From: Bacteroidota bacterium
GTDB lineage: Bacteria; Bacteroidota; Bacteroidia; Chitinophagales; Chitinophagaceae
Reading direction: 5' to 3'
Assembly: GCA_947476145.1 (NCBI GenBank)
Contig: CANJPH010000002.1
Coordinates: forward strand, 62,001 to 126,000
Length of the DNA stretch: 64,000 bases
The translations under genes and the position numbers were made by a program. The notes beneath the pieces are model-generated. The model ran no database searches, was not told where the DNA came from, and saw nothing but the letters and a program-made list of their open reading frames with translations. Positions within the stretch are counted from its first letter, which is position 1. Every line of letters begins with the position of its first letter. Of this stretch, positions 1 to 64,000 are shown piece after piece.

Positions 1-1953
1 ATTGTCTTTTAATTGGATATGAATGATATCAATTAACTCTTTTTTTATTACTTTATCATTAATAGGCACCGCCACTTCAATGCGGTGGTCTAAATTTCTA
101 ACCATCCAGTCCGCACTAGAGATATACACTTTTTCATTACCGTTATTGTGAAATATCATCACCCTAGCATGTTCTAAGTATTGATCTACTATACTGATTG
201 CATTCAACTTTGCATTCATTTTGTCATTATTCACTTTTAAAGTGGTAATCCCTCTAATAATTAAATGTACTTCTACATTTTCCTTCGCTGCTTTATATAA
301 ATGCTCTATTAAGTTGATATCTGTTATTGAATTAAGCTTTATAATAATGGCAGCCTTCTTTCCTTTTTTAGCCAATAAAATTTCATTGTTTATGAATTCA
401 ATAATAGAATTCCTCATATTGATTGGCGAAACGAGTAGGTTGCGCATTTTTGCAATGGGCCTGTCTCCTTGTTGCCAATTTTCCAAGTAATTAAAAATAC
501 TGTTTGCCTCATTCATAATACTCGCCGAAGCAGTCAGTAAACAATGATCAGCATAAACTCTTGCTGTCTTTTCATTTAAATTACCTGTACTAATAAAGCC
601 ATATTTGACAAGTTTACCTTTTATCTTTTTTTGTATAACACACAATTTTGCATGCACTTTTTTATTAGGCACCCCTACTAGGACATGAATGCCCTCTTCT
701 TCCATAATGGTCTTCCATTCTAAATTTGCCTCTTCGTCAAAACGTGCCTTCAATTCTAAGAATACGGTCACCTGTTTACCGTTTCTAGCAGCATTGATAA
801 GTGCATTGATCACCTTAGAATTGCTTGCTAAACGGTACGCAGTTATTTTGATACTTGTAACGGCATCGTCCATGGCTGCTTCTCTTAACATATCTATGAT
901 AGGATCATAAGTATGATATGGAAAATGCAACATCACATCCTTATTTAGTACGACATCGGAAATCAAATCTTTTTTCTTAAAATCAGGATGTATTAAAGCA
1001 GCAGGTCGATTATTTTTTACGGGTATAACATTTGGGAAATCCATAAAATGTCTAAAATTATGAATATGCCCACCAGGGATAATGCTGCTTTTACGAGACA
1101 GTTTTAATTTTTGTATTAAGAATTCTAACATTTCCGCATTCATTTCTTTTTCATATACAAAACGAACAGGCTTTCCTTTGCGACGATTTTTAATCCCTTT
1201 AGAAATTTTATCAATAAAATTAATACCAATTTCTTGGTCCAAGTCTATTTCAGCGTCTTTGGTTATTTTAAAAATATGGGCTTCAAACTTATTAAATTTA
1301 AAATGGGAAAAAATAAAAGGCAGATTAAAACGTATCAAATCTTCTACTAGTATAATGCTTGCTGTGCCTGCCTTTGAGGGTAACTGAATAAATCTTCCTA
1401 TAGAACGTGATGGCACTTCGATTAGTGAAAACTTTTGATTATAGGCATTGTTTTTATTACTCATTACAATAGCTAAATACAAACTCTTATCTCTCAAATA
1501 GGGTAGCTCAGGTACATTTTCTATCATTAACGGTATAATGTAGGGCCTTACTATATCGTCAAAATATTGCTTTACAAATTGTTTTTGCTCGATGGTTATT
1601 TTTTTGTCATCTACCAAAAACACTTTGTTGAGTTTTAGCTCCTTATTGATATTTAGCCAAATGCGGTTAAATTCATTTTGTTGCTTTAATACGATAGTTT
1701 GTATAAGATCTAATACCTGCTGAGGACTTTCTATTAAGTCCATATTAAGAATATGTCCCTTTTTGTTTGCAAACTCAGACATCCTTTTTAAAGTGGCCAC
1801 ACGTACTCTAAAAAATTCGTCTAAATTATTAGAAAAGATGCCTAAAAAACGCACCCTGTCACTTAAAGAAACAGTAGGATCGTTTGCTTCTTGTAAAACG
1901 CGTCCATTAAAACTTAGCCAACTAATATCTCTTGCAATAAATCTATCTTTCAT
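1..1953 (-). CDS. ppk1: Polyphosphate kinase 1, C-terminus truncated by window edge
   Basis: Minus-strand reading frame open from ATG at 1953 to the window edge (absent from ORF track because it has no stop in the window); translation MKDRFIARDISWLSFNGRVLQEANDPTVSLSDRVRFLGIFSNNLDEFFRVRVATLKR is PPK1-like. Confidence 0.95.
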   Translation of the reverse strand, partial: MKDRFIARDISWLSFNGRVLQEANDPTVSLSDRVRFLGIFSNNLDEFFRVRVATLKRMSEFANKKGHILNMDLIESPQQVLDLIQTIVLKQQNEFNRIWLNINKELKLNKVFLVDDKKITIEQKQFVKQYFDDIVRPYIIPLMIENVPELPYLRDKSLYLAIVMSNKNNAYNQKFSLIEVPSRSIGRFIQLPSKAGTASIILVEDLIRFNLPFIFSHFKFNKFEAHIFKITKDAEIDLDQEIGINFIDKISKGIKNRRKGKPVRFVYEKEMNAEMLEFLIQKLKLSRKSSIIPGGHIHNFRHFMDFPNVIPVKNNRPAALIHPDFKKKDLISDVVLNKDVMLHFPYHTYDPIIDMLREAAMDDAVTSIKITAYRLASNSKVINALINAARNGKQVTVFLELKARFDEEANLEWKTIMEEEGIHVLVGVPNKKVHAKLCVIQKKIKGKLVKYGFISTGNLNEKTARVYADHCLLTASASIMNEANSIFNYLENWQQGDRPIAKMRNLLVSPINMRNSIIEFINNEILLAKKGKKAAIIIKLNSITDINLIEHLYKAAKENVEVHLIIRGITTLKVNNDKMNAKLNAISIVDQYLEHARVMIFHNNGNEKVYISSADWMVRNLDHRIEVAVPINDKVIKKELIDIIHIQLKDN

Positions 1954-2060
1954 AATGAGTCCAATAACAATACGAATTTACAATTCTACCATAAGTTACA
2001 ACCTAAGTTAATTAAGTTAATAATTAATTAATATTCGCGAAACAATCTGGTAATACGTAT

Positions 2061-2930
2061 ATGCGTATTTTACATAAACCACTACCCATGGAAAAACGTA
2101 AAATTGATGTTTGCGTTGTAAGCGATGTTCATTTAGGCACATTTGGATGTCAGGCCAAAGAAATCCTCAACTATTTAAGAAGCATCCAGCCCACCACCTT
2201 AATTCTAAATGGTGATATTATTGATATCTGGCAATTTAGTAAACGATTTTTTCCAGCTAGTCATATGGCTGTGATCAAAGAGATATTTAATATGGCCAGT
2301 AAGGGAACAAAAGTCGTCTACATTACCGGTAATCATGATGAGGCATTACGAAAATACGCCGATTTTGAAATGGGGAATATTCAATTGACAGATAAGATCG
2401 TGTTTGAAATAAATGGCGAAAAAAACTGGGTATTTCATGGGGATGTATTTGATAGAACTACCAAAGGAAGCGCTAAAATACTGGCTAAACTAGGCGGCTA
2501 TGGCTATGATTTATTAATTGTATTAAATAGCCTGTTTAACTGGATTTCAAGGATCATGGGAAGGGAGAAGATGAGTTTTAGCAAGAAGGTGAAAAATGGC
2601 GTTAAACAAGCCGTTTCATGGGTAGGTAATTTTGAACAAACCGCTGCTGAATTGGCTATTGCAAATGGGTATCAGTATGTGATTTGTGGACATATTCACC
2701 AACCCCAACAAAGGGTAGTTACTACTGACAAAGGGTCGGTTACGTATTTAAACAGTGGGGACTGGATTGAAAACTCCACTTCCTTAGAATATTATGATAA
2801 TGCATGGCATCTATTTCAATATGACCCTAAGCAATTTGAACATGTTTCATCTCAAAAAATTAAAATCGTGCATTTGAATACGGAATTAAATGTAATGACT
2901 AGCGAAGTTGCTTTTCAGGTTTCGCTTTAA
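2061..2930 (+). CDS. Metallophosphoesterase, UDP-2,3-diacylglucosamine diphosphatase (LpxH)-like
   Basis: SDVHLG, NGDIIDIW, GNHDE and CGHIHQP calcineurin-like phosphoesterase motifs; start may instead be ATG at 2091 (MEKRKID). Confidence 0.85.
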   Translation: MRILHKPLPMEKRKIDVCVVSDVHLGTFGCQAKEILNYLRSIQPTTLILNGDIIDIWQFSKRFFPASHMAVIKEIFNMASKGTKVVYITGNHDEALRKYADFEMGNIQLTDKIVFEINGEKNWVFHGDVFDRTTKGSAKILAKLGGYGYDLLIVLNSLFNWISRIMGREKMSFSKKVKNGVKQAVSWVGNFEQTAAELAIANGYQYVICGHIHQPQQRVVTTDKGSVTYLNSGDWIENSTSLEYYDNAWHLFQYDPKQFEHVSSQKIKIVHLNTELNVMTSEVAFQVSL

Positions 2931-2942
2931 GTTAATTGATTC

Positions 2943-3950
2943 ATGAAAATATTTTATGCAATTCAAGGCACGGGAAATGGCCATTTAAGTAGGGCTGTAG
3001 AATTGTATCCTTTTTTGAAAAAATATGGAGAAATTGATTTCTTTTTAAGTGGGAGTAATACGAATCTTAAAAATAGTCTACCCATAAAATATACGAGTAA
3101 GGGTGTGAGTTTGTTTTATAAGCATACTGGGGGACTCGATTATATTAAAATTTTACGCTCCTTATCTTTTAGTGTATTTAGTGAGGCTAGGTCTTTGCCT
3201 ATTGAAGATTACGACTTAGTCATTAACGATTTTGATTTTATTACTTCCTTAGCCTGCTCGATAAAAAAAATTCCTTGTGTGCATTTTGGTCATCAAGCAA
3301 GCTTTCAGAGTAAAAGCACTCCAAGGCCTCACAAAAAAGACGTAATTGGGATTTTAATACTTGAAAAATTTGTAAAAAGTAAATCACATTTTGGACTACA
3401 TTTTGAAAGCTATGATCATCATATTTATAACCCTATTATTAAGGAAGATATTATTAAAGCCAACCCCATAAATGAAGGGCATATTACAGTATATCTGCCT
3501 CAGTATGCTACACTTCACTTAGAGGCCCATTTTCTTAAACAATCAAATTATCATTTTGAAGTTTTCTCAAAAGAGTTTGATCAAATTACTTGCAAAAAAA
3601 ATATAACCTACTTCCCCATTCATAATGAACAGTTTACTAGAAGTTTAATTAGGTGTTATGGCATTATTACGGCAGGTGGATTTGAAACCCCAGCGGAGGC
3701 CATGTATATGAATAAAAAAGTGTTAAGTATACCCATAAAGAATCATTACGAGCAAGCTTGCAATGCCGCTGCCCTTGAAAAACTGGGGGTTATGGTAATA
3801 AAAAAGGTAGACGAAAATTTTGAACAATATTTTAAACAATGGATTACGGAGAAAAAAGCAATAAAACTGAACTTGAAACATAGTACTGCTGATATTGTTG
3901 AAATGCTCATAAAATCCAATCAAACCACCAAACATGTATACCATTCTTAA
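2943..3950 (+). CDS. Glycosyltransferase family protein (UDP-sugar transferase-like)
   Basis: N-terminal IQGTGNGHLSRAVEL and C-terminal ITAGGFETPAEAMYMNKKVLSIPI typical of GT-B glycosyltransferases. Confidence 0.75.
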   Translation: MKIFYAIQGTGNGHLSRAVELYPFLKKYGEIDFFLSGSNTNLKNSLPIKYTSKGVSLFYKHTGGLDYIKILRSLSFSVFSEARSLPIEDYDLVINDFDFITSLACSIKKIPCVHFGHQASFQSKSTPRPHKKDVIGILILEKFVKSKSHFGLHFESYDHHIYNPIIKEDIIKANPINEGHITVYLPQYATLHLEAHFLKQSNYHFEVFSKEFDQITCKKNITYFPIHNEQFTRSLIRCYGIITAGGFETPAEAMYMNKKVLSIPIKNHYEQACNAAALEKLGVMVIKKVDENFEQYFKQWITEKKAIKLNLKHSTADIVEMLIKSNQTTKHVYHS

Positions 3951-4278
3951 TCAAAAAGATGAAGCAGTAGCCTATATTCAGAATATGATGATCATGGATC
4001 TGAATCAAGAGCAGGTGCATGGTATTTTGATAGGAGATTGTTTTTTTGGCAAAAAAAATCACATCATTGGAAAAATATTTAACAACACTGCCTATTTAAT
4101 TAATGGGGAAATAGCGGGTAAGGTGGTGTTGAATACAGCATATAAGAATATTGCGCTCAAGAAAACACATATGCAAGCTGCTTGGGATATATTATCTAAT
4201 ATAAAGGATCATACTAGTCCATGGATTGTTGAAACGAAAAAATGGACAGTGAAGCCTTTTCTATTTCACCTACTATAA
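3934..4278 (+). CDS. Hypothetical protein, 114 aa
   Basis: ORF overlapping the 3' end of the upstream glycosyltransferase by 17 nt; no family recognised. Confidence 0.65.
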   Translation: MYTILNQKDEAVAYIQNMMIMDLNQEQVHGILIGDCFFGKKNHIIGKIFNNTAYLINGEIAGKVVLNTAYKNIALKKTHMQAAWDILSNIKDHTSPWIVETKKWTVKPFLFHLL

Positions 4279-4295
4279 TCTTATCGGAAAAGGGA

Positions 4296-4715
4296 CTAAA
4301 CAAAAATATACTTTTCGGAAAAATTATGGCAATAGTCCTTAATCATATTTTGTACTAATCTAAATTCATTCATCACTTCTTCCTCTGTGCCTATTGCTTT
4401 TGCTGGATCGGGAAAGTTGTAGTGTAATTTTAAAGCCTTGGTTGGAAAATAGGGACAACGTTCTTTTGCGTTGTCGCAAACAGTAATCACATAATCAAAA
4501 TCTATCCCAAAATATTCAGTAATATTATTGGAGGTATGCCCTGAAATATCAATCCCATCCTCTTTCATAATTGCAATAGCTTTAGGATTGACTCCATGCG
4601 TTTCCACTCCTGCAGAATATACATTTGCTTTTCCTTTAGCCATGGCAGCTAAATAACCATGTGCAATTTGACTGCGACAACTATTGCCTGTACATAATAC
4701 TATAATGTTTTTCAT
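4296..4715 (-). CDS. arsC: Arsenate reductase, low-MW phosphatase/thioredoxin-type
   Basis: CTGNSCRS P-loop, VCDNAKERCP and FPDPA motifs; next to arsM/arsR. Confidence 0.88.
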   Translation of the reverse strand: MKNIIVLCTGNSCRSQIAHGYLAAMAKGKANVYSAGVETHGVNPKAIAIMKEDGIDISGHTSNNITEYFGIDFDYVITVCDNAKERCPYFPTKALKLHYNFPDPAKAIGTEEEVMNEFRLVQNMIKDYCHNFSEKYIFV

Positions 4716-4730
4716 AAAATTTATTAAATA

Positions 4731-5570
4731 TTAGCAACAACCAGATCCTGGAGCGCATGCAGCTATTGGTTTTTCAGCATATACTGTTACTGAAAAAATT
4801 CCTAAATCAGATTGATTGAATTTTGCAATTTCAGCATCCGATAAATAATTTTTCAAAATATCATTCGGGATCACAATGGGCTTTTCTTTTTGCAACATCA
4901 CATTTTTAAATCCGCAAGCATTGATCAATTCTAAATACACTTCTTTTTGAATAGCACCGCTCACACAACCTGCATACATTTCGGCTGCATTGCGTAATTC
5001 GTTTGGTAAAGCACCCACCAACACCACATCTGAAATGCTAAAGTGCCCACCTGGCTTTAAGACTCTATAAATATCTGTTAATACTGCATGCTTATTGGGT
5101 ACTAAATTTAAAACACAGTTACTCACTACCACATCAGCAACATTATCAGTGATGGGCATATTTTCAATATCCCCTTGCCTAAATTCAACGTTATTATATC
5201 CCATCTTTTCTGCGTTAGCTCTTGCTTTCTCTATCATGGCAGGTGTAAAATCTACTCCAATTACTTTTCCTGCCGCACCCGTACTTCTTCTTGCAACAAA
5301 ACAATCATTTCCAGCTCCTGATCCTAAATCCACCACCACATTTCCTTCTTTAATTTTTGCAAACTCAGTTGGTAAACCACAGCCTAATCCCAAATCAGCA
5401 TCCGCTACATAACCCTCCATTTTTGTATAATCATCGGACATAATATTATATATTTCGGTACTGCATCCACCTGCACCACAACAAGAAGACATATTGGTTT
5501 CTTTATCCTGTAAAGCAATTTCACTATACTTTGCTTTTACAATTTCTTTTAGTTCTAATTCTGTTTTCAT
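4731..5570 (-). CDS. arsM: Arsenite S-adenosylmethionine methyltransferase
   Basis: VVDLGSGAGNDCFVARR SAM motif, GLGCGLPTEFA and AGCVSGA cysteine motifs, Cys-rich N-terminus SSCCGAGGCS; ars cluster context. Confidence 0.9.
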   Translation of the reverse strand: MKTELELKEIVKAKYSEIALQDKETNMSSCCGAGGCSTEIYNIMSDDYTKMEGYVADADLGLGCGLPTEFAKIKEGNVVVDLGSGAGNDCFVARRSTGAAGKVIGVDFTPAMIEKARANAEKMGYNNVEFRQGDIENMPITDNVADVVVSNCVLNLVPNKHAVLTDIYRVLKPGGHFSISDVVLVGALPNELRNAAEMYAGCVSGAIQKEVYLELINACGFKNVMLQKEKPIVIPNDILKNYLSDAEIAKFNQSDLGIFSVTVYAEKPIAACAPGSGCC

Positions 5571-5592
5571 AATATTTATTTTAGTAATTTAA

Positions 5593-5907
5593 TTAACAAC
5601 ATTTTTTTGTATTTGTGTAAGCATCAAATATTTTATTAAACAATACCCCCATTTTTGTCCAGTTAGTATCATCAATACAGTAACAGGTTTTAACGCCACT
5701 AATTTCACCTTTAATAATACCAGCTGCTTTTAATTCTTTTAAATGCTGCGAAACTGTACTTTGAGATAATGGTAATTCTTCCACAATATCACCACATATA
5801 CAGGTACTTTTTTTTAACAAAATCGAAATAATCGCTACCCTTGCTGGGTGTCCCATTGCTTTTGCAAATTTTGCAATTTGCTCTTCTTTGTTTGTATAGG
5901 TTGACAT
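5593..5907 (-). CDS. arsR: ArsR/SmtB family transcriptional regulator
   Basis: wHTH (LPLSQSTVSQHLKELKAAGII) with STCICGD metal-binding-like motif; upstream of arsM/arsC. Confidence 0.88.
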   Translation of the reverse strand: MSTYTNKEEQIAKFAKAMGHPARVAIISILLKKSTCICGDIVEELPLSQSTVSQHLKELKAAGIIKGEISGVKTCYCIDDTNWTKMGVLFNKIFDAYTNTKKCC

Positions 5908-5916
5908 GGTAATCTA

Positions 5917-5938
5917 TTAATCGTAAAATTACGATTAA
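5917..5938. promoter_or_regulatory. Putative ArsR operator palindrome
   Basis: TTAATCGTAA-AA-TTACGATTAA perfect 10-bp inverted repeat 9 bp upstream of arsR start codon. Confidence 0.7.
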
Positions 5939-5992
5939 CTTTTATACTACCCAATAATTTTTTTATTTATTTTTACAAACTGACAATAGTCA

Positions 5993-6026
5993 TAAAAAAA
6001 AGCCTAGTCTTTTGGACTAGGCTTAA
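5993..6026 (-). terminator. Rho-independent terminator downstream of ald
   Basis: AAGCCTAGTC-TTTT-GGACTAGGCTT hairpin followed on the minus strand by TTTTTTTT. Confidence 0.85.
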
Positions 6027-6049
6027 ATCGTATAAAAACTATTTAAAAA

Positions 6050-7138
6050 TTAAGCTGCTGTAAATGCTTCCGAAACGCCCTTATGTAAAATCTTACCCGC
6101 TCGAATATTCAACCCTTTTGCTAAAGCAGGGCTTTCGGCACAAGCTTTTTCCCATCCTTTGTTGGCAATAGAAATGGCATATGGCAAAGTGGCTTGTGTT
6201 AAAGCGCGTGTACTAGTTTGAGGAACTGCTCCAGGCATATTGGCCACGCAATAATGAATTACATTGTCAATAGTAAATACCGGATTTTCATGTGTGGTTG
6301 GTTTACAAGTTTCAATACATCCACCCTGATCCACTGCCACATCCACGATTACCGAACCCGCCTCCATTAATTTTAAATCTGCTTTCTTTACCAAGTGCGG
6401 TGCTTTTGCGCCGTGAAGTAAAACGGCACCCACTAATAAATCCGTGGTCGGTAATTTTTCTTTAATGGCTAATAAAGTAGAATATTGTGTTACCACATTT
6501 GCTGGCATTACATCACTTAAATATCTTAATCTAGCTAAGTTAGTATCCATAATTGTAACATTGGCACCTAAACCTGCAGCCATTTTAGCTGCTTGTGTAC
6601 CTACAATACCACCACCTATAATTAATACTTCTGCTGGCTTCACACCCGGCACGCCACCTAATAATTTTCCTTTGCCACCAAATGGTTTTCCTAAATAGTA
6701 GGCGCCAACATTAATGGCCATTCTTCCTGCTACTTCGGACATAGGAACCAATAATGGTAAAGAGGCGTCTGCTAATTCTACGGTTTCATAGGCAATACAA
6801 ACTGCATGCGTTTTTATCATAGCGTCTGTTAATTCCTTAGAAGCTGCAAAATGGAAATAGGTAAATAATATTTGACCCGACTTAATATATGGGAACTCAA
6901 CGGCCAATGGTTCTTTTACTTTAATAATCATCTCTGCAATCTCATATACTTCTTTAGCAGTGTTTAAAATTTTTGCACCTACCTCTATATAGGCTTCGTC
7001 TGAGAACCCCGAACCCGCACCTGCGTTGGTTTCAATATAAACCTCATGTCCTTGTCTTACGAGTGCATCTACACCTTCGGGCGTTACTCCCACTCTGTAT
7101 TCTTGTATCTTGATTTCTTTTGGGCAACCTATTATCAT
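6050..7138 (-). CDS. ald: Alanine dehydrogenase
   Basis: MIIGCPKEIKIQEYRVGVTPEGV, KVKEPLA, NVGAYYLGKPFGGKGKLLGGVPGV, IGGGIVGTQAAKMA. Confidence 0.95.
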   Translation of the reverse strand: MIIGCPKEIKIQEYRVGVTPEGVDALVRQGHEVYIETNAGAGSGFSDEAYIEVGAKILNTAKEVYEIAEMIIKVKEPLAVEFPYIKSGQILFTYFHFAASKELTDAMIKTHAVCIAYETVELADASLPLLVPMSEVAGRMAINVGAYYLGKPFGGKGKLLGGVPGVKPAEVLIIGGGIVGTQAAKMAAGLGANVTIMDTNLARLRYLSDVMPANVVTQYSTLLAIKEKLPTTDLLVGAVLLHGAKAPHLVKKADLKLMEAGSVIVDVAVDQGGCIETCKPTTHENPVFTIDNVIHYCVANMPGAVPQTSTRALTQATLPYAISIANKGWEKACAESPALAKGLNIRAGKILHKGVSEAFTAA

Positions 7139-7307
7139 TGTATTTTATTTTATTACTGTATAAAGTTCACTAAAAAGAAAATATTCTGCATAGTTATCAT
7201 AAATACAGTAAAATATACTAATAAATACGTTATATATAGAAAATTACAGTAAATTCGGGGCTTAATTACCTGATTTACCGAAATAATTACGTTTTCAAAT
7301 TTTGAGT

Positions 7308-7766
7308 ATGAATTTAGATAGTATTGACTTAGCCATTTTAAGCATCCTGCAAAAAAATGCATTAGCCACTTTAAAGGATATTAGCGCCGAAATTAATTTA
7401 TCGGTGAGCCCTACGCATGATAGAATAAAAAGATTAGAAGCGGATGGGGTCATTGCGAGTTATGTGGCCTTAATTAATAGAAAAAAAATTGACTTAGGCA
7501 TGGTGGTTTTTTGCCACGTTACATTGGATAAACAAACCAAAAATAATTTTGCCGAGTTTGAGCAAATTATTTTAAAGTTTGATGAAGTTATTTCCTGTAG
7601 TTTGGTTTCCGGCAGTTTTGATTATTATTTAAAAGTGGTGACCAAAGATGTGGAGACCTATAATAAATTTTACCAGGAAAAATTAGCAGTGCTTCCCATG
7701 GTAGCGCATATTAATAGCTTATTTGTAATGGATGAAATTAAAACCACAACAGCATTGCCGCTATAG
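7308..7766 (+). CDS. Lrp/AsnC family transcriptional regulator
   Basis: LDSIDLAILSILQKNALATLKDISAEINLSVSPTHDRIKRLEADGVI; C-terminal RAM-like domain; ATG at 7308 preferred over TTG at 7302. Confidence 0.92.
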   Translation: MNLDSIDLAILSILQKNALATLKDISAEINLSVSPTHDRIKRLEADGVIASYVALINRKKIDLGMVVFCHVTLDKQTKNNFAEFEQIILKFDEVISCSLVSGSFDYYLKVVTKDVETYNKFYQEKLAVLPMVAHINSLFVMDEIKTTTALPL

Positions 7767-7826
7767 TTGTGTATATCTTATTCCGCTCATTTTTAAATTT
7801 ATAATACCCATTTTTTAATATTTTTT

Positions 7827-8441
7827 ATGTACAATATTCCTCATTTTAAAGCCAACAATGATCAGGAAGTTCTTGACTTTATGCAAGCCAATCCTTTTGT
7901 AACCATTTGTGGAGTGGACGCTAATGGATTTCCAGTAGCTACGCATATACCGATACTCATTAAAATAGAAAATGAAATTATTACCATCAGTGGACATATG
8001 ATGCGCAAGCAGGATCATACCGCTGCATTTGAGCTTAACAAAAATGTGCTGGTCATTTTTTCTGCCCCATCTGCATTTGTAAGTGCCAATTGGTACACTA
8101 CAAAAAATATGGGGAGTACTTGGAACTACCAAACCGTTCACGCGCGCGGAATTTTAGATATTAAAGACGAAGCGCATTTGCGAAATTTATTAACCGAGTT
8201 GACTTTACATTTTGAAAAAGATGCGGAATCGCCTACGCAAGTAAAAAATTTATCGGAAGAATATATGCAACAAAACATAAAAGCCATATACTCCTTTGAT
8301 ATTGTGGTTACAGACTTGCAGCATGTTTTCAAGCTCAGTCAAAACAGAGATGAAATCTCACATGCAAATATTAAAGCTGAATTAAACAAAGGGGATGCAG
8401 CTTGTAAGCATATGGCTGCTGCGATGGGGCGCAAAGAATAA
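7827..8441 (+). CDS. FMN-binding negative transcriptional regulator (PaiB-like)
   Basis: MYNIPHFKANN...ATHIPIL...GHMMRKQDH...YWYTTKNMGSTWNYQTVHARG-type sequence characteristic of PaiB. Confidence 0.85.
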   Translation: MYNIPHFKANNDQEVLDFMQANPFVTICGVDANGFPVATHIPILIKIENEIITISGHMMRKQDHTAAFELNKNVLVIFSAPSAFVSANWYTTKNMGSTWNYQTVHARGILDIKDEAHLRNLLTELTLHFEKDAESPTQVKNLSEEYMQQNIKAIYSFDIVVTDLQHVFKLSQNRDEISHANIKAELNKGDAACKHMAAAMGRKE

Positions 8442-8467
8442 TTACTTGTAGTAAAAAAGTAAAATAT

Positions 8468-8866
8468 TTATTTTGTTGTAGGCTCAATTAGGTCCCATAA
8501 ATTGCCATAAATATCTTTAAACACTGCAACAGTTCCGTAATCTTCCACATGTGGCGCAATGGTAAATTCTACTCCTTTTGCAGTGTAATTTTCATAGTCT
8601 CTATAAAAGTTATCCGTGTATAAAAATAAAAACACACGACCACCTGTTTGATAACCTATATATTTTTCTTGTTCCGGAGTGGCTGCTTTTGCTAGCAATA
8701 AGGTACAGCCATTTTCAGCACCGGTTGGCCGCACCATTACCCATCGTTTAGTTTCAGACAAAATAGTGTCTTCGATTAATTGAAAACCTAAAGTGTTTGT
8801 ATAATACTCGATGGCTTCGTCGTAGTCTCTTACCACTACTGCGATATGTGCTAAATTTTGTTTCAT
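8468..8866 (-). CDS. VOC family (glyoxalase/bleomycin resistance-like) protein
   Basis: HIAVVVRDYDEAIEYYTNTLGFQLIED...FKDIYGNLWDLIEP. Confidence 0.88.
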   Translation of the reverse strand: MKQNLAHIAVVVRDYDEAIEYYTNTLGFQLIEDTILSETKRWVMVRPTGAENGCTLLLAKAATPEQEKYIGYQTGGRVFLFLYTDNFYRDYENYTAKGVEFTIAPHVEDYGTVAVFKDIYGNLWDLIEPTTK

Positions 8867-8870
8867 ACTT

Positions 8871-8878
8871 CAAATGTA
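8871..8878 (-). promoter_or_regulatory. Putative Bacteroidota -7 element (TACATTTG)
   Basis: Minus-strand TACATTTG matches TAnnTTTG, 4 nt before ATG at 8866. Confidence 0.45.
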
Positions 8879-8927
8879 CAAATATTTAAAAGCTTTGTTT
8901 ATCTTCATCAAAGTTTAATTTTAATGT

Positions 8928-9545
8928 ATGGCCATTACCAAGAATTTGATTTTTGATTTAGGGAATGTTTTGTATGATATAGATTTCGTAAAAATGTATG
9001 ATGCCTTTGAAGCACTCGGTATTCCTCATTTTGAAAATCATTTTACGCTCAATAAATCTGATCCACTTTTTTTCGATTTAGAAAAAGGTTTTATTAATGA
9101 GGATGAATTTTGTGCCGGTTTTAATGCCTTATGCAAATTGAATTTACCCAGGCATCAAATCATTGACGCCTGGAACTCATTGTTAGTGGGGTATCGAAAA
9201 GAAAGCATTGACTGGGTGAAGACTCATAATAATAAGTACCAGACATTTTTGTATTCCAATACCAATCAAATTCATTACGATTATTTTATTCCTCAGTTTA
9301 CTCAAGACTTAGGCGGGCAATTCGAGAATTTGTTCAAAACACCTTATTATTCCCATAAAATGGGTCAAAGAAAACCGGATCCAGCTTCTTTTCAGTTTAT
9401 TTTGGATAAGGAAGGGTTGATTGCTGAGCAAACCCTATTTATAGACGACAATGAACCCAATGTGATTGCAGCCGCCTCGGTGGGTATGCAGGTTTTGTAT
9501 TTACAATCGGGCATGCGGGTGGAAACGGACCTAATTATTTCTTAA
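8928..9545 (+). CDS. HAD family hydrolase
   Basis: NLIFDLGNVLYDIDF, YSNTN, KPDPASF, FIDDNEPNV HAD motifs. Confidence 0.9.
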   Translation: MAITKNLIFDLGNVLYDIDFVKMYDAFEALGIPHFENHFTLNKSDPLFFDLEKGFINEDEFCAGFNALCKLNLPRHQIIDAWNSLLVGYRKESIDWVKTHNNKYQTFLYSNTNQIHYDYFIPQFTQDLGGQFENLFKTPYYSHKMGQRKPDPASFQFILDKEGLIAEQTLFIDDNEPNVIAAASVGMQVLYLQSGMRVETDLIIS

Positions 9546-9768
9546 CTTCTTCAAAATCAATGTATTCTGCATTTAAAGGAGCCTCTTTTTTAGGCGCCGC
9601 AGTGGTTGTATTTGCCTCCGCTTTTTTAAATGCCTCGGCTTGCTGGCGTTGCATCTGTTCCATATTTTGACGCACTTTTTTTACCCCCTTACTAACGGGG
9701 ACCACCACTTCAAAAATGACCTTATATAAAAAGTAGACTACAAATCCGTATAGAATTAGCTTTAACAT
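9535..9768 (-). CDS. DUF4834-like small membrane protein
   Basis: Single TM N-terminus, charged linker and AEYIDFEEVKK C-terminus; convergent with HAD gene, overlapping by 11 nt. Confidence 0.7.
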   Translation of the reverse strand: MLKLILYGFVVYFLYKVIFEVVVPVSKGVKKVRQNMEQMQRQQAEAFKKAEANTTTAAPKKEAPLNAEYIDFEEVKK

Positions 9769-9822
9769 AGTGCAAAAATAAGGCCTGAGTCAATAAAATT
9801 GGGTTATTTCATCCCGTTTTAT

Positions 9823-9830
9823 TACCTTTG
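9823..9830 (+). promoter_or_regulatory. Putative Bacteroidota promoter -7 element for rimP-nusA-infB
   Basis: TACCTTTG preceded by TTG at 9799, about 21 bp spacing; fits TTTG-N17-23-TAnnTTTG. Confidence 0.65.
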
Positions 9831-9851
9831 TTCAAGAATAAGCAGAGAAAT

Positions 9852-9884
9852 GAAGGGAACGAAATCGTTCCCTTCTTCTTTTTT
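9852..9884 (+). terminator. Terminator-like hairpin in the rimP leader (candidate attenuator)
   Basis: GAAGGGAACGA-AA-TCGTTCCCTTC perfect 11-bp arms followed by TTCTTTTTT; rimP ATG at 9889. Confidence 0.65.
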
Positions 9885-9888
9885 AACT

Positions 9889-10359
9889 ATGGAAGTAAAC
9901 GATTTAAAAGAAAGGGTATACGGTTTAATTGAGCCTCTATTATTAGAGGATCCGGAATATTTCTTGGTTTGGGTGAAGGTGAAACCAGGACATATAATAA
10001 AAGTATATCTAGACGGAGACAATGGCTTACCTATTTTAAAGTGTACTTACTTTAACCGTAAGTTATACCGAGCCATTGAAGAATCAGGTTGGTTTCCAGA
10101 GGGCGATTTTGCTTTGGAGGTTTCTTCACCAGGTGTGGATGAGCCATTAGAATTAAAAAGACAATACAATAAAAATATAGGCAGAAAAGTGGAGGTGGAG
10201 ATGTTAGATGGTACTAAGAAAGAAGGTACTTTAACAACGGTAGCAGAAGCAGATATTTTGATTGAGTGGACTGAGGGTAAGGGTAAAAAAGCAACCCAGC
10301 AACAATTGCTTATTCCATTTGAAAATATTAAAACAACAATAGTTCAAATTCAATTTTAA
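9889..10359 (+). CDS. rimP: Ribosome maturation factor RimP
   Basis: MEVNDLKERVYGLIEPLLLEDPEYFLVWVKV...FALEVSSPGVDEPL; directly upstream of nusA; start placed downstream of the promoter and hairpin. Confidence 0.88.
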   Translation: MEVNDLKERVYGLIEPLLLEDPEYFLVWVKVKPGHIIKVYLDGDNGLPILKCTYFNRKLYRAIEESGWFPEGDFALEVSSPGVDEPLELKRQYNKNIGRKVEVEMLDGTKKEGTLTTVAEADILIEWTEGKGKKATQQQLLIPFENIKTTIVQIQF

Positions 10360-10379
10360 CAAATCATCAAGCGAGAAGC

Positions 10380-11648
10380 TTGAAAAAAAATTATGTTATG
10401 GCAAGTATAAATTTGATAGAAGCCTTTCAGGAGTTTAAAGACGCAGAAAGCATTGACCGTCCAACCATGATGAAAGTGGTTGAGGATGTATTTAAAACTT
10501 TGTTAAGAAAAAAGTATGGTAGCGACGAAAATTTCGACGTTATTGTAAACGCTGAAAAAGGGGATTTGGAAATTATCCGTCGTCGTGAAATTAGACCCGA
10601 TGATGATGTGGACAATCCATTGGCGGAAGTTTCTTACTCTGACGCAATCAAGATAGAGCCTGACTTTGAGATAGGTGAGGAATTATTAGAAGAGGTTAAT
10701 ATTTTTGACTTTGGTCGTCGTGCAATTTTAGCTGCAAAGCAAACTTTAGCATCTCGTATCAACGATTTAAAGAAAAACGCTTTAGTAAAAAAATATTCTG
10801 ATCGCATTGGCGAAATAATGAACGCTGAAATTTATCAGGTTTGGAAAAAAGAAGTTTTGTTATTAGATGAAGAAGGAAATGAATTAATTCTTCCTAAGAC
10901 TGAACAAATTCCTCAAGACTTTTTCAAGAAAGGAGAAAACATTAGAGCAGTGATTGCTCGTGTGGATATGAAAAATAATTCTCCTGTAATTATCTTGTCT
11001 AGAACGAGTCCATTGTTCTTAGCTAAATTATTAGAAATTGAAGTTCCTGAAATTTTTGATGGCTTAATTACGATTAAGAAAATTGTTCGTGAGCCAGGTG
11101 AGCGTGCTAAAGTAGCTGTTGAATCATTCGATGATCGTATCGATCCAGTGGGTGCTTGTGTAGGAATGAAGGGCTCTCGTATTCACGGTATTGTTCGCGA
11201 ATTGAAAAATGAAAATATTGACGTAATCAACTTTACAACCAATACGCAATTGTTAATTCAACGTTCATTGACGCCAGCAAAAATAAGCTTTATGAACATA
11301 GATAATGATCGCATGCGCGCGGAAGTATACTTGCAAGCAGATCAGGTTTCTTTAGCCATTGGACGTCGTGGGGTGAACATTAAATTGGCTTCTGAATTGA
11401 CAGGATATGAATTAGATGTATACCGCGAGGACGAAGAAGTATTAGAAGAGTTTGATATTGACATGGACGAGTTTACAGACGAAATTGAGCCATGGATTAT
11501 CGACGAATTTAAGCGTGTAGGTTGCGATACGGGAAGAAGTGTATTGAAATTAAGCGCGGATGAATTAGAAAGAAGAACAGACTTAGAAAAAGAAACGATT
11601 GCAGATGTGCGACGTATCTTACAAGAAGAGTTTGATAAAGGCGAATAA
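10380..11648 (+). CDS. nusA: Transcription termination/antitermination protein NusA
   Basis: S1/KH region with DPVGACVGMKGSRIHGIVRELKNENIDVI and LAIGRRGVNIKLASELTGYELDV; true start probably ATG at 10398 (MASINLIEAF). Confidence 0.95.
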   Translation: MKKNYVMASINLIEAFQEFKDAESIDRPTMMKVVEDVFKTLLRKKYGSDENFDVIVNAEKGDLEIIRRREIRPDDDVDNPLAEVSYSDAIKIEPDFEIGEELLEEVNIFDFGRRAILAAKQTLASRINDLKKNALVKKYSDRIGEIMNAEIYQVWKKEVLLLDEEGNELILPKTEQIPQDFFKKGENIRAVIARVDMKNNSPVIILSRTSPLFLAKLLEIEVPEIFDGLITIKKIVREPGERAKVAVESFDDRIDPVGACVGMKGSRIHGIVRELKNENIDVINFTTNTQLLIQRSLTPAKISFMNIDNDRMRAEVYLQADQVSLAIGRRGVNIKLASELTGYELDVYREDEEVLEEFDIDMDEFTDEIEPWIIDEFKRVGCDTGRSVLKLSADELERRTDLEKETIADVRRILQEEFDKGE

Positions 11649-11725
11649 GCTTTTTAAAAGTATATTTGTATTAGGTGAAACGTCCTATGAATTAATCATA
11701 ATGAAGTAGGACAAAAAACAAAAGA

Positions 11726-14668
11726 ATGTCAGAATTGAAACTACCAAGACTGTTAGCAGCTGCTAAAGAATTCAATGTGGGTCAAGATACCATTGTTGAT
11801 TTCTTGGCTAAAAAAGGTTTTCCTAAGGACGACCTTAAGCCAACAGCTAAATTAACAGAAGCGCAGTACTATGCATTGCAAGCTGAATTTCAAAGCGATA
11901 AAGTTGCTAGGGATAAGGCGGATCATGTTGAGTTGCCAAAGAATGCAAGCACAGATAAAGCAAAGAAAGCAGACGATGCTCCAGTTGCTGATGCAGGGAA
12001 AAAAGTAAATGCAGCTGATACAGAAGTAAAGAAAACCGAAGCGCCAAAAGCAAGTACTAAAAAAGCAGATGGCTTTGCCGAAGAAGCGCCAAAAGCAACT
12101 GTTACGAGTGAAAAAGCAAAAGCAGCTACTTTAAAAGTAGATGCACCGGAAGTGGAATCACCAAAAGTGGTTAATAAAATTGATCTTTCTACAATAGATT
12201 CTTCTACTAGACCAAAAAAGGCTACCAAGAAAACTACGGAAGACACGGATAAAAAAGCGGAAGCTGCTAAACCAGCTGAGGCAACAGAAGCCGCAAAAGC
12301 AGCTGATGCTAGTGGAAAAGCGAAAGCAGGCGCCAAGAAAACGGCTACTAAAAAATCAGAACCAGCACCTCCAACGGATCATTCTATCGCACCAGAAAAT
12401 GTGCACGGAGAAATTACTAATATTCAAGCTGATAAATTAACAGGTCCTAAAATTTTAGGGAAAATAGATTTACCTATTAATAGTGATACAAGACCTAAAC
12501 CATTAAGTCAGGAAGAAAAAAGAACACGTAAACGTATTCCTGTTCAAGGTCAAGGCAATCGTCCTCAAGGACAAGGCCAACAAGGTGGCGGAGGCTATCA
12601 GGGCAATCGTCCTCAAGGTGGCGGAGGTTATCAAGGCAATCGTCCTCAAGGCGGCGGGGGCTATCAAGGCAATCGTCCTAACAATCGTCCTGGACAAGCA
12701 GGTGGTGGTGCACGTAGAAATGTACCTCAAACAGCGGAACAAAAAGAAATCGATAAAAAATCAATTCAAGATAAGATCAAGGAAACACAAGCTAAATTAT
12801 CTGGCCAAGGTGGTAGAGGTAAGAGCATGAAATCCAAGTATCGTCGTCAAAGAAGAGAGGAAGCTGCTGAAAATGAAAACAACGAACAAAGAGAAGACAA
12901 CAAATTACAGGTAACTGAGTTTGTAACCGTGAGTGAGTTATCATCTTTAATGGATGTAAGCTTTGCGGATATTATAAGCAAGTGCATGAACTTGGGGATC
13001 ATGGTTTCTATCAACCAACGTTTGGATGCGGAAGTCATTGAATTAGTTGCCTCTGAATTTGGATTTGAAGTAGAATTTGTTGGATTGGAAGACGTAGAAG
13101 AAATGGATGAACAAGAAGAGGCAGACGATTTAGCTAATTTGGTGGAGCGTCCTCCGATTGTTACCATCATGGGTCACGTGGATCATGGTAAAACATCTTT
13201 ACTAGATTATATCCGTAATGCCAATGTAGTTGCAGGTGAGGCCGGTGGTATCACACAACATATTGGGGCATACGAGGTAACATTGCCAAATGGAAAAGCC
13301 ATTACTTTCTTGGATACACCAGGTCACGAAGCCTTTACAGCGATGCGTGCTCGTGGTGCCAAAATCACCGATATCTCCATTATTGTAGTGGCTGCGGATG
13401 ACGCGGTGATGCCACAAACCAAGGAAGCCATTAGTCACTCGCAAGCAGCGAATGTGCCTATGATTTTTGCGGTCAATAAAATTGACAAAGACGGTGCACA
13501 ACCGCAAAAGATATACGAGCAATTATCTCAAATGAATATTTTAGTGGAAGCTTGGGGTGGTAAATTCCAAAACCAAGAATTGTCTGCTAAACAAGGTTTG
13601 AATGTAGATGCTTTATTAGAGAAAGTGTTACTAGAATCTGAAATTTTAGATTTAAAAGCCAATCCAAATAGAGAAGCGACTGGTAGTGTAATTGAAGCAT
13701 CCTTAGATAAAGGCCGTGGATATGTGGCAACTATATTAGTGCAAAACGGGACCTTGCGCCAAGGAGATTTAATTTTATCTGGCCAATATTATGGTCGCGT
13801 AAAAGCCATGTTCAATGAGCGTAATCAACGTATTGAGGTGGCACCTCCTTCCACACCAGTGGTGATATTAGGCTTGAATGGTGCACCACAAGCGGGTGAA
13901 AAATTCAAAGTATTCGATGACGAAGCAGAAGCAAAAGAATTAGCTACTAAACGCGCTCAATTATTAAGAGAGCAAGGTTTAAGAACTAGAAAACATATTA
14001 CATTAGACGAGATTGGTCGTCGTTTGGCCTTAGGAAACTTTAAAGAATTAAACATCATCATTAAAGGTGATGTGGATGGTTCTGTGGAAGCCTTGAGTGA
14101 CTCTTTACAAAAATTATCTACCGAAGAAATTGCAATTAGAGTTGTATTAAAAGGAGTAGGTCAAATTTCTGAATCAGATGTATTGTTATCGGCTGCATCG
14201 GATGCGATTATCATTGGATTTAACGTTCGTCCAAGTATGCAAGCAAATAAGTTAGCAGAAACTGAAGGCGTTGAAATTAAAATGTACTCTATTATCTATA
14301 ACGCGATTGATGAAATCAAGAGCGCGATGGAAGGTATGTTGGAACCAAAAATTCAAGAAAAAATTGTTGCCAACGTGGAAGTACGTGAGGTATACAAATT
14401 TGATAAAGCCACTGTTGCAGGATGTTTCGTATTAGATGGAAAATTAAGCAGAAACTCTAAAATACGTATCATTCGCGATGGTATCGTTGAGTATCCAAAA
14501 GGCGAAGGTCAGGCCGCTGAATTAGGTAGCTTGAAGCGCTTTAAGGACGACGTAAAAGATGTTGTTTCCAATATGGAGTGTGGTTTAACCATTAAAAACT
14601 TTATTGATTTAAAACCAGGCGACATTGTAGAAGCATTTGAAGAAGAAGAAGTTAAACGTACTTTATAA
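11726..14668 (+). CDS. infB: Translation initiation factor IF-2
   Basis: [51 protein letters not shown]; low-complexity N-terminal extension. Confidence 0.98.
12581..12679 (+). repeat. Three tandem 33-bp units in infB
   Basis: CAAGGtGGcGGaGGcTATCAaGGCAATCGTCCT at 12581-12613, 12614-12646, 12647-12679, encoding [11 protein letters not shown]. Confidence 0.92.
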
Positions 14669-14675
14669 AATAATT

Positions 14676-14716
14676 AAGATTTGATAGTTGGCACAATGGC
14701 CCAGCTATCAGATCTT
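14676..14716. other. Long intergenic hairpin between infB and the surA-like gene
   Basis: AAGATTTGATAGTTGG (14676-14691) pairs with CCAGCTATCAGATCTT (14701-14716), 16 bp including two G-U. Confidence 0.7.
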
Positions 14717-14737
14717 TACCCTATTAATTCTATTTTG

Positions 14738-16126
14738 ATGAAAATTGTTAGTATTGTTTTTTCGCTAGTATTATTGTCGGTTACGGCAAAAGCACAGATA
14801 AAAAAAGTGTTGGCTGATAAAATTGTTGCTACTGTTGGAGATAAATTTATTTTAAGATCTGATATTGACAATTCTATTGCCGATTATAAAAGACAAGCTC
14901 AGGGACAGGAAGGGGTAACCATTCCATCGATTTGTCAAATTATGGAAGGACAATTAATTCGTAAAGCCTTGGTTTTGCAAGCAGAGAAGGACTCTATTAT
15001 TGTAACCGAAGATGAAATTCAAAATGCAATTGACAGTCGTATTAGACAATTCTTACAACAATTTGGTTCCAAAGAAGTATTAGAAGAAGTAGCTGGCCGA
15101 AGCATATTTCAGTTAAAAGATGATTTTAAGATTTTAATTAAAGAGCAAAAGCTAGCGGATGAAATGCAACAAAAAATTGTTGACAAAGTAAAAATAACAC
15201 CAACGGAAGTGCGTGCTTATTATAATAAAATTCCAACCGACAGTTTGCCTTTGTATGAAAGCGAGGTGCAGATTTTAGAATTGGTAATGCATCCAAAAGC
15301 CAATCGCGATATTGAGGAATATGTGATAAAGCAATTAATGGATTATCGTCGTCAAATTGAGGCAGGTATTAACAAATTTGATCAATTGGTTAAATTATAT
15401 TCTGAAGATCCAAGTTCAAAAGAAAATTTAGGACAATTTAGTTTAAATAGAAACGAGAAAAATTTTGATCCCGCTTTTATGGCAGGTTCATTCCGTTTAA
15501 AAGAAGGTCAAATCTCTGCGCCAATTAAATCTAAATTTGGGTATCATTTAATACAATTAATTTCAAGAACTGGTGACGACGCGGTAGTGAAGCATATTTT
15601 AAGAATACCGCCTATTGCTGCGGATGAAATAAATGAGACTAAAACTTTTTTAGATAGCATTAGAAAAGACATTGTTGCGAATAAGTATAGTTTTGGAGAA
15701 GCGGTGAATAAACACAGTGACGACGAAAGTAGCAAGTTCACTGGTGGTGCCGTTTCGGGAAGAGACGGATCTACTTATGTGAATTATGATATGTTACCAG
15801 ATAAGGACATGGTGGTCTTACTTAAATCAATGAAACCAGGCGAAATTTCTGCCCCGCAGGTATATGTAGATGATAGAGGAAGAAAAACGGTTCGCCTTGT
15901 TTATTTTAGAGACCGTACCGAGCCGCACAAGGAAAACTTAAAAGAAGACTACAATCGTATTGCAGCGCGCGCTTTAGAGGTTAAAAAAGCCAAAATGTTA
16001 GAAGCTTGGTTTAACGAGCACATTACTAACTATTACATAAACATTGACGAAGATTACCAGTCTTGTACCGAGATTAAAGAGTGGACCAAGGTGGGGAATG
16101 CGCTAATTAAGCAAAAAACCTACTAA
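14738..16126 (+). CDS. Peptidyl-prolyl cis-trans isomerase, SurA/PpiC-like
   Basis: Signal peptide MKIVSIVFSLVLLSVTAKAQ, two rotamase regions (EDPSSKENLGQFSL..., KHSDDESSKFTGG); ATG at 14738 is followed by the signal peptide, so 14681 is probably an over-extended start. Confidence 0.88.
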   Translation: MKIVSIVFSLVLLSVTAKAQIKKVLADKIVATVGDKFILRSDIDNSIADYKRQAQGQEGVTIPSICQIMEGQLIRKALVLQAEKDSIIVTEDEIQNAIDSRIRQFLQQFGSKEVLEEVAGRSIFQLKDDFKILIKEQKLADEMQQKIVDKVKITPTEVRAYYNKIPTDSLPLYESEVQILELVMHPKANRDIEEYVIKQLMDYRRQIEAGINKFDQLVKLYSEDPSSKENLGQFSLNRNEKNFDPAFMAGSFRLKEGQISAPIKSKFGYHLIQLISRTGDDAVVKHILRIPPIAADEINETKTFLDSIRKDIVANKYSFGEAVNKHSDDESSKFTGGAVSGRDGSTYVNYDMLPDKDMVVLLKSMKPGEISAPQVYVDDRGRKTVRLVYFRDRTEPHKENLKEDYNRIAARALEVKKAKMLEAWFNEHITNYYINIDEDYQSCTEIKEWTKVGNALIKQKTY

Positions 16127-16200
16127 TTTAATTTTTTTTCGGCCGGTTGCTAGTTAAGATTGAGGAACTATTGTAAATTCGTGGCTCCTTAAACACCATC

Positions 16201-18048
16201 ATGAGCGACGAAATCAAACACGAATGTGGCCTTGCCTATATTCGACTTAGAAAACCTTTTTCGTATTACTTACAAAAAAGAGGCTCAGTAACTTATGGTC
16301 TTAATAAGTTATACCTGCTGATGGAAAAGCAGCATAACCGAGGCCAGGACGGTGCAGGTTTAGCTACCTTAAAATTAAACATTGAAGCGGGGAATCCTTA
16401 TTTATACCGCCAAAGAAGCAATGCTTCACAACCTATTGCAGACTTATTTTACAAAATTGGATTAGAAGTACAGGAGTTAGAGAAATTTCAACCAGACATT
16501 GCGAAACATCCAGGATTAATGAAAGGTCACTTGCCTTTTATGGGGGAGATATTATTAGGTCATTTACGTTATGGAACCCAGGGCAAAAATGATGTTGAAT
16601 TTTGCCACCCCTTTATCAAAAAGGATTTAGTACCTGGAAAAAACATTGCATTGGCAGGCAATTTTAACCTTGTTAATACAGACGAGTTATTCCAACACAT
16701 AGGATTTGATCCAGGTCCTTTTGAAAAGCAAAGCGACTTAGCTGCCATGATGGAAGTGATTCACCATTTCTTAGTAAAAGAAGAAGCGATGAATCCCAAT
16801 GCGCCAAATATTGTAAATGTATTAAAGCAAGCCGCACCTTTATTTGATGGTGGGTTTACCATTGGAGGTTTAATTGGCAATGGATATAGTTTTATTATGC
16901 GTGACGCCAATGGAATTCGTCCAGCCTATTATTATATTGACGGAGAAGTGATTGTTGCAGCGAGTGAGCGTGCATCTATCAGAACTACATTTAATGTTGG
17001 AGAGAATGAAGTATTGGAATTAATGCCGGGCACTGCTTTAATTGTGGACGATAATGGCGATTATAAGATTGAACAAATTATAGAACCTAAGGAAAGAAGA
17101 GCCTGTTCTTTTGAACGTATTTATTTTTCAAGAGGTAGTGATGAAAAAATTTATAGAGAACGGATTGCTTTAGGAAATCATTTAAGTAAAATTGTATTAG
17201 ATCGAATTGAAAAAGATTTAAAAAATACCATCTTCTCTTATATCCCCAATACGGCCGAGGTAGCTTTTTATGGACTTATCAAAGGAATGGAGCAATACTT
17301 GAATAAAATTAAAGTGGAGCGTATTTTAAGCTGGGGCAAGGAGGTGGATCCTGAGCGTTTAGAAGAAATGGTGAATCGTAAAATTCGTCAAGAAAAAATT
17401 GCAATAAAGGATGTAAAGTTGAGAACCTTTATTACCCAAGATGCCAACCGTAACGAAATGGTGCAACACGTTTATGATATTACTTACGGCACCGTAAAAA
17501 AAGACCAGGACACTTTGGTGGTTATTGATGATAGCATTGTTAGAGGCACTACATTAAGAGAAAGTATTATTAGAATGTTGTCCCGTTTGTCTCCTAAAAA
17601 AATTATTGTGGTTTCTTCGGCACCTCAAATTAGATATCCAGATTGTTATGGTATTGATATGAGCAAGATGGGCGACTTCATTGCTTTTAAAGCGGTAATT
17701 GCACTGCTAGGTGAAAGAGGCATGAACAATGTAATTGACGATACCTATCAGAAAATTAAAGCCATTGAAGCAAGCGGCACTTTACATTCCGAAAATGTAG
17801 TAAGACAATTGTATAAACCGTTTACACCCGAAGAAATTTCTGATAAAATTGCACAATTGATTACACCAAGCAATGTAAATATTCCAGTGGAAGTAATTTA
17901 TCAAACCATTGAGGATTTGCATGAGTGTTGTCCAACCAATACTGGCGATTGGTACTTTACAGGGAATTATCCAACGCCTGGTGGAAACAAGGTTTGTAAC
18001 AAAGCCTTTGCCAATTATGTAGAGGGGAATAATGTACGCGGATACTAA
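16201..18048 (+). CDS. Amidophosphoribosyltransferase-like (PurF family, long form)
   Basis: HECGLAYIRL with N-terminal-region Cys, QHNRGQDGAGLA, GHLRYGTQGK, VVIDDSIVRGTTLRESI PRTase motif. Confidence 0.85.
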   Translation: MSDEIKHECGLAYIRLRKPFSYYLQKRGSVTYGLNKLYLLMEKQHNRGQDGAGLATLKLNIEAGNPYLYRQRSNASQPIADLFYKIGLEVQELEKFQPDIAKHPGLMKGHLPFMGEILLGHLRYGTQGKNDVEFCHPFIKKDLVPGKNIALAGNFNLVNTDELFQHIGFDPGPFEKQSDLAAMMEVIHHFLVKEEAMNPNAPNIVNVLKQAAPLFDGGFTIGGLIGNGYSFIMRDANGIRPAYYYIDGEVIVAASERASIRTTFNVGENEVLELMPGTALIVDDNGDYKIEQIIEPKERRACSFERIYFSRGSDEKIYRERIALGNHLSKIVLDRIEKDLKNTIFSYIPNTAEVAFYGLIKGMEQYLNKIKVERILSWGKEVDPERLEEMVNRKIRQEKIAIKDVKLRTFITQDANRNEMVQHVYDITYGTVKKDQDTLVVIDDSIVRGTTLRESIIRMLSRLSPKKIIVVSSAPQIRYPDCYGIDMSKMGDFIAFKAVIALLGERGMNNVIDDTYQKIKAIEASGTLHSENVVRQLYKPFTPEEISDKIAQLITPSNVNIPVEVIYQTIEDLHECCPTNTGDWYFTGNYPTPGGNKVCNKAFANYVEGNNVRGY

Positions 18049-18051
18049 TCC

Positions 18052-19116
18052 TTATACTCTGTAACAAATTGCATTAATGTTCATACCTGCACCCACCGAT
18101 GCAAAAATGACAATATCGCCTTTGTGTAATTGATGCTCGGGATATTTCCCATGTTTTACCAGATCGTATAAGGTGGGAATGGTCGCCACGGAACTATTGC
18201 CTAAATCATGAATACTCATAGGCATAATATTAGCAGGAACCTCTCTGGTACCGTATAATTTATACAAGGCTTTTATAAAACCCTCATCCATTTTTTCATT
18301 CGCTTGGTGCAAGAAAAATTTCTTTACATCCTTGATATCAATGCCCGCTTTTTCAATACATGCTTTCATGGCAATAGGTACATTCTTGATGGCATATTCA
18401 TAAACCTTTCGTCCTTTCATTTTAATATATCTTGTTTCTTCTTCTCCTTCTGGGTGATAAGATTTTCCTAGGTATAAAAAGTAGGCTTCTTCATTACAAT
18501 GGCTTTGTACACTGGCGGCTAAAATACCACTTTCAGAATCTGTATCACCTTCCACGATACAAGCTCCTGCACCATCACTAAAAATCATACTGTCCCTGTC
18601 ATGTGGGTCCACCACTCGGCTTAATGTTTCGGCCCCAATGACTAAGCATCGCTTGGCCATCCCCGATTTGATAAAAGCATCGGCCTGTATTACCCCTTGG
18701 ATCCATCCAGGACATCCAAATAAAATATCATACGCCACGCAATTTGGGTTGCGTATGCCTAATTGATTTTTTACACGAGAAGCAATGGCTGGAATGGTAT
18801 CGGTTTGAATGGTGCCCGGCAAAACGTTTCCAAAATTATGGGCTACAATAATTTGATCAATGGTTTCAGGATCAATCCCTGCATCTTGTATGGCTAACTT
18901 AGAAGCTGCTGTAGCCATTTCGGAAGTATTCATTCCTGATGCGGCATATCTTCTTTCGTAAATCCCTGTAATGTCTTTGAATTTTTCTACAATCTCCTCA
19001 TTAGGCGTTGCTATCAATTCCCCATTTTCACCGTAAAAGGTATTTTCTATAAAATCCTTATTGGTTTTTATAATATTAGGTATATAACTACCCGTGCCGG
19101 TAATAATGGTTGCCAT
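18052..19116 (-). CDS. 3-oxoacyl-ACP synthase III family protein
   Basis: Thiolase fold: YDILFGCPGWIQGV catalytic Cys, FLHQANEKM, HDLGNSSVATIPT. Confidence 0.9.
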   Translation of the reverse strand: MATIITGTGSYIPNIIKTNKDFIENTFYGENGELIATPNEEIVEKFKDITGIYERRYAASGMNTSEMATAASKLAIQDAGIDPETIDQIIVAHNFGNVLPGTIQTDTIPAIASRVKNQLGIRNPNCVAYDILFGCPGWIQGVIQADAFIKSGMAKRCLVIGAETLSRVVDPHDRDSMIFSDGAGACIVEGDTDSESGILAASVQSHCNEEAYFLYLGKSYHPEGEEETRYIKMKGRKVYEYAIKNVPIAMKACIEKAGIDIKDVKKFFLHQANEKMDEGFIKALYKLYGTREVPANIMPMSIHDLGNSSVATIPTLYDLVKHGKYPEHQLHKGDIVIFASVGAGMNINAICYRV

Positions 19117-19173
19117 AGGGGAATCTTAGAGATGAAACAATCGGTGTAATCTAAGTTACGAATTATACATTAA

Positions 19174-20268
19174 TTAAATGTATTTATCTCCCTTATTCCT
19201 TTTCACTTCGGCAACATATTCTTTAATAGATTGTTCTTGTTGCTTACTGCATATTAATAAAACATCCTTGGTATCTACTACGATAAAGTCATCTAATCCT
19301 TGCACTACCACCAGTTTGTCTTTGGGTGCTTTTATCATACATTTGGTTGCATCAATTACCACTACATTGTCCGAGGCTACTGCATTGCCAAAGTAATCTT
19401 TCTCCATATTATCATAGGCACTATTCCATGTACCTAAATCGCTCCATCCAAATGAGGAAGGCAATACATAAACATTACTAGCCTTTTCCATAATAGCAAT
19501 ATCAATAGAGATATTTGTGCATTGAGGATATATTTTTAAAATGGATTGTCTTTCGTTTTCGGTATTGAAATGTTCTTTTTCTTGATCAAATAATTCATAC
19601 ATTTCAGGTTGCAATTTCTCAAAGGCGGCTAATATAGAACTTACCTTCCAAGCAAAAATACCTGCGTTCCATAAAAAGTCGCCACTGTCTAAAAAGGATT
19701 GTGCAATTTCTAAGTTCGGCTTTTCAGTAAAGGTCTTTACTTTAAAAACGCCCTTGGCTACTTCTAATCCTTCATATTGAATATAGCCATAACCCGTATT
19801 CGGGTTACTAGGCTGAATGCCTAAAGTAACCAATGCTTTTATATTGGAAACAAAATCCAATGCATTTTCTACTATTTTCTGAAAGTTATCTTCTTCTAAA
19901 ATTAAGTGATCACTTGGCGCCACAATAAAGGTTGCTTCAGGATCCTTTTGTGCTAATTTAAAAGAGATATAAGCAATACAAGGCGCTGTATTTTTACGAC
20001 TTGGCTCTGCTAAAATATTTTCAATAGGCAGGTTTGGCAACTGCTCTTTTACAATGGCAACATATTCTTCCGATGTGACAATGAAAATATTTTCAACGGG
20101 AATAAATTTCGCATATCGTTCAAAAGTCCACTGGATTAAAGTCTTACCCGTGTTTAAAACGTCTAAAAATTGTTTTGGATAAGCAGTTCTGCTCATTGGC
20201 CAAAATCTACTTCCAATTCCACCCGCCATTATAGCTACATAATGATGTTTATTATTCATCCCTTTCAT
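19174..20268 (-). CDS. manC: Mannose-1-phosphate guanylyltransferase
   Basis: AIMAGGIGSRFWPMSRTAYPKQFLDV, EPSRKNTAPCIAY, FTEKPN, FGWSDLGTW. Confidence 0.92.
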   Translation of the reverse strand: MKGMNNKHHYVAIMAGGIGSRFWPMSRTAYPKQFLDVLNTGKTLIQWTFERYAKFIPVENIFIVTSEEYVAIVKEQLPNLPIENILAEPSRKNTAPCIAYISFKLAQKDPEATFIVAPSDHLILEEDNFQKIVENALDFVSNIKALVTLGIQPSNPNTGYGYIQYEGLEVAKGVFKVKTFTEKPNLEIAQSFLDSGDFLWNAGIFAWKVSSILAAFEKLQPEMYELFDQEKEHFNTENERQSILKIYPQCTNISIDIAIMEKASNVYVLPSSFGWSDLGTWNSAYDNMEKDYFGNAVASDNVVVIDATKCMIKAPKDKLVVVQGLDDFIVVDTKDVLLICSKQQEQSIKEYVAEVKRNKGDKYI

Positions 20269-20276
20269 TCGTTTAA

Positions 20277-21260
20277 TTATAAAATTCCCTCCCTCATTAA
20301 ATCGTGCATATGAATCATGCCAACATAATTTGATTCTTCTGCGACAATAATTTGGCTAATGTCTTTTTGTTCCATCAATGATAGTGCATTTACTGCTAAT
20401 TCATTGGGATCAATCGTAATAGGGTCTTTATGATAAATGTCTAATGCTTTTAAATCTTGTATACTTGTATGTTGTTCTAACATTCTTCTAATGTCTCCGT
20501 CGGTAATAATACCTTCCACTTTATTTTCATCATTCACTACCGCAGTGGCGCCCAATCTGTTTTTTGAAATGGTATGAATTACTTCCTTTAAACTTGTGGA
20601 GCCTGTTACACTAGGTTTTGGGTTATGATTGGCCATTTGTCCAACTGTCAGCGTTAAACGCTTGCCTAAATTACCACCTGGATGAAATTTAGCAAAATCA
20701 ATCGCTTTAAAATTATTTAACTCCATTAAACAAACTGCAATTAAATCCCCCATCACCATTTGTGCAGTGGTGGAAGAAGTAGGCGCTAAATTATTTACGC
20801 AAGCTTCTTTTTCGACCGTGGTGTTTAAAACCCATTTGGATTGCTTTGCTAAATAGCTATCGGTATTTCCCACCATACCAATTAAAGTGTTACCAAATTG
20901 GTTTACCAATTGCACTAAATTTTTAATTTCAGAACTTTCCCCACTTTTACTAATAATTAAGACAATATCGTTTGGGGTAATCATGCCAGAGTCACCATGT
21001 ATGGATTCTGCGGCGTGTAAAAAAATAGAAGGAGTTCCGGTAGAGTTACAGGTAGCCACTATTTTCTGGGCAATAATGGCACTTTTACCAATTCCGCTTA
21101 CAATAAAACGGCCCTTCGTAGTATAAATGGCATTGACCGCTTCTTCAAAGGACTGGTCAATAAAATTAGATAGTCCATTGATGGCAGCTATTTCAATTTG
21201 TAACGTTCTATGAGCGATGGACTTGATGCTATTTGTCATATGCGTATTAACGAGTGACAA
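20277..21260 (-). CDS. kdsD: KpsF/GutQ family sugar-phosphate isomerase (arabinose-5-phosphate isomerase-like)
   Basis: SIS domain (SGIGKSAIIAQKIVATCNSTGTPSIFLHAAESIHGDSGMI) plus two CBS domains; start may be MTNSIKS. Confidence 0.88.
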   Translation of the reverse strand: MSLVNTHMTNSIKSIAHRTLQIEIAAINGLSNFIDQSFEEAVNAIYTTKGRFIVSGIGKSAIIAQKIVATCNSTGTPSIFLHAAESIHGDSGMITPNDIVLIISKSGESSEIKNLVQLVNQFGNTLIGMVGNTDSYLAKQSKWVLNTTVEKEACVNNLAPTSSTTAQMVMGDLIAVCLMELNNFKAIDFAKFHPGGNLGKRLTLTVGQMANHNPKPSVTGSTSLKEVIHTISKNRLGATAVVNDENKVEGIITDGDIRRMLEQHTSIQDLKALDIYHKDPITIDPNELAVNALSLMEQKDISQIIVAEESNYVGMIHMHDLMREGIL

Positions 21261-21417
21261 AGTTAATGTTTCATACCCTTAGAAGCCCTATTTCCAAGAA
21301 AACCTTAAAAAAAAGCTTTTTAAAAAATAGGAGTGGAGAATGCACATTTCTTTAGTTATTTTCGTTAACTTATAAGCACCAAATTTATAGAAACTGTTGA
21401 TTTTAAGATATTTATAG

Positions 21418-23676
21418 ATGCCTAAAGCAAAAAAATCCACTCCTAAAGCCCCTTCTTCCACTGCCATGAACAACTCTTTTGACAAAAAAGAGGTTTTACA
21501 GGCGCTGGAACAGCATTTTGGCTTTAAAAAATTTAAGGGTACACAGGAAAAGGCCATCATGTCTCTTCTAGGTGGCAGGGATACTTTTGTAATTATGCCA
21601 ACAGGGGGCGGAAAAAGTTTATGTTATCAATTGCCCGCTTTAATGTTACCAGGTTGCGCCATTGTGGTATCTCCTTTAATTGCCCTCATGAAAAATCAAG
21701 TAGACTTAGTGAGAGGGTATAGCGAAAAAGATGATGTAGCCCATTTTTTAAATTCCTCTTTGAATAAAGCACAGATCAAAGAAGTAAAGTCGGATTTATT
21801 ATCAGGTAAAACAAAGCTTTTATATGTTGCTCCTGAAACTTTAACCAAGCAAGAGAACCTCGATTTTTTTAGCGACTTAAATGTTTCGTTTTTTGCAGTA
21901 GATGAAGCCCATTGTATTTCAGAATGGGGGCATGATTTTAGACCAGAATACAGAAGGTTAAAAGAAATGATGGAAGAAATTAATAATGAGGTTCCCATTA
22001 TTGCATTAACCGCTACTGCTACTCCTAAAGTACAATCTGATATTGTAAAAAACTTATCGCTTCGTGATGCAGAGGTTTTGATATCTTCTTTTAACCGCGC
22101 TAATTTGTATTATGAGGTTCAGCCAAAAGTAAAGAAAGAATTGACGGTTAAAAGTATTGTCAAATATATTAGTGGACATAAAGGGAAGAGCGGTATTATT
22201 TATACATTAAATAGAAAAACCACCGAAGAGTTGGCGGAAGTATTGGTGGCCAATAAAATAAAAGCAGTTGCTTATCATGCAGGGCTTGATCAAAAATTAA
22301 GAGCCGATCGTCAGGATCAATTTTTAAACGAGGATGCGCAGGTAATAGTGGCTACCATTGCATTTGGAATGGGTATTGACAAACCAGATATTCGTTTTGT
22401 AATCCATTATAATATTCCTAAATCCATAGAAAACTATTATCAAGAAACAGGGCGTGCAGGACGAGATGGTTTAGAAGGAAATTGTATTTTATATTACTCC
22501 CATGCCGATGTTTCTAAACTTGAACATTTTTTAAGAGACAAGCCGTTGAGTGAAAGAGAAGTGGGTGCGCAATTAATTGATGAAACAGTTGCCTTTGCGG
22601 AAAGTGGGGTTTGCCGAAGAAGAAGTTTATTGCATTATTTTGGTGAGGATTGGGAAGAAAAAAATTGCGGTAATTGCGACAACTGTTTACATCCTAAAGA
22701 AAGTATTGAAGCGAAAACAGAGTTGGTTTCTTTGTTGCAAGTAATTAAAGCATTAGATGAAAGATTTGTTGCCGATTATGTACTTCAAATATTAATGGGT
22801 GAGTATACGCCACAAATTGGTTTATATCGTCACGAGAAATTACCCGTTTTTGGAATTGGAAAGGAACAGGATGCGTTGTTTTGGAATAGCTTAGTAAGAC
22901 AAGCCATGTTAGAGCAATTAATTCAGAAAGATATTGAGGAATATGGTCTTTTGAAATTGACCGTTAAGGGGGAGAAGTTCATCAAAAAGCCAAATAGCTT
23001 TAAGATTGTATTGAATCAAGTATTTGATGATGCCAATGCTGATGATGAGGAGTCAGAGGGGGGCACTAACGCTACTGCAACCACGGATGAGCCCTTGTTT
23101 GAGATGCTTAAGGAAATTCGTCAGGTGGAAGCCAAGAAAATTAAGCTGCCTCCATTTGTAATTTTTTTAGAAACATCGCTACAAGATATGGCCACCTTGT
23201 ATCCCACTACCCTAGAGGAATTGGAAAGATGTCAAGGCGTTAGTAAGGGCAAGGCTATTAAATATGGTAAGCCTTTTGTAGATTTAATTGATAAATATGT
23301 TACTGAAAATAATATAGAAAAACCCGATGATTTTGTGATGAAATCTGTTGCCAATAAGTTTAGCAATAAAATTTATATCATCCAAAATGTAGACAAGAAA
23401 ATACCCATTGAAACCATTGCAAAAAACAAGGGGTTGAAATTAGATGAACTATTAGAGGAAATGGAAACCATTGCGGCAAGTGGTACTAAATTAAATTTAG
23501 ACTATGCCATTGATGAATGGTTAGATGAATATGATCAGGAAGACATACTTGAATATTTCAAAAACTGCGAAACCTCTTCCTTACAAATTGCACAACAGGA
23601 ATTAAGTGATAACCAATATACTTGGGAGCAATTAAAAATTATGCGTATTAAATTTTTAAGCGTCGTTGGAAACTAA
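21418..23676 (+). CDS. recQ: ATP-dependent DNA helicase RecQ
   Basis: MPTGGGKSLCYQLPAL, DEAHCISEWGHDFRPEYRRL, QETGRAGRDG, zinc-binding C-x-C cluster, HRDC-like region. Confidence 0.95.
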   Translation: MPKAKKSTPKAPSSTAMNNSFDKKEVLQALEQHFGFKKFKGTQEKAIMSLLGGRDTFVIMPTGGGKSLCYQLPALMLPGCAIVVSPLIALMKNQVDLVRGYSEKDDVAHFLNSSLNKAQIKEVKSDLLSGKTKLLYVAPETLTKQENLDFFSDLNVSFFAVDEAHCISEWGHDFRPEYRRLKEMMEEINNEVPIIALTATATPKVQSDIVKNLSLRDAEVLISSFNRANLYYEVQPKVKKELTVKSIVKYISGHKGKSGIIYTLNRKTTEELAEVLVANKIKAVAYHAGLDQKLRADRQDQFLNEDAQVIVATIAFGMGIDKPDIRFVIHYNIPKSIENYYQETGRAGRDGLEGNCILYYSHADVSKLEHFLRDKPLSEREVGAQLIDETVAFAESGVCRRRSLLHYFGEDWEEKNCGNCDNCLHPKESIEAKTELVSLLQVIKALDERFVADYVLQILMGEYTPQIGLYRHEKLPVFGIGKEQDALFWNSLVRQAMLEQLIQKDIEEYGLLKLTVKGEKFIKKPNSFKIVLNQVFDDANADDEESEGGTNATATTDEPLFEMLKEIRQVEAKKIKLPPFVIFLETSLQDMATLYPTTLEELERCQGVSKGKAIKYGKPFVDLIDKYVTENNIEKPDDFVMKSVANKFSNKIYIIQNVDKKIPIETIAKNKGLKLDELLEEMETIAASGTKLNLDYAIDEWLDEYDQEDILEYFKNCETSSLQIAQQELSDNQYTWEQLKIMRIKFLSVVGN

Positions 23677-23685
23677 CTGCTCCAA

Positions 23686-24741
23686 TTAATGTGCCGAACT
23701 TGTCTTTGTTTTATCAAAATAAGTGTTCACTCTTAAAGCAGCATTCTTTCTTATACTTGTATAGTATAAATTATAATCAGCAATATGGTAGTCCTTTGTC
23801 TTAATTAAAAAATTTCCAAAGAAACGCGGTTTGGGTGTCCACAAAACTCCTTCATGATTAATAGCAGCTGCAACATTGGGAACAATTTTATTGAAATTAT
23901 ATAATATGGAGCCTTCGTTGAAAGTCCTTTCAACACTGGTGTTTTCACTATTCCAGGAAAGCGGGTTAGTAACAATAGATCTAAACTTTTCTTTGTCAAC
24001 AAACGGCGCTTGATACCCTTCCTCAAAGGTTCTCCATGCACAAATACACCCTGTTTCATTAGGCTGATCACAAGCTTTTAAGGAAGTATACATAGCTGGA
24101 TCTAATGCCATTCCAACTACATAGGCGGCAACCAATTGTTTGCCAAGTGGCTTACCATCAAAAAATTCTTTTAATATTCTAATGGAATGTGTGGAGCCCT
24201 GACTATGTGATGCAATAATAATAGGGCGACCATTATTGTAATGTGCCAAATAATATTCAAAAGCAGTTTTTACATCTTGGTAAGCTAAATCAAAAGCAGC
24301 TAATGCCTTTAATGTGTCCTCGCGATTATCCGGAGTGTAGGACTTGATATTTGCTTGTCTATATCTTGGGGAATAAATTTTACCTACTTCATTAAATACA
24401 CTTGCTTGATATAAAATAGAAGAATAATCGGTATAGATATTTATTTTAGTATCATTTAATTGTGCATTCCATCCTTCTGGCATTGTTTTATCTAAATAAC
24501 TAGTAGGGTAAACAAAAAAAACATCCACATCTTTCGCATTGTATGCTTGCTTTTGAAAACGTTTTGGAATACTATCAGATGGATTTTTTTTACCAGGATG
24601 GGCTGCCCAATAAGCCAGGTTGCTAAAGTCGGGTATATTTTTCAAAGAGTCTTTTTCATAGATAGGCGCATATTTTGCGTAATTGCTCTTGGAGCAACCA
24701 GCTAATAAAATGAATGCAGCGAAAACAAAATAATTACGCAT
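23686..24741 (-). CDS. DUF3089 family lipoprotein (alpha/beta hydrolase-like)
   Basis: Lipobox LLAGCSKS; VDVFFVYPTSYLD and IIASHSQGS motifs. Confidence 0.82.
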   Translation of the reverse strand: MRNYFVFAAFILLAGCSKSNYAKYAPIYEKDSLKNIPDFSNLAYWAAHPGKKNPSDSIPKRFQKQAYNAKDVDVFFVYPTSYLDKTMPEGWNAQLNDTKINIYTDYSSILYQASVFNEVGKIYSPRYRQANIKSYTPDNREDTLKALAAFDLAYQDVKTAFEYYLAHYNNGRPIIIASHSQGSTHSIRILKEFFDGKPLGKQLVAAYVVGMALDPAMYTSLKACDQPNETGCICAWRTFEEGYQAPFVDKEKFRSIVTNPLSWNSENTSVERTFNEGSILYNFNKIVPNVAAAINHEGVLWTPKPRFFGNFLIKTKDYHIADYNLYYTSIRKNAALRVNTYFDKTKTSSAH

Positions 24742-24856
24742 AAATGAGTGTCTTTAAGTTTGTAAAGTTATAAAAAATTTTAGTCGAACCAGGTCTAAAT
24801 TGGATAGTCGGGGAATAATGACTAAAATATTTTAATTTTAGGCTACTTACCGCTCA

Positions 24857-26119
24857 ATGAACATCCAAGTATACATATCATTTTTAAAGGATGTGCTTTT
24901 GCACAGTATCACTTCATTTGGAGGACCTCAGGCCAATCTTGGTTTGCTGCAATCTAGATTTGTTCAAAAACGCAAAGATTTAACGGACGAAACGCTTTTA
25001 GAGTACAATGCCCTTTGCCAATTATTGCCAGGTGCTTCTTCTACTCAAAACATTGTATTAATTGGCTTTAAAAAAGGAGGGTATCTTTTGGCTTTTCTTA
25101 CTTTATTAGTTTGGGCTTTTCCTGCATGTTCACTGATGACTGTGATTGCTATTTTGTATGACCGTCAAAACTTTTCTGCAGGATTTTTGATATTGACTTA
25201 TTTAAAACCCATGTCTATTGCTTTTATTTTGAGTGCCACCCTGCTATTGTATAAAAAAGCAGTGAACAATGTTATTACTCGATGGATTTTTATAGGGGCT
25301 TCTATTTTGATACTGTTTGGATTTAAATCTCCTTGGACCATTCCATTGGTCATTATCCTTGCAGGCGTTGCCACCAATTTTAGTAAAAAAAGAATTCCTA
25401 CCGTTTCCACTCCGCAGGTAAAAATTAAAACAAGGGCCCTATTCGTATTTTTATTTCTTTTTTTAGTGGCTGGTTTTTTATCGGAGAAGGCAACTAGAAA
25501 TAATTGGAGCCATCAAAAAATATTTAACGTATTTGAAACCAATTATCGATTTGGTACTTTTGTTTTTGGTGGCGGTGATGTATTAATCCCATTAATGTAC
25601 GAGCAATATGTTACCAGACCTTCCTCGGAGCGCATGATCCAAAGCAAAAGGGATGTTATTAAAATTTCAAGTGACGCGTTTTTTACAGGCGCCGGCATTG
25701 TAAGAGCCGTCCCGGGTCCTGTTTGGTCTGTAGCTAGTTATATGGGCGCTATTGCAGTAAATGATAAGAGTATATTCTGGCAAATTGCAGGTGCCATCAC
25801 GGCAGCCTTAGGTGTTTTTTTACCCAGTTTTTTTATTGTTTTATTTGCGTTGCCTTTGTGGCAAAATCTACAAAAATATGTAATTGTACTCCGTTCATTG
25901 GAAGGTATTCATGCGGCGGTTGTGGGTATTATGTTGGGTGCCAGTTTTTATTTGTCAAAAGATTTATTACAGTCCATGGACATTATTACATGGCCAACTG
26001 TGACCATTAACCTTATTATCTTGGTGGGCTGCACCTATTTATTATATACCAAAAAAATTGCCACGCATTGGTTGGTGCTGAGTGTTGTGGCTCTTGGTAT
26101 GATAAGCTTTTTATGGTAA
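24857..26119 (+). CDS. Chromate transporter (ChrA/CHR) family protein, two-domain
   Basis: SFGGPQANLGLLQ, LPGASSTQN in half 1 and FVFGGGDVLIPLM, FTGAGIVRAVPGPVWSVASYMG in half 2. Confidence 0.88.
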   Translation: MNIQVYISFLKDVLLHSITSFGGPQANLGLLQSRFVQKRKDLTDETLLEYNALCQLLPGASSTQNIVLIGFKKGGYLLAFLTLLVWAFPACSLMTVIAILYDRQNFSAGFLILTYLKPMSIAFILSATLLLYKKAVNNVITRWIFIGASILILFGFKSPWTIPLVIILAGVATNFSKKRIPTVSTPQVKIKTRALFVFLFLFLVAGFLSEKATRNNWSHQKIFNVFETNYRFGTFVFGGGDVLIPLMYEQYVTRPSSERMIQSKRDVIKISSDAFFTGAGIVRAVPGPVWSVASYMGAIAVNDKSIFWQIAGAITAALGVFLPSFFIVLFALPLWQNLQKYVIVLRSLEGIHAAVVGIMLGASFYLSKDLLQSMDIITWPTVTINLIILVGCTYLLYTKKIATHWLVLSVVALGMISFLW

Positions 26120-26170
26120 AAGGTAAAAACCTGTTAATTTAATTCTTATAAAAGGTTTTATAACGTATCC

Positions 26171-26923
26171 TTGCCTAATTTTGCAGCTGAAATGAATTTC
26201 CCAAAAGTTTTTACTGTTTTGTTTTGTATTGTTTTTGTAACAACACTTCATGCCCAATATACTACCATTAGTGGTGTGGTATATGATATCAGTGGACACC
26301 ATCCTGTGGAAGCTGTTGTGGTGAATAGCAATTCAAATGTTTCTATGACCGATTCTTTAGGAAGATATATTATAGTATTAAAGGCCAAAGACTCTATTTG
26401 GTTTTCTCTTTTTGGGAAAAGCTCTCCCAAATTTCCTATTGATACCATCACCGATCCTCAAAATTTCAATGTCATGATTCACGTGATGGGTTATGATTTA
26501 CCAGAAGTAAAAGTGCGAAATAGTAATTACAGATTTGATTCCATTCAAAATAGAACGGACTATGCGAAATACTTTAATTATCGTCCGCCAGGCATTCGAT
26601 TAAGTAACAATCAACAATTATTTGGTCCCGCAGGAATGACTATTGGGTTTGATTTAAATGAGCTTATCAATATGTTTAGGTTTCATAGAAACAGGAACTT
26701 ACAGTTCCTCCAAAACAGACTCCTAGCGCAAGAGCAAGAGAAATATGTAAACTCAAGATTTACGAAGCGATTTGTTCAAAAGCTCACCCATTTAGAGGGG
26801 GATGCGCTTATAAAATTCATGAATTTCTCAAGACCCACTTATGAAATGCTGGGGCTGCTTAACGAGCTTGAACTTGGCGTATATATTGAAAAACGATTTG
26901 AAGCTTATCAAAAACCCGATTAA
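26171..26923 (+). CDS. Carboxypeptidase-like regulatory domain protein, secreted
   Basis: Signal peptide then TISGVVYDISGHHPVEAVVVNSNSNVSMTDSLGRYII, a CarboxypepD_reg-like segment. Confidence 0.65.
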   Translation: MPNFAAEMNFPKVFTVLFCIVFVTTLHAQYTTISGVVYDISGHHPVEAVVVNSNSNVSMTDSLGRYIIVLKAKDSIWFSLFGKSSPKFPIDTITDPQNFNVMIHVMGYDLPEVKVRNSNYRFDSIQNRTDYAKYFNYRPPGIRLSNNQQLFGPAGMTIGFDLNELINMFRFHRNRNLQFLQNRLLAQEQEKYVNSRFTKRFVQKLTHLEGDALIKFMNFSRPTYEMLGLLNELELGVYIEKRFEAYQKPD

Positions 26924-27019
26924 GCGTATTTACTTGCTTGGGAAATCCTAGCCGTTCATCTATTTTATGGCTTTAAAAAGCAATTTTTGGCTACCTTTAA
27001 TGACTAAAATTGCAAAGTT

Positions 27020-28069
27020 TTGAGAAATTTATTATTTATCACATTATTGGGGGGATTGGCATTAGGTTGTAAGGGAAAACCCAAGAGTATTGACAAGTAT
27101 GACCCTAATGCTGCTGTGTCTGTGGACATCACGATTATTTCAACCCAATCTGTTCCAAAATTAGTTGAAGTGAATGGTTCAGTGATCTCCAGCGACTTCG
27201 TTGAACTTCGTCCAGAAATCAATGGGCGTGTTACATTTTTACAAATTCCAGAAGGTAAAGTGGTGAGTGCCGGAACGGTACTTGTAAAACTAAATGATGC
27301 TGATTTACAAGCACAGCTAGAAAAAATTAAAGTACAATTAGAGTTGGCGCAAACCAATGAGCAAAGAAATAAACAATTACTAAGTATCAAGGGTATTAAT
27401 CAAAGTGACTATGATGTTTCAATGCAACAAGTAAAAAGCTATAAAGCGGATATGGCGTATACACAGTCTTTAATTGATAAGACAGTGATTAAAGCGCCTT
27501 TTACAGGGCAGTTGGGACTTAGACAAATAAGCTTAGGTGCATTTATTAATACAGCTACAACCGTCGTCACGCTTCAAAAGACCGACGACTTGAAAATTGA
27601 TTTTACCGTACCTGAGTTGTATAAAAATTTGGTGAAAGTAGGAACCAAAGTTTTAGTGGAGAGTATTGGTGCAGAGGCATCAAAATTTGAAGCGAATATT
27701 GTTGCCATTGAACCACAAATTATAGCGAGCTCCAGAAACTTAAAAGTAAGGGCTGCTGTGAAAGGAAAGCTTTTACCAGGCTCTTTTACAAAAATTTATT
27801 TATCTGATTTAGATGATAAAGCATCTTCTATCATGTTGCCATCTAATGTTATTATACCAGATTCAAAAACAAAACAAATTGTGGTGGTTAGAAATGGCCA
27901 AGCAAAATTTGTAAACGTGGAGACAGGTTACCGTACGCAAACAGCAGTTGAAATTACAAAAGGCTTACAAGTAGGCGATAGTGTTGTGGTAGCAGGTATG
28001 TTATTTGTAAAGGATGGCTCAAAATTAAAAATTGGGAAAGCCTTATCTAATATTGATATTACCAAATAG
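27020..28069 (+). CDS. Efflux RND transporter periplasmic adaptor subunit (lipoprotein), TTG start
   Basis: Lipobox LALGCKGK; RPEINGRVTFLQIPEGKVVSAGTVLVKLND; KAPFTGQLGLRQISLGAFI. Confidence 0.92.
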   Translation: MRNLLFITLLGGLALGCKGKPKSIDKYDPNAAVSVDITIISTQSVPKLVEVNGSVISSDFVELRPEINGRVTFLQIPEGKVVSAGTVLVKLNDADLQAQLEKIKVQLELAQTNEQRNKQLLSIKGINQSDYDVSMQQVKSYKADMAYTQSLIDKTVIKAPFTGQLGLRQISLGAFINTATTVVTLQKTDDLKIDFTVPELYKNLVKVGTKVLVESIGAEASKFEANIVAIEPQIIASSRNLKVRAAVKGKLLPGSFTKIYLSDLDDKASSIMLPSNVIIPDSKTKQIVVVRNGQAKFVNVETGYRTQTAVEITKGLQVGDSVVVAGMLFVKDGSKLKIGKALSNIDITK

Positions 28070-28093
28070 GTCATAAAAAATTAAGTTATTTAG

Positions 28094-31000
28094 ATGAATA
28101 TATCTGAACTCTCCTTAAAACGTCCGGTCCTTGCTACCGTGATGAATATTGCCATTATTATTTTTGGATTAGTAGGTTTTTCTTTTTTGGCATTAAGAGA
28201 ATATCCAGCCATTGATCCTCCTATTATTATGGTGCAAACTAATTATACTGGGGCCAATGCCGAAGTCATTCAAAGCCAAATTACCGAACCTTTAGAAAAA
28301 GCGATTAATGGTATCCCAGGGATCAAAACAATTAACTCTTCTAGTGCTGTTGGTAATTCTAATATTACCGTTGAATTTAATTTGGGTGTTAATTTAGAAA
28401 CTGCTGCCAATGATGTGCGTGATAAAGTATCACAAGCACAAAGAGCGCTTCCACAGGATTTATCAAGTCCGCCCGTAGTTTCTAAAGCGGATGCAAGTGA
28501 CTTTATTTTAATGCTGACTGTTAGAAGTAAAACCAAAGGTTTGTTGGAATTAACGGAATATGCGGAAAATGTTTTACAACAAAGATTTCAAACGATTGAC
28601 GAAGTGAGTAATGTGGGAGTAAGAGGGAAGCGTCAAAGCATGCGTATTTATCCCAATGCAAGTTTGTTAAATGCATACGGCATTGCTTTCAATGATATTC
28701 AAGCCGCATTGAATAAAGAGAATGTTGAGTTGCCTGCCGGCGGCATTAATGGAAATAAATCTGATTTTGTAATTAGAACCTTAGGAAGACTTACCAAAGA
28801 GTCCGATTTTAGAAATGTAATTTTAAAAGAAGATGCCAATGGAATGGTTCGTTTAGGTGATGTTGCTAAAGTGGAGTTGGGTCCGGAACAAGAGGATCAG
28901 GGGACTTATTTTAATGGAGTACCTGTAGTAATGTTAACTGTATCTCCTCAGCCTGGAGCCAATCAAATTAATATAGCGGATGAATTTTATAAAAGATTAG
29001 AAGAAGTAAAAAAACAAAATAAGTCTGATATTGAATTTGCAATTCCTATTGACAACACGTTAAATGTTCGTCGTGCTTTGTCGGAAGTAAAAGAAACCAT
29101 TGTAATATCTTTTGGCTTGGTGGTATTGGTTATCTTCTTTTTCTTTAGAAACTGGTTAATTGCCATTCGTCCATTAATAGATATTCCTATTTCATTAATT
29201 GCTACTTTCTTTATCATGTACTTGGCAGGGTTCTCTATAAATGTATTAACCCTTTTAGCCATTGTACTAGCCACCGGTTTGGTGGTGGATGATGGAATTG
29301 TAGTGACGGAAAACATTTTTAGAAAATTAGAAGAAGGACTTTCATTAAGAGATGCTGCCAGAGAGGGCAGTAAAGAAATTTTCTTTGCAGTCATTTCAAC
29401 TTCTATTACGCTGGCGGTAGTTTTTATGCCGGTTATTTTCCTAGAAGGTTTTGTGGGGTCCTTATTTAAAGAATTTGGAGTGGTAGTAGCTGGTGCGGTG
29501 CTGGTCTCGGCATTCGTATCTTTAACCATTACCCCTGTATTAAATGTGTATTTAAATAGAAAGGATGGCGCACATGGTAAATTCTATGAACGAACCGAGC
29601 CTTTCTTTAGAGGAATGGAAAATGGGTATAAAAATTTATTGAATGGGTTTTTAAAAGTACGTTGGGTTGCTTGGGCAATTGTAATAGCCTGCGTGGGTAT
29701 CATTTTTGTTTTGGGCAAAACCATACAAAGCGAATTGGCGCCTTTAGAAGATAAAGGGTCCATCAGAATTAGTATGAACGGTGCAGAAGGCACGAGTTAC
29801 GAGGATATGAAAGGTGATTTATTAAAGGCCATTAAAATAATGCAGGATTCCTTCCCAGAGCAGGCGTATACCTGGGGAAGCGTGCCTGGCTATGGTGGTG
29901 GAAGTGGAAATAGTTCTGCATCGGGACGTTTAGGATTGGTTGATAAATCAGATAGGAAAAGAACGCAATCTCAAATTGCGATGGACTTAAATAAAAAAAT
30001 GAAGCGGTTTAAAAACGTTCGTGTTTTTGCCGTTGAAGAACAAACTATTTCGGTAGGAATGATGTCCAGAGGTTCCTTGCCGGTGCAGTTTATTATTCAA
30101 AACTTAGATTTTCAAAAAATCAGAACCGTTATTCCAAAATTTTTAGATGCCGCAAGAAAAGATAAAACTTTTCAAAACGTAGACGTGAATTTGAAATTTA
30201 ATAAACCAGAATTGGACTTGTCCATTGATCGGATGCGTGTTCGTGACTTAGGTTTAACGACTACCGATGTAGCACAGGCTTTACAGGCTGCGTTTAGCGG
30301 GGCACGTTCGGCTTATTTTATTATGAACGATAGACAATATCAAGTAATCACGCAAGTGCCTAGATCAGAAAGAAATGAACCTACAGATATTAATAAAATT
30401 TACGTTAGAAATAATAAGGGGGAAAATATTCCTATTTCAAGTGTTCTTGTAACGGAAGAAAATAGCAATCCCCCCAACTTGTATCATTACAATCGATTTA
30501 ATGCGGCTACTGTTTCCGCATCCTTAGCTGAAGGTAAAACCATTGGAGACGGAGTTGCGGCAATGGAACGCATTGCGAAGGAACAATTAGATGAAAGTTT
30601 CCAAACAGCATTAAGTGGACCTTCCCGTGACTTTAAAGAAAGTTCTTCCAATACCTCTCAGGCATTGTTACTTGCCTTGATATTAATTTATTTAGTATTA
30701 GCAGCGCAGTTTGAAAGTTTTACAGATCCCTTTATTATTATGATCACTGTTCCTTTGGCATTAGCAGGTGCATTACTATGCTTGTGGTTGTTTGGACAAA
30801 CCTTAAATATATTCTCGCAAATTGGAATTATCATGCTAATTGGTTTAGTAACTAAGAATGGTATCTTAATTGTAGAATTTGCCAATAAAAAACGAGAAGC
30901 AGGCTTGCCAATTAAAGAAGCAGTATTAGTAGCGGCAGCCCAAAGATTCCGTCCCATATTAATGACTAGCTTGGCTACCGCATTAGGGGCACTGCCCATT

Positions 31001-31150
31001 GCCATTAGCTTGGGGGCAGCGGCTACCAGTCGCAAACCATTGGGAACCGTAATTGTAGGCGGCTTATTATTTTCATTAGTACTTACCTTGTTTGTAATCC
31101 CTTCGGTATACACTTATGTTTCAAGTAAACATCGAAAACAAGTTGATTAA
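28094..31150 (+). CDS. Efflux RND transporter permease, HAE1/AcrB-like
   Basis: MNISELSLKRPVLATVMNIAIIIFGLVGF, LVVDDGIVVTENIFRKLEEG, GLVTKNGILIVEFAN. Confidence 0.96.
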   Translation: MNISELSLKRPVLATVMNIAIIIFGLVGFSFLALREYPAIDPPIIMVQTNYTGANAEVIQSQITEPLEKAINGIPGIKTINSSSAVGNSNITVEFNLGVNLETAANDVRDKVSQAQRALPQDLSSPPVVSKADASDFILMLTVRSKTKGLLELTEYAENVLQQRFQTIDEVSNVGVRGKRQSMRIYPNASLLNAYGIAFNDIQAALNKENVELPAGGINGNKSDFVIRTLGRLTKESDFRNVILKEDANGMVRLGDVAKVELGPEQEDQGTYFNGVPVVMLTVSPQPGANQINIADEFYKRLEEVKKQNKSDIEFAIPIDNTLNVRRALSEVKETIVISFGLVVLVIFFFFRNWLIAIRPLIDIPISLIATFFIMYLAGFSINVLTLLAIVLATGLVVDDGIVVTENIFRKLEEGLSLRDAAREGSKEIFFAVISTSITLAVVFMPVIFLEGFVGSLFKEFGVVVAGAVLVSAFVSLTITPVLNVYLNRKDGAHGKFYERTEPFFRGMENGYKNLLNGFLKVRWVAWAIVIACVGIIFVLGKTIQSELAPLEDKGSIRISMNGAEGTSYEDMKGDLLKAIKIMQDSFPEQAYTWGSVPGYGGGSGNSSASGRLGLVDKSDRKRTQSQIAMDLNKKMKRFKNVRVFAVEEQTISVGMMSRGSLPVQFIIQNLDFQKIRTVIPKFLDAARKDKTFQNVDVNLKFNKPELDLSIDRMRVRDLGLTTTDVAQALQAAFSGARSAYFIMNDRQYQVITQVPRSERNEPTDINKIYVRNNKGENIPISSVLVTEENSNPPNLYHYNRFNAATVSASLAEGKTIGDGVAAMERIAKEQLDESFQTALSGPSRDFKESSSNTSQALLLALILIYLVLAAQFESFTDPFIIMITVPLALAGALLCLWLFGQTLNIFSQIGIIMLIGLVTKNGILIVEFANKKREAGLPIKEAVLVAAAQRFRPILMTSLATALGALPIAISLGAAATSRKPLGTVIVGGLLFSLVLTLFVIPSVYTYVSSKHRKQVD

Positions 31151-31160
31151 ATCTTATAAA

Positions 31161-31196
31161 ATAAAAGAAGAATGAAGTGATTCATTCTTCTTTTAT
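31161..31196. terminator. Bidirectional hairpin terminator between convergent genes
   Basis: ATAAAAGAAGAATGAA-GTGA-TTCATTCTTCTTTTAT, 16 bp perfect; contains the hydrolase stop codon. Confidence 0.75.
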
Positions 31197-32185
31197 TGTT
31201 TTATGATCACATTTTTTATAAAATCCTTGGTTTCTTTTTCTACTGACGCTATATCTTTTGAAACAATGGGAGAAGCCAATACATGATTTCCTGCATTGGG
31301 AATGGCAATCGCTTTTTTTAAATTTTCAGCTGTGCTTATGGAGGAGAACATTTTTTTAATAGCACTTACTTTTACAACCTTATCTTGGTTGGCTTCGTCT
31401 TTATAGTAGTATAATACGAGTGTGGGTTGATGTACTTTTTGAAAAGTTTCCTTGGTCATGGTTGCTTCCATTAAATTTTGAAGTTCAACCGTAGACTCCA
31501 TTCGGTAATGGGTATTCCAATATTTTGGATATTCCGAATTTTTAAATGGAATATTGGCATAGTTCCCGCCTTTCACAGCCCTTGCAATTTGTAAACCCCA
31601 AGGGTTGTTTAATAAGGGCGCGGCAGCATTGTTAATTTCAATATTGGGTGAATACATGATAAGTCCAGCAATTTCTGGAAAAGCGGCTGCCAATTGTAAA
31701 GACAAGGTTCCGCCGGTGGAAGTACTTATTAAGATTACTTTCTTTCCTAATTTTTTCCCAATCGCATAAGCTTGTTTTGCAGACTCCCAATATTTTTCCG
31801 CAGTTAAATTCATTAGGTCTTCAGTCGTATCAATACCATGTTCAGCGAGTCTAGCTAAATATAAATTGCAATGAAATGCTTTGGCAATATTTTCATGTAC
31901 AGGTGCGCCTTCCATTTGGCTTGCACTAAAACCATGTAAGTAAACAATGGCATATTCCGTTGCCTGATGTAAACTATCGGCCCATATAATCCTAGCTTCA
32001 TTATTTGCCTTTAGACGATGTTGTTTTTCACCAACCTGCACTAAGCTATCTAAATTAACATGATCTGAAATATTGGGAAGTGTATTATTAAAGCTAGCAG
32101 GACTAGGATGTGGTCCTAGTAAGTATCCAACTGCAAGTAATATGATAATAACACCTATTATTTTTAGGAAGCGCATACTATTCAT
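31193..32185 (-). CDS. Alpha/beta hydrolase
   Basis: YAIVYLHGFSASQMEG, ILISTSTGGTLSLQLA nucleophile elbow, C-terminal NAGNHV His. Confidence 0.85.
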   Translation of the reverse strand: MNSMRFLKIIGVIIILLAVGYLLGPHPSPASFNNTLPNISDHVNLDSLVQVGEKQHRLKANNEARIIWADSLHQATEYAIVYLHGFSASQMEGAPVHENIAKAFHCNLYLARLAEHGIDTTEDLMNLTAEKYWESAKQAYAIGKKLGKKVILISTSTGGTLSLQLAAAFPEIAGLIMYSPNIEINNAAAPLLNNPWGLQIARAVKGGNYANIPFKNSEYPKYWNTHYRMESTVELQNLMEATMTKETFQKVHQPTLVLYYYKDEANQDKVVKVSAIKKMFSSISTAENLKKAIAIPNAGNHVLASPIVSKDIASVEKETKDFIKNVIIKQ

Positions 32186-32263
32186 TAATTTATTGATAAA
32201 GCTAACTTATTCGCTAATGAATAAAAAATATTTTGCGTACCTTGATATACTAAAAAGCCTCCT

Positions 32264-33352
32264 ATGACCAATCAAAGATTTTTATCCCTAGATGTATTTA
32301 GGGGTATGACCATTTGCTTGATGATTATTGTCAATACTCCTGGAGATGGCGCTGCTACTTTTGCACCGTTCTTACACGCGCAGTGGAATGGCTTTACACC
32401 AACTGATTTAGTTTTTCCTTCTTTCTTATTTGCTGTTGGAAATGCAATGAGTTTTGTCCTGCCAAAATGGGAAAAGCTCCCCAATCGTACCGTCCTTTTT
32501 AGAATTTTTAAAAGAACTGCGCTTATATTTTTAATAGGCTACTTAATGTATTGGTTTCCATTTACTGGGCCAGTTGCAGCTACTAGAATCTTGGGTGTAC
32601 TCCAACGTATTGCTTTGTGTTACGGCATTGGATCCATCATTGCTCACTATATGCATGAGCGCGTTGTTATGGTTTTGTCTGCCATTTTATTATTGACGTA
32701 TTGGTATATAATTATGCATTTTGGTGTTGATGGGCAAGAACTAACCATGACGGGTAATGCAGGCTTTTTGTTTGACAAATGGTTGATGGGTGAAGCGCAT
32801 ATGTATCATGGCGAAGGCCTTGCATTTGATCCCGAAGGATGGTTAAGCACTTTGCCGTCCATTGTTAATGTGCTCATAGGATTTATAGTAGGTAAGTTTA
32901 TTCAAGAAAAAGGGAAAACCTATGAAGGGCTAACTCATTTATTAATGTGGGGTGCCGGGTTTATATTTTTAGGATTTATGTGGAATTATCAGTTTCCAAT
33001 TAACAAAAAATTATGGTCTAGTAGCTTTGTCATGTTAACGGTGGGGTTGGATATGGTGATTATTGGAACCATCATATATCGCATTGAATTGCAACGTCAA
33101 TTACAATTTTCAGGCTTTTTTGAGGTTTTTGGTAAGAATCCTTTGGTCATTTATTTATGCTCAGAATTGCTCCTTACTGTTTTAAACCTGGTTCAGGTGG
33201 GGGATATGACCTTATTTAGCTGGATTTTTAAGCATGGATTCTCCTTTTTTGCCCCTTATTGGGCCTCTTTAGCCTTTGCGGTTTCTTATATGTTGGTTTG
33301 CTGGCTATTGGGTTATATATTAAATAAATATAAAATATATATAAGGGTGTAA
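32264..33352 (+). CDS. Heparan-alpha-glucosaminide N-acetyltransferase/NagX-like (DUF5009) membrane protein
   Basis: RFLSLDVFRGMTICLMIIVNTPG...FTPTDLVFPSFLFAVGNAMSF and multiple TM segments. Confidence 0.85.
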   Translation: MTNQRFLSLDVFRGMTICLMIIVNTPGDGAATFAPFLHAQWNGFTPTDLVFPSFLFAVGNAMSFVLPKWEKLPNRTVLFRIFKRTALIFLIGYLMYWFPFTGPVAATRILGVLQRIALCYGIGSIIAHYMHERVVMVLSAILLLTYWYIIMHFGVDGQELTMTGNAGFLFDKWLMGEAHMYHGEGLAFDPEGWLSTLPSIVNVLIGFIVGKFIQEKGKTYEGLTHLLMWGAGFIFLGFMWNYQFPINKKLWSSSFVMLTVGLDMVIIGTIIYRIELQRQLQFSGFFEVFGKNPLVIYLCSELLLTVLNLVQVGDMTLFSWIFKHGFSFFAPYWASLAFAVSYMLVCWLLGYILNKYKIYIRV

Positions 33353-33403
33353 ATCTATTCAATCCTTTTTCCCCTTTTGTTTTTTTTAGGACTGTAAACG
33401 GCG

Positions 33404-33411
33404 TACCTTTG
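33404..33411 (+). promoter_or_regulatory. Putative Bacteroidota promoter -7 element for typA
   Basis: TACCTTTG matches TAnnTTTG, 18 nt upstream of typA start. Confidence 0.55.
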
Positions 33412-33428
33412 CAGCCTCAAAACAGTAC

Positions 33429-35231
33429 ATGGAAATAAGAAACATCGCTATTATCGCTCACGTTGACCACGGTAAAACAACCTTGGTGGACAGAATTTTA
33501 CACGCAACTAAGGTATTCAGAGATAACCAAGAAACTGGGGATCTAATTATGGATAGCAACGAATTAGAGCGTGAAAGAGGAATTACCATCTTAAGTAAGA
33601 ACGCTTCTGTAACTTATAAAGACGTTAAGATTAACGTAATTGATACCCCTGGTCACTCTGACTTTGGCGGTGAGGTAGAGCGTGTATTAAAAATGGCAGA
33701 CGGTGTTTGTTTGTTAGTGGATGCTTTTGAAGGCCCTATGCCTCAAACAAGATTTGTATTACAAAAAGCTTTGCAATTAAATTTAAAGCCAATTGTAATT
33801 ATTAATAAAGTAGATAAAGAAAACTGTCGTCCTGACGAAGTACATGATGCTGTTTTTGAATTGTTCTTTAATTTGGATGCAACTGAAGAACAATTAAACT
33901 TCCCTACTTTTTATGGTAGCGGAAAAAATGGTTGGTTTAATGATAGCTTAACACAATGTGAAGATATTTTTCCTTTAATGGATGGTATCTTAAAATATGT
34001 ACCAGGCCCAGACGTGAAGGAAGGTCATACACAAATGCAAATCACTTCATTGGATTATTCTTCTTTCTTGGGTCGTATTGCCATTGGTAAAGTAGAAAGA
34101 GGTACGATTAAAGAAGGTCAAAATATTGTTTTAGTGCAAGCGGACGGAAGCATTAAAAAGAATAAAGTAAAAGAATTATACGTTTTTGAAGGAATGGGCA
34201 AGCGTAAAGTTACAGAAGTAGTTTCTGGTGACTTATGTGCTGTGGTTGGTTTAGAGGAATTTAATATTGGTGATACGATTGCAGATCCTGAAAATCCAGA
34301 AGCCTTACCTATTATTAGTGTAGACGAACCTACCATGAGTATGACCTTTAGTATTAACAACTCACCTTTCTTTGGTAAGGAAGGAAAGTTTGTAACCTCT
34401 CGACATATTCGTGATCGTTTAATGAAAGAAACTGAAAAGAATTTGGCATTGCGTGTGGAAGAAACAGATAGTGCAGATAGTTTCTTGGTATTTGGTCGTG
34501 GTATTTTGCATTTAGGGGTATTGGTGGAAACCATGCGTCGTGAAGGATATGAGTTAACTGTTGGAAATCCACAAGTATTAGTGAAAGACATAGATGGCAA
34601 AAAACATGAGCCATTTGAAATATTGGTAGTAGATGTACCCGCTGATTTTAGCGGTAAAGTAATTGACTTAGTAACCCAAAAGAAGGGCGAAATGTTAATT
34701 ATGGAATCTAAGGGTACCATGCAACATTTAGAATTTGATATTCCTTCAAGAGGATTGATTGGCTTGCGTTCTCAAATGTTAACACAAACTGCAGGTGAAG
34801 CTGTAATGGCGCACCGCTTTAATGAATACAAGCCTTGGAAAGGCCAAATTCCTGGAAGAAGCAATGGTGTATTGGTTGCTAAAGGCGGCGGCACTACAAC
34901 GGCTTACTCTATTGACAAATTACAAGACAGAGGTCGTTTCTTTATTGAACCAGGTGATGAAGTGTATGCAGGTCAAATTTTGGCAGAGCACATTAAGCCA
35001 GGTGATTTAAACATTAACGCCGTGGAGATGAAAAAATTAACCAACCACCGCGCCAGCGGTAGTGATGATAGTGTTCGTATCACTCCAAAAATTCAATATA
35101 CATTGGAAGAATGTATGGAGTATATTCAGTTTGATGAGTGTATTGAAGTAACCCCTAAATCGGTTCGTATGCGTAAGTCAATGCTCGATGAGAACGAACG
35201 TAGCAAAGCTGCAAAGACAAATAACAATTAG
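33429..35231 (+). CDS. typA: Translational GTPase TypA/BipA
   Basis: IRNIAIIAHVDHGKTTLVDRILHAT, NVIDTPGHSDFGGEVERVL, NKVDK, SRGLIGLRSQMLT. Confidence 0.97.
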   Translation: MEIRNIAIIAHVDHGKTTLVDRILHATKVFRDNQETGDLIMDSNELERERGITILSKNASVTYKDVKINVIDTPGHSDFGGEVERVLKMADGVCLLVDAFEGPMPQTRFVLQKALQLNLKPIVIINKVDKENCRPDEVHDAVFELFFNLDATEEQLNFPTFYGSGKNGWFNDSLTQCEDIFPLMDGILKYVPGPDVKEGHTQMQITSLDYSSFLGRIAIGKVERGTIKEGQNIVLVQADGSIKKNKVKELYVFEGMGKRKVTEVVSGDLCAVVGLEEFNIGDTIADPENPEALPIISVDEPTMSMTFSINNSPFFGKEGKFVTSRHIRDRLMKETEKNLALRVEETDSADSFLVFGRGILHLGVLVETMRREGYELTVGNPQVLVKDIDGKKHEPFEILVVDVPADFSGKVIDLVTQKKGEMLIMESKGTMQHLEFDIPSRGLIGLRSQMLTQTAGEAVMAHRFNEYKPWKGQIPGRSNGVLVAKGGGTTTAYSIDKLQDRGRFFIEPGDEVYAGQILAEHIKPGDLNINAVEMKKLTNHRASGSDDSVRITPKIQYTLEECMEYIQFDECIEVTPKSVRMRKSMLDENERSKAAKTNNN

Positions 35232-35252
35232 AATAAACTAGTTTCAAATAGT

Positions 35253-35285
35253 AAAGGCCTGCGAATTTCGCAGGCCTTTTTTTTA
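35253..35285. terminator. Bidirectional terminator between typA and obg
   Basis: AAAGGCCTGCGAA-T-TTCGCAGGCCTTT followed by a T-run. Confidence 0.9.
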
Positions 35286-35303
35286 ATTTTTTTATTCAAA
35301 TAA

Positions 35304-36305
35304 TTAAATAGGTTTATTCAATGCGCTCCAGAGCATATCTTTTAATTCGACTAAGTTTTTATTAATCGCAGAGGAGATAAATATATGCGGGATGTTTTCT
35401 GGTAATTCTTTCTCAATGGCTTCTGTTAACTCTTCATCTAATAAATCTGATTTACTAATCGCAATAATAAATTCCTTTTGAAGTAATTCGGGATTGAATT
35501 CGTTTAATTCATTTTTTAAAATTTCGAATTCTTTTTTATGATCATTAGAATCGGCAGGAATCAAGAATAACAAAACCGCATTGCGCTCAATATGCCTTAG
35601 AAATCTATGTCCTAAGCCTTTTCCTTCGGCAGCGCCTTCGATAATTCCTGGCAAATCGGCAATACAAAAGGAACGGTTGTCACGATAGGCTACCATGCCT
35701 AATTGAGGTGTCAAAGTGGTAAATGCGTAATTGGCAATTTTTGGTTTTGCTGCGGTGATGGAAGACAATAAGGTGGACTTACCAGCATTCGGAAATCCAA
35801 CCAATCCCACATCGGCTAATACTTTTAATTCAATTTGTTTCCATCCTTCAACACCATCCTCACCGGGTTGTGCATATTCAGGAACCTGTTGGGTGGGTGT
35901 TGCAAAATTACTATTGCCCAGACCTCCACGTCCTCCTTTTAGAAAAATAAACTCTTGACCGTCTAGTAAAATTTCGGCTTCAATCTTCCCTGTTATTTCG
36001 TCTCTTGCAATAGTGCCTAATGGAACTTCAATAATGATATCTTTTCCATCTTTACCCGTGCAATTATTTTTACTTCCATTCTCACCATCCTCTGCAATTA
36101 CATTTTTATGATAACGTAAATGCAATAATGTCCAAAGCTGACTATTTCCTCTTAAAATTACATGACCCCCTCGGCCGCCATCCCCGCCATCGGGTCCACC
36201 TTTTGCTGTTAATTTATTACGCAAAAAATGTTTACAGCCCGCGCCACCATGACCACTGTGGGCGAAAATTCGGATGTAATCAATAAAATTATTTCTTTCT
36301 GACAC
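35304..36305 (-). CDS. obgE: GTPase Obg/CgtA
   Basis: [23 protein letters not shown]...[58 protein letters not shown]. Confidence 0.96.
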
Positions 36306-36332
36306 GATATAAGATTAGGCGCAAAGTTAATC

Positions 36333-36929
36333 TTATTTATTGGCCTTTAAGCCATCAATTAAAATAGCCACCATGTTTTGTTCTAACTCTTGGGCAGTAA
36401 TTTTTTTTGTAGAACGGTGCCAGCTTTCAATACCACTTACGGCATGTAAGAAAATTAATACCACTGTAGGGGCATCAATGGCTTTAATTTCTTTATTCCT
36501 AATACCTTCTTCTATAATAGCAGCTAAACGCTTTCTATACACTCTTCTTTGATTTTGGTAATTGGATAAATAGGGATCTGATAAGTGTTTCCATTCTCTA
36601 TCACTTACGTATACCTCTTCGTAATGATGAATCATTTCACTAATATGGAAGCGAAGAATCTTTTCCATCTTTTGTAAGGAGGGGATAGACTCTGATTCAA
36701 TTTCATCTAGTTTCAACACAAACTTATTGGCAACACTAAAAACCAATTCGTGTAATAATTCACTCTTTGATTTGATGTGATTATATAAACTTGCTGCTTC
36801 CACACCCACTGCCTCGGCTAAATCACGCATACTGGCGGCCTTGTATCCTTTTTCTCTAAAAAGGGTAGCTGCTTTACTCACTATCACGTCTTTGCGGGAT
36901 AGATTTTTTTCGGTTTTAATTCTGGCCAT
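36333..36929 (-). CDS. TetR/AcrR family transcriptional regulator
   Basis: SKAATLFREKGYKAASMRDLAEAVGVEAASLYNHIKSKSELL; start placed at MARIKTEKN (36929) rather than 36986. Confidence 0.9.
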   Translation of the reverse strand: MARIKTEKNLSRKDVIVSKAATLFREKGYKAASMRDLAEAVGVEAASLYNHIKSKSELLHELVFSVANKFVLKLDEIESESIPSLQKMEKILRFHISEMIHHYEEVYVSDREWKHLSDPYLSNYQNQRRVYRKRLAAIIEEGIRNKEIKAIDAPTVVLIFLHAVSGIESWHRSTKKITAQELEQNMVAILIDGLKANK

Positions 36930-37125
36930 AGTGGGTATTTTATTACTTGTTAGTACAAATTTACGCTTTTGAACCTTTAAAATCATTTAATTTTTTAAAA
37001 AAAATGACATTTTTGTTAGTTTTATGATTGTCAAGCACTTAGGGAAAACAGGAGGATAGATTGCTTCAGCTTAGTTAGTTCACTTTAAAATTCGTAGTTT
37101 CGCGCCTATAAAAATACCTAATAAA

Positions 37126-38046
37126 ATGTCTTTAGTAGTTGTCGGCTCCATGGCTTTTGATGCCATTGAAACTCCCTTTGGGAAAAGTGATAAAATAATT
37201 GGTGGTGCAGCAACCTATATTGCTTGGTGTGCATCTAATTTTACACCCGTGAAACAAATTTCGGTAGTGGGTGGTGACTTTCCTCAATCTGAGTTAGATG
37301 CCTTAACCAATCGTGGAGTAAACTTAGAAGGGGTACAAATTAAAAAAGACGAGAAGACATTTTTCTGGAGTGGTAAATATCATTTAGATATGAACACGCG
37401 TGATACTTTAGAAACACAATTAAATGTATTGGAAAATTTCCAACCAGTGGTTCCAGAAAGTTATCAGGATTGTGAAATTTTAATGTTAGGTAATTTAGTC
37501 CCTGGTGTACAAAGTAGTGTGATTAAGCAAATGAAGAATCGTCCTAAATTAATCGTGATGGATACGATGAATTTTTGGATGGAAATTATGTTAGATGATT
37601 TATTACACACTATTAGCTTAGTGGACGTGTTAATGGTAAACGATAGTGAAGCCCGTCAATTAAGTGGTGAATATAGTTTAGTGAAAGCGGCTAAAAAAAT
37701 CATGGCCATGGGTCCAAAGTATTTGATTATTAAAAAAGGAGAACATGGTGCCTTATTATTCCACGAGAACGAAGTATTCTTTGCACCTGCATTGCCTTTG
37801 GAAGAAGTATTTGATCCAACCGGTGCTGGTGATACCTTTGCAGGTGGCTTTGTAGCGCACTTAGCAAGGACCAAGAATTTCTCATTTGAAAATATGAAGT
37901 CAGCTATTATTTTAGGTAGCGCTATGGCGAGTTTCTGTGTTGAAAAATTTGGCACACAGCGTTTAACTGAAATTAATATGGAAGACATAAAAGGGCGCGT
38001 ACAATCGTTTGTTTCTTTAGTGAACTTTGATATTGAATTAGTTTAA
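37126..38046 (+). CDS. PfkB family carbohydrate/nucleoside kinase
   Basis: VVGSMAFDAIETP..., FDPTGAGDTFAGGFVAHLA PfkB signature. Confidence 0.9.
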   Translation: MSLVVVGSMAFDAIETPFGKSDKIIGGAATYIAWCASNFTPVKQISVVGGDFPQSELDALTNRGVNLEGVQIKKDEKTFFWSGKYHLDMNTRDTLETQLNVLENFQPVVPESYQDCEILMLGNLVPGVQSSVIKQMKNRPKLIVMDTMNFWMEIMLDDLLHTISLVDVLMVNDSEARQLSGEYSLVKAAKKIMAMGPKYLIIKKGEHGALLFHENEVFFAPALPLEEVFDPTGAGDTFAGGFVAHLARTKNFSFENMKSAIILGSAMASFCVEKFGTQRLTEINMEDIKGRVQSFVSLVNFDIELV

Positions 38047-38132
38047 TTTGGTGAAGTGATTCTATCCAATTAATTTTGTGTAACAATGATTAAAAATAAA
38101 CATACAAAACAAATTAAAAAACCACGCTAAGC

Positions 38133-38201
38133 GGAAGGTCTGATTGTTTGTATGCGAATAAATATACTCAGAAGCCTTCCAAGAAATTGGAAGGCTTCTT
38201 T
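38133..38201 (+). promoter_or_regulatory. Candidate antiterminator/terminator leader upstream of asd
   Basis: Terminator GAAGCCTTCC-AAGAAATT-GGAAGGCTTC-TTT (38171-38201) whose 5' arm can alternatively pair with GGAAGGTCTGA at 38133-38143. Confidence 0.6.
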
Positions 38202-38237
38202 ACTTAATAGGAGTCGTTAAAATGTAAAATATATAAA

Positions 38238-39236
38238 ATGAAAGTTGCAGTTGTTGGTGCCACAGGGCTAGTAGGTACAAAAATGTTACAAGTATTAGCA
38301 GAAAGAAATTTTCCCGTAACGGAATTAATCCCAGTAGCATCGGCACGCTCTGTAGGGAAGGAAGTGGTGTTTAAGGGGAAGGCCTATAAAGTAGTAGGCA
38401 TGGAAGAAGGCATTGCTGCTATGCCAGCGGTGGCTATTTTTTCTGCTGGTGGTAGTACTTCTACCCAGTGGGCGCCAAAGTTTGCTGAAGCAGGTATTCG
38501 TGTTATTGACAATTCTTCGGCTTGGAGAATGGATCCTACAAAAAAATTAATTGTGCCGGAAGTGAATGCAAGTGTATTAACAGCTGAGGACATGATTATT
38601 GCCAATCCAAACTGTTCTACCATACAGATGGTTGTGGCATTACAACCCTTGCATACAAAATATAAAATTAAAAGAGTGGTGGTGAGCACCTATCAAAGTG
38701 TAACAGGAACAGGTAAGCAAGCCGTGGATCAATTAATGGAAGAGCGCGCTGGTAATAAATTGGTAGCAGAACAGATGGCCTATAAATATCAGATTGATTT
38801 AAATGCGATTCCTCAAATTGATGTATTCTTAGAAAATGGATATACCAAAGAGGAAATGAAGATGGTAAAAGAAACTTGCAAAATTATGCAGGATGATACA
38901 ATCAAAGTTACAGCAACAACGGTGCGTATTCCAGTAATGGGAGGACATAGCGAAAGTGTAAATGTTGAATTTGAAAATGAGTTTGATTTGAAAGAACTCA
39001 TTGCAGCATTAGCGGCAGCTCCAGGGGTGGTCGTACAACAAGACGATGCTGCTCAGTTTTATCCAATGCCTTTATGGGCACATGAAAAAGACGAAGTATT
39101 TGTGGGACGTTTACGAAGAGACGAAACGCAAGCAAAAACTTTAAATATGTGGATTGTGAGTGACAACTTGCGCAAAGGCGCTGCAACCAATGCAGTTCAA
39201 ATTGCGGAGTACTTGGCTGCTCAAGGGATTATTTAA
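38238..39236 (+). CDS. asd: Aspartate-semialdehyde dehydrogenase
   Basis: MKVAVVGATGLVGTKMLQVLAERNFPV, NPNCSTIQMVVALQPLH catalytic Cys, VSTYQSVTGTGKQAVDQL. Confidence 0.95.
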   Translation: MKVAVVGATGLVGTKMLQVLAERNFPVTELIPVASARSVGKEVVFKGKAYKVVGMEEGIAAMPAVAIFSAGGSTSTQWAPKFAEAGIRVIDNSSAWRMDPTKKLIVPEVNASVLTAEDMIIANPNCSTIQMVVALQPLHTKYKIKRVVVSTYQSVTGTGKQAVDQLMEERAGNKLVAEQMAYKYQIDLNAIPQIDVFLENGYTKEEMKMVKETCKIMQDDTIKVTATTVRIPVMGGHSESVNVEFENEFDLKELIAALAAAPGVVVQQDDAAQFYPMPLWAHEKDEVFVGRLRRDETQAKTLNMWIVSDNLRKGAATNAVQIAEYLAAQGII

Positions 39237-39297
39237 GTCTATTCACTTTTTTAAGAACCCAAATGCATTTTATTCTTCTCTATCGTCATGGCCGCTA

Positions 39298-39382
39298 AAA
39301 AATATAAATAAGAACTAAAAGTTTGAACTCGCACTTCGTGCTCAGACATGCAGACTTTATTAACGTTCTAATTTATATTTTT
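39298..39382. repeat. Structured inverted-repeat element between asd and ligA
   Basis: AAAAATATAAATAAGAAC (39298-39315) vs GTTCTAATTTATATTTTT (39365-39382), 17/18 complementary; inner GTTTGA...GCAC-TTC-GTGC-TCAGAC hairpin. Confidence 0.65.
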
Positions 39383-39429
39383 CTTTACGCTATGACTCAA
39401 AGTTCAGAATCAAAAATGTATTTGGCTTC

Positions 39430-41526
<2,097 letters not shown>

Positions 41527-41595
41527 CTAAAATACAAATAGTTTTATTCTTTTATTTCGTATTTTGGCATTCGATTGCTTTTATTTTGAATTATT

Positions 41596-42300
41596 ATGCC
41601 AGAAAATAAAGATGCCAGAGCCTTAGTGAGTACCTATCCAACCGTCCCATTGACGGTAGATTGTGTGATTTTTGGCTTTGATGAGAATTCCTTAAAGGTT
41701 TTGCTCATTAAGAGTGACTTAGCCCAGTTTCACGGTAAGTTGACCCTTTTAGGGGACAATGTCCATACGCATGAGCATTTGGATACCGCTGCTAATAGGG
41801 TATTGAAGGAAAGAACCGGGATGAATGATGTTTTCCTAGAGCAGGTACACACATTTAGCAAACCAGATAGACATCCAGGTGGAAGGGTCGTTACCACAGT
41901 GTATGCTTCCTTGTTAAATATTAAGCATCATGAATTAATCATTCATGACAATGAGCTAAAATGGCATGTGGTTAATCAGATATCCGAAATGGCATTTGAC
42001 CACCAGCCCATTTTAGAAGTTTGTACCAAGTGGTTGCAAAAAAAGATTCAAGAACAACCCATTGCCTTTAATTTACTGCCTGTGAAGTTTTCATTAAGAC
42101 AGCTTCAAAATGTATATGAAGCCATTTTAGATATAAAATTAGATCGACGAAATTTTAGAAAGAAATTCGCATCCATGGGCTTCTTAAATGATACCCACGA
42201 GATGGAAACACATGTTACCCATCGACCTGGCAAATTGTATACTTTTGATTTTGATCAGTACCAACAAAAAAAGAAGCATTTCATTGGCATTGATTTTTAA
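41596..42300 (+). CDS. NUDIX-fold/winged-helix regulator (NrtR/AraR-like)
   Basis: VPLTVDCVIFGFDENSLKVLLIK start of a Nudix domain, C-terminal wHTH (FSLRQLQNVYEAILDIKLDRRNFRKKFASMGFL). Confidence 0.82.
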   Translation: MPENKDARALVSTYPTVPLTVDCVIFGFDENSLKVLLIKSDLAQFHGKLTLLGDNVHTHEHLDTAANRVLKERTGMNDVFLEQVHTFSKPDRHPGGRVVTTVYASLLNIKHHELIIHDNELKWHVVNQISEMAFDHQPILEVCTKWLQKKIQEQPIAFNLLPVKFSLRQLQNVYEAILDIKLDRRNFRKKFASMGFLNDTHEMETHVTHRPGKLYTFDFDQYQQKKKHFIGIDF

Positions 42301-42358
42301 AATATGCCCTAGCTTCCTTATAATTTAATACCTTTATTCACCAATAAAAAGGTATACT

Positions 42359-43234
42359 ATGTTGCATTCAATGACAGGATATGGGCGCGCGGAAACCAGT
42401 TTTAACGATAAGACTTTATTAATTGAAGTAAAATCATTAAACGGCAAGCAGTTTGATTTACGTTTAAATATCCCTTCTTTATTAAAACCTTACGAGGTTG
42501 AAATTAGAAACAAATTAAATGAGACTTTATTTAGAGGAAGTGTAGAATGTTCTATTTCTGTAAAATCAAATGGTGTATCTAAGCCCGTTAGCATTAATAC
42601 GGCTTTAGCAAAATCATATTACCAACCTATTGTTGAATTGGCGAACGAATTAGGGATTGAGAAAGAAAATTTATTAAGTACTTTATTAAAAATGCCGGAT
42701 GTTGTTTCTTCAACCAATGAAATTATTTCAGAGGAAGAGTGGAAGGCCATTTCAAATTTATTACAGTTGGCAATTGATCAATTAATACAACATAGAAAAG
42801 ACGAAGGAAAATCAATTGAAAAAGATTTATTACAAAGAGTCGCAGCCATTGAAGAACAACAAGCCAATATAGCGGTTCACGAACCCAATAGACGTATTAA
42901 GATTAAGGACGGCCTAGTAAAATTATTAGAACAACATGTTGGCGCTGATAAGTATGATACCAATCGTTTAGAGCAAGAGCTTATATATTATATTGAGAAG
43001 ATTGATATTTCCGAAGAAAAGGTAAGACTTACCAATCACTGTGATTATTTTAAAGAAGTATTAAAAGAAGCAGATGCTTCAAAAGGCAAAAAGTTGTCTT
43101 TTATTTTACAAGAAATGGGTAGAGAAATAAATACCACTGGCTCCAAAGCAAACGATATTGAAATTCAGAAGGCAGTCATCCTAATGAAAGATGAATTAGA
43201 AAAAGCAAAAGAGCAAATTTTAAATGTTTTATAA
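42359..43234 (+). CDS. yicC: YicC family endoribonuclease
   Basis: MLHSMTGYGRAETSFNDKTLLIEVKSLNGKQFDLRL...ILQEMGREINTTGSKAND. Confidence 0.95.
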   Translation: MLHSMTGYGRAETSFNDKTLLIEVKSLNGKQFDLRLNIPSLLKPYEVEIRNKLNETLFRGSVECSISVKSNGVSKPVSINTALAKSYYQPIVELANELGIEKENLLSTLLKMPDVVSSTNEIISEEEWKAISNLLQLAIDQLIQHRKDEGKSIEKDLLQRVAAIEEQQANIAVHEPNRRIKIKDGLVKLLEQHVGADKYDTNRLEQELIYYIEKIDISEEKVRLTNHCDYFKEVLKEADASKGKKLSFILQEMGREINTTGSKANDIEIQKAVILMKDELEKAKEQILNVL

Positions 43235-43715
43235 GATGTTGGGAAATAAATTCATTGCTTCTGTTTGTATTATTTTTACATTGACATTTATCACTGCTTG
43301 TCAAACTAAACAATTGTATGAACAAAACACAATTTATCCAAATCACAATTGGTCTTCCAAGCAGGTAAATGAATATGCTTTTACCATTACAGATACTTCA
43401 GCGGTATATAACGTGTTCTTTGTGATTAGGCATCATAATGCGTATCATTATAAAAATATATTTATACAGTTAAATACGACATCACCCGACAACACCATTA
43501 CGAAACAATCTGTAGATTTAAATTTAGCCGATGATGCTAAAGGATGGTTGGGTGTGGGTATGGATGATATTTATGATCAACGAATTCCAGTGAATACGAC
43601 CCCGGTACATTTCAAGAAGGGCTTGTATAAGTTTGCACTTTCTCATACGATGAGAGAGGATCCGCTTGAAAATGTTTTATCAACAGGCATCCGCGTTGAA
43701 AAAGTGAAACCATGA
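43224..43715 (+). CDS. gldH: Gliding motility lipoprotein GldH
   Basis: Lipobox FITACQT and GldH-like body (YAFTITDTSAVYNVFFVIRHHNAYHYKNIFI). Confidence 0.85.
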   Translation: MFYKMLGNKFIASVCIIFTLTFITACQTKQLYEQNTIYPNHNWSSKQVNEYAFTITDTSAVYNVFFVIRHHNAYHYKNIFIQLNTTSPDNTITKQSVDLNLADDAKGWLGVGMDDIYDQRIPVNTTPVHFKKGLYKFALSHTMREDPLENVLSTGIRVEKVKP

Positions 43716-44695
43716 TAGATATTTTCAAGAAAATAAATAAGCTTCAATTGGTTAGGGTAGTTTATTGGTTGTTCCTTGCCTATATGGTGGCAGCTTTTAT
43801 TTGGTGGTATGTTACCTTAGTGAATCAGAATGAACAAATTGCCAACGTCCAATATGGAGTGATGCAAACCGGTGACCCTAACCTAGTTCAAAAAGTGCAT
43901 GCGATTGAGGATTTTCAACTTAGAAAAAACAAACAATATTTAGGAGAAGGGATCACTATTTTATTTTTATTTCTATGTGGTGCTATCTATGTATATCGCT
44001 CACTTATAAAGCAGATACGCTATACCAATCAGCAGCAAAATTTCATGATGGCAGTAACCCATGAATTAAAAACACCTATTGCAATTACACAGTTGAATGT
44101 GGAAACACTCCTCAAGCGAAACCTGGATTCAGAACAGCAAAAAAAATTGCTGGAAGTTTCGCTGGTGGAAACCCAAAGACTAGATAATTTATGTAATAAT
44201 ATTTTATTGGCCTCGCAGTTGGATATGGGAGCGTACCAAGCCAATACACAAGAAGTTGACTTTTCTAATATCGTTGAACAAACGGTACAAATATTTAAGA
44301 ATCGCTTTCAGGAAAGAAAATTTACAAGCGCAGTACAAACTGGAATCTTCATAAAAGGTGAATCGGTATTACTACAGTTATTAATCAATAATTTAATTGA
44401 CAACGCAATTAAATATTCTCCAATTGAAGAGGTTATTGAAATTGAGTTATTGCAATTAAATGATATCACTAAATTATTGGTAAAAGATAAGGGGGTTGGT
44501 GTTCAAGTAAATGACAAGGAAAAAATATTTGAAAAATTTTATAGAGTAGGCGCAGAACACACGCGCTCTACAAAGGGTACTGGTCTTGGATTGTATTTAT
44601 GCAAACGCATAGCCCTATTTCACAATGCAAAAATTATGGTATCCTCTAATAGTCCAAAAGGAAGTATCTTTTCATTTACATTCAGATCCAATTAG
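43712..44695 (+). CDS. Sensor histidine kinase
   Basis: Two TM segments, H-box MMAVTHELKTPIAITQLN, N-box LINNLIDNAIKYSP, G-boxes; ATGA overlap with gldH stop. Confidence 0.95.
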   Translation: MIDIFKKINKLQLVRVVYWLFLAYMVAAFIWWYVTLVNQNEQIANVQYGVMQTGDPNLVQKVHAIEDFQLRKNKQYLGEGITILFLFLCGAIYVYRSLIKQIRYTNQQQNFMMAVTHELKTPIAITQLNVETLLKRNLDSEQQKKLLEVSLVETQRLDNLCNNILLASQLDMGAYQANTQEVDFSNIVEQTVQIFKNRFQERKFTSAVQTGIFIKGESVLLQLLINNLIDNAIKYSPIEEVIEIELLQLNDITKLLVKDKGVGVQVNDKEKIFEKFYRVGAEHTRSTKGTGLGLYLCKRIALFHNAKIMVSSNSPKGSIFSFTFRSN

Positions 44696-44696
44696 C

Positions 44697-45392
44697 ATGG
44701 CCAATCATTTAATTTTATTGGTGGAAGATGAAGTGCATTTGCACGACGCACTAAAATTAAATTTAAGTTTAGAAGGTTATGAAGTCACTTCTGCCTTTGA
44801 TGGTCCAGAAGCCTTAAAACAAATTGAAAACGCAGCCTTTGATTTAATTATTTTGGATGTAATGCTTCCTGGCATTGACGGTTTTGCGATTACGGAAATT
44901 GTAAGATTAAAAAATAATCAAACGCCCATTTTGATTTTAAGTGCAAAAAACACAACTGCCAATAAAGTACAGGGGTTAAAAATTGGCGCGGATGATTATA
45001 TGACCAAGCCTTTTAACCTGGAAGAACTTTTATTGAGGGTCGCTAAATTGATACAAAAAACAAATAAAGCGGTGCAGTTGCCGAATATAGAAACATATAT
45101 TTTTTCTGGCAATCGATTTGATTTTGAATCCTCGGAAGCCATCAGTTTTTCGGGTGAAAAAATACTTTTGACCAAAAAAGAAGCCATGTTGCTTAAACTA
45201 TTAATAGATCATAAAAACAAGGTGGTTTCTAGGGAGCATATTTTACAAACTGTTTGGGGCTATAATGTATTTCCCAATACCCGCACCATTGACAATTTTA
45301 TACTCAATTTTAGGAAGTATTTTGAGAAAGATGCTAGACAACCTGCCCATTTTATATCCATTCGTGGAGTGGGGTATAAATTCCAAGATTAG
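44697..45392 (+). CDS. OmpR-family response regulator
   Basis: LLVEDEVHLHDAL, LIILDVMLPGIDGF, KPFNLEELLLRV, trans_reg_C C-terminus; start at ATG 44697 just after the kinase stop. Confidence 0.95.
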   Translation: MANHLILLVEDEVHLHDALKLNLSLEGYEVTSAFDGPEALKQIENAAFDLIILDVMLPGIDGFAITEIVRLKNNQTPILILSAKNTTANKVQGLKIGADDYMTKPFNLEELLLRVAKLIQKTNKAVQLPNIETYIFSGNRFDFESSEAISFSGEKILLTKKEAMLLKLLIDHKNKVVSREHILQTVWGYNVFPNTRTIDNFILNFRKYFEKDARQPAHFISIRGVGYKFQD

Positions 45393-45451
45393 CTGCCTTT
45401 TAGGCAATCTTTTGCTAGATTTTGCGTTTAAAGTGTAGTTAATTTAAGTAA

Positions 45452-46585
45452 ATGTCATTGTCTTCCATTCAGGATTTTGTTGAACCCGTTAATTTGGACC
45501 TTCTTTCCAAGGATGAAGGCTATAGAGATACCCAGTTAGGTAAGCATATATTAGTGAATCAGGGTAGTTTGCCTGATATTACCCATGCCGACATTGTTAT
45601 TATTGGAGCTGGTGAATGCAGGGGCGCCGGATTTGCATTAAATGGCCATGAAGCCGCGGATGCCATTAGGGCCGCTTTTTATAATTTATATTATTGGCAT
45701 GCTCAGGTAACCATTGCGGACATTGGGAATGTTAAATTAGGACAAACCATTTCGGATAGTTATGCTGCCATGAGAACGGTCATTTCCGAGTTAATTCTCC
45801 AAAATAAGAAAGTTGTTATTATAGGTGGATCCCATGACCTAACCCTGGCACAGTACCATGCATACACTTCTATTCCAACACTTGTAAATGCAGTGGTTGT
45901 GGATGCTAAAATTGATTTGGATTTGGAAGCGAGGCTTCCGTCGGATCATTTCTTGGAAGAATTATTTACAGGATTACCCAATCACTTGAATCATTATGCG
46001 CATATTGGATTTCAAAGTTATTTTATGCATCCACATATGCTGGAAACTATTGATAAATTAAGATTTGATTGTTTTAGATTAGGTAAAGTGAGAGAGAATA
46101 TTGAGGAAATGGAACCTGCTATACGAGATAGTCATTTAATGAGTTTTGATATTAGTGCCATTCAAAATGCACATGCGCCTGCTAATTTAATTACCACTAA
46201 CGGTTTTAATGGGGAAGAGGCTTGTGTTTTAATGCAATATGCTGGAATGAGTTGGAAAACAAGTAGTATAGGGCTTTTTGGATATCAGACCGAGCAGGAT
46301 CAAAATGGATTAACAGCAATCCAAATGGCACAGATGATTTGGTATATTGTAGACGGGGTGCATAAGGGTAAAAAAGAATCCCCATTAACTGATATTGAAA
46401 GGTTTAAGGAATTTCATATAGCTTTTACGGATATTGACACTAAGTTTTTACAAAGTAAAAGCACGGGTCGTTGGTGGATGCAATTACATAATGAGCAATG
46501 GTGCCCTTGTAGTTATAAAGATTATTTAGTAGCTTCCAATAACGAAATTCCCGAAAGATGGTTAAGAGCATTAGAAAGAGAGTAA
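45452..46585 (+). CDS. Formimidoylglutamase-like arginase-fold protein
   Basis: Arginase-fold motifs VVIIGGSHDLT, VVDAKIDLD, MSFDISAIQNAHAP. Confidence 0.8.
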   Translation: MSLSSIQDFVEPVNLDLLSKDEGYRDTQLGKHILVNQGSLPDITHADIVIIGAGECRGAGFALNGHEAADAIRAAFYNLYYWHAQVTIADIGNVKLGQTISDSYAAMRTVISELILQNKKVVIIGGSHDLTLAQYHAYTSIPTLVNAVVVDAKIDLDLEARLPSDHFLEELFTGLPNHLNHYAHIGFQSYFMHPHMLETIDKLRFDCFRLGKVRENIEEMEPAIRDSHLMSFDISAIQNAHAPANLITTNGFNGEEACVLMQYAGMSWKTSSIGLFGYQTEQDQNGLTAIQMAQMIWYIVDGVHKGKKESPLTDIERFKEFHIAFTDIDTKFLQSKSTGRWWMQLHNEQWCPCSYKDYLVASNNEIPERWLRALERE

Positions 46586-47874
46586 GCACTCCCCTACAAT
46601 TTATTTTAATTACGGCATTATTTTCATTGTCTGCATGCAATGTTCAAAAAGCGCAAAAAACGCTATTAAAATCGGCTAGTTTAAAAGGAGCGCATGTAGG
46701 CATTGCGGTATATAACCAAACAACGCAAAAGTGGGTGGACAAGCATAAGAGCAGTGATTATTATACACCTGCTAGTAATACCAAAATTCAGTCTTGTTAT
46801 TTAGGGATGAAATATTTAAAGGATTCCATTCCTGGATGGCAGTTTGCAGAAAATAAAGATTCCATTTTTTTAATGCCTTTGGGTGACCCCACTTTTTTAC
46901 ATCCAGACTTTGCCTATCAGCCGATTGCTGAATTAATAAAGACAACTAAAAAACAAGTTGTTTTGTGTTTACCTAATAACGCTGATAACTTTTCTATGTA
47001 TGGAAAAGGTTGGTCATGGGAAGACTATGATCAGGATTATCAGCCAGAAAGAAATAGATTAAATATATATGGCAATGTGGTAACCGTATATAAAAAAAAT
47101 GGGGGTGTTGAATTAAAGCCCAATTATTTTACAAAAAATCAAACCCTTCCAAAACAATATACTGTTTGGTCTCGTGAAAGAACAAGCAATCAATTTAGTG
47201 CAAATTCAGAAGTGATAAAAAATCCTGAGCAACAAGTGCCATTTATTACGGGTGCAAATTATACGTTGGCAAAATCGTTGATTGAGGATACCTTGCATCC
47301 TGCTTTTCCTATTGTGATCCAAAAAGGATGGAATCAATCCAATTCAACCATTATTAAAACCGTTCCAACAGATAGTTTATTAAAAGTAATGATGTACCGT
47401 AGTGACAATTTTTTTGCTGAGCAGGTTTTATTAATGACGAGTCAACAATTACTAGGGAAAATGGATGATGCTGCTATTATTGATACCATTTTAAAAACAG
47501 ATTTTGCTAATTTTCCTCAGCAACCGCAGTGGGTAGATGGTAGCGGATTAAGCCGTTTTAATTTGACGACACCTGAAAACTATATTAGCCTATTGCAAAA
47601 AATGGAAGCTGAATTTCCAATGGAAAGGATAAAAGCTATTTTCGCACAGGGTGGAAAAGGAACGCTATCAAGTTATTATAAAGAGATACCTGGCCAGTTG
47701 TATGCTAAAACCGGTTCCCTTGGAAATCAAATCGCTTTAAGCGGATATATCTTTACTAATAATGGGTCTAAGTTATTATTCTCTGTATTGGTTGCTAATC
47801 ATGTGAGTCCTACTTCTTATGCAGTAAGACATGCGGTAGAAGAATATTTGACCGCCATCATGAAAGAATATTAG
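46558..47874 (+). CDS. dacB: D-alanyl-D-alanine carboxypeptidase/endopeptidase, PBP4/DacB-like
   Basis: SxxK (PASNTKIQS), SDN (YRSDNFF) and KTG (YAKTGSLGN) motifs; overlaps upstream gene by 28 nt. Confidence 0.88.
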   Translation: MVKSIRKRVSTPLQFILITALFSLSACNVQKAQKTLLKSASLKGAHVGIAVYNQTTQKWVDKHKSSDYYTPASNTKIQSCYLGMKYLKDSIPGWQFAENKDSIFLMPLGDPTFLHPDFAYQPIAELIKTTKKQVVLCLPNNADNFSMYGKGWSWEDYDQDYQPERNRLNIYGNVVTVYKKNGGVELKPNYFTKNQTLPKQYTVWSRERTSNQFSANSEVIKNPEQQVPFITGANYTLAKSLIEDTLHPAFPIVIQKGWNQSNSTIIKTVPTDSLLKVMMYRSDNFFAEQVLLMTSQQLLGKMDDAAIIDTILKTDFANFPQQPQWVDGSGLSRFNLTTPENYISLLQKMEAEFPMERIKAIFAQGGKGTLSSYYKEIPGQLYAKTGSLGNQIALSGYIFTNNGSKLLFSVLVANHVSPTSYAVRHAVEEYLTAIMKEY

Positions 47875-47887
47875 TGTAATTAAATGA

Positions 47888-49748
47888 TTACTTGCTAAAT
47901 AGCCCGTCTAAATACCCTTCTTTAAAATCAATATAGGTGGGAGCGCCACTTGCACTTACATTAGGGGATTCACAATTAAACAGCGAGTCTATCAATCCAT
48001 GCATTTCTTTTTGAGAAAGGGGCTGGCCTGCTTTAATAGCCGACTGTCTCGCCATGCATCGAATTAACTTTTCTCTTTTGCCAAATTTAATATCTCCGCT
48101 AAAATGTTTGAATTGCTCTAATAATAATTCAATTGCATTTTTTTCATTTCCAGAAATTACATCCGCAGGAATTCCCTGAATGATAAAACTGTTTTGTCCA
48201 AAAGGCTCTATCTCATAACCAATGATGGCTAAGTCCTCAATCATATCTTCTAATAAAATAGCATCGGGTACGCTCAATTCTAATACAACAGGGAATAAGC
48301 TTTTTTGCGTTGCATGAGGTTGTACACTTGCCTTTTGATATTTTTCATACAATACTCTTTCGTGTGCTAGTTGTTGGTGCACCATAATAAATCCTGCACC
48401 AACAGGGGCAAGAATATAGGTATTATTAATTTGTAATAAGGCAGCATTTTCGTCTATTAAAACAGCTGCTGAATCCTTATACAGCCCCATAGAAGAGGAC
48501 TTTACAATGTACGATTCGTTCCCATTTTCAATCCCATCTTGATTTGCCGTGGTGGGTAGCTCACTAAAAAAACTTTTCCATGCTGTTTTTTCACCTTCAC
48601 TTACTCTTGGAATAAAGTGCGCTTGATTTTTTTGTGTAAAACCTGCATACAAGGAACTACTTGCTGCATTATTTTTTTGCTCCTCACTTGCTGGTTTTTG
48701 AATCGCATCCAATTGCTGAATATCGGCATCTAAGGAAAAATCTAAAGAAGGAGCGATGCTAAATTGTGCCAACGCATGTCTTACTGCTGCTTGTACAAAA
48801 GCGTAAATAATTTTGTCATCCTCAAATTTAATTTCCTGCTTGGTAGGGTGTACGTTAATATCCACTTGTGCAGGATCCACGTCAATGTACAAAATATAAC
48901 TAGGGAAGCTTTCCTTTGGTATTAAACCATCAAATGCATTGGCAATGGCATGATGTAAATAGGCACTCTTAATAAAACGGCGGTTTACAAAAAAGTATTG
49001 ATCGCTTCTTGTTTTTTTAGCCGTTTCTGGTTTACCAACAAAGCCGGAAATAGTGAGATAGTCTGTTTTTTCGCCTACTGCTACTAGTTTTGTTTGATAA
49101 CTATTACCCAGCACATGTATCGCTCTTTGTTTAAAACTTCCTGACTCCCAATGAAAAACATCCTGACCGTTATTAGTGAAACTAAAATAAATTTCAGGAA
49201 AGGCCAATGCCACTCTAGTAAACTCTTCTATAATATGTTTTAATTCGGCTGAATTACTTTTTAAAAAATTTCTTCTTGCAGGTACGTTGAAAAATAAATT
49301 TTTCATGCTTATGTTGGTACCTACTGGACAGGATACCGGGCTGGTCTCGCTTACCTGACTGTTTTCAATTTCAACACTGGTACCCAATTCATCTTCGGCT
49401 TGTCTTGTTTTTAAATTGACTTGTGCCACTGCAGCAATGGAAGCCAAAGCCTCACCTCTAAAACCCATGGTTCTAATTTGAAACAAATCTTCAATGGAAC
49501 TTATTTTACTAGTAGCATGACGGGCAAAGGCATTTTGAGCATCAATGGGGTTCATGCCCTTCCCATTGTCAATGACTTGAATTAAGGCTTTTCCTGCGTC
49601 ATTGATCATTAATTTAATTTCTGTAGCGCCTGCATCTACCGCATTTTCCAATAATTCCTTCACAGCACTGGCAGGTCTTTGAATAACCTCACCTGCCGCA
49701 ATTTGATTGGCAATATGATCTGGTAATAAATGAATGCTGTTGGCCACT
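47888..49748 (-). CDS. mutL: DNA mismatch repair protein MutL
   Basis: IHLLPDHIANQIAAGEVIQRPASAVKELLENAVDAGAT, GFRGEALASIAAVA; GTG start at 49748 preferred over ORF-track start 49789. Confidence 0.95.
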
Positions 49749-49778
49749 ATTAAATCTTTTAAAGTGTGTAAAAGTAGT

Positions 49779-49786
49779 AAATTTGC
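49779..49786 (+). promoter_or_regulatory. Putative -7 element TAAATTTG for M3 peptidase gene
   Basis: TAnnTTTG match 18 nt upstream of the ATG at 49805; no clear -33 element seen. Confidence 0.35.
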
Positions 49787-49804
49787 CACTTAAAATCTCA
49801 ACTT

Positions 49805-51529
49805 ATGCTTAGAACAGCAGACATCAAAAAAACACCTCATCATTACCTTCCCGGTGACTTTATTTTAACGGATTGGGCAGGTTTAGCGCCCTTTTTTAAG
49901 GAGTTAACCGACAGGCCAATCAATAACAAGGCCGAACTTGAAAAATGGTTAAAAGACTTGAGTGAATTAGAGGCGTTTATTAGTGAAGATGCTTGCTGGA
50001 GACAAATAAAAATGACTTGTGATACCACGGATAAATCTTTGGAAGACGCATTTACGTATTTCTGTATGGAGATTCAACCACAAATGCAACCTTATGCGGA
50101 TGCCTTAAATAAAAAATTAATTGCATCTCCTTTTACTACCGAATTAGACAAAGCCGAATATTTCACTTATTTGCGTTCAGTAAAAAAGAGCATTGAATTA
50201 TTTAGAACGGAAAACATTCCTTTGCAAGCAGAACTAAGTGTGTTGCAACAACAATATGGCACTATTGCTGGTAAGATGACTATTGAAATGAATGGACAGG
50301 AATATACTTTACAACAAGCTTCTCAGTTTTTAGAAAATGAAGACAGATTGGTAAGAGAAGAAGCGTATAAAAAAATTCAAGAACGCCGTTTGCAGGATCA
50401 GGACACCATGCATGAATTGTTTACCACCCTTATTCAAAAAAGACATCAGGTAGCAGTCAATGCTGGCTTTGTTAATTATAGAGATTATAAGTTTGCGGAG
50501 TTAGGTCGCTTTGATTACACTAAAGAGGACTGCTTCCAATTTCATGAAGCCATAAAATTACATGTACTTCCCTTAATTGATAAAATTTATGATCGTAAAA
50601 AACAAAAACTGGGGTTGGATATTTTAAAGCCTTGGGATACCGAAGCGGAACCCACTGGAACCAAGCCTTTGAGGCCATTTACAGATGGTAAGGATTTGTA
50701 TGAAAAATCGGTGGCTTGCTTTGAAAAACTAAACCCTTTCTTTGCGGATTGCTTGAGAAAGATGAACGATTTAAAACACTTTGATTTAGAAAGTAGAAAA
50801 GGGAAAGCCCCAGGTGGATACAATTGTCCTTTAGCAGAATCCGGTGCGCCATTTATTTTTATGAATGCAGCCGGCCAAATGAGTGATGTAACCACCATGG
50901 TGCATGAAGGCGGACACGCTATTCATTCTTTTTTAGCACACCCGCTTTCTTTAAGTGCATTTAAAGAATACCCCATGGAGATTGCCGAAGTGGCAAGTAT
51001 GTCTATGGAATTATTTACCATGAATCATTGGCAATCTTTTTTTGATAATGAATCTGATTTAAACCGTGCAAAAGAACATCAGCTAGAACGCACTATTACC
51101 ATTTTCCCATGGATAGCGATTATTGATAAATTTCAACATTGGGTATACGAAAATCCAAATCATACCATTGACGAAAGAACTAGTAATTGGACTTCTATTT
51201 TAAAAGAATTTTCTACCAATAGTATTGATTATACAGGGCTTGACATGTATCGCGCTATTGGATGGCAAAGACAATTGCATTTATTTGAAGTGCCGTTCTA
51301 TTACATTGAATATGGAATTGCACAATTAGGCGCTATTGGCATGTGGATGCAATATCAAAAAAATCCTATTGAAGCCTTGGAAAATTATATGAATGCTTTG
51401 GCATTAGGAGGCACTAAAACCTTACCTGAATTGTATCAGACAGCCGGTTTAGAATTTAATTTCTCGCCCAACTATGTAAAAACCTTAATGGATTTTACCA
51501 ACGAAGAGCTAGAAAAATTATTTTACTAA
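49805..51529 (+). CDS. M3 family metallopeptidase (oligoendopeptidase F-like)
   Basis: VHEGGHAIHSFLA HExxH zinc site and downstream E (PMEIAEVASMSMELF). Confidence 0.92.
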   Translation: MLRTADIKKTPHHYLPGDFILTDWAGLAPFFKELTDRPINNKAELEKWLKDLSELEAFISEDACWRQIKMTCDTTDKSLEDAFTYFCMEIQPQMQPYADALNKKLIASPFTTELDKAEYFTYLRSVKKSIELFRTENIPLQAELSVLQQQYGTIAGKMTIEMNGQEYTLQQASQFLENEDRLVREEAYKKIQERRLQDQDTMHELFTTLIQKRHQVAVNAGFVNYRDYKFAELGRFDYTKEDCFQFHEAIKLHVLPLIDKIYDRKKQKLGLDILKPWDTEAEPTGTKPLRPFTDGKDLYEKSVACFEKLNPFFADCLRKMNDLKHFDLESRKGKAPGGYNCPLAESGAPFIFMNAAGQMSDVTTMVHEGGHAIHSFLAHPLSLSAFKEYPMEIAEVASMSMELFTMNHWQSFFDNESDLNRAKEHQLERTITIFPWIAIIDKFQHWVYENPNHTIDERTSNWTSILKEFSTNSIDYTGLDMYRAIGWQRQLHLFEVPFYYIEYGIAQLGAIGMWMQYQKNPIEALENYMNALALGGTKTLPELYQTAGLEFNFSPNYVKTLMDFTNEELEKLFY

Positions 51530-52873
51530 TTAAGATTGCGCAGGTCCAGGATTGCCTCCTTGCGGTGGCCTGTTGTCAGGTCTTGGCCTATTCTTAGGTC
51601 CGTTATTAGGTCTTGGGCCGTTGTTATTTCTCGGACCATTATTATTACGAGGTCCATTAAAGTTTCTTGGCCCGTTATTAGGTCCATTGCTAGGTCCACG
51701 ACTGTCTCTGTTGGGTCCACCGTTTCTATCATTGTTATAATTGCCATTGCCAGGACCTCTTTGTTGGTCTTTGCGACGACGATCATTTTTCTCAAGTGTC
51801 TTAAGACTTATTTGACCAACTAATTCTACAAAAGAAGACTCCACTTCCTTAGCTTTACTACTGATTACTTCTACTGCTTGCAATTCGTCCACCACGATAC
51901 CTTGTTGGTTTAATTTTTTAATTTCAACAACACGATCAATGGTTAAAGGAAAATGCTTTGTATTATTAGGTAGAGTATACCACATAAGATTTTTGAAAAT
52001 ATCTTTCTTTATAAGGAATGCTTGACCCATGGCAGTTTGTAAAGTATCTGCATAGTCTGGAAATCCTTGTAAAGCATCTAAGTAGGTATCTAATTCAAAA
52101 TTCAAACAACATTTTAAACGACCACATTGTCCGCTTAATTTAGTTTGATTAATAGATAAATTTTGATAACGCGCTGCAGTGGTGTTTACACTTTTAAAAT
52201 CGTGTAACCAGGTACTACAACATAATTCTCGTCCACAACTTCCAATGCCACCTAATTTAGCGGCCTCTTGGCGAATTCCAATTTGGCGCATTTCCACTTT
52301 TAATTTAAACTCGCCAGCAAATATGCGGATGAGTTCTCTGAAGTCAATACGGTCGTCGGCAGTATAAAAGAAAGTTGCTTTTTTACCATCGGCCTGCACT
52401 TCTACTTCACTTAATTTCATTGCCAACTTAAAATAAGATGCATGTGTACGACTGCGCGCTAAAATATCGGACTCTCTGCTTTTGCTAATTTTGAAAGCCT
52501 CTATTTCTCTATCATTACTTGGCCTAAGAATTTTTTTCATGTCGGGATTAAATTCATCCGTCCCTCTCTTCTTTAATTGAAGTCTTACAAGTTCCCCGGT
52601 AAGTGATACTTCTCCAACGTCAAATCCATTCACACCTTCCACAGTTACATAGTCCCCTTTTTCAAATTGTTGTAAAGCGGTGTTTTTATAAAATTCTTTT
52701 CTGCTGCCTTGTTTAAAGCTTACTTCTACCACTTTACATTGACTATCAAGATCGTCAATAGGTAGATCACGTAACCAATCGTGTACGTTTAATCTGTTAC
52801 AACCGCCCGAACTACAGCCACCGTTGCTTTTGCAACCGCCTGGTTTACCAGTTCCACATGATCCACATCCCAT
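51530..52873 (-). CDS. PSP1 domain protein, RicT/YaaT-like
   Basis: FFYTADDRIDFRELIRIFAGEFKLKVEMRQIGIRQEAAKLGGIGSCGRELCCSTWL and SGQCGRLKCCLNFE; adjacent to holB as in Firmicutes yaaT. Confidence 0.92.
   Translation of the reverse strand: MGCGSCGTGKPGGCKSNGGCSSGGCNRLNVHDWLRDLPIDDLDSQCKVVEVSFKQGSRKEFYKNTALQQFEKGDYVTVEGVNGFDVGEVSLTGELVRLQLKKRGTDEFNPDMKKILRPSNDREIEAFKISKSRESDILARSRTHASYFKLAMKLSEVEVQADGKKATFFYTADDRIDFRELIRIFAGEFKLKVEMRQIGIRQEAAKLGGIGSCGRELCCSTWLHDFKSVNTTAARYQNLSINQTKLSGQCGRLKCCLNFELDTYLDALQGFPDYADTLQTAMGQAFLIKKDIFKNLMWYTLPNNTKHFPLTIDRVVEIKKLNQQGIVVDELQAVEVISSKAKEVESSFVELVGQISLKTLEKNDRRRKDQQRGPGNGNYNNDRNGGPNRDSRGPSNGPNNGPRNFNGPRNNNGPRNNNGPRPNNGPKNRPRPDNRPPQGGNPGPAQS
51540..51770 (-). 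repeat. Low-complexity Asn/Gly/Pro/Arg repeat at the 3' end of the ricT-like gene
   Basis: Encodes GPSNGPNNGPRNFNGPRNNNGPRNNNGPRPNNGPKNRPRPDN; GGTCCRTTATTA-type DNA repeats. Confidence 0.85.
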
Positions 52874-52943
52874 ATATAGTAAATTCTAACTGTTATTGAA
52901 TAAAAATACCCGCCCATGCCTCTTTTATCACCATCCACGCTGC

Positions 52944-54140
52944 TTAGGCTTCTGTCAAAATTAAGGTTTTGTTCTGAATGATATGATAGAACTTGATTCC
53001 CAAGGCCATAAATAGCATTTTTGGGTTCGCATTACGTTCAATATGGTATACAGCCTTGTCCAGTTCTTGAACAATGGCCTCCAATTGACCAACGCTTGCT
53101 ATTTTATTGATTCTGAGGGCAAAATCCTTTAAAGCGGGGTCCAAAGGAATCTCGCTACCCAGTACTTTTATACGAATACTTTGCTCTAATAAGTGGTTAA
53201 AGTACTTTAAAAACTGTTTTTGAGGCTCTCTGCCTATTTTACTGATCTCTTCCACCCATTTCATCTGAGCCAAAGGGCCTCCTTTTAGGATAGCATTTAA
53301 CCATTCCCTGATTTGTGTTAAAAAATCGGCATCACTATGCTGTAATAAATGAAGTGCCTCTCGGTAGTTCCCGTCCGAAATGGCTGCAATTTGAGCTGCT
53401 TTTTCGGGTTCAACATGTCCTTTTTGTATTAAGGCCGTCTCAATTTCGTGGGTGGTTAATCTTGGCACTTTTATAAATTGGCAACGACTTAATATGGTAG
53501 GTAAAATTTGCTCCTCCGAGTTCGCAACTAATAAGAAGATAGTATTGGCAGGAGGCTCCTCAATTAATTTTAATAATTTATTTCCCTCTTTGCCTAAATA
53601 TTCTGGCATCCACATCACTAATACCTTATACGGGCTTTCAAAACTTTTGAAAGAAAGTTTTTTGATAATTTCATTGCATTCCTCTGCGCTAATATTTCCT
53701 TGTTTGTTTTCGGCATTAATAGATTGAAGCCAATCAAATACATTGCCGTATGGATAGCCATTTATAAATTCTCTCCACGCTTCAATAAAATTGGAGCTTA
53801 AATTCTTAGCGCCTGGTTTTTCAGTGATGCTTGGAAATGAGAAATGTAAATCGGGATGCATCAATTGACTAGCACGGTGATAGGCAGGCAATTCCGCTAT
53901 TTCTTCGGGGCTATATACTTTTGGACTCGTTGGCTCCGGTGCACCAAATAAATCACCACCAGCAGATTCATTTTTATTGGGAATACTTACAATATACTGT
54001 GCAAAAGCAACGGCGAGTGGCAGTGCGCCCGATCCTTCCGGTCCCACAAAAAGTATAGCATGACTTAGTCTTTGGTGTTGTACCATTTGGACTAACTGCT
54101 GCTTTAATTTTTCTTGACCAATGACTTCACTCAATAACAT
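52944..54140 (-). CDS. holB: DNA polymerase III subunit delta' (HolB-like)
   Basis: VIGQEKLKQQLVQMVQHQRLSHAILFVGPEGSG, KLLKLIEEPPANTIFLLVANSEEQILPTILSRCQ. Confidence 0.92.
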   Translation of the reverse strand: MLLSEVIGQEKLKQQLVQMVQHQRLSHAILFVGPEGSGALPLAVAFAQYIVSIPNKNESAGGDLFGAPEPTSPKVYSPEEIAELPAYHRASQLMHPDLHFSFPSITEKPGAKNLSSNFIEAWREFINGYPYGNVFDWLQSINAENKQGNISAEECNEIIKKLSFKSFESPYKVLVMWMPEYLGKEGNKLLKLIEEPPANTIFLLVANSEEQILPTILSRCQFIKVPRLTTHEIETALIQKGHVEPEKAAQIAAISDGNYREALHLLQHSDADFLTQIREWLNAILKGGPLAQMKWVEEISKIGREPQKQFLKYFNHLLEQSIRIKVLGSEIPLDPALKDFALRINKIASVGQLEAIVQELDKAVYHIERNANPKMLFMALGIKFYHIIQNKTLILTEA

Positions 54141-54155
54141 GTAGTGAAGATAAGA

Positions 54156-54176
54156 AAAAACCGCGGTGCGGTTTTT
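54156..54176 (-). terminator. Intrinsic terminator between gpx and holB
   Basis: AAAAACCGC-GGT-GCGGTTTTT; minus-strand hairpin followed by a T-run. Confidence 0.8.
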
Positions 54177-54216
54177 GATGTGTAGAAAAGTGTATACATC
54201 TTTTGATGAAAGCCGT

Positions 54217-54741
54217 TTATTTTAAGCGGGACAAAATATCCTCACTATCGGGTTTTACGTTGCTTGGGAAATAGGCAACCATTTTACCATTTTCGTCTAG
54301 TAAGAATTTATTAAAATTCCAACCAATATTAGCATCTAAAACGCCATTTTTCGCCTTCTGCGTTAACCATTGATAAATGGGTGCAATGCTAGCCCCTTTC
54401 ACGTCTATTTTATCCGCCAATGGGAAAGTAACACCATAATTCTTTTTACAAAAACTTACAATTTCTTCGTTGGTGCCGGGCTCCTGTCCGCCAAACTGGT
54501 TACATGGGAATCCAACAATTACCAATTTATCCTTGTATTGCTCATATACCTTTTCTAGACCTTCATATTGAGGCGTATAGCCGCATTTGCTAGCTGTATT
54601 TACGATTAAAATCATTTTCCCTTTAAAAGAAGCAAAATCAATTTGCTTTCCGTCAATACTATTGACTTTAAAACTATGTATGCTTTGGGCGTTGCTTAAT
54701 GTAGCAATGGCAACAAAAAATAAGGTAGCTAGAAATTTCAT
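54217..54741 (-). CDS. Glutathione peroxidase family protein
   Basis: Signal peptide; LIVNTASKCGYTPQYEGLEKVYEQYKDKLVIVGFPCNQFGGQEPGTNEEI. Confidence 0.95.
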   Translation of the reverse strand: MKFLATLFFVAIATLSNAQSIHSFKVNSIDGKQIDFASFKGKMILIVNTASKCGYTPQYEGLEKVYEQYKDKLVIVGFPCNQFGGQEPGTNEEIVSFCKKNYGVTFPLADKIDVKGASIAPIYQWLTQKAKNGVLDANIGWNFNKFLLDENGKMVAYFPSNVKPDSEDILSRLK

Positions 54742-54829
54742 AAAATTGTTTTTATAATTAAAGATAACAAGATTCGTCTAAAATGGTTTACTGAATCTGC
54801 AGATAATATGTAAATATAGGGCGTATGAA

Positions 54830-55543
54830 TTAATAATAGGTATAGGCTGCAGCGGCAATTTGTATGCTTGCGGGTTGGGCTTGCATTAAACAAGTGTACG
54901 CAGTTTCTAGGGTGGCACCTGTTGTAATAACATCGTCTATGATGAGTAAGTGCTTTCCTTTAAGTGTATTGAATTGATTGAGTGAAAATAGGGAATGGGT
55001 CTCTGCGGATCTTTGTAAACGGTCCTTGTGGGTTTGAGTGTCTCCTTCCTTGGACTTGAGCAGTCCATTAAAAATAGGAACTTGGTATCCATTGGCAATG
55101 ATGGCCTCGCAAATAATTAAACTTTGATTAAACCCTCTTTTTTTCATTTTTCGTTTACTTATCGGAATGGGTATTAAATAATCTATTTGACTATATTTTG
55201 GGTTATTGATGAGTTCGTTTGCCATAAGCCTTCCAAGTAGGTAACCCGCTTTTTTATTTTGTTGATACTTTAATTCAAAAATAATTTGTTGAACGATACT
55301 TTCTTTGGTAAAAAATAACACAGCCATTGCATTTGAAATATTGGCGCGCCCCCAAAATATTTTTTCAATGGGATTAGTTTGCATTTGTTCAAAATGCGTA
55401 AAAGGCAATTGTGTTTCACAGGCATCACAAATAATTTGCTCCTTGCGAAGCTCATCCATACTACATTGCAAACAAATATGCGGGTAAAAAAGATGCTGTA
55501 AAGCTTGTAGATAGGAGCCTATGGTATTTATCCAATGCAACAT
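54830..55543 (-). CDS. ComF family protein (phosphoribosyltransferase-like)
   Basis: Zn-finger-like CLQCSMDELRKEQIICDAC, PIPISKRKMKKRGFNQS, LLIIDDVITTGATL. Confidence 0.93.
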   Translation of the reverse strand: MLHWINTIGSYLQALQHLFYPHICLQCSMDELRKEQIICDACETQLPFTHFEQMQTNPIEKIFWGRANISNAMAVLFFTKESIVQQIIFELKYQQNKKAGYLLGRLMANELINNPKYSQIDYLIPIPISKRKMKKRGFNQSLIICEAIIANGYQVPIFNGLLKSKEGDTQTHKDRLQRSAETHSLFSLNQFNTLKGKHLLIIDDVITTGATLETAYTCLMQAQPASIQIAAAAYTYY

Positions 55544-55544
55544 G

Positions 55545-56915
55545 TTAAAAGAATAGGCGATAAGCTTCGTCTACTCTTTCCACTGGGATAATTTGAATAC
55601 TATGTTTTTTGGGCTCAATACCTTTGCTGTTGAATGCAGAAATATAAATTTTTTCGAAGCCTAGTTTTTCTGCTTCTGCTATACGTTGCTGAATTCTATT
55701 CACTGCTCTAATTTCTCCATTCAAACCCACTTCTCCAGCAAAGCAAATGCCTTGTGGTAGTGGAATGTCTTCATAAGAAGAAAGCAGTGATAATATAATG
55801 GCAAGATCTAAGGAAGGGTCTTCTATTTTTAGGCCGCCGGCAATATTTACAAAAACATCCTTCATGCCAAATGCAAATCCACCGCGCTTTTCCAGCACCG
55901 CTAATAATAATTGTAGTCTTCTTAAATCAAATCCGGTGACCGTTCTTTGAGGTGTGCCATAAACACTTTGGGTCACCAATGCTTGCACTTCTATTAATAG
56001 TGGACGCATGCCTTCCATAGAGGCAGCAATGGTACTTCCACTTAGGGATTCATTTCGTTGTGCAATTAAAAATGCGGATGGGTTGTTCACTACTTTCATG
56101 CCCTCTCCCGTCATTTCATAAATACCCAATTCACTAGTACTTCCGAATCTATTTTTCAAAGTACGCAACATTCTATAGGCGTAATGACGGTCCCCTTCAA
56201 ATTGAAGTACGGTGTCCACCATATGCTCTAAAATTTTTGGACCTGCAATGGTTCCTTCCTTGGTAATATGACCAATTAAAAATACAGGGGTACCTGTTTC
56301 TTTCGCAAAGCGTTGAAATTCCGCAGCCGTTTGTTTTATTTGAGATACACTTCCTGCCGCCGCTTCAATGGTATTAGATTCAAGGGTTTGAATAGAATCC
56401 ACAATCACCACAGTGGGCTTTAATTTTTTGATGGCTTTAAAAATATCCGAAGTACGTGTTTCCGTGAGTAAGTAAAAATTTTCGTTTTGTAAATTTAAAC
56501 GGTCGGCGCGCATTTTAATTTGCTGAATGCTTTCCTCACCACTAATGTATAAAACAGTTTGATCCTTCATCATCAAACCTTGTTGTAAAAACAAGGTACT
56601 CTTTCCAATGCCTGGCTCGCCTGCAACAAGCACAATAGAACCCAATACGATGCCTCCGCCCAATACACGATTAAGTTCGGGGTCGGCACTACTAATTCTT
56701 TTTTCTGATTGACTATTTACTTCGTTGATGGCAATTACTTGCGTGCCTTTTTGTTGGGTGTTATAATCATCCCAACCTGTATCTTTCTTTTCTCCTTTTT
56801 CTACTAATTCCTCAGTGAAAGTATTCCACTCATTACAAGCAGGGCATTTGCCCGCCCATTTCGCAGATTCATAACCACAATTATTACAAAAAAAGGCCGA
56901 TTTAGCTTTGCTCAT
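55545..56915 (-). CDS. radA: DNA repair protein RadA
   Basis: FFCNNCGYESAKWAGKCPACNEWNTF, AGEPGIGKSTLFLQQG, KNRFGSTSELGIYEM, Lon-like C-terminus. Confidence 0.97.
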   Translation of the reverse strand: MSKAKSAFFCNNCGYESAKWAGKCPACNEWNTFTEELVEKGEKKDTGWDDYNTQQKGTQVIAINEVNSQSEKRISSADPELNRVLGGGIVLGSIVLVAGEPGIGKSTLFLQQGLMMKDQTVLYISGEESIQQIKMRADRLNLQNENFYLLTETRTSDIFKAIKKLKPTVVIVDSIQTLESNTIEAAAGSVSQIKQTAAEFQRFAKETGTPVFLIGHITKEGTIAGPKILEHMVDTVLQFEGDRHYAYRMLRTLKNRFGSTSELGIYEMTGEGMKVVNNPSAFLIAQRNESLSGSTIAASMEGMRPLLIEVQALVTQSVYGTPQRTVTGFDLRRLQLLLAVLEKRGGFAFGMKDVFVNIAGGLKIEDPSLDLAIILSLLSSYEDIPLPQGICFAGEVGLNGEIRAVNRIQQRIAEAEKLGFEKIYISAFNSKGIEPKKHSIQIIPVERVDEAYRLFF

Positions 56916-56970
56916 ACCTTAAAGATAAAGGCTATTTGAATTATTTATGAAGTAAAAACCGAAAATAGTT

Positions 56971-58518
56971 TTACAGCTTAATTTCTTCCTGCTGGTCATC
57001 CAAGAATTTATATTCTACCAAATGACTACTATTATCAGGTTGAGAGGACAGCTTTAACTTATACTTGCTTTTCCACTTTTTAATGATACTCCTAAATATT
57101 CCCTTGGTTAAATGAGAATGGATAATAGGGTGTACTAGTATTTGAATATGCTTGTGTCCATGGGTAGCCAAATAGGAAAGCTTTTTTTCCATCTCATCTT
57201 CTAACAATAAGCTTGAAGTGATCACTCCGGTACCCTTACAAGCCGGGCAATCCTCGGAAGTATTGATATTCACCTCGGGTCTAATTCTTTGACGTGTTGC
57301 TTGCAATAAACCAAATTTGGAAATAGGCAATACAGAATGTCTAGCACGGTCTGTTTTCATAAACTCGTCCAATGCTTCCTGTACTTTGCGTTTATTTTCA
57401 GGAAGCTTCATGTCAATAAAGTCTATAACAATGATGCCCCCAATATCTCTTAGTCTTAATTGACGTGCAATTTCTTCGGCTGCTTCTAAATTAGTTTGAA
57501 AGGCGTTCTCTTCCTGGTTATTGCTCACACTTTTGAATCCACTGTTTACATCAATCACGTGAAGTGCTTCGGTATGTTCAATAATTAAGTATGCACCGCT
57601 AGGTAAGTTCACCGTTTTGCCAAAAGAAGATTTCACTTGCTTAGTGATACCATACTGGTCAAATATTTCCTGATCGCCGCTGTGTAAACTTAAAATATTT
57701 GCTTTCCCTGGGGCGATTCTTTGTAAATAGCTTAAGGTAATGTCAAATATTTTTTTATCGTTGACTACAATTTTGTTGAAGTCCTCATTTAATAAGTCTC
57801 TTAAAATACTGGTTGTCTTGCTCGCCTCACCCATAATACGAGCAGGAGCTATACCCCCTTTCAGGTTGGCTTGTATATTTTTCCAATTCTCTACCAAGGT
57901 CAATAAATCCTCATGCAATTCGGCCGTAGATTTTCCTTCGGCAGCCGTTCTTACAATAACACCAAAGTTTTTTGGTCTAATAGACTCCATCATTTTTTGA
58001 AGACGCTTACGCTCCTCACCACTATGAATTTTTTTTGAGACCGCAACAATTTCATTAAAAGGCGTTAAAACAATAAATCTACCTGCTAAGGATAACTCGC
58101 AAGTTAATCTTGGTCCCTTTGCTGCAATAGGCTCTTTTAAAATTTGCACCAATATATTGGGCTTGCCATTTAATACTTCACTAATCTTTCCTGTTTTGAC
58201 AATTTCAGGTGCGGTTTGAAATTTAGAGAAATCAAAGCTGTTATCATTATTATTAACAACTTCCTGCGTGTACTTAATAATGGATTTAATGTAAGGGCTT
58301 AAATCGGTATAATGCAAGAATGCATCTTTCTCAAATCCTACATCCACAAATGCAGCATTAAGTCCTGGAATAATTTTACGCACTTTTCCTAGGTACAAAT
58401 CTCCCACAGCCCAGCGGGTATCCATTTTTTCGTTATGGATTTCCACCAATTTCTTATCCTCCAACAAGGCTATTTCAACCCCATCAGCGGAACTATTTAT
58501 AATTAATTCTTTATTCAC
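56971..58518 (-). CDS. rng: Ribonuclease E/G family protein, GTG start
   Basis: IYLGKVRKIIPGLNAAFVDVGFEKDAFLHYTDL S1, IDVNSGF, GGIIVIDFIDM, CPACKGTG. Confidence 0.95.
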   Translation of the reverse strand: MNKELIINSSADGVEIALLEDKKLVEIHNEKMDTRWAVGDLYLGKVRKIIPGLNAAFVDVGFEKDAFLHYTDLSPYIKSIIKYTQEVVNNNDNSFDFSKFQTAPEIVKTGKISEVLNGKPNILVQILKEPIAAKGPRLTCELSLAGRFIVLTPFNEIVAVSKKIHSGEERKRLQKMMESIRPKNFGVIVRTAAEGKSTAELHEDLLTLVENWKNIQANLKGGIAPARIMGEASKTTSILRDLLNEDFNKIVVNDKKIFDITLSYLQRIAPGKANILSLHSGDQEIFDQYGITKQVKSSFGKTVNLPSGAYLIIEHTEALHVIDVNSGFKSVSNNQEENAFQTNLEAAEEIARQLRLRDIGGIIVIDFIDMKLPENKRKVQEALDEFMKTDRARHSVLPISKFGLLQATRQRIRPEVNINTSEDCPACKGTGVITSSLLLEDEMEKKLSYLATHGHKHIQILVHPIIHSHLTKGIFRSIIKKWKSKYKLKLSSQPDNSSHLVEYKFLDDQQEEIKL

Positions 58519-58521
58519 TTA

Positions 58522-58651
58522 TAGCAACTTTTTTAAAAACATATAGCAGGCCACCGTGATAGCTTAGCTAAATGCTTTATAATTTTTGTAAACACGGCCA
58601 CTTTACGAAGAAAGGAAAAGGTAAGGTAAAGTTGCTAAGTAGAAGGGTGGC
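58522..58651 (-). promoter_or_regulatory. Structured 5' leader candidate upstream of rng
   Basis: TAGCAACTTT (58522-58531) and AAAGTTGCTA (58628-58637) perfect 10-bp complement; further GCCACC/GGTGGC and CCGTG/CACGG pairs. Confidence 0.45.
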
Positions 58652-58665
58652 GTGCATTTGAAAAG

Positions 58666-58704
58666 AATACTAGTGTGAGCCTATTACAGAAACACACTAG
58701 TATT
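58666..58704 (-). terminator. Hairpin downstream of the 31-aa AURKAIP1/COX24-like gene
   Basis: AATACTAGTGTG (58666-58677) / CACACTAGTATT (58693-58704), 12 bp perfect, weak T-run on minus strand. Confidence 0.5.
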
Positions 58705-58715
58705 TAGGAAGAGAA

Positions 58716-58811
58716 CTATTTATTCTTCTTCTTATGACGATTCTTTCTTAAACGTTTTTTTCTTTTGTGCGTCGCAATTTTATGACGCTTTCTTTTTTTA
58801 CCACAAGGCAT
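58716..58811 (-). CDS. AURKAIP1/COX24 domain-containing small basic (ribosomal-type) protein, 31 aa
   Basis: Hand translation MPCGKKRKRHKIATHKRKKRLRKNRHKKKNK*; below the ORF-track length cut-off. Confidence 0.88.
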   Translation of the reverse strand: MPCGKKRKRHKIATHKRKKRLRKNRHKKKNK

Positions 58812-58838
58812 GTCCGATATTTTTTGTTATTAAAAATC

Positions 58839-59681
58839 TTATTTCTTCAACTCTTTAATTCTTTTATCAATTGCATCTTTAGCTTCTGGGTTATCTATCA
58901 ACCCTTTCATCTTTGAATACCACTCTATCGCTAACGACTTTTGATTACTTAGCTCATAACACTCTGCAAGGTTCACCATAGCTTCCATGTTTTTTGGCTC
59001 CAACTTTAGGATGTTCAAAAATCTTTCAATGGCTTTTGGATATTGCCCCGATTTTTTACCCCCCAATCCTAACATCATATTTCCATAAATATTTTGCGGA
59101 TTTTTATCTACTACTTCTTTAACTTTTAAAATGCCTTGCATAGGGTTGTCTGAAATATTTCCAAACAAATAGCAGGCGCCTAAGTTAATGATGGCTGAAT
59201 CATTTTTTGGGTTGATTACCAATGCTTTCTCTAAAAGAACTTTCGCATTTGCTGCTATCCAATTTTGAATGGCAGGGGGTGCTTCCTGTGTTGCTAGGTT
59301 ATCTACCAACAGTTGGGCTGCAAAAGTGAGGCTTTTTTCAGAATTTTCCAACAAAGCAGCACTGTAAGTGTAATATAAATATGGTTCGATCCTATGTGCG
59401 GAGTCGGCCCAAAACTTAGATAATTGTCTATATATTACAGCTCTATCAGCTGGTGATTTAGCTGTATTTAATTGATTTTCAATACTTAACAAAGAAATTT
59501 TCTGTGTACCGGTTAATGCGGTTTTAGCGCCATCAAGGATGGTTTGAGTACTAATTGTTTGATTTTCAGTATTTTCTTTTCCTGCTCCAGGGCCCTCTTT
59601 TTTACTTCTAGGGACAAAAATAATGACTGCTACACATAAAAGCGTGGCAATTAAGACAACAATGAACTGAGGTTTTTTCAA
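58839..59681 (-). CDS. Tetratricopeptide repeat protein, membrane-anchored
   Basis: N-terminal TM, TPR-like repeats (PKNDSAIINLGACYLFGN, PKNMEAMVNLAECYELSNQKSLAIEWY). Confidence 0.88.
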   Translation of the reverse strand: MKKPQFIVVLIATLLCVAVIIFVPRSKKEGPGAGKENTENQTISTQTILDGAKTALTGTQKISLLSIENQLNTAKSPADRAVIYRQLSKFWADSAHRIEPYLYYTYSAALLENSEKSLTFAAQLLVDNLATQEAPPAIQNWIAANAKVLLEKALVINPKNDSAIINLGACYLFGNISDNPMQGILKVKEVVDKNPQNIYGNMMLGLGGKKSGQYPKAIERFLNILKLEPKNMEAMVNLAECYELSNQKSLAIEWYSKMKGLIDNPEAKDAIDKRIKELKK

Positions 59682-59707
59682 AATTCGACGATTTCCAGCA
59701 AAGGTAA

Positions 59708-59992
59708 TTACTTACGACTGCTTTTCACCTCGTTTACGAATTCTTTTGCAGGTTTAAATGCTGGAATAAAATGTTCAGGAATGGCTACCGCAATATTCTT
59801 TTTAATATTACGCCCAATTTTAGCGGCTCTTTTCTTAGTAATAAAGCTACCAAACCCACGGATATAGATATTCTCGCCGTTTGATAAGCTTTCTTTTACT
59901 TCCTTGAACATCGTTTCCAAAGTAACTAGAACATCCACTTTGGGAATTCCAGTTTTCTCGGAGATTTGATTGATGAGATCAGATTTTCTCAT
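59708..59992 (-). CDS. HU/IHF family DNA-binding protein
   Basis: MRKSDLINQISEKTGIPKVDVLVTLETMFKEVKESLSNGENIYIRGFGSFITKKRAAKIGRN. Confidence 0.95.
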   Translation of the reverse strand: MRKSDLINQISEKTGIPKVDVLVTLETMFKEVKESLSNGENIYIRGFGSFITKKRAAKIGRNIKKNIAVAIPEHFIPAFKPAKEFVNEVKSSRK

Positions 59993-60200
59993 GAAGTTGA
60001 TTTTTGGGTTTCAGTATTAAAAATAAATTAAATTTTAACTTTTTACAACTAATTCATCATTTATTTATATCGAATTGTCCATTATTTTAGCATAATATAC
60101 ATATATATTTATTATATATAATAATAGTATAATTTATAATGTATCAATTTTAGACAAAAAATAGGTCAGAATTCATCATTTTTACCCAATTTTACCCAAA

Positions 60201-61271
60201 ATGAATACCCTTTTTTGCGAATTACTTCTAAAATGGAATAAAAAGTCAAACCATCGACCCATGCCTTGGAAAGGGGAGAAAGATCCCTATAAAATATGGC
60301 TAAGTGAGATTATTTTACAACAAACCCGGGTGGAGCAGGGATGGGCTTATTATGAAAGATTTGTAAAACAGTACCCTACGGTACAAAAATTGGCTGTTGC
60401 TAAGGACAAAGACGTTTTTAAATTATGGGAAGGCTTGGGTTATTACAATCGTTGCAAAAATTTACTGTTTACAGCAAGACATATTGCCAGTAATTTAGAT
60501 GGAATTTTTCCTAAAGACTATGAGGCACTTTTGCTTTTAAAAGGAGTGGGTCCTTATACTGCTGCAGCCATTGCTTCCTTCGCTTATAATTTACCACATG
60601 CAGTGGTGGATGGAAATGTGTTTAGAGTATTTGCTCGATATTTTGGCATACCCACCGCTACAGATAGTAAGGAGGGGTTAAAAATATTTAACGCGATTGC
60701 ATTTGAAAATTTAGCAAAAAAACAAGCTGGCATGTACAATCAAGCCTTAATGGATTTTGGGGCCACAATGTGTAAACCTATGTCACCATTGTGTTCCAAG
60801 TGTTTGATGCAATCCTCATGTGTTGCGTTTAATGAAAATAGTGTAGGTCAACTTCCCTATAAAGCAAAGGTGATTCAAAAGAAAAAAAGGTATTTTGATT
60901 TCTTATGCTTGATCGCTGGAGATAAATGGTTTATCCAACAAAGAACTGCGAGAGATATTTGGGCGGGCTTATACCAATTTTATGTAGTTGAAAATGAAAA
61001 ATTAATACCAGCCCAGGAGCATTATTTTAAAGAGGTCCTTTCTAATCAATTGTTAATTAATAAAGAGGTTGATAAAATTGAAGTCGTTAAAAAAGAGTTT
61101 CAACAACAACTCACCCATCAATTGCTATCACTCAGGTTCACAAAAATTTATTTAAAAACGATACCTGCGGCATTAGAAAAAGGCAAGTGGGTTAAAATGA
61201 AGACCCTGATTAAATATCCTTTCCCTAAAACCATAATTGATTTTTTATCACAAGAAGGATATTTGGACTAA
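60201..61271 (+). CDS. mutY: A/G-specific adenine glycosylase MutY
   Basis: MPWKGEKDPYKIWLSEIILQQTRVEQG, LKGVGPYTAAAIASFAY, VVDGNVFRVFAR, 4Fe-4S Cys cluster CKPMSPLCSKCLMQSSC. Confidence 0.97.
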   Translation: MNTLFCELLLKWNKKSNHRPMPWKGEKDPYKIWLSEIILQQTRVEQGWAYYERFVKQYPTVQKLAVAKDKDVFKLWEGLGYYNRCKNLLFTARHIASNLDGIFPKDYEALLLLKGVGPYTAAAIASFAYNLPHAVVDGNVFRVFARYFGIPTATDSKEGLKIFNAIAFENLAKKQAGMYNQALMDFGATMCKPMSPLCSKCLMQSSCVAFNENSVGQLPYKAKVIQKKKRYFDFLCLIAGDKWFIQQRTARDIWAGLYQFYVVENEKLIPAQEHYFKEVLSNQLLINKEVDKIEVVKKEFQQQLTHQLLSLRFTKIYLKTIPAALEKGKWVKMKTLIKYPFPKTIIDFLSQEGYLD

Positions 61272-61340
61272 TGAAGAAAGGTATCTCACCATTCATACTG
61301 ATTTTATTGTTAACTTTCCACTCATAAAATAGACGCTATT

Positions 61341-62696
61341 TTGGACTATCATTCGAATCATTTAAATTTATTATTGACGACTGTTTCCAGCCCAGCGCAG
61401 CAAGATGCATTGCTTTTTTTTGGCATGATCGTTTTATTGTTTTTATCCTTTGCGATTGCAGGATCCGAAGTGGCATTTTTTTCTTTGTCTTATAAAGACA
61501 TTCAAATTCTAAAAACCAAGCACAATAAAGCATTAAAAAGAGTAGTGGTTTTATTGGAGTATCCAAATAAGTTGCTCACCAGTATGCTTATTGCCAACAG
61601 CTTTATTAATATCTGCATTATTTTAATTGCCAACACTTTAATTAATCACCTTTTTGTTTTTGATCAAATCACCATCCCGGGTTTTGAGTTTATTGTAAAA
61701 GTTTTATCTGTAACCTTATTGCTTTTATTTTTTGCAGAAATTTTACCTAAAGTAATGGCTACTCAAAACAACATTCGATTTGCTCAAAGTTTTGGTGGCA
61801 TTATTCAAGTTGTTTATTTTATTTTTTCAAAGCCCAGTAATATAATGGTAAAGTATACCAATATTATTGAAAACAAATTAGCAAAAAAGAGTTTTGGTTC
61901 CACCTATAGTTTAGAAGAATTGGATCATGCCATAGATTTAACGGCTTCTCCCAACGAGCAAGAAAGTGAAAAAAAGATTTTAAAAGGAATTGTCAAGTTT
62001 GGAAATATTACGGTGAAGCAAATTATGAAGACCAGGTTAGATGTATATGGAGTAGATGCCTCTATTGGTTTTAGTGAATTGTTGGAGCATATTAAGGAAC
62101 ATAATTATAGCCGCTTTCCTATATTTAAAGAGGACCTAGATACCATTGTGGGTATGATTCATACCAAGGATGTGCTTCCTCATATTAATGAAACAGTTGA
62201 ATTTAATTGGGCTTCATTAGTAAGGCCCGCTTTTTTTGTGCATGAACAAAAAATGATAGAAGATTTATTGCAGGAATTTCAACTAAAACGAATTCACTTT
62301 GCCATTGTGGTAGACGAGTTTGGAGGCACAAGCGGTATCATCACTTTGGAAGATATTTTAGAAGAAATTGTGGGGGATATAAAAGATGAATTTGATGAAG
62401 AAGAATCCATGGTTAAAAAAATTGACGATTTTCATTATTTGATTGAAGGCAAAACGCCCATTATTGATTTATGTAATTTTATCAATGTGTCTTCCAGTAT
62501 TTTTGATCAGGTAAAAGGAGAGAGTGATACGGTGGCTGGATTATTTTTAGAACTGGCAGGTGTTTTCCCTACCTTACAACAAGTAGTTAAGTATAAGCAA
62601 TATAGTTTCACTGTGATTGAGATAAAGAAAAACAGAATTCACAAATTGCAATTAATTATTTCACCCCAACTAGCTGTACCTGTCGAAAATGCGTAA
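61341..62696 (+). CDS. gldE: Gliding motility-associated protein GldE (CorC/HlyC-like, DUF21 plus CBS)
   Basis: DUF21 membrane domain, CBS pair, FGGTSGIITLEDILEEIVGDIKDEFDEEE; immediately followed by gldD; TTG start. Confidence 0.92.
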   Translation: MDYHSNHLNLLLTTVSSPAQQDALLFFGMIVLLFLSFAIAGSEVAFFSLSYKDIQILKTKHNKALKRVVVLLEYPNKLLTSMLIANSFINICIILIANTLINHLFVFDQITIPGFEFIVKVLSVTLLLLFFAEILPKVMATQNNIRFAQSFGGIIQVVYFIFSKPSNIMVKYTNIIENKLAKKSFGSTYSLEELDHAIDLTASPNEQESEKKILKGIVKFGNITVKQIMKTRLDVYGVDASIGFSELLEHIKEHNYSRFPIFKEDLDTIVGMIHTKDVLPHINETVEFNWASLVRPAFFVHEQKMIEDLLQEFQLKRIHFAIVVDEFGGTSGIITLEDILEEIVGDIKDEFDEEESMVKKIDDFHYLIEGKTPIIDLCNFINVSSSIFDQVKGESDTVAGLFLELAGVFPTLQQVVKYKQYSFTVIEIKKNRIHKLQLIISPQLAVPVENA

Positions 62697-63276
62697 CTAT
62701 TATTATTTCATATTTGTATTAGGCATTTGTACCCTATTCGCATGCAATAGTCCTTTAGTTCCAAAGCCTAAAGGGTATAGCCAACTTCATTTCCCTGAAA
62801 AAAAGTATCAGCCCTTTAATGAACTTGGCTATCCTTATGCTTTTGAGTATCCTATTTATGCCAATATTAGCAAAGAAGTGAATTACTTTGGAGAATCTAA
62901 AAAGGAAGACAATTGGATTAACATCAATTTTCCAGATAACAATGGCACTGTTTATGTTAGTTATCGTGCCATTCAGCCCGGTCAACTGGATACCTTAATT
63001 AGAGATGCGTATACTTTTGTAAATAAACACAATAGTATGGCTAATTCCATTCAGGATTCTATGTTTACCACAGCCAATGGCATTTCGGGTGTTTTTTTTC
63101 ATATTGGGGGTGATGTCGCTACCAATTATCAATTTTTTTTAACGGATTCCACCCATCATTTTTTCAGAGGGGCGCTTTATTTTGATGCCACGCCAAATGA
63201 AGACTCTCTTGCACCGGTGAATGCCTTTATTTTTAAGGACCTAACCCATTTAGTAAATACATTTCGTTGGAAATAA
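62689..63276 (+). CDS. gldD: Gliding motility lipoprotein GldD
   Basis: Lipobox LFACNSPLVPKPKGYSQLHFPEKKYQPF; overlaps gldE by 8 nt. Confidence 0.9.
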   Translation: MRNYYYFIFVLGICTLFACNSPLVPKPKGYSQLHFPEKKYQPFNELGYPYAFEYPIYANISKEVNYFGESKKEDNWININFPDNNGTVYVSYRAIQPGQLDTLIRDAYTFVNKHNSMANSIQDSMFTTANGISGVFFHIGGDVATNYQFFLTDSTHHFFRGALYFDATPNEDSLAPVNAFIFKDLTHLVNTFRWK

Positions 63277-63303
63277 TTATATCTTTACTGCATAATTTTA
63301 ACT

Positions 63304-63888
63304 ATGATAATTATTGATTCGGTTTTAGTGAGTGACGAGATAGTTGAAGAACAATTTGTTTGTGATTTAACAAAATGCAAAGGGGGCTGTTGTGAAGATG
63401 GTGATGCAGGTGCGCCTTTGGAAAATAAAGAAAAAGACTACATTAAAGAATACTACGAAATCGTTAAGCCTTATATGACCAAGGAAGGCATTAAGGAAGT
63501 AAATCAGGTGGGTCAGTTTATGTATGACAGAGAATTTGGCTGGGTAACGCCCACCATTAATGGGCAGATATGTGCTTATGGCTTTAGAGATGAAAAAGGC
63601 ATTATTAAATGTTCATTTGAGCAAGCCTATAATGACGGCAAAATTCCATGGAAAAAACCCATTAGTTGTCATTTATTTCCCATCAAAATTACCAAGAGCA
63701 AATCAGATCCTGGTGTAGAATATTTGAATTACGAACCAAGAGAAGACTTATGCGCTGCGGCTTGTTCATTGGGTGTGAAGTTGAAAGTACCCGCTTATGT
63801 ATTTTTAAAAGATTCAATTATACGAAAATATGGAACTGAATTTTATGAGGCCCTAGATGCATCCGCTAAACACCTTCAAAAAAAATAA
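63304..63888 (+). CDS. DUF3109 family protein
   Basis: FVCDLTKCKGGCCEDGDAGAPL, CHLFPIKI; Cys-rich. Confidence 0.9.
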   Translation: MIIIDSVLVSDEIVEEQFVCDLTKCKGGCCEDGDAGAPLENKEKDYIKEYYEIVKPYMTKEGIKEVNQVGQFMYDREFGWVTPTINGQICAYGFRDEKGIIKCSFEQAYNDGKIPWKKPISCHLFPIKITKSKSDPGVEYLNYEPREDLCAAACSLGVKLKVPAYVFLKDSIIRKYGTEFYEALDASAKHLQKK

Positions 63889-63897
63889 TTTATCATC

Positions 63898-64000
63898 ATG
63901 CAAAGCATTTACGCCGATTCGTTTTTAGAAAAAAGTGCTAGCAAGGCTTTAGACCTTGAACACCGACGTAAAATTAATTTTAACATTGGCAAGTACAATG
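63898..64000 (+). CDS. Iron-sulfur lactate utilisation protein LutB-like, N-terminus only (truncated at window edge)
   Basis: MQSIYADSFLEKSASKALDLEHRRKINFNIGKYN; too short for a firm assignment. Confidence 0.55.
   Translation, partial: MQSIYADSFLEKSASKALDLEHRRKINFNIGKYN

Follow-up and report, generated by a model that had tools for sequence, protein, structure and literature searches.

The asd gene of a Chitinophagaceae bacterium is preceded by what appears to be a ribosome-mediated transcription attenuator, which would sense charged tRNA-Lys and tRNA-Thr; from sequence evidence, we put the probability of this reading at about 0.9. Aspartate-semialdehyde dehydrogenase, the product of asd, carries out a step shared by lysine, threonine, and methionine synthesis. 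In the window (the whole stretch of 64,000 nucleotides that was analyzed), the 190 bases between the end of a pfkB-like gene (38046) and the start of asd (38238) hold a promoter, a short ORF, competing RNA arms, and a hairpin. The ORF is conserved as a peptide, three mutually competing helices covary among relatives, the spacing of codons and arms is held within narrow limits, and the element is linked to asd. The mechanism itself is textbook; the new elements are the family, the reading of Lys and Thr codons at asd, and the almost leaderless start.

Organization of the asd Leader Region

The region contains the following features, with the observations on which each assignment is based:

37126..38046, + strand: PfkB-family sugar kinase gene, outside the switch (ORF; a homologue lies upstream in 36 of 63 leader-bearing loci)
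38047..38050, + strand: -33 promoter element TTTG (exact match, 20 nt upstream of the -7 box)
38071..38078, + strand: -7 promoter element TAATTTTG (the sole TAnnTTTG within 38040-38240)
38086..38130, + strand: leader peptide ORF MIKNKHTKQIKKPR, 14 codons and a stop, with 5 Lys, 1 Thr, and 2 Ile (conserved in 120 leaders)
38098-38121, + strand: conserved core KHTKQIKK codons within the leader ORF (core kept in 120 leaders)
38101..38116, + strand: strand 1, the His-Thr-Lys-Gln-Ile codons, predicted partner of strand 2b in a protector hairpin (fold and swapped-partner test)
38133..38143, + strand: strand 2a, predicted antiterminator 5' arm GGAAGGTCTGA, 2 nt beyond the leader stop codon (fold and covariation)
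38142..38154, + strand: strand 2b, GATTGTTTGTATG, predicted partner of strand 1 (fold and swapped-partner test)
38164..38182, + strand: strand 3, ATACTCAGAAGCCTTCCAA, predicted antiterminator 3' arm and terminator 5' arm (common to two mutually exclusive covarying helices)
38170..38201, + strand: predicted intrinsic terminator with a GAAA loop on the stem 38170-38182/38187-38199 and a U tract that is short and broken (fold and covariation)
38238..39236, + strand: asd, aspartate-semialdehyde dehydrogenase, the putative regulated gene (ORF; the same gene adjoins the leader across the family and in the best model matches outside it)

We take the last gene to be asd from its conserved MKVAVVGATGLVG start and general knowledge. 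A first-pass annotation of this DNA had placed a switch at 38121-38237 and guessed at an amino acid signal. The competing arms do lie in that interval, but a start at 38121 leaves out the promoter and the greater part of the leader ORF, which would be the sensor; the guess itself gains support from the Lys- and Thr-rich ORF just upstream.

The Leader Peptide and Its Coding Constraint

The leader ORF begins 7 nt past the -7 box and reads ATG ATT AAA AAT AAA CAT ACA AAA CAA ATT AAA AAA CCA CGC TAA (38086-38130). Upstream regions were collected from 214 asd loci, drawn from the genus, from another 109 genomes in the family, and from 80 named Bacteroidota records (sets that partly overlap), and 120 of them have an ORF whose core is KHTKR[TI]KK or closely resembles it. 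These 120 leaders were chosen by the peptide, with the terminator playing no part in the selection. Relatives in the genus share nucleotide similarity from the promoter through the terminator but not beyond it. Translation shows that the peptide of the short ORF is conserved, as MMKNKHTKQIKKPL, MMNMKHTKRIKKPL, and MITLKHTKRNKKPL among others. Differences between leaders amount to 0.16, 0.26, and 0.44 at codon positions 1, 2, and 3, the third thus varying most. Only one frame is open, stops being found in 0, 91, and 59 of 96 leaders across the three frames. The core Lys positions are Lys in 94, 104, 103, and 96 of 110 leaders, with both AAA and AAG in use, and the second Thr of the core is encoded by all four of its codons, i.e., its variation is synonymous.

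Lys makes up 27% of leader residues and Thr 12.5%. Every one of the 120 leaders has at least three Lys, 116 have Thr, and Ile and Met are frequent, so the residues of the ORF match the amino acids made through asd. Which amino acid carries the greatest weight is less certain, Lys being the constant, and the Ile and Met codons may add to sensing. Against an attenuator reading, the leader also contains His and Arg/Gln codons, which do not correspond to products of asd. The His of KHTK is highly conserved and, where replaced, gives way to Tyr or Asn with the AT of the codon retained, while the Arg position is free. Conservation of this His is better explained by pairing of its codon with strand 2b than by a product of asd.

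The leader stop codon also forms the loop of a micro-hairpin at 38125-38133 (CGC-TAA-GCG in the window), and corresponding elements in relatives read CTC-TAA-GAG, CTA-TAA-TAG, and CTG-TAA-TAG. Such a structure would explain why the last leader codon alternates between Arg and Leu.

Mutually Exclusive RNA Helices

Three helices compete in the leader RNA, namely strand 1 with TTTGTATG (38147-38154, the part of strand 2b that pairs with it), GGAAGG with CCTTCC in the antiterminator, and CCTTCC with its hairpin partner in the terminator. The first-pass annotation had described the last two as a switch whose pairings exclude each other, and both fold and covary. Its terminator hairpin is indeed present, as a 13-bp stem (38170-38182/38187-38199) closed by a GAAA loop, with a predicted energy of -21.6 kcal/mol and a z score of -6.6 relative to dinucleotide shuffles; the run of T that it had described needs correction, as the U tract here is short and contains an interruption (UUCUUUACUUAAU). 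This tract is weaker than those of most relatives, which counts against the attenuator reading. By the same measure, the whole RNA (38084-38204) has a z of -6.1. A terminator was found between the leader ORF and asd in 120 of 120 cases by a permissive scan, nearly all with the arm CCTTCC.

The competing pairing of 38133-38143 with 38168-38180 had been given correctly to the base. In it, GGAAGG (38133-38138) pairs with CCTTCC (38175-38180) and TCTGA (38139-38143) with TCAGA (38168-38172), leaving AG (38173-38174) as a bulge, and the GTAT of strand 2b (38150-38153) forms an inner helix with ATAC (38164-38167). With the 3' arm of the terminator left out, the RNA is predicted to fold into the antiterminator (-17.3 kcal/mol, z -3.2).

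Comparative evidence was obtained by exchanging partner strands among 96 distinct leaders. Antiterminator arms paired with their own partners at -13.67 kcal/mol vs. -12.01 kcal/mol when swapped (z -9.3), and strand 1 with its own strand 2b at -12.97 vs. -10.25 kcal/mol (z -11.6); control strands not meant to pair gave a z of -0.6. These z values ignore the relatedness of the leaders and so overstate significance. In the alignment, the antiterminator showed 22 cells changed on both sides, compared to 8.0 +/- 2.4 in shuffles, and the terminator 94, compared to 25.0 +/- 8.8. Antiterminator pairing was possible in 90% of cells and in at most 65% once the partner was slid, and a slide of one to three columns destroyed both this pairing and that of the terminator. 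Because the 5' arm of the terminator covaries with both of its partners across the 96 distinct leaders, the competing pairings are not a product of chance. Variants of the arms include GAGAAG/CTTCTC and, in one relative (L068), GGGGCT/GGCCCC in place of GGAAGGT/GCCTTCC. RNAalifold applied to the whole alignment returned the terminator as the only common fold, which is expected, as the helices exclude each other and the length of the ORF varies.

Promoter and Transcript Start

The window contains a promoter arrangement of the Bacteroidota type, TTTG-N20-TAATTTTG (consensus in PMC7366714). Of the 120 leaders, 70 have a TAnnTTTG box no more than 40 nt ahead of their ATG, where 3.3 would be expected, mostly 6-10 nt away, and TTTG is found at a spacing of 19-21 nt in 63 of 80 leaders having the box. 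Since the -7 box ends near position -5, according to PMC9723704, the first nucleotide of the RNA would lie about 2-6 nt upstream of the leader ATG, and we infer a transcription start near 38083 +/- 2. Leaders as short as this are rare: 5' UTRs shorter than 10 nt make up 3.7% in B. thetaiotaomicron (PMC7366714), and leaderless mRNAs 5.5% of those examined in F. psychrophilum (PMC9723704). Ribosomes of Bacteroidia do not recognize Shine-Dalgarno sequences (PMC9976891). A start codon lying almost at the 5' end of the RNA may allow the first ribosome to load quickly on the leader.

Proposed Mechanism and Geometry

Transcription start, leader translation, stalling, termination, and the response to amino acids are steps that we infer, and they would be ordered as follows. 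RNA polymerase would initiate a few nucleotides before the leader ATG, and a ribosome would load on the almost leaderless RNA. If Lys or Thr were in short supply, it would stall on the KHTKQIKK codons, covering strand 1 and leaving GGAAGGTCTGA free, and the antiterminator would capture strand 3, allowing polymerase to continue into asd. If both amino acids were ample, the ribosome would reach the stop codon and cover GGAAGG, upon which strand 3 would pair with the 3' arm of the terminator and transcription would stop at ~38201. Were the leader not translated at all, strand 1 could hold strand 2b in the protector hairpin, which would also favor termination.

The spacing of codons and arms is consistent with this scheme. 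The last Lys codon mostly lies 9-14 nt from the antiterminator arm, and a ribosome with that codon in its A site, covering 15 nt on either side of the P site, ends just short of the arm; the distance from the stop codon to the arm varies from -12 to +6, so that the stop may precede or follow the arm. The 31-nt footprint of a ribosome is a value from E. coli. With 31 nt hidden for each codon position and folding treated as an equilibrium, the computed probability of the antiterminator was 0.98-1.00 whichever core codon occupied the A site, fell after the core, and averaged 0.28 at the stop codon. For the window, it was 1.0 at codons K3-K12, 0.95 at P13, 0.48 at R14, and 0.08 at the stop. Against the scheme, the window RNA at equilibrium without a ribosome favors the antiterminator (0.998), and termination in the absence of translation would therefore need kinetic trapping in the protector hairpin.

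Alternative Explanations

Mutually exclusive helices are also the layout of a riboswitch expression platform, and a riboswitch or other ligand-binding aptamer might run the switch with the ORF as an incidental feature. The first-pass annotation had recognized no known aptamer, and this agrees with the Rfam scan, in which no family reached its gathering cut-off and a permissive pass gave nothing above chance level, the best sub-threshold match scoring 26.9 vs. 99 bits. RNAalifold gave neither a junction nor a conserved aptamer core, and the part that is conserved encodes protein, with a single frame open; an aptamer is thus very improbable. Slighter still are the prospects of another possibility raised at first pass, that the hairpin is a constitutive terminator for pfkB and asd is transcribed from a promoter of its own downstream. 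A hairpin between the two genes would stop read-through from pfkB. However, the sole TAnnTTTG box of the window lies upstream of the leader, with none between terminator and asd and only one relative in 120 having a box there; no pfkB homologue was present in the upstream DNA examined at 27 of 63 leader loci; and the antiterminator arm covaries.

The strong conservation of KHTK, including a His that is not a product of asd, would also be expected if ribosome arrest came from the nascent peptide, responding to a ligand or drug, and not from hungry codons. Nevertheless, where Tyr or Asn replaces His, most bases pairing with strand 2b are retained, the Arg position varies freely, and outside the family Thr and His are lost while Lys stays. 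Conservation of this sort fits RNA pairing combined with Lys and Thr codons better, and we regard an arrest peptide as very unlikely. The end of sequence conservation at the terminator would suit a separate small RNA of ~120 nt (38083-38201) that might act on targets elsewhere and lie before asd by chance, and attenuation would in any event leave a small RNA that accumulates. Yet all 120 leaders, as well as the best model matches of other families, are linked to asd, and neither the coding constraint nor the geometry of the stop codon is expected for a plain small RNA, leaving this explanation with hardly any weight. A small RNA and an attenuator need not exclude each other, since an attenuator's leader peptide can have a function in trans, as does peTrpL of Sinorhizobium (PMC7298713).

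Distribution Across Bacteroidota

The putative attenuator leader occurs in many Chitinophagaceae genera, named records that place it in the family including Sediminibacterium roseum, Limnovirga soli, and Niastella yeongjuensis, and the element is common to dozens of Bacteroidota genera. In the family sample, it was found in 81 of 109 genomes, comprising 80 of the 89 with more similar asd and 1 of the 20 with the most diverged asd. Against the attenuator reading, 22 of 81 genomes of the genus, some of them incomplete, lack a strong match to the covariance model, so the element is dispensable. In two relatives that are close by their asd (L060 and L062), no leader ORF was found upstream of asd, though asd is kept.

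This model (R1) was built from 96 leaders, blind to the neighboring gene, and run on 247 genomes of the class. Its ten best-scoring genomes beyond the family ranged from 78 to 48 bits; two of these share one sequence, and one has a second, 52.8-bit match whose neighborhood was left out. In all ten, the match lies directly upstream of asd, with Lys-rich leaders. Genuine and background matches occur together below 48 bits, with L242 and L243 upstream of asd and L237-L241, L244, and L245 elsewhere. The leaders outside the family (L227-L236, L242, and L243) keep the Lys pair and often have Met or Cys in place of Thr, as in MKMICSKKCMKKPVR, MNISCMKRKMKKPLL, and MMIKKIKCAKKLFR, and several have GGAAAGG/CCTTTCC arms. 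The exchange of Thr for Met or Cys in other families looks like a change in which second amino acid is sensed. On balance, we favor the broader view that these leaders form a Bacteroidota attenuator family, which would sense Lys and Thr through a nearly leaderless ORF at the branch-point gene asd, and in which the secondary codons would have drifted from Thr to Met or Cys in other families while the Lys pair beside the antiterminator was kept.

No asd-type leader was seen at the flavobacterial asd loci examined, and none lies just upstream of either aspartokinase gene in the same genome. ilvD also lacks a leader, its upstream DNA overlapping the end of the preceding gene's region. Short DNA matches elsewhere (L024, L025, and L027-L029) were rejected as switches and attributed to AT-rich gene starts and chance.

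Relationship to Known Systems

The trp, his, thr, and ilv attenuators (E. coli thrL and its relatives) likewise possess a short ORF with codons for the end product, a stop codon beside strand 2, mutually exclusive protector, antiterminator, and terminator helices, and a terminator before the structural gene. The asd leader differs in that its codons are mainly Lys, with Thr, that its gene is asd, and that it has almost no 5' UTR and no Shine-Dalgarno sequence. A leader ORF at or adjoining the RNA 5' end is also a feature of peTrpL in Sinorhizobium meliloti, which belongs to another phylum and responds to tryptophan. Ribosome-mediated attenuation requires that the ribosome stay close behind RNA polymerase. 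A conserved attenuator in which codon-to-arm spacing is held within a few nucleotides makes coupling in Bacteroidota directly testable and, if the reading is correct, would be evidence that transcription and translation are closely coupled in a phylum with ribosomes that disregard Shine-Dalgarno sequences. Regulation of asd in a large environmental family would also gain a sensor and a testable model. No description of this asd leader family, or of any Lys-codon leader attenuator, was found in the open-access literature. We know of no earlier leader-peptide attenuator for lysine, and the asd leader would, if confirmed, be the first to our knowledge.

Other RNA elements resemble it in part. The Bacteroid-trp leader RNA (RF01692; PMC2864571) also precedes an amino acid biosynthesis gene in Bacteroidota but concerns tryptophan and is unrelated in sequence (22.7 bits vs. 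a threshold of 49, E 3.1), and the own genome has no match to it above the cut-off. The asd RNA motif of Lactobacillales (RF01732; PMC2864571) is linked to asd in a different phylum and had no match in the Rfam scan of the leader region. An attenuator-like sequence before asd of Streptococcus mutans (Cardineau and Curtiss, 1987, as cited in PMC2864571) is likewise linked to asd in a different phylum. Leader-peptide candidates upstream of amino acid operons of Flavobacterium psychrophilum, described in PMC9723704, share the phylum and the presumed mechanism with the asd leader. Elsewhere, lysine genes have been catalogued under the lysine (L-box) riboswitch (PMC1262725).

A Histidine Counterpart at hisG

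In the same genus, a leader with His codons and the same layout (MNLNNHIHHHHLLSIG-type) precedes hisG and starts 4 nt past TAAATTTG. Because its start lies only 4 nt beyond the TAnnTTTG box, it is probably fully leaderless. Its stop codon lies inside a GTAAGC element complementary to the terminator arm, and an antiterminator/terminator pair is located between the His leader and hisG. This leader is the His counterpart of the proposed asd attenuator. The own genome (L269) has a His-codon leader, MILTNHIHHHLLSNG, on contig C22, upstream of hisG (6737-7279, minus strand). In 13 of 13 close copies, the hisG leader begins exactly 4 nt past the box.
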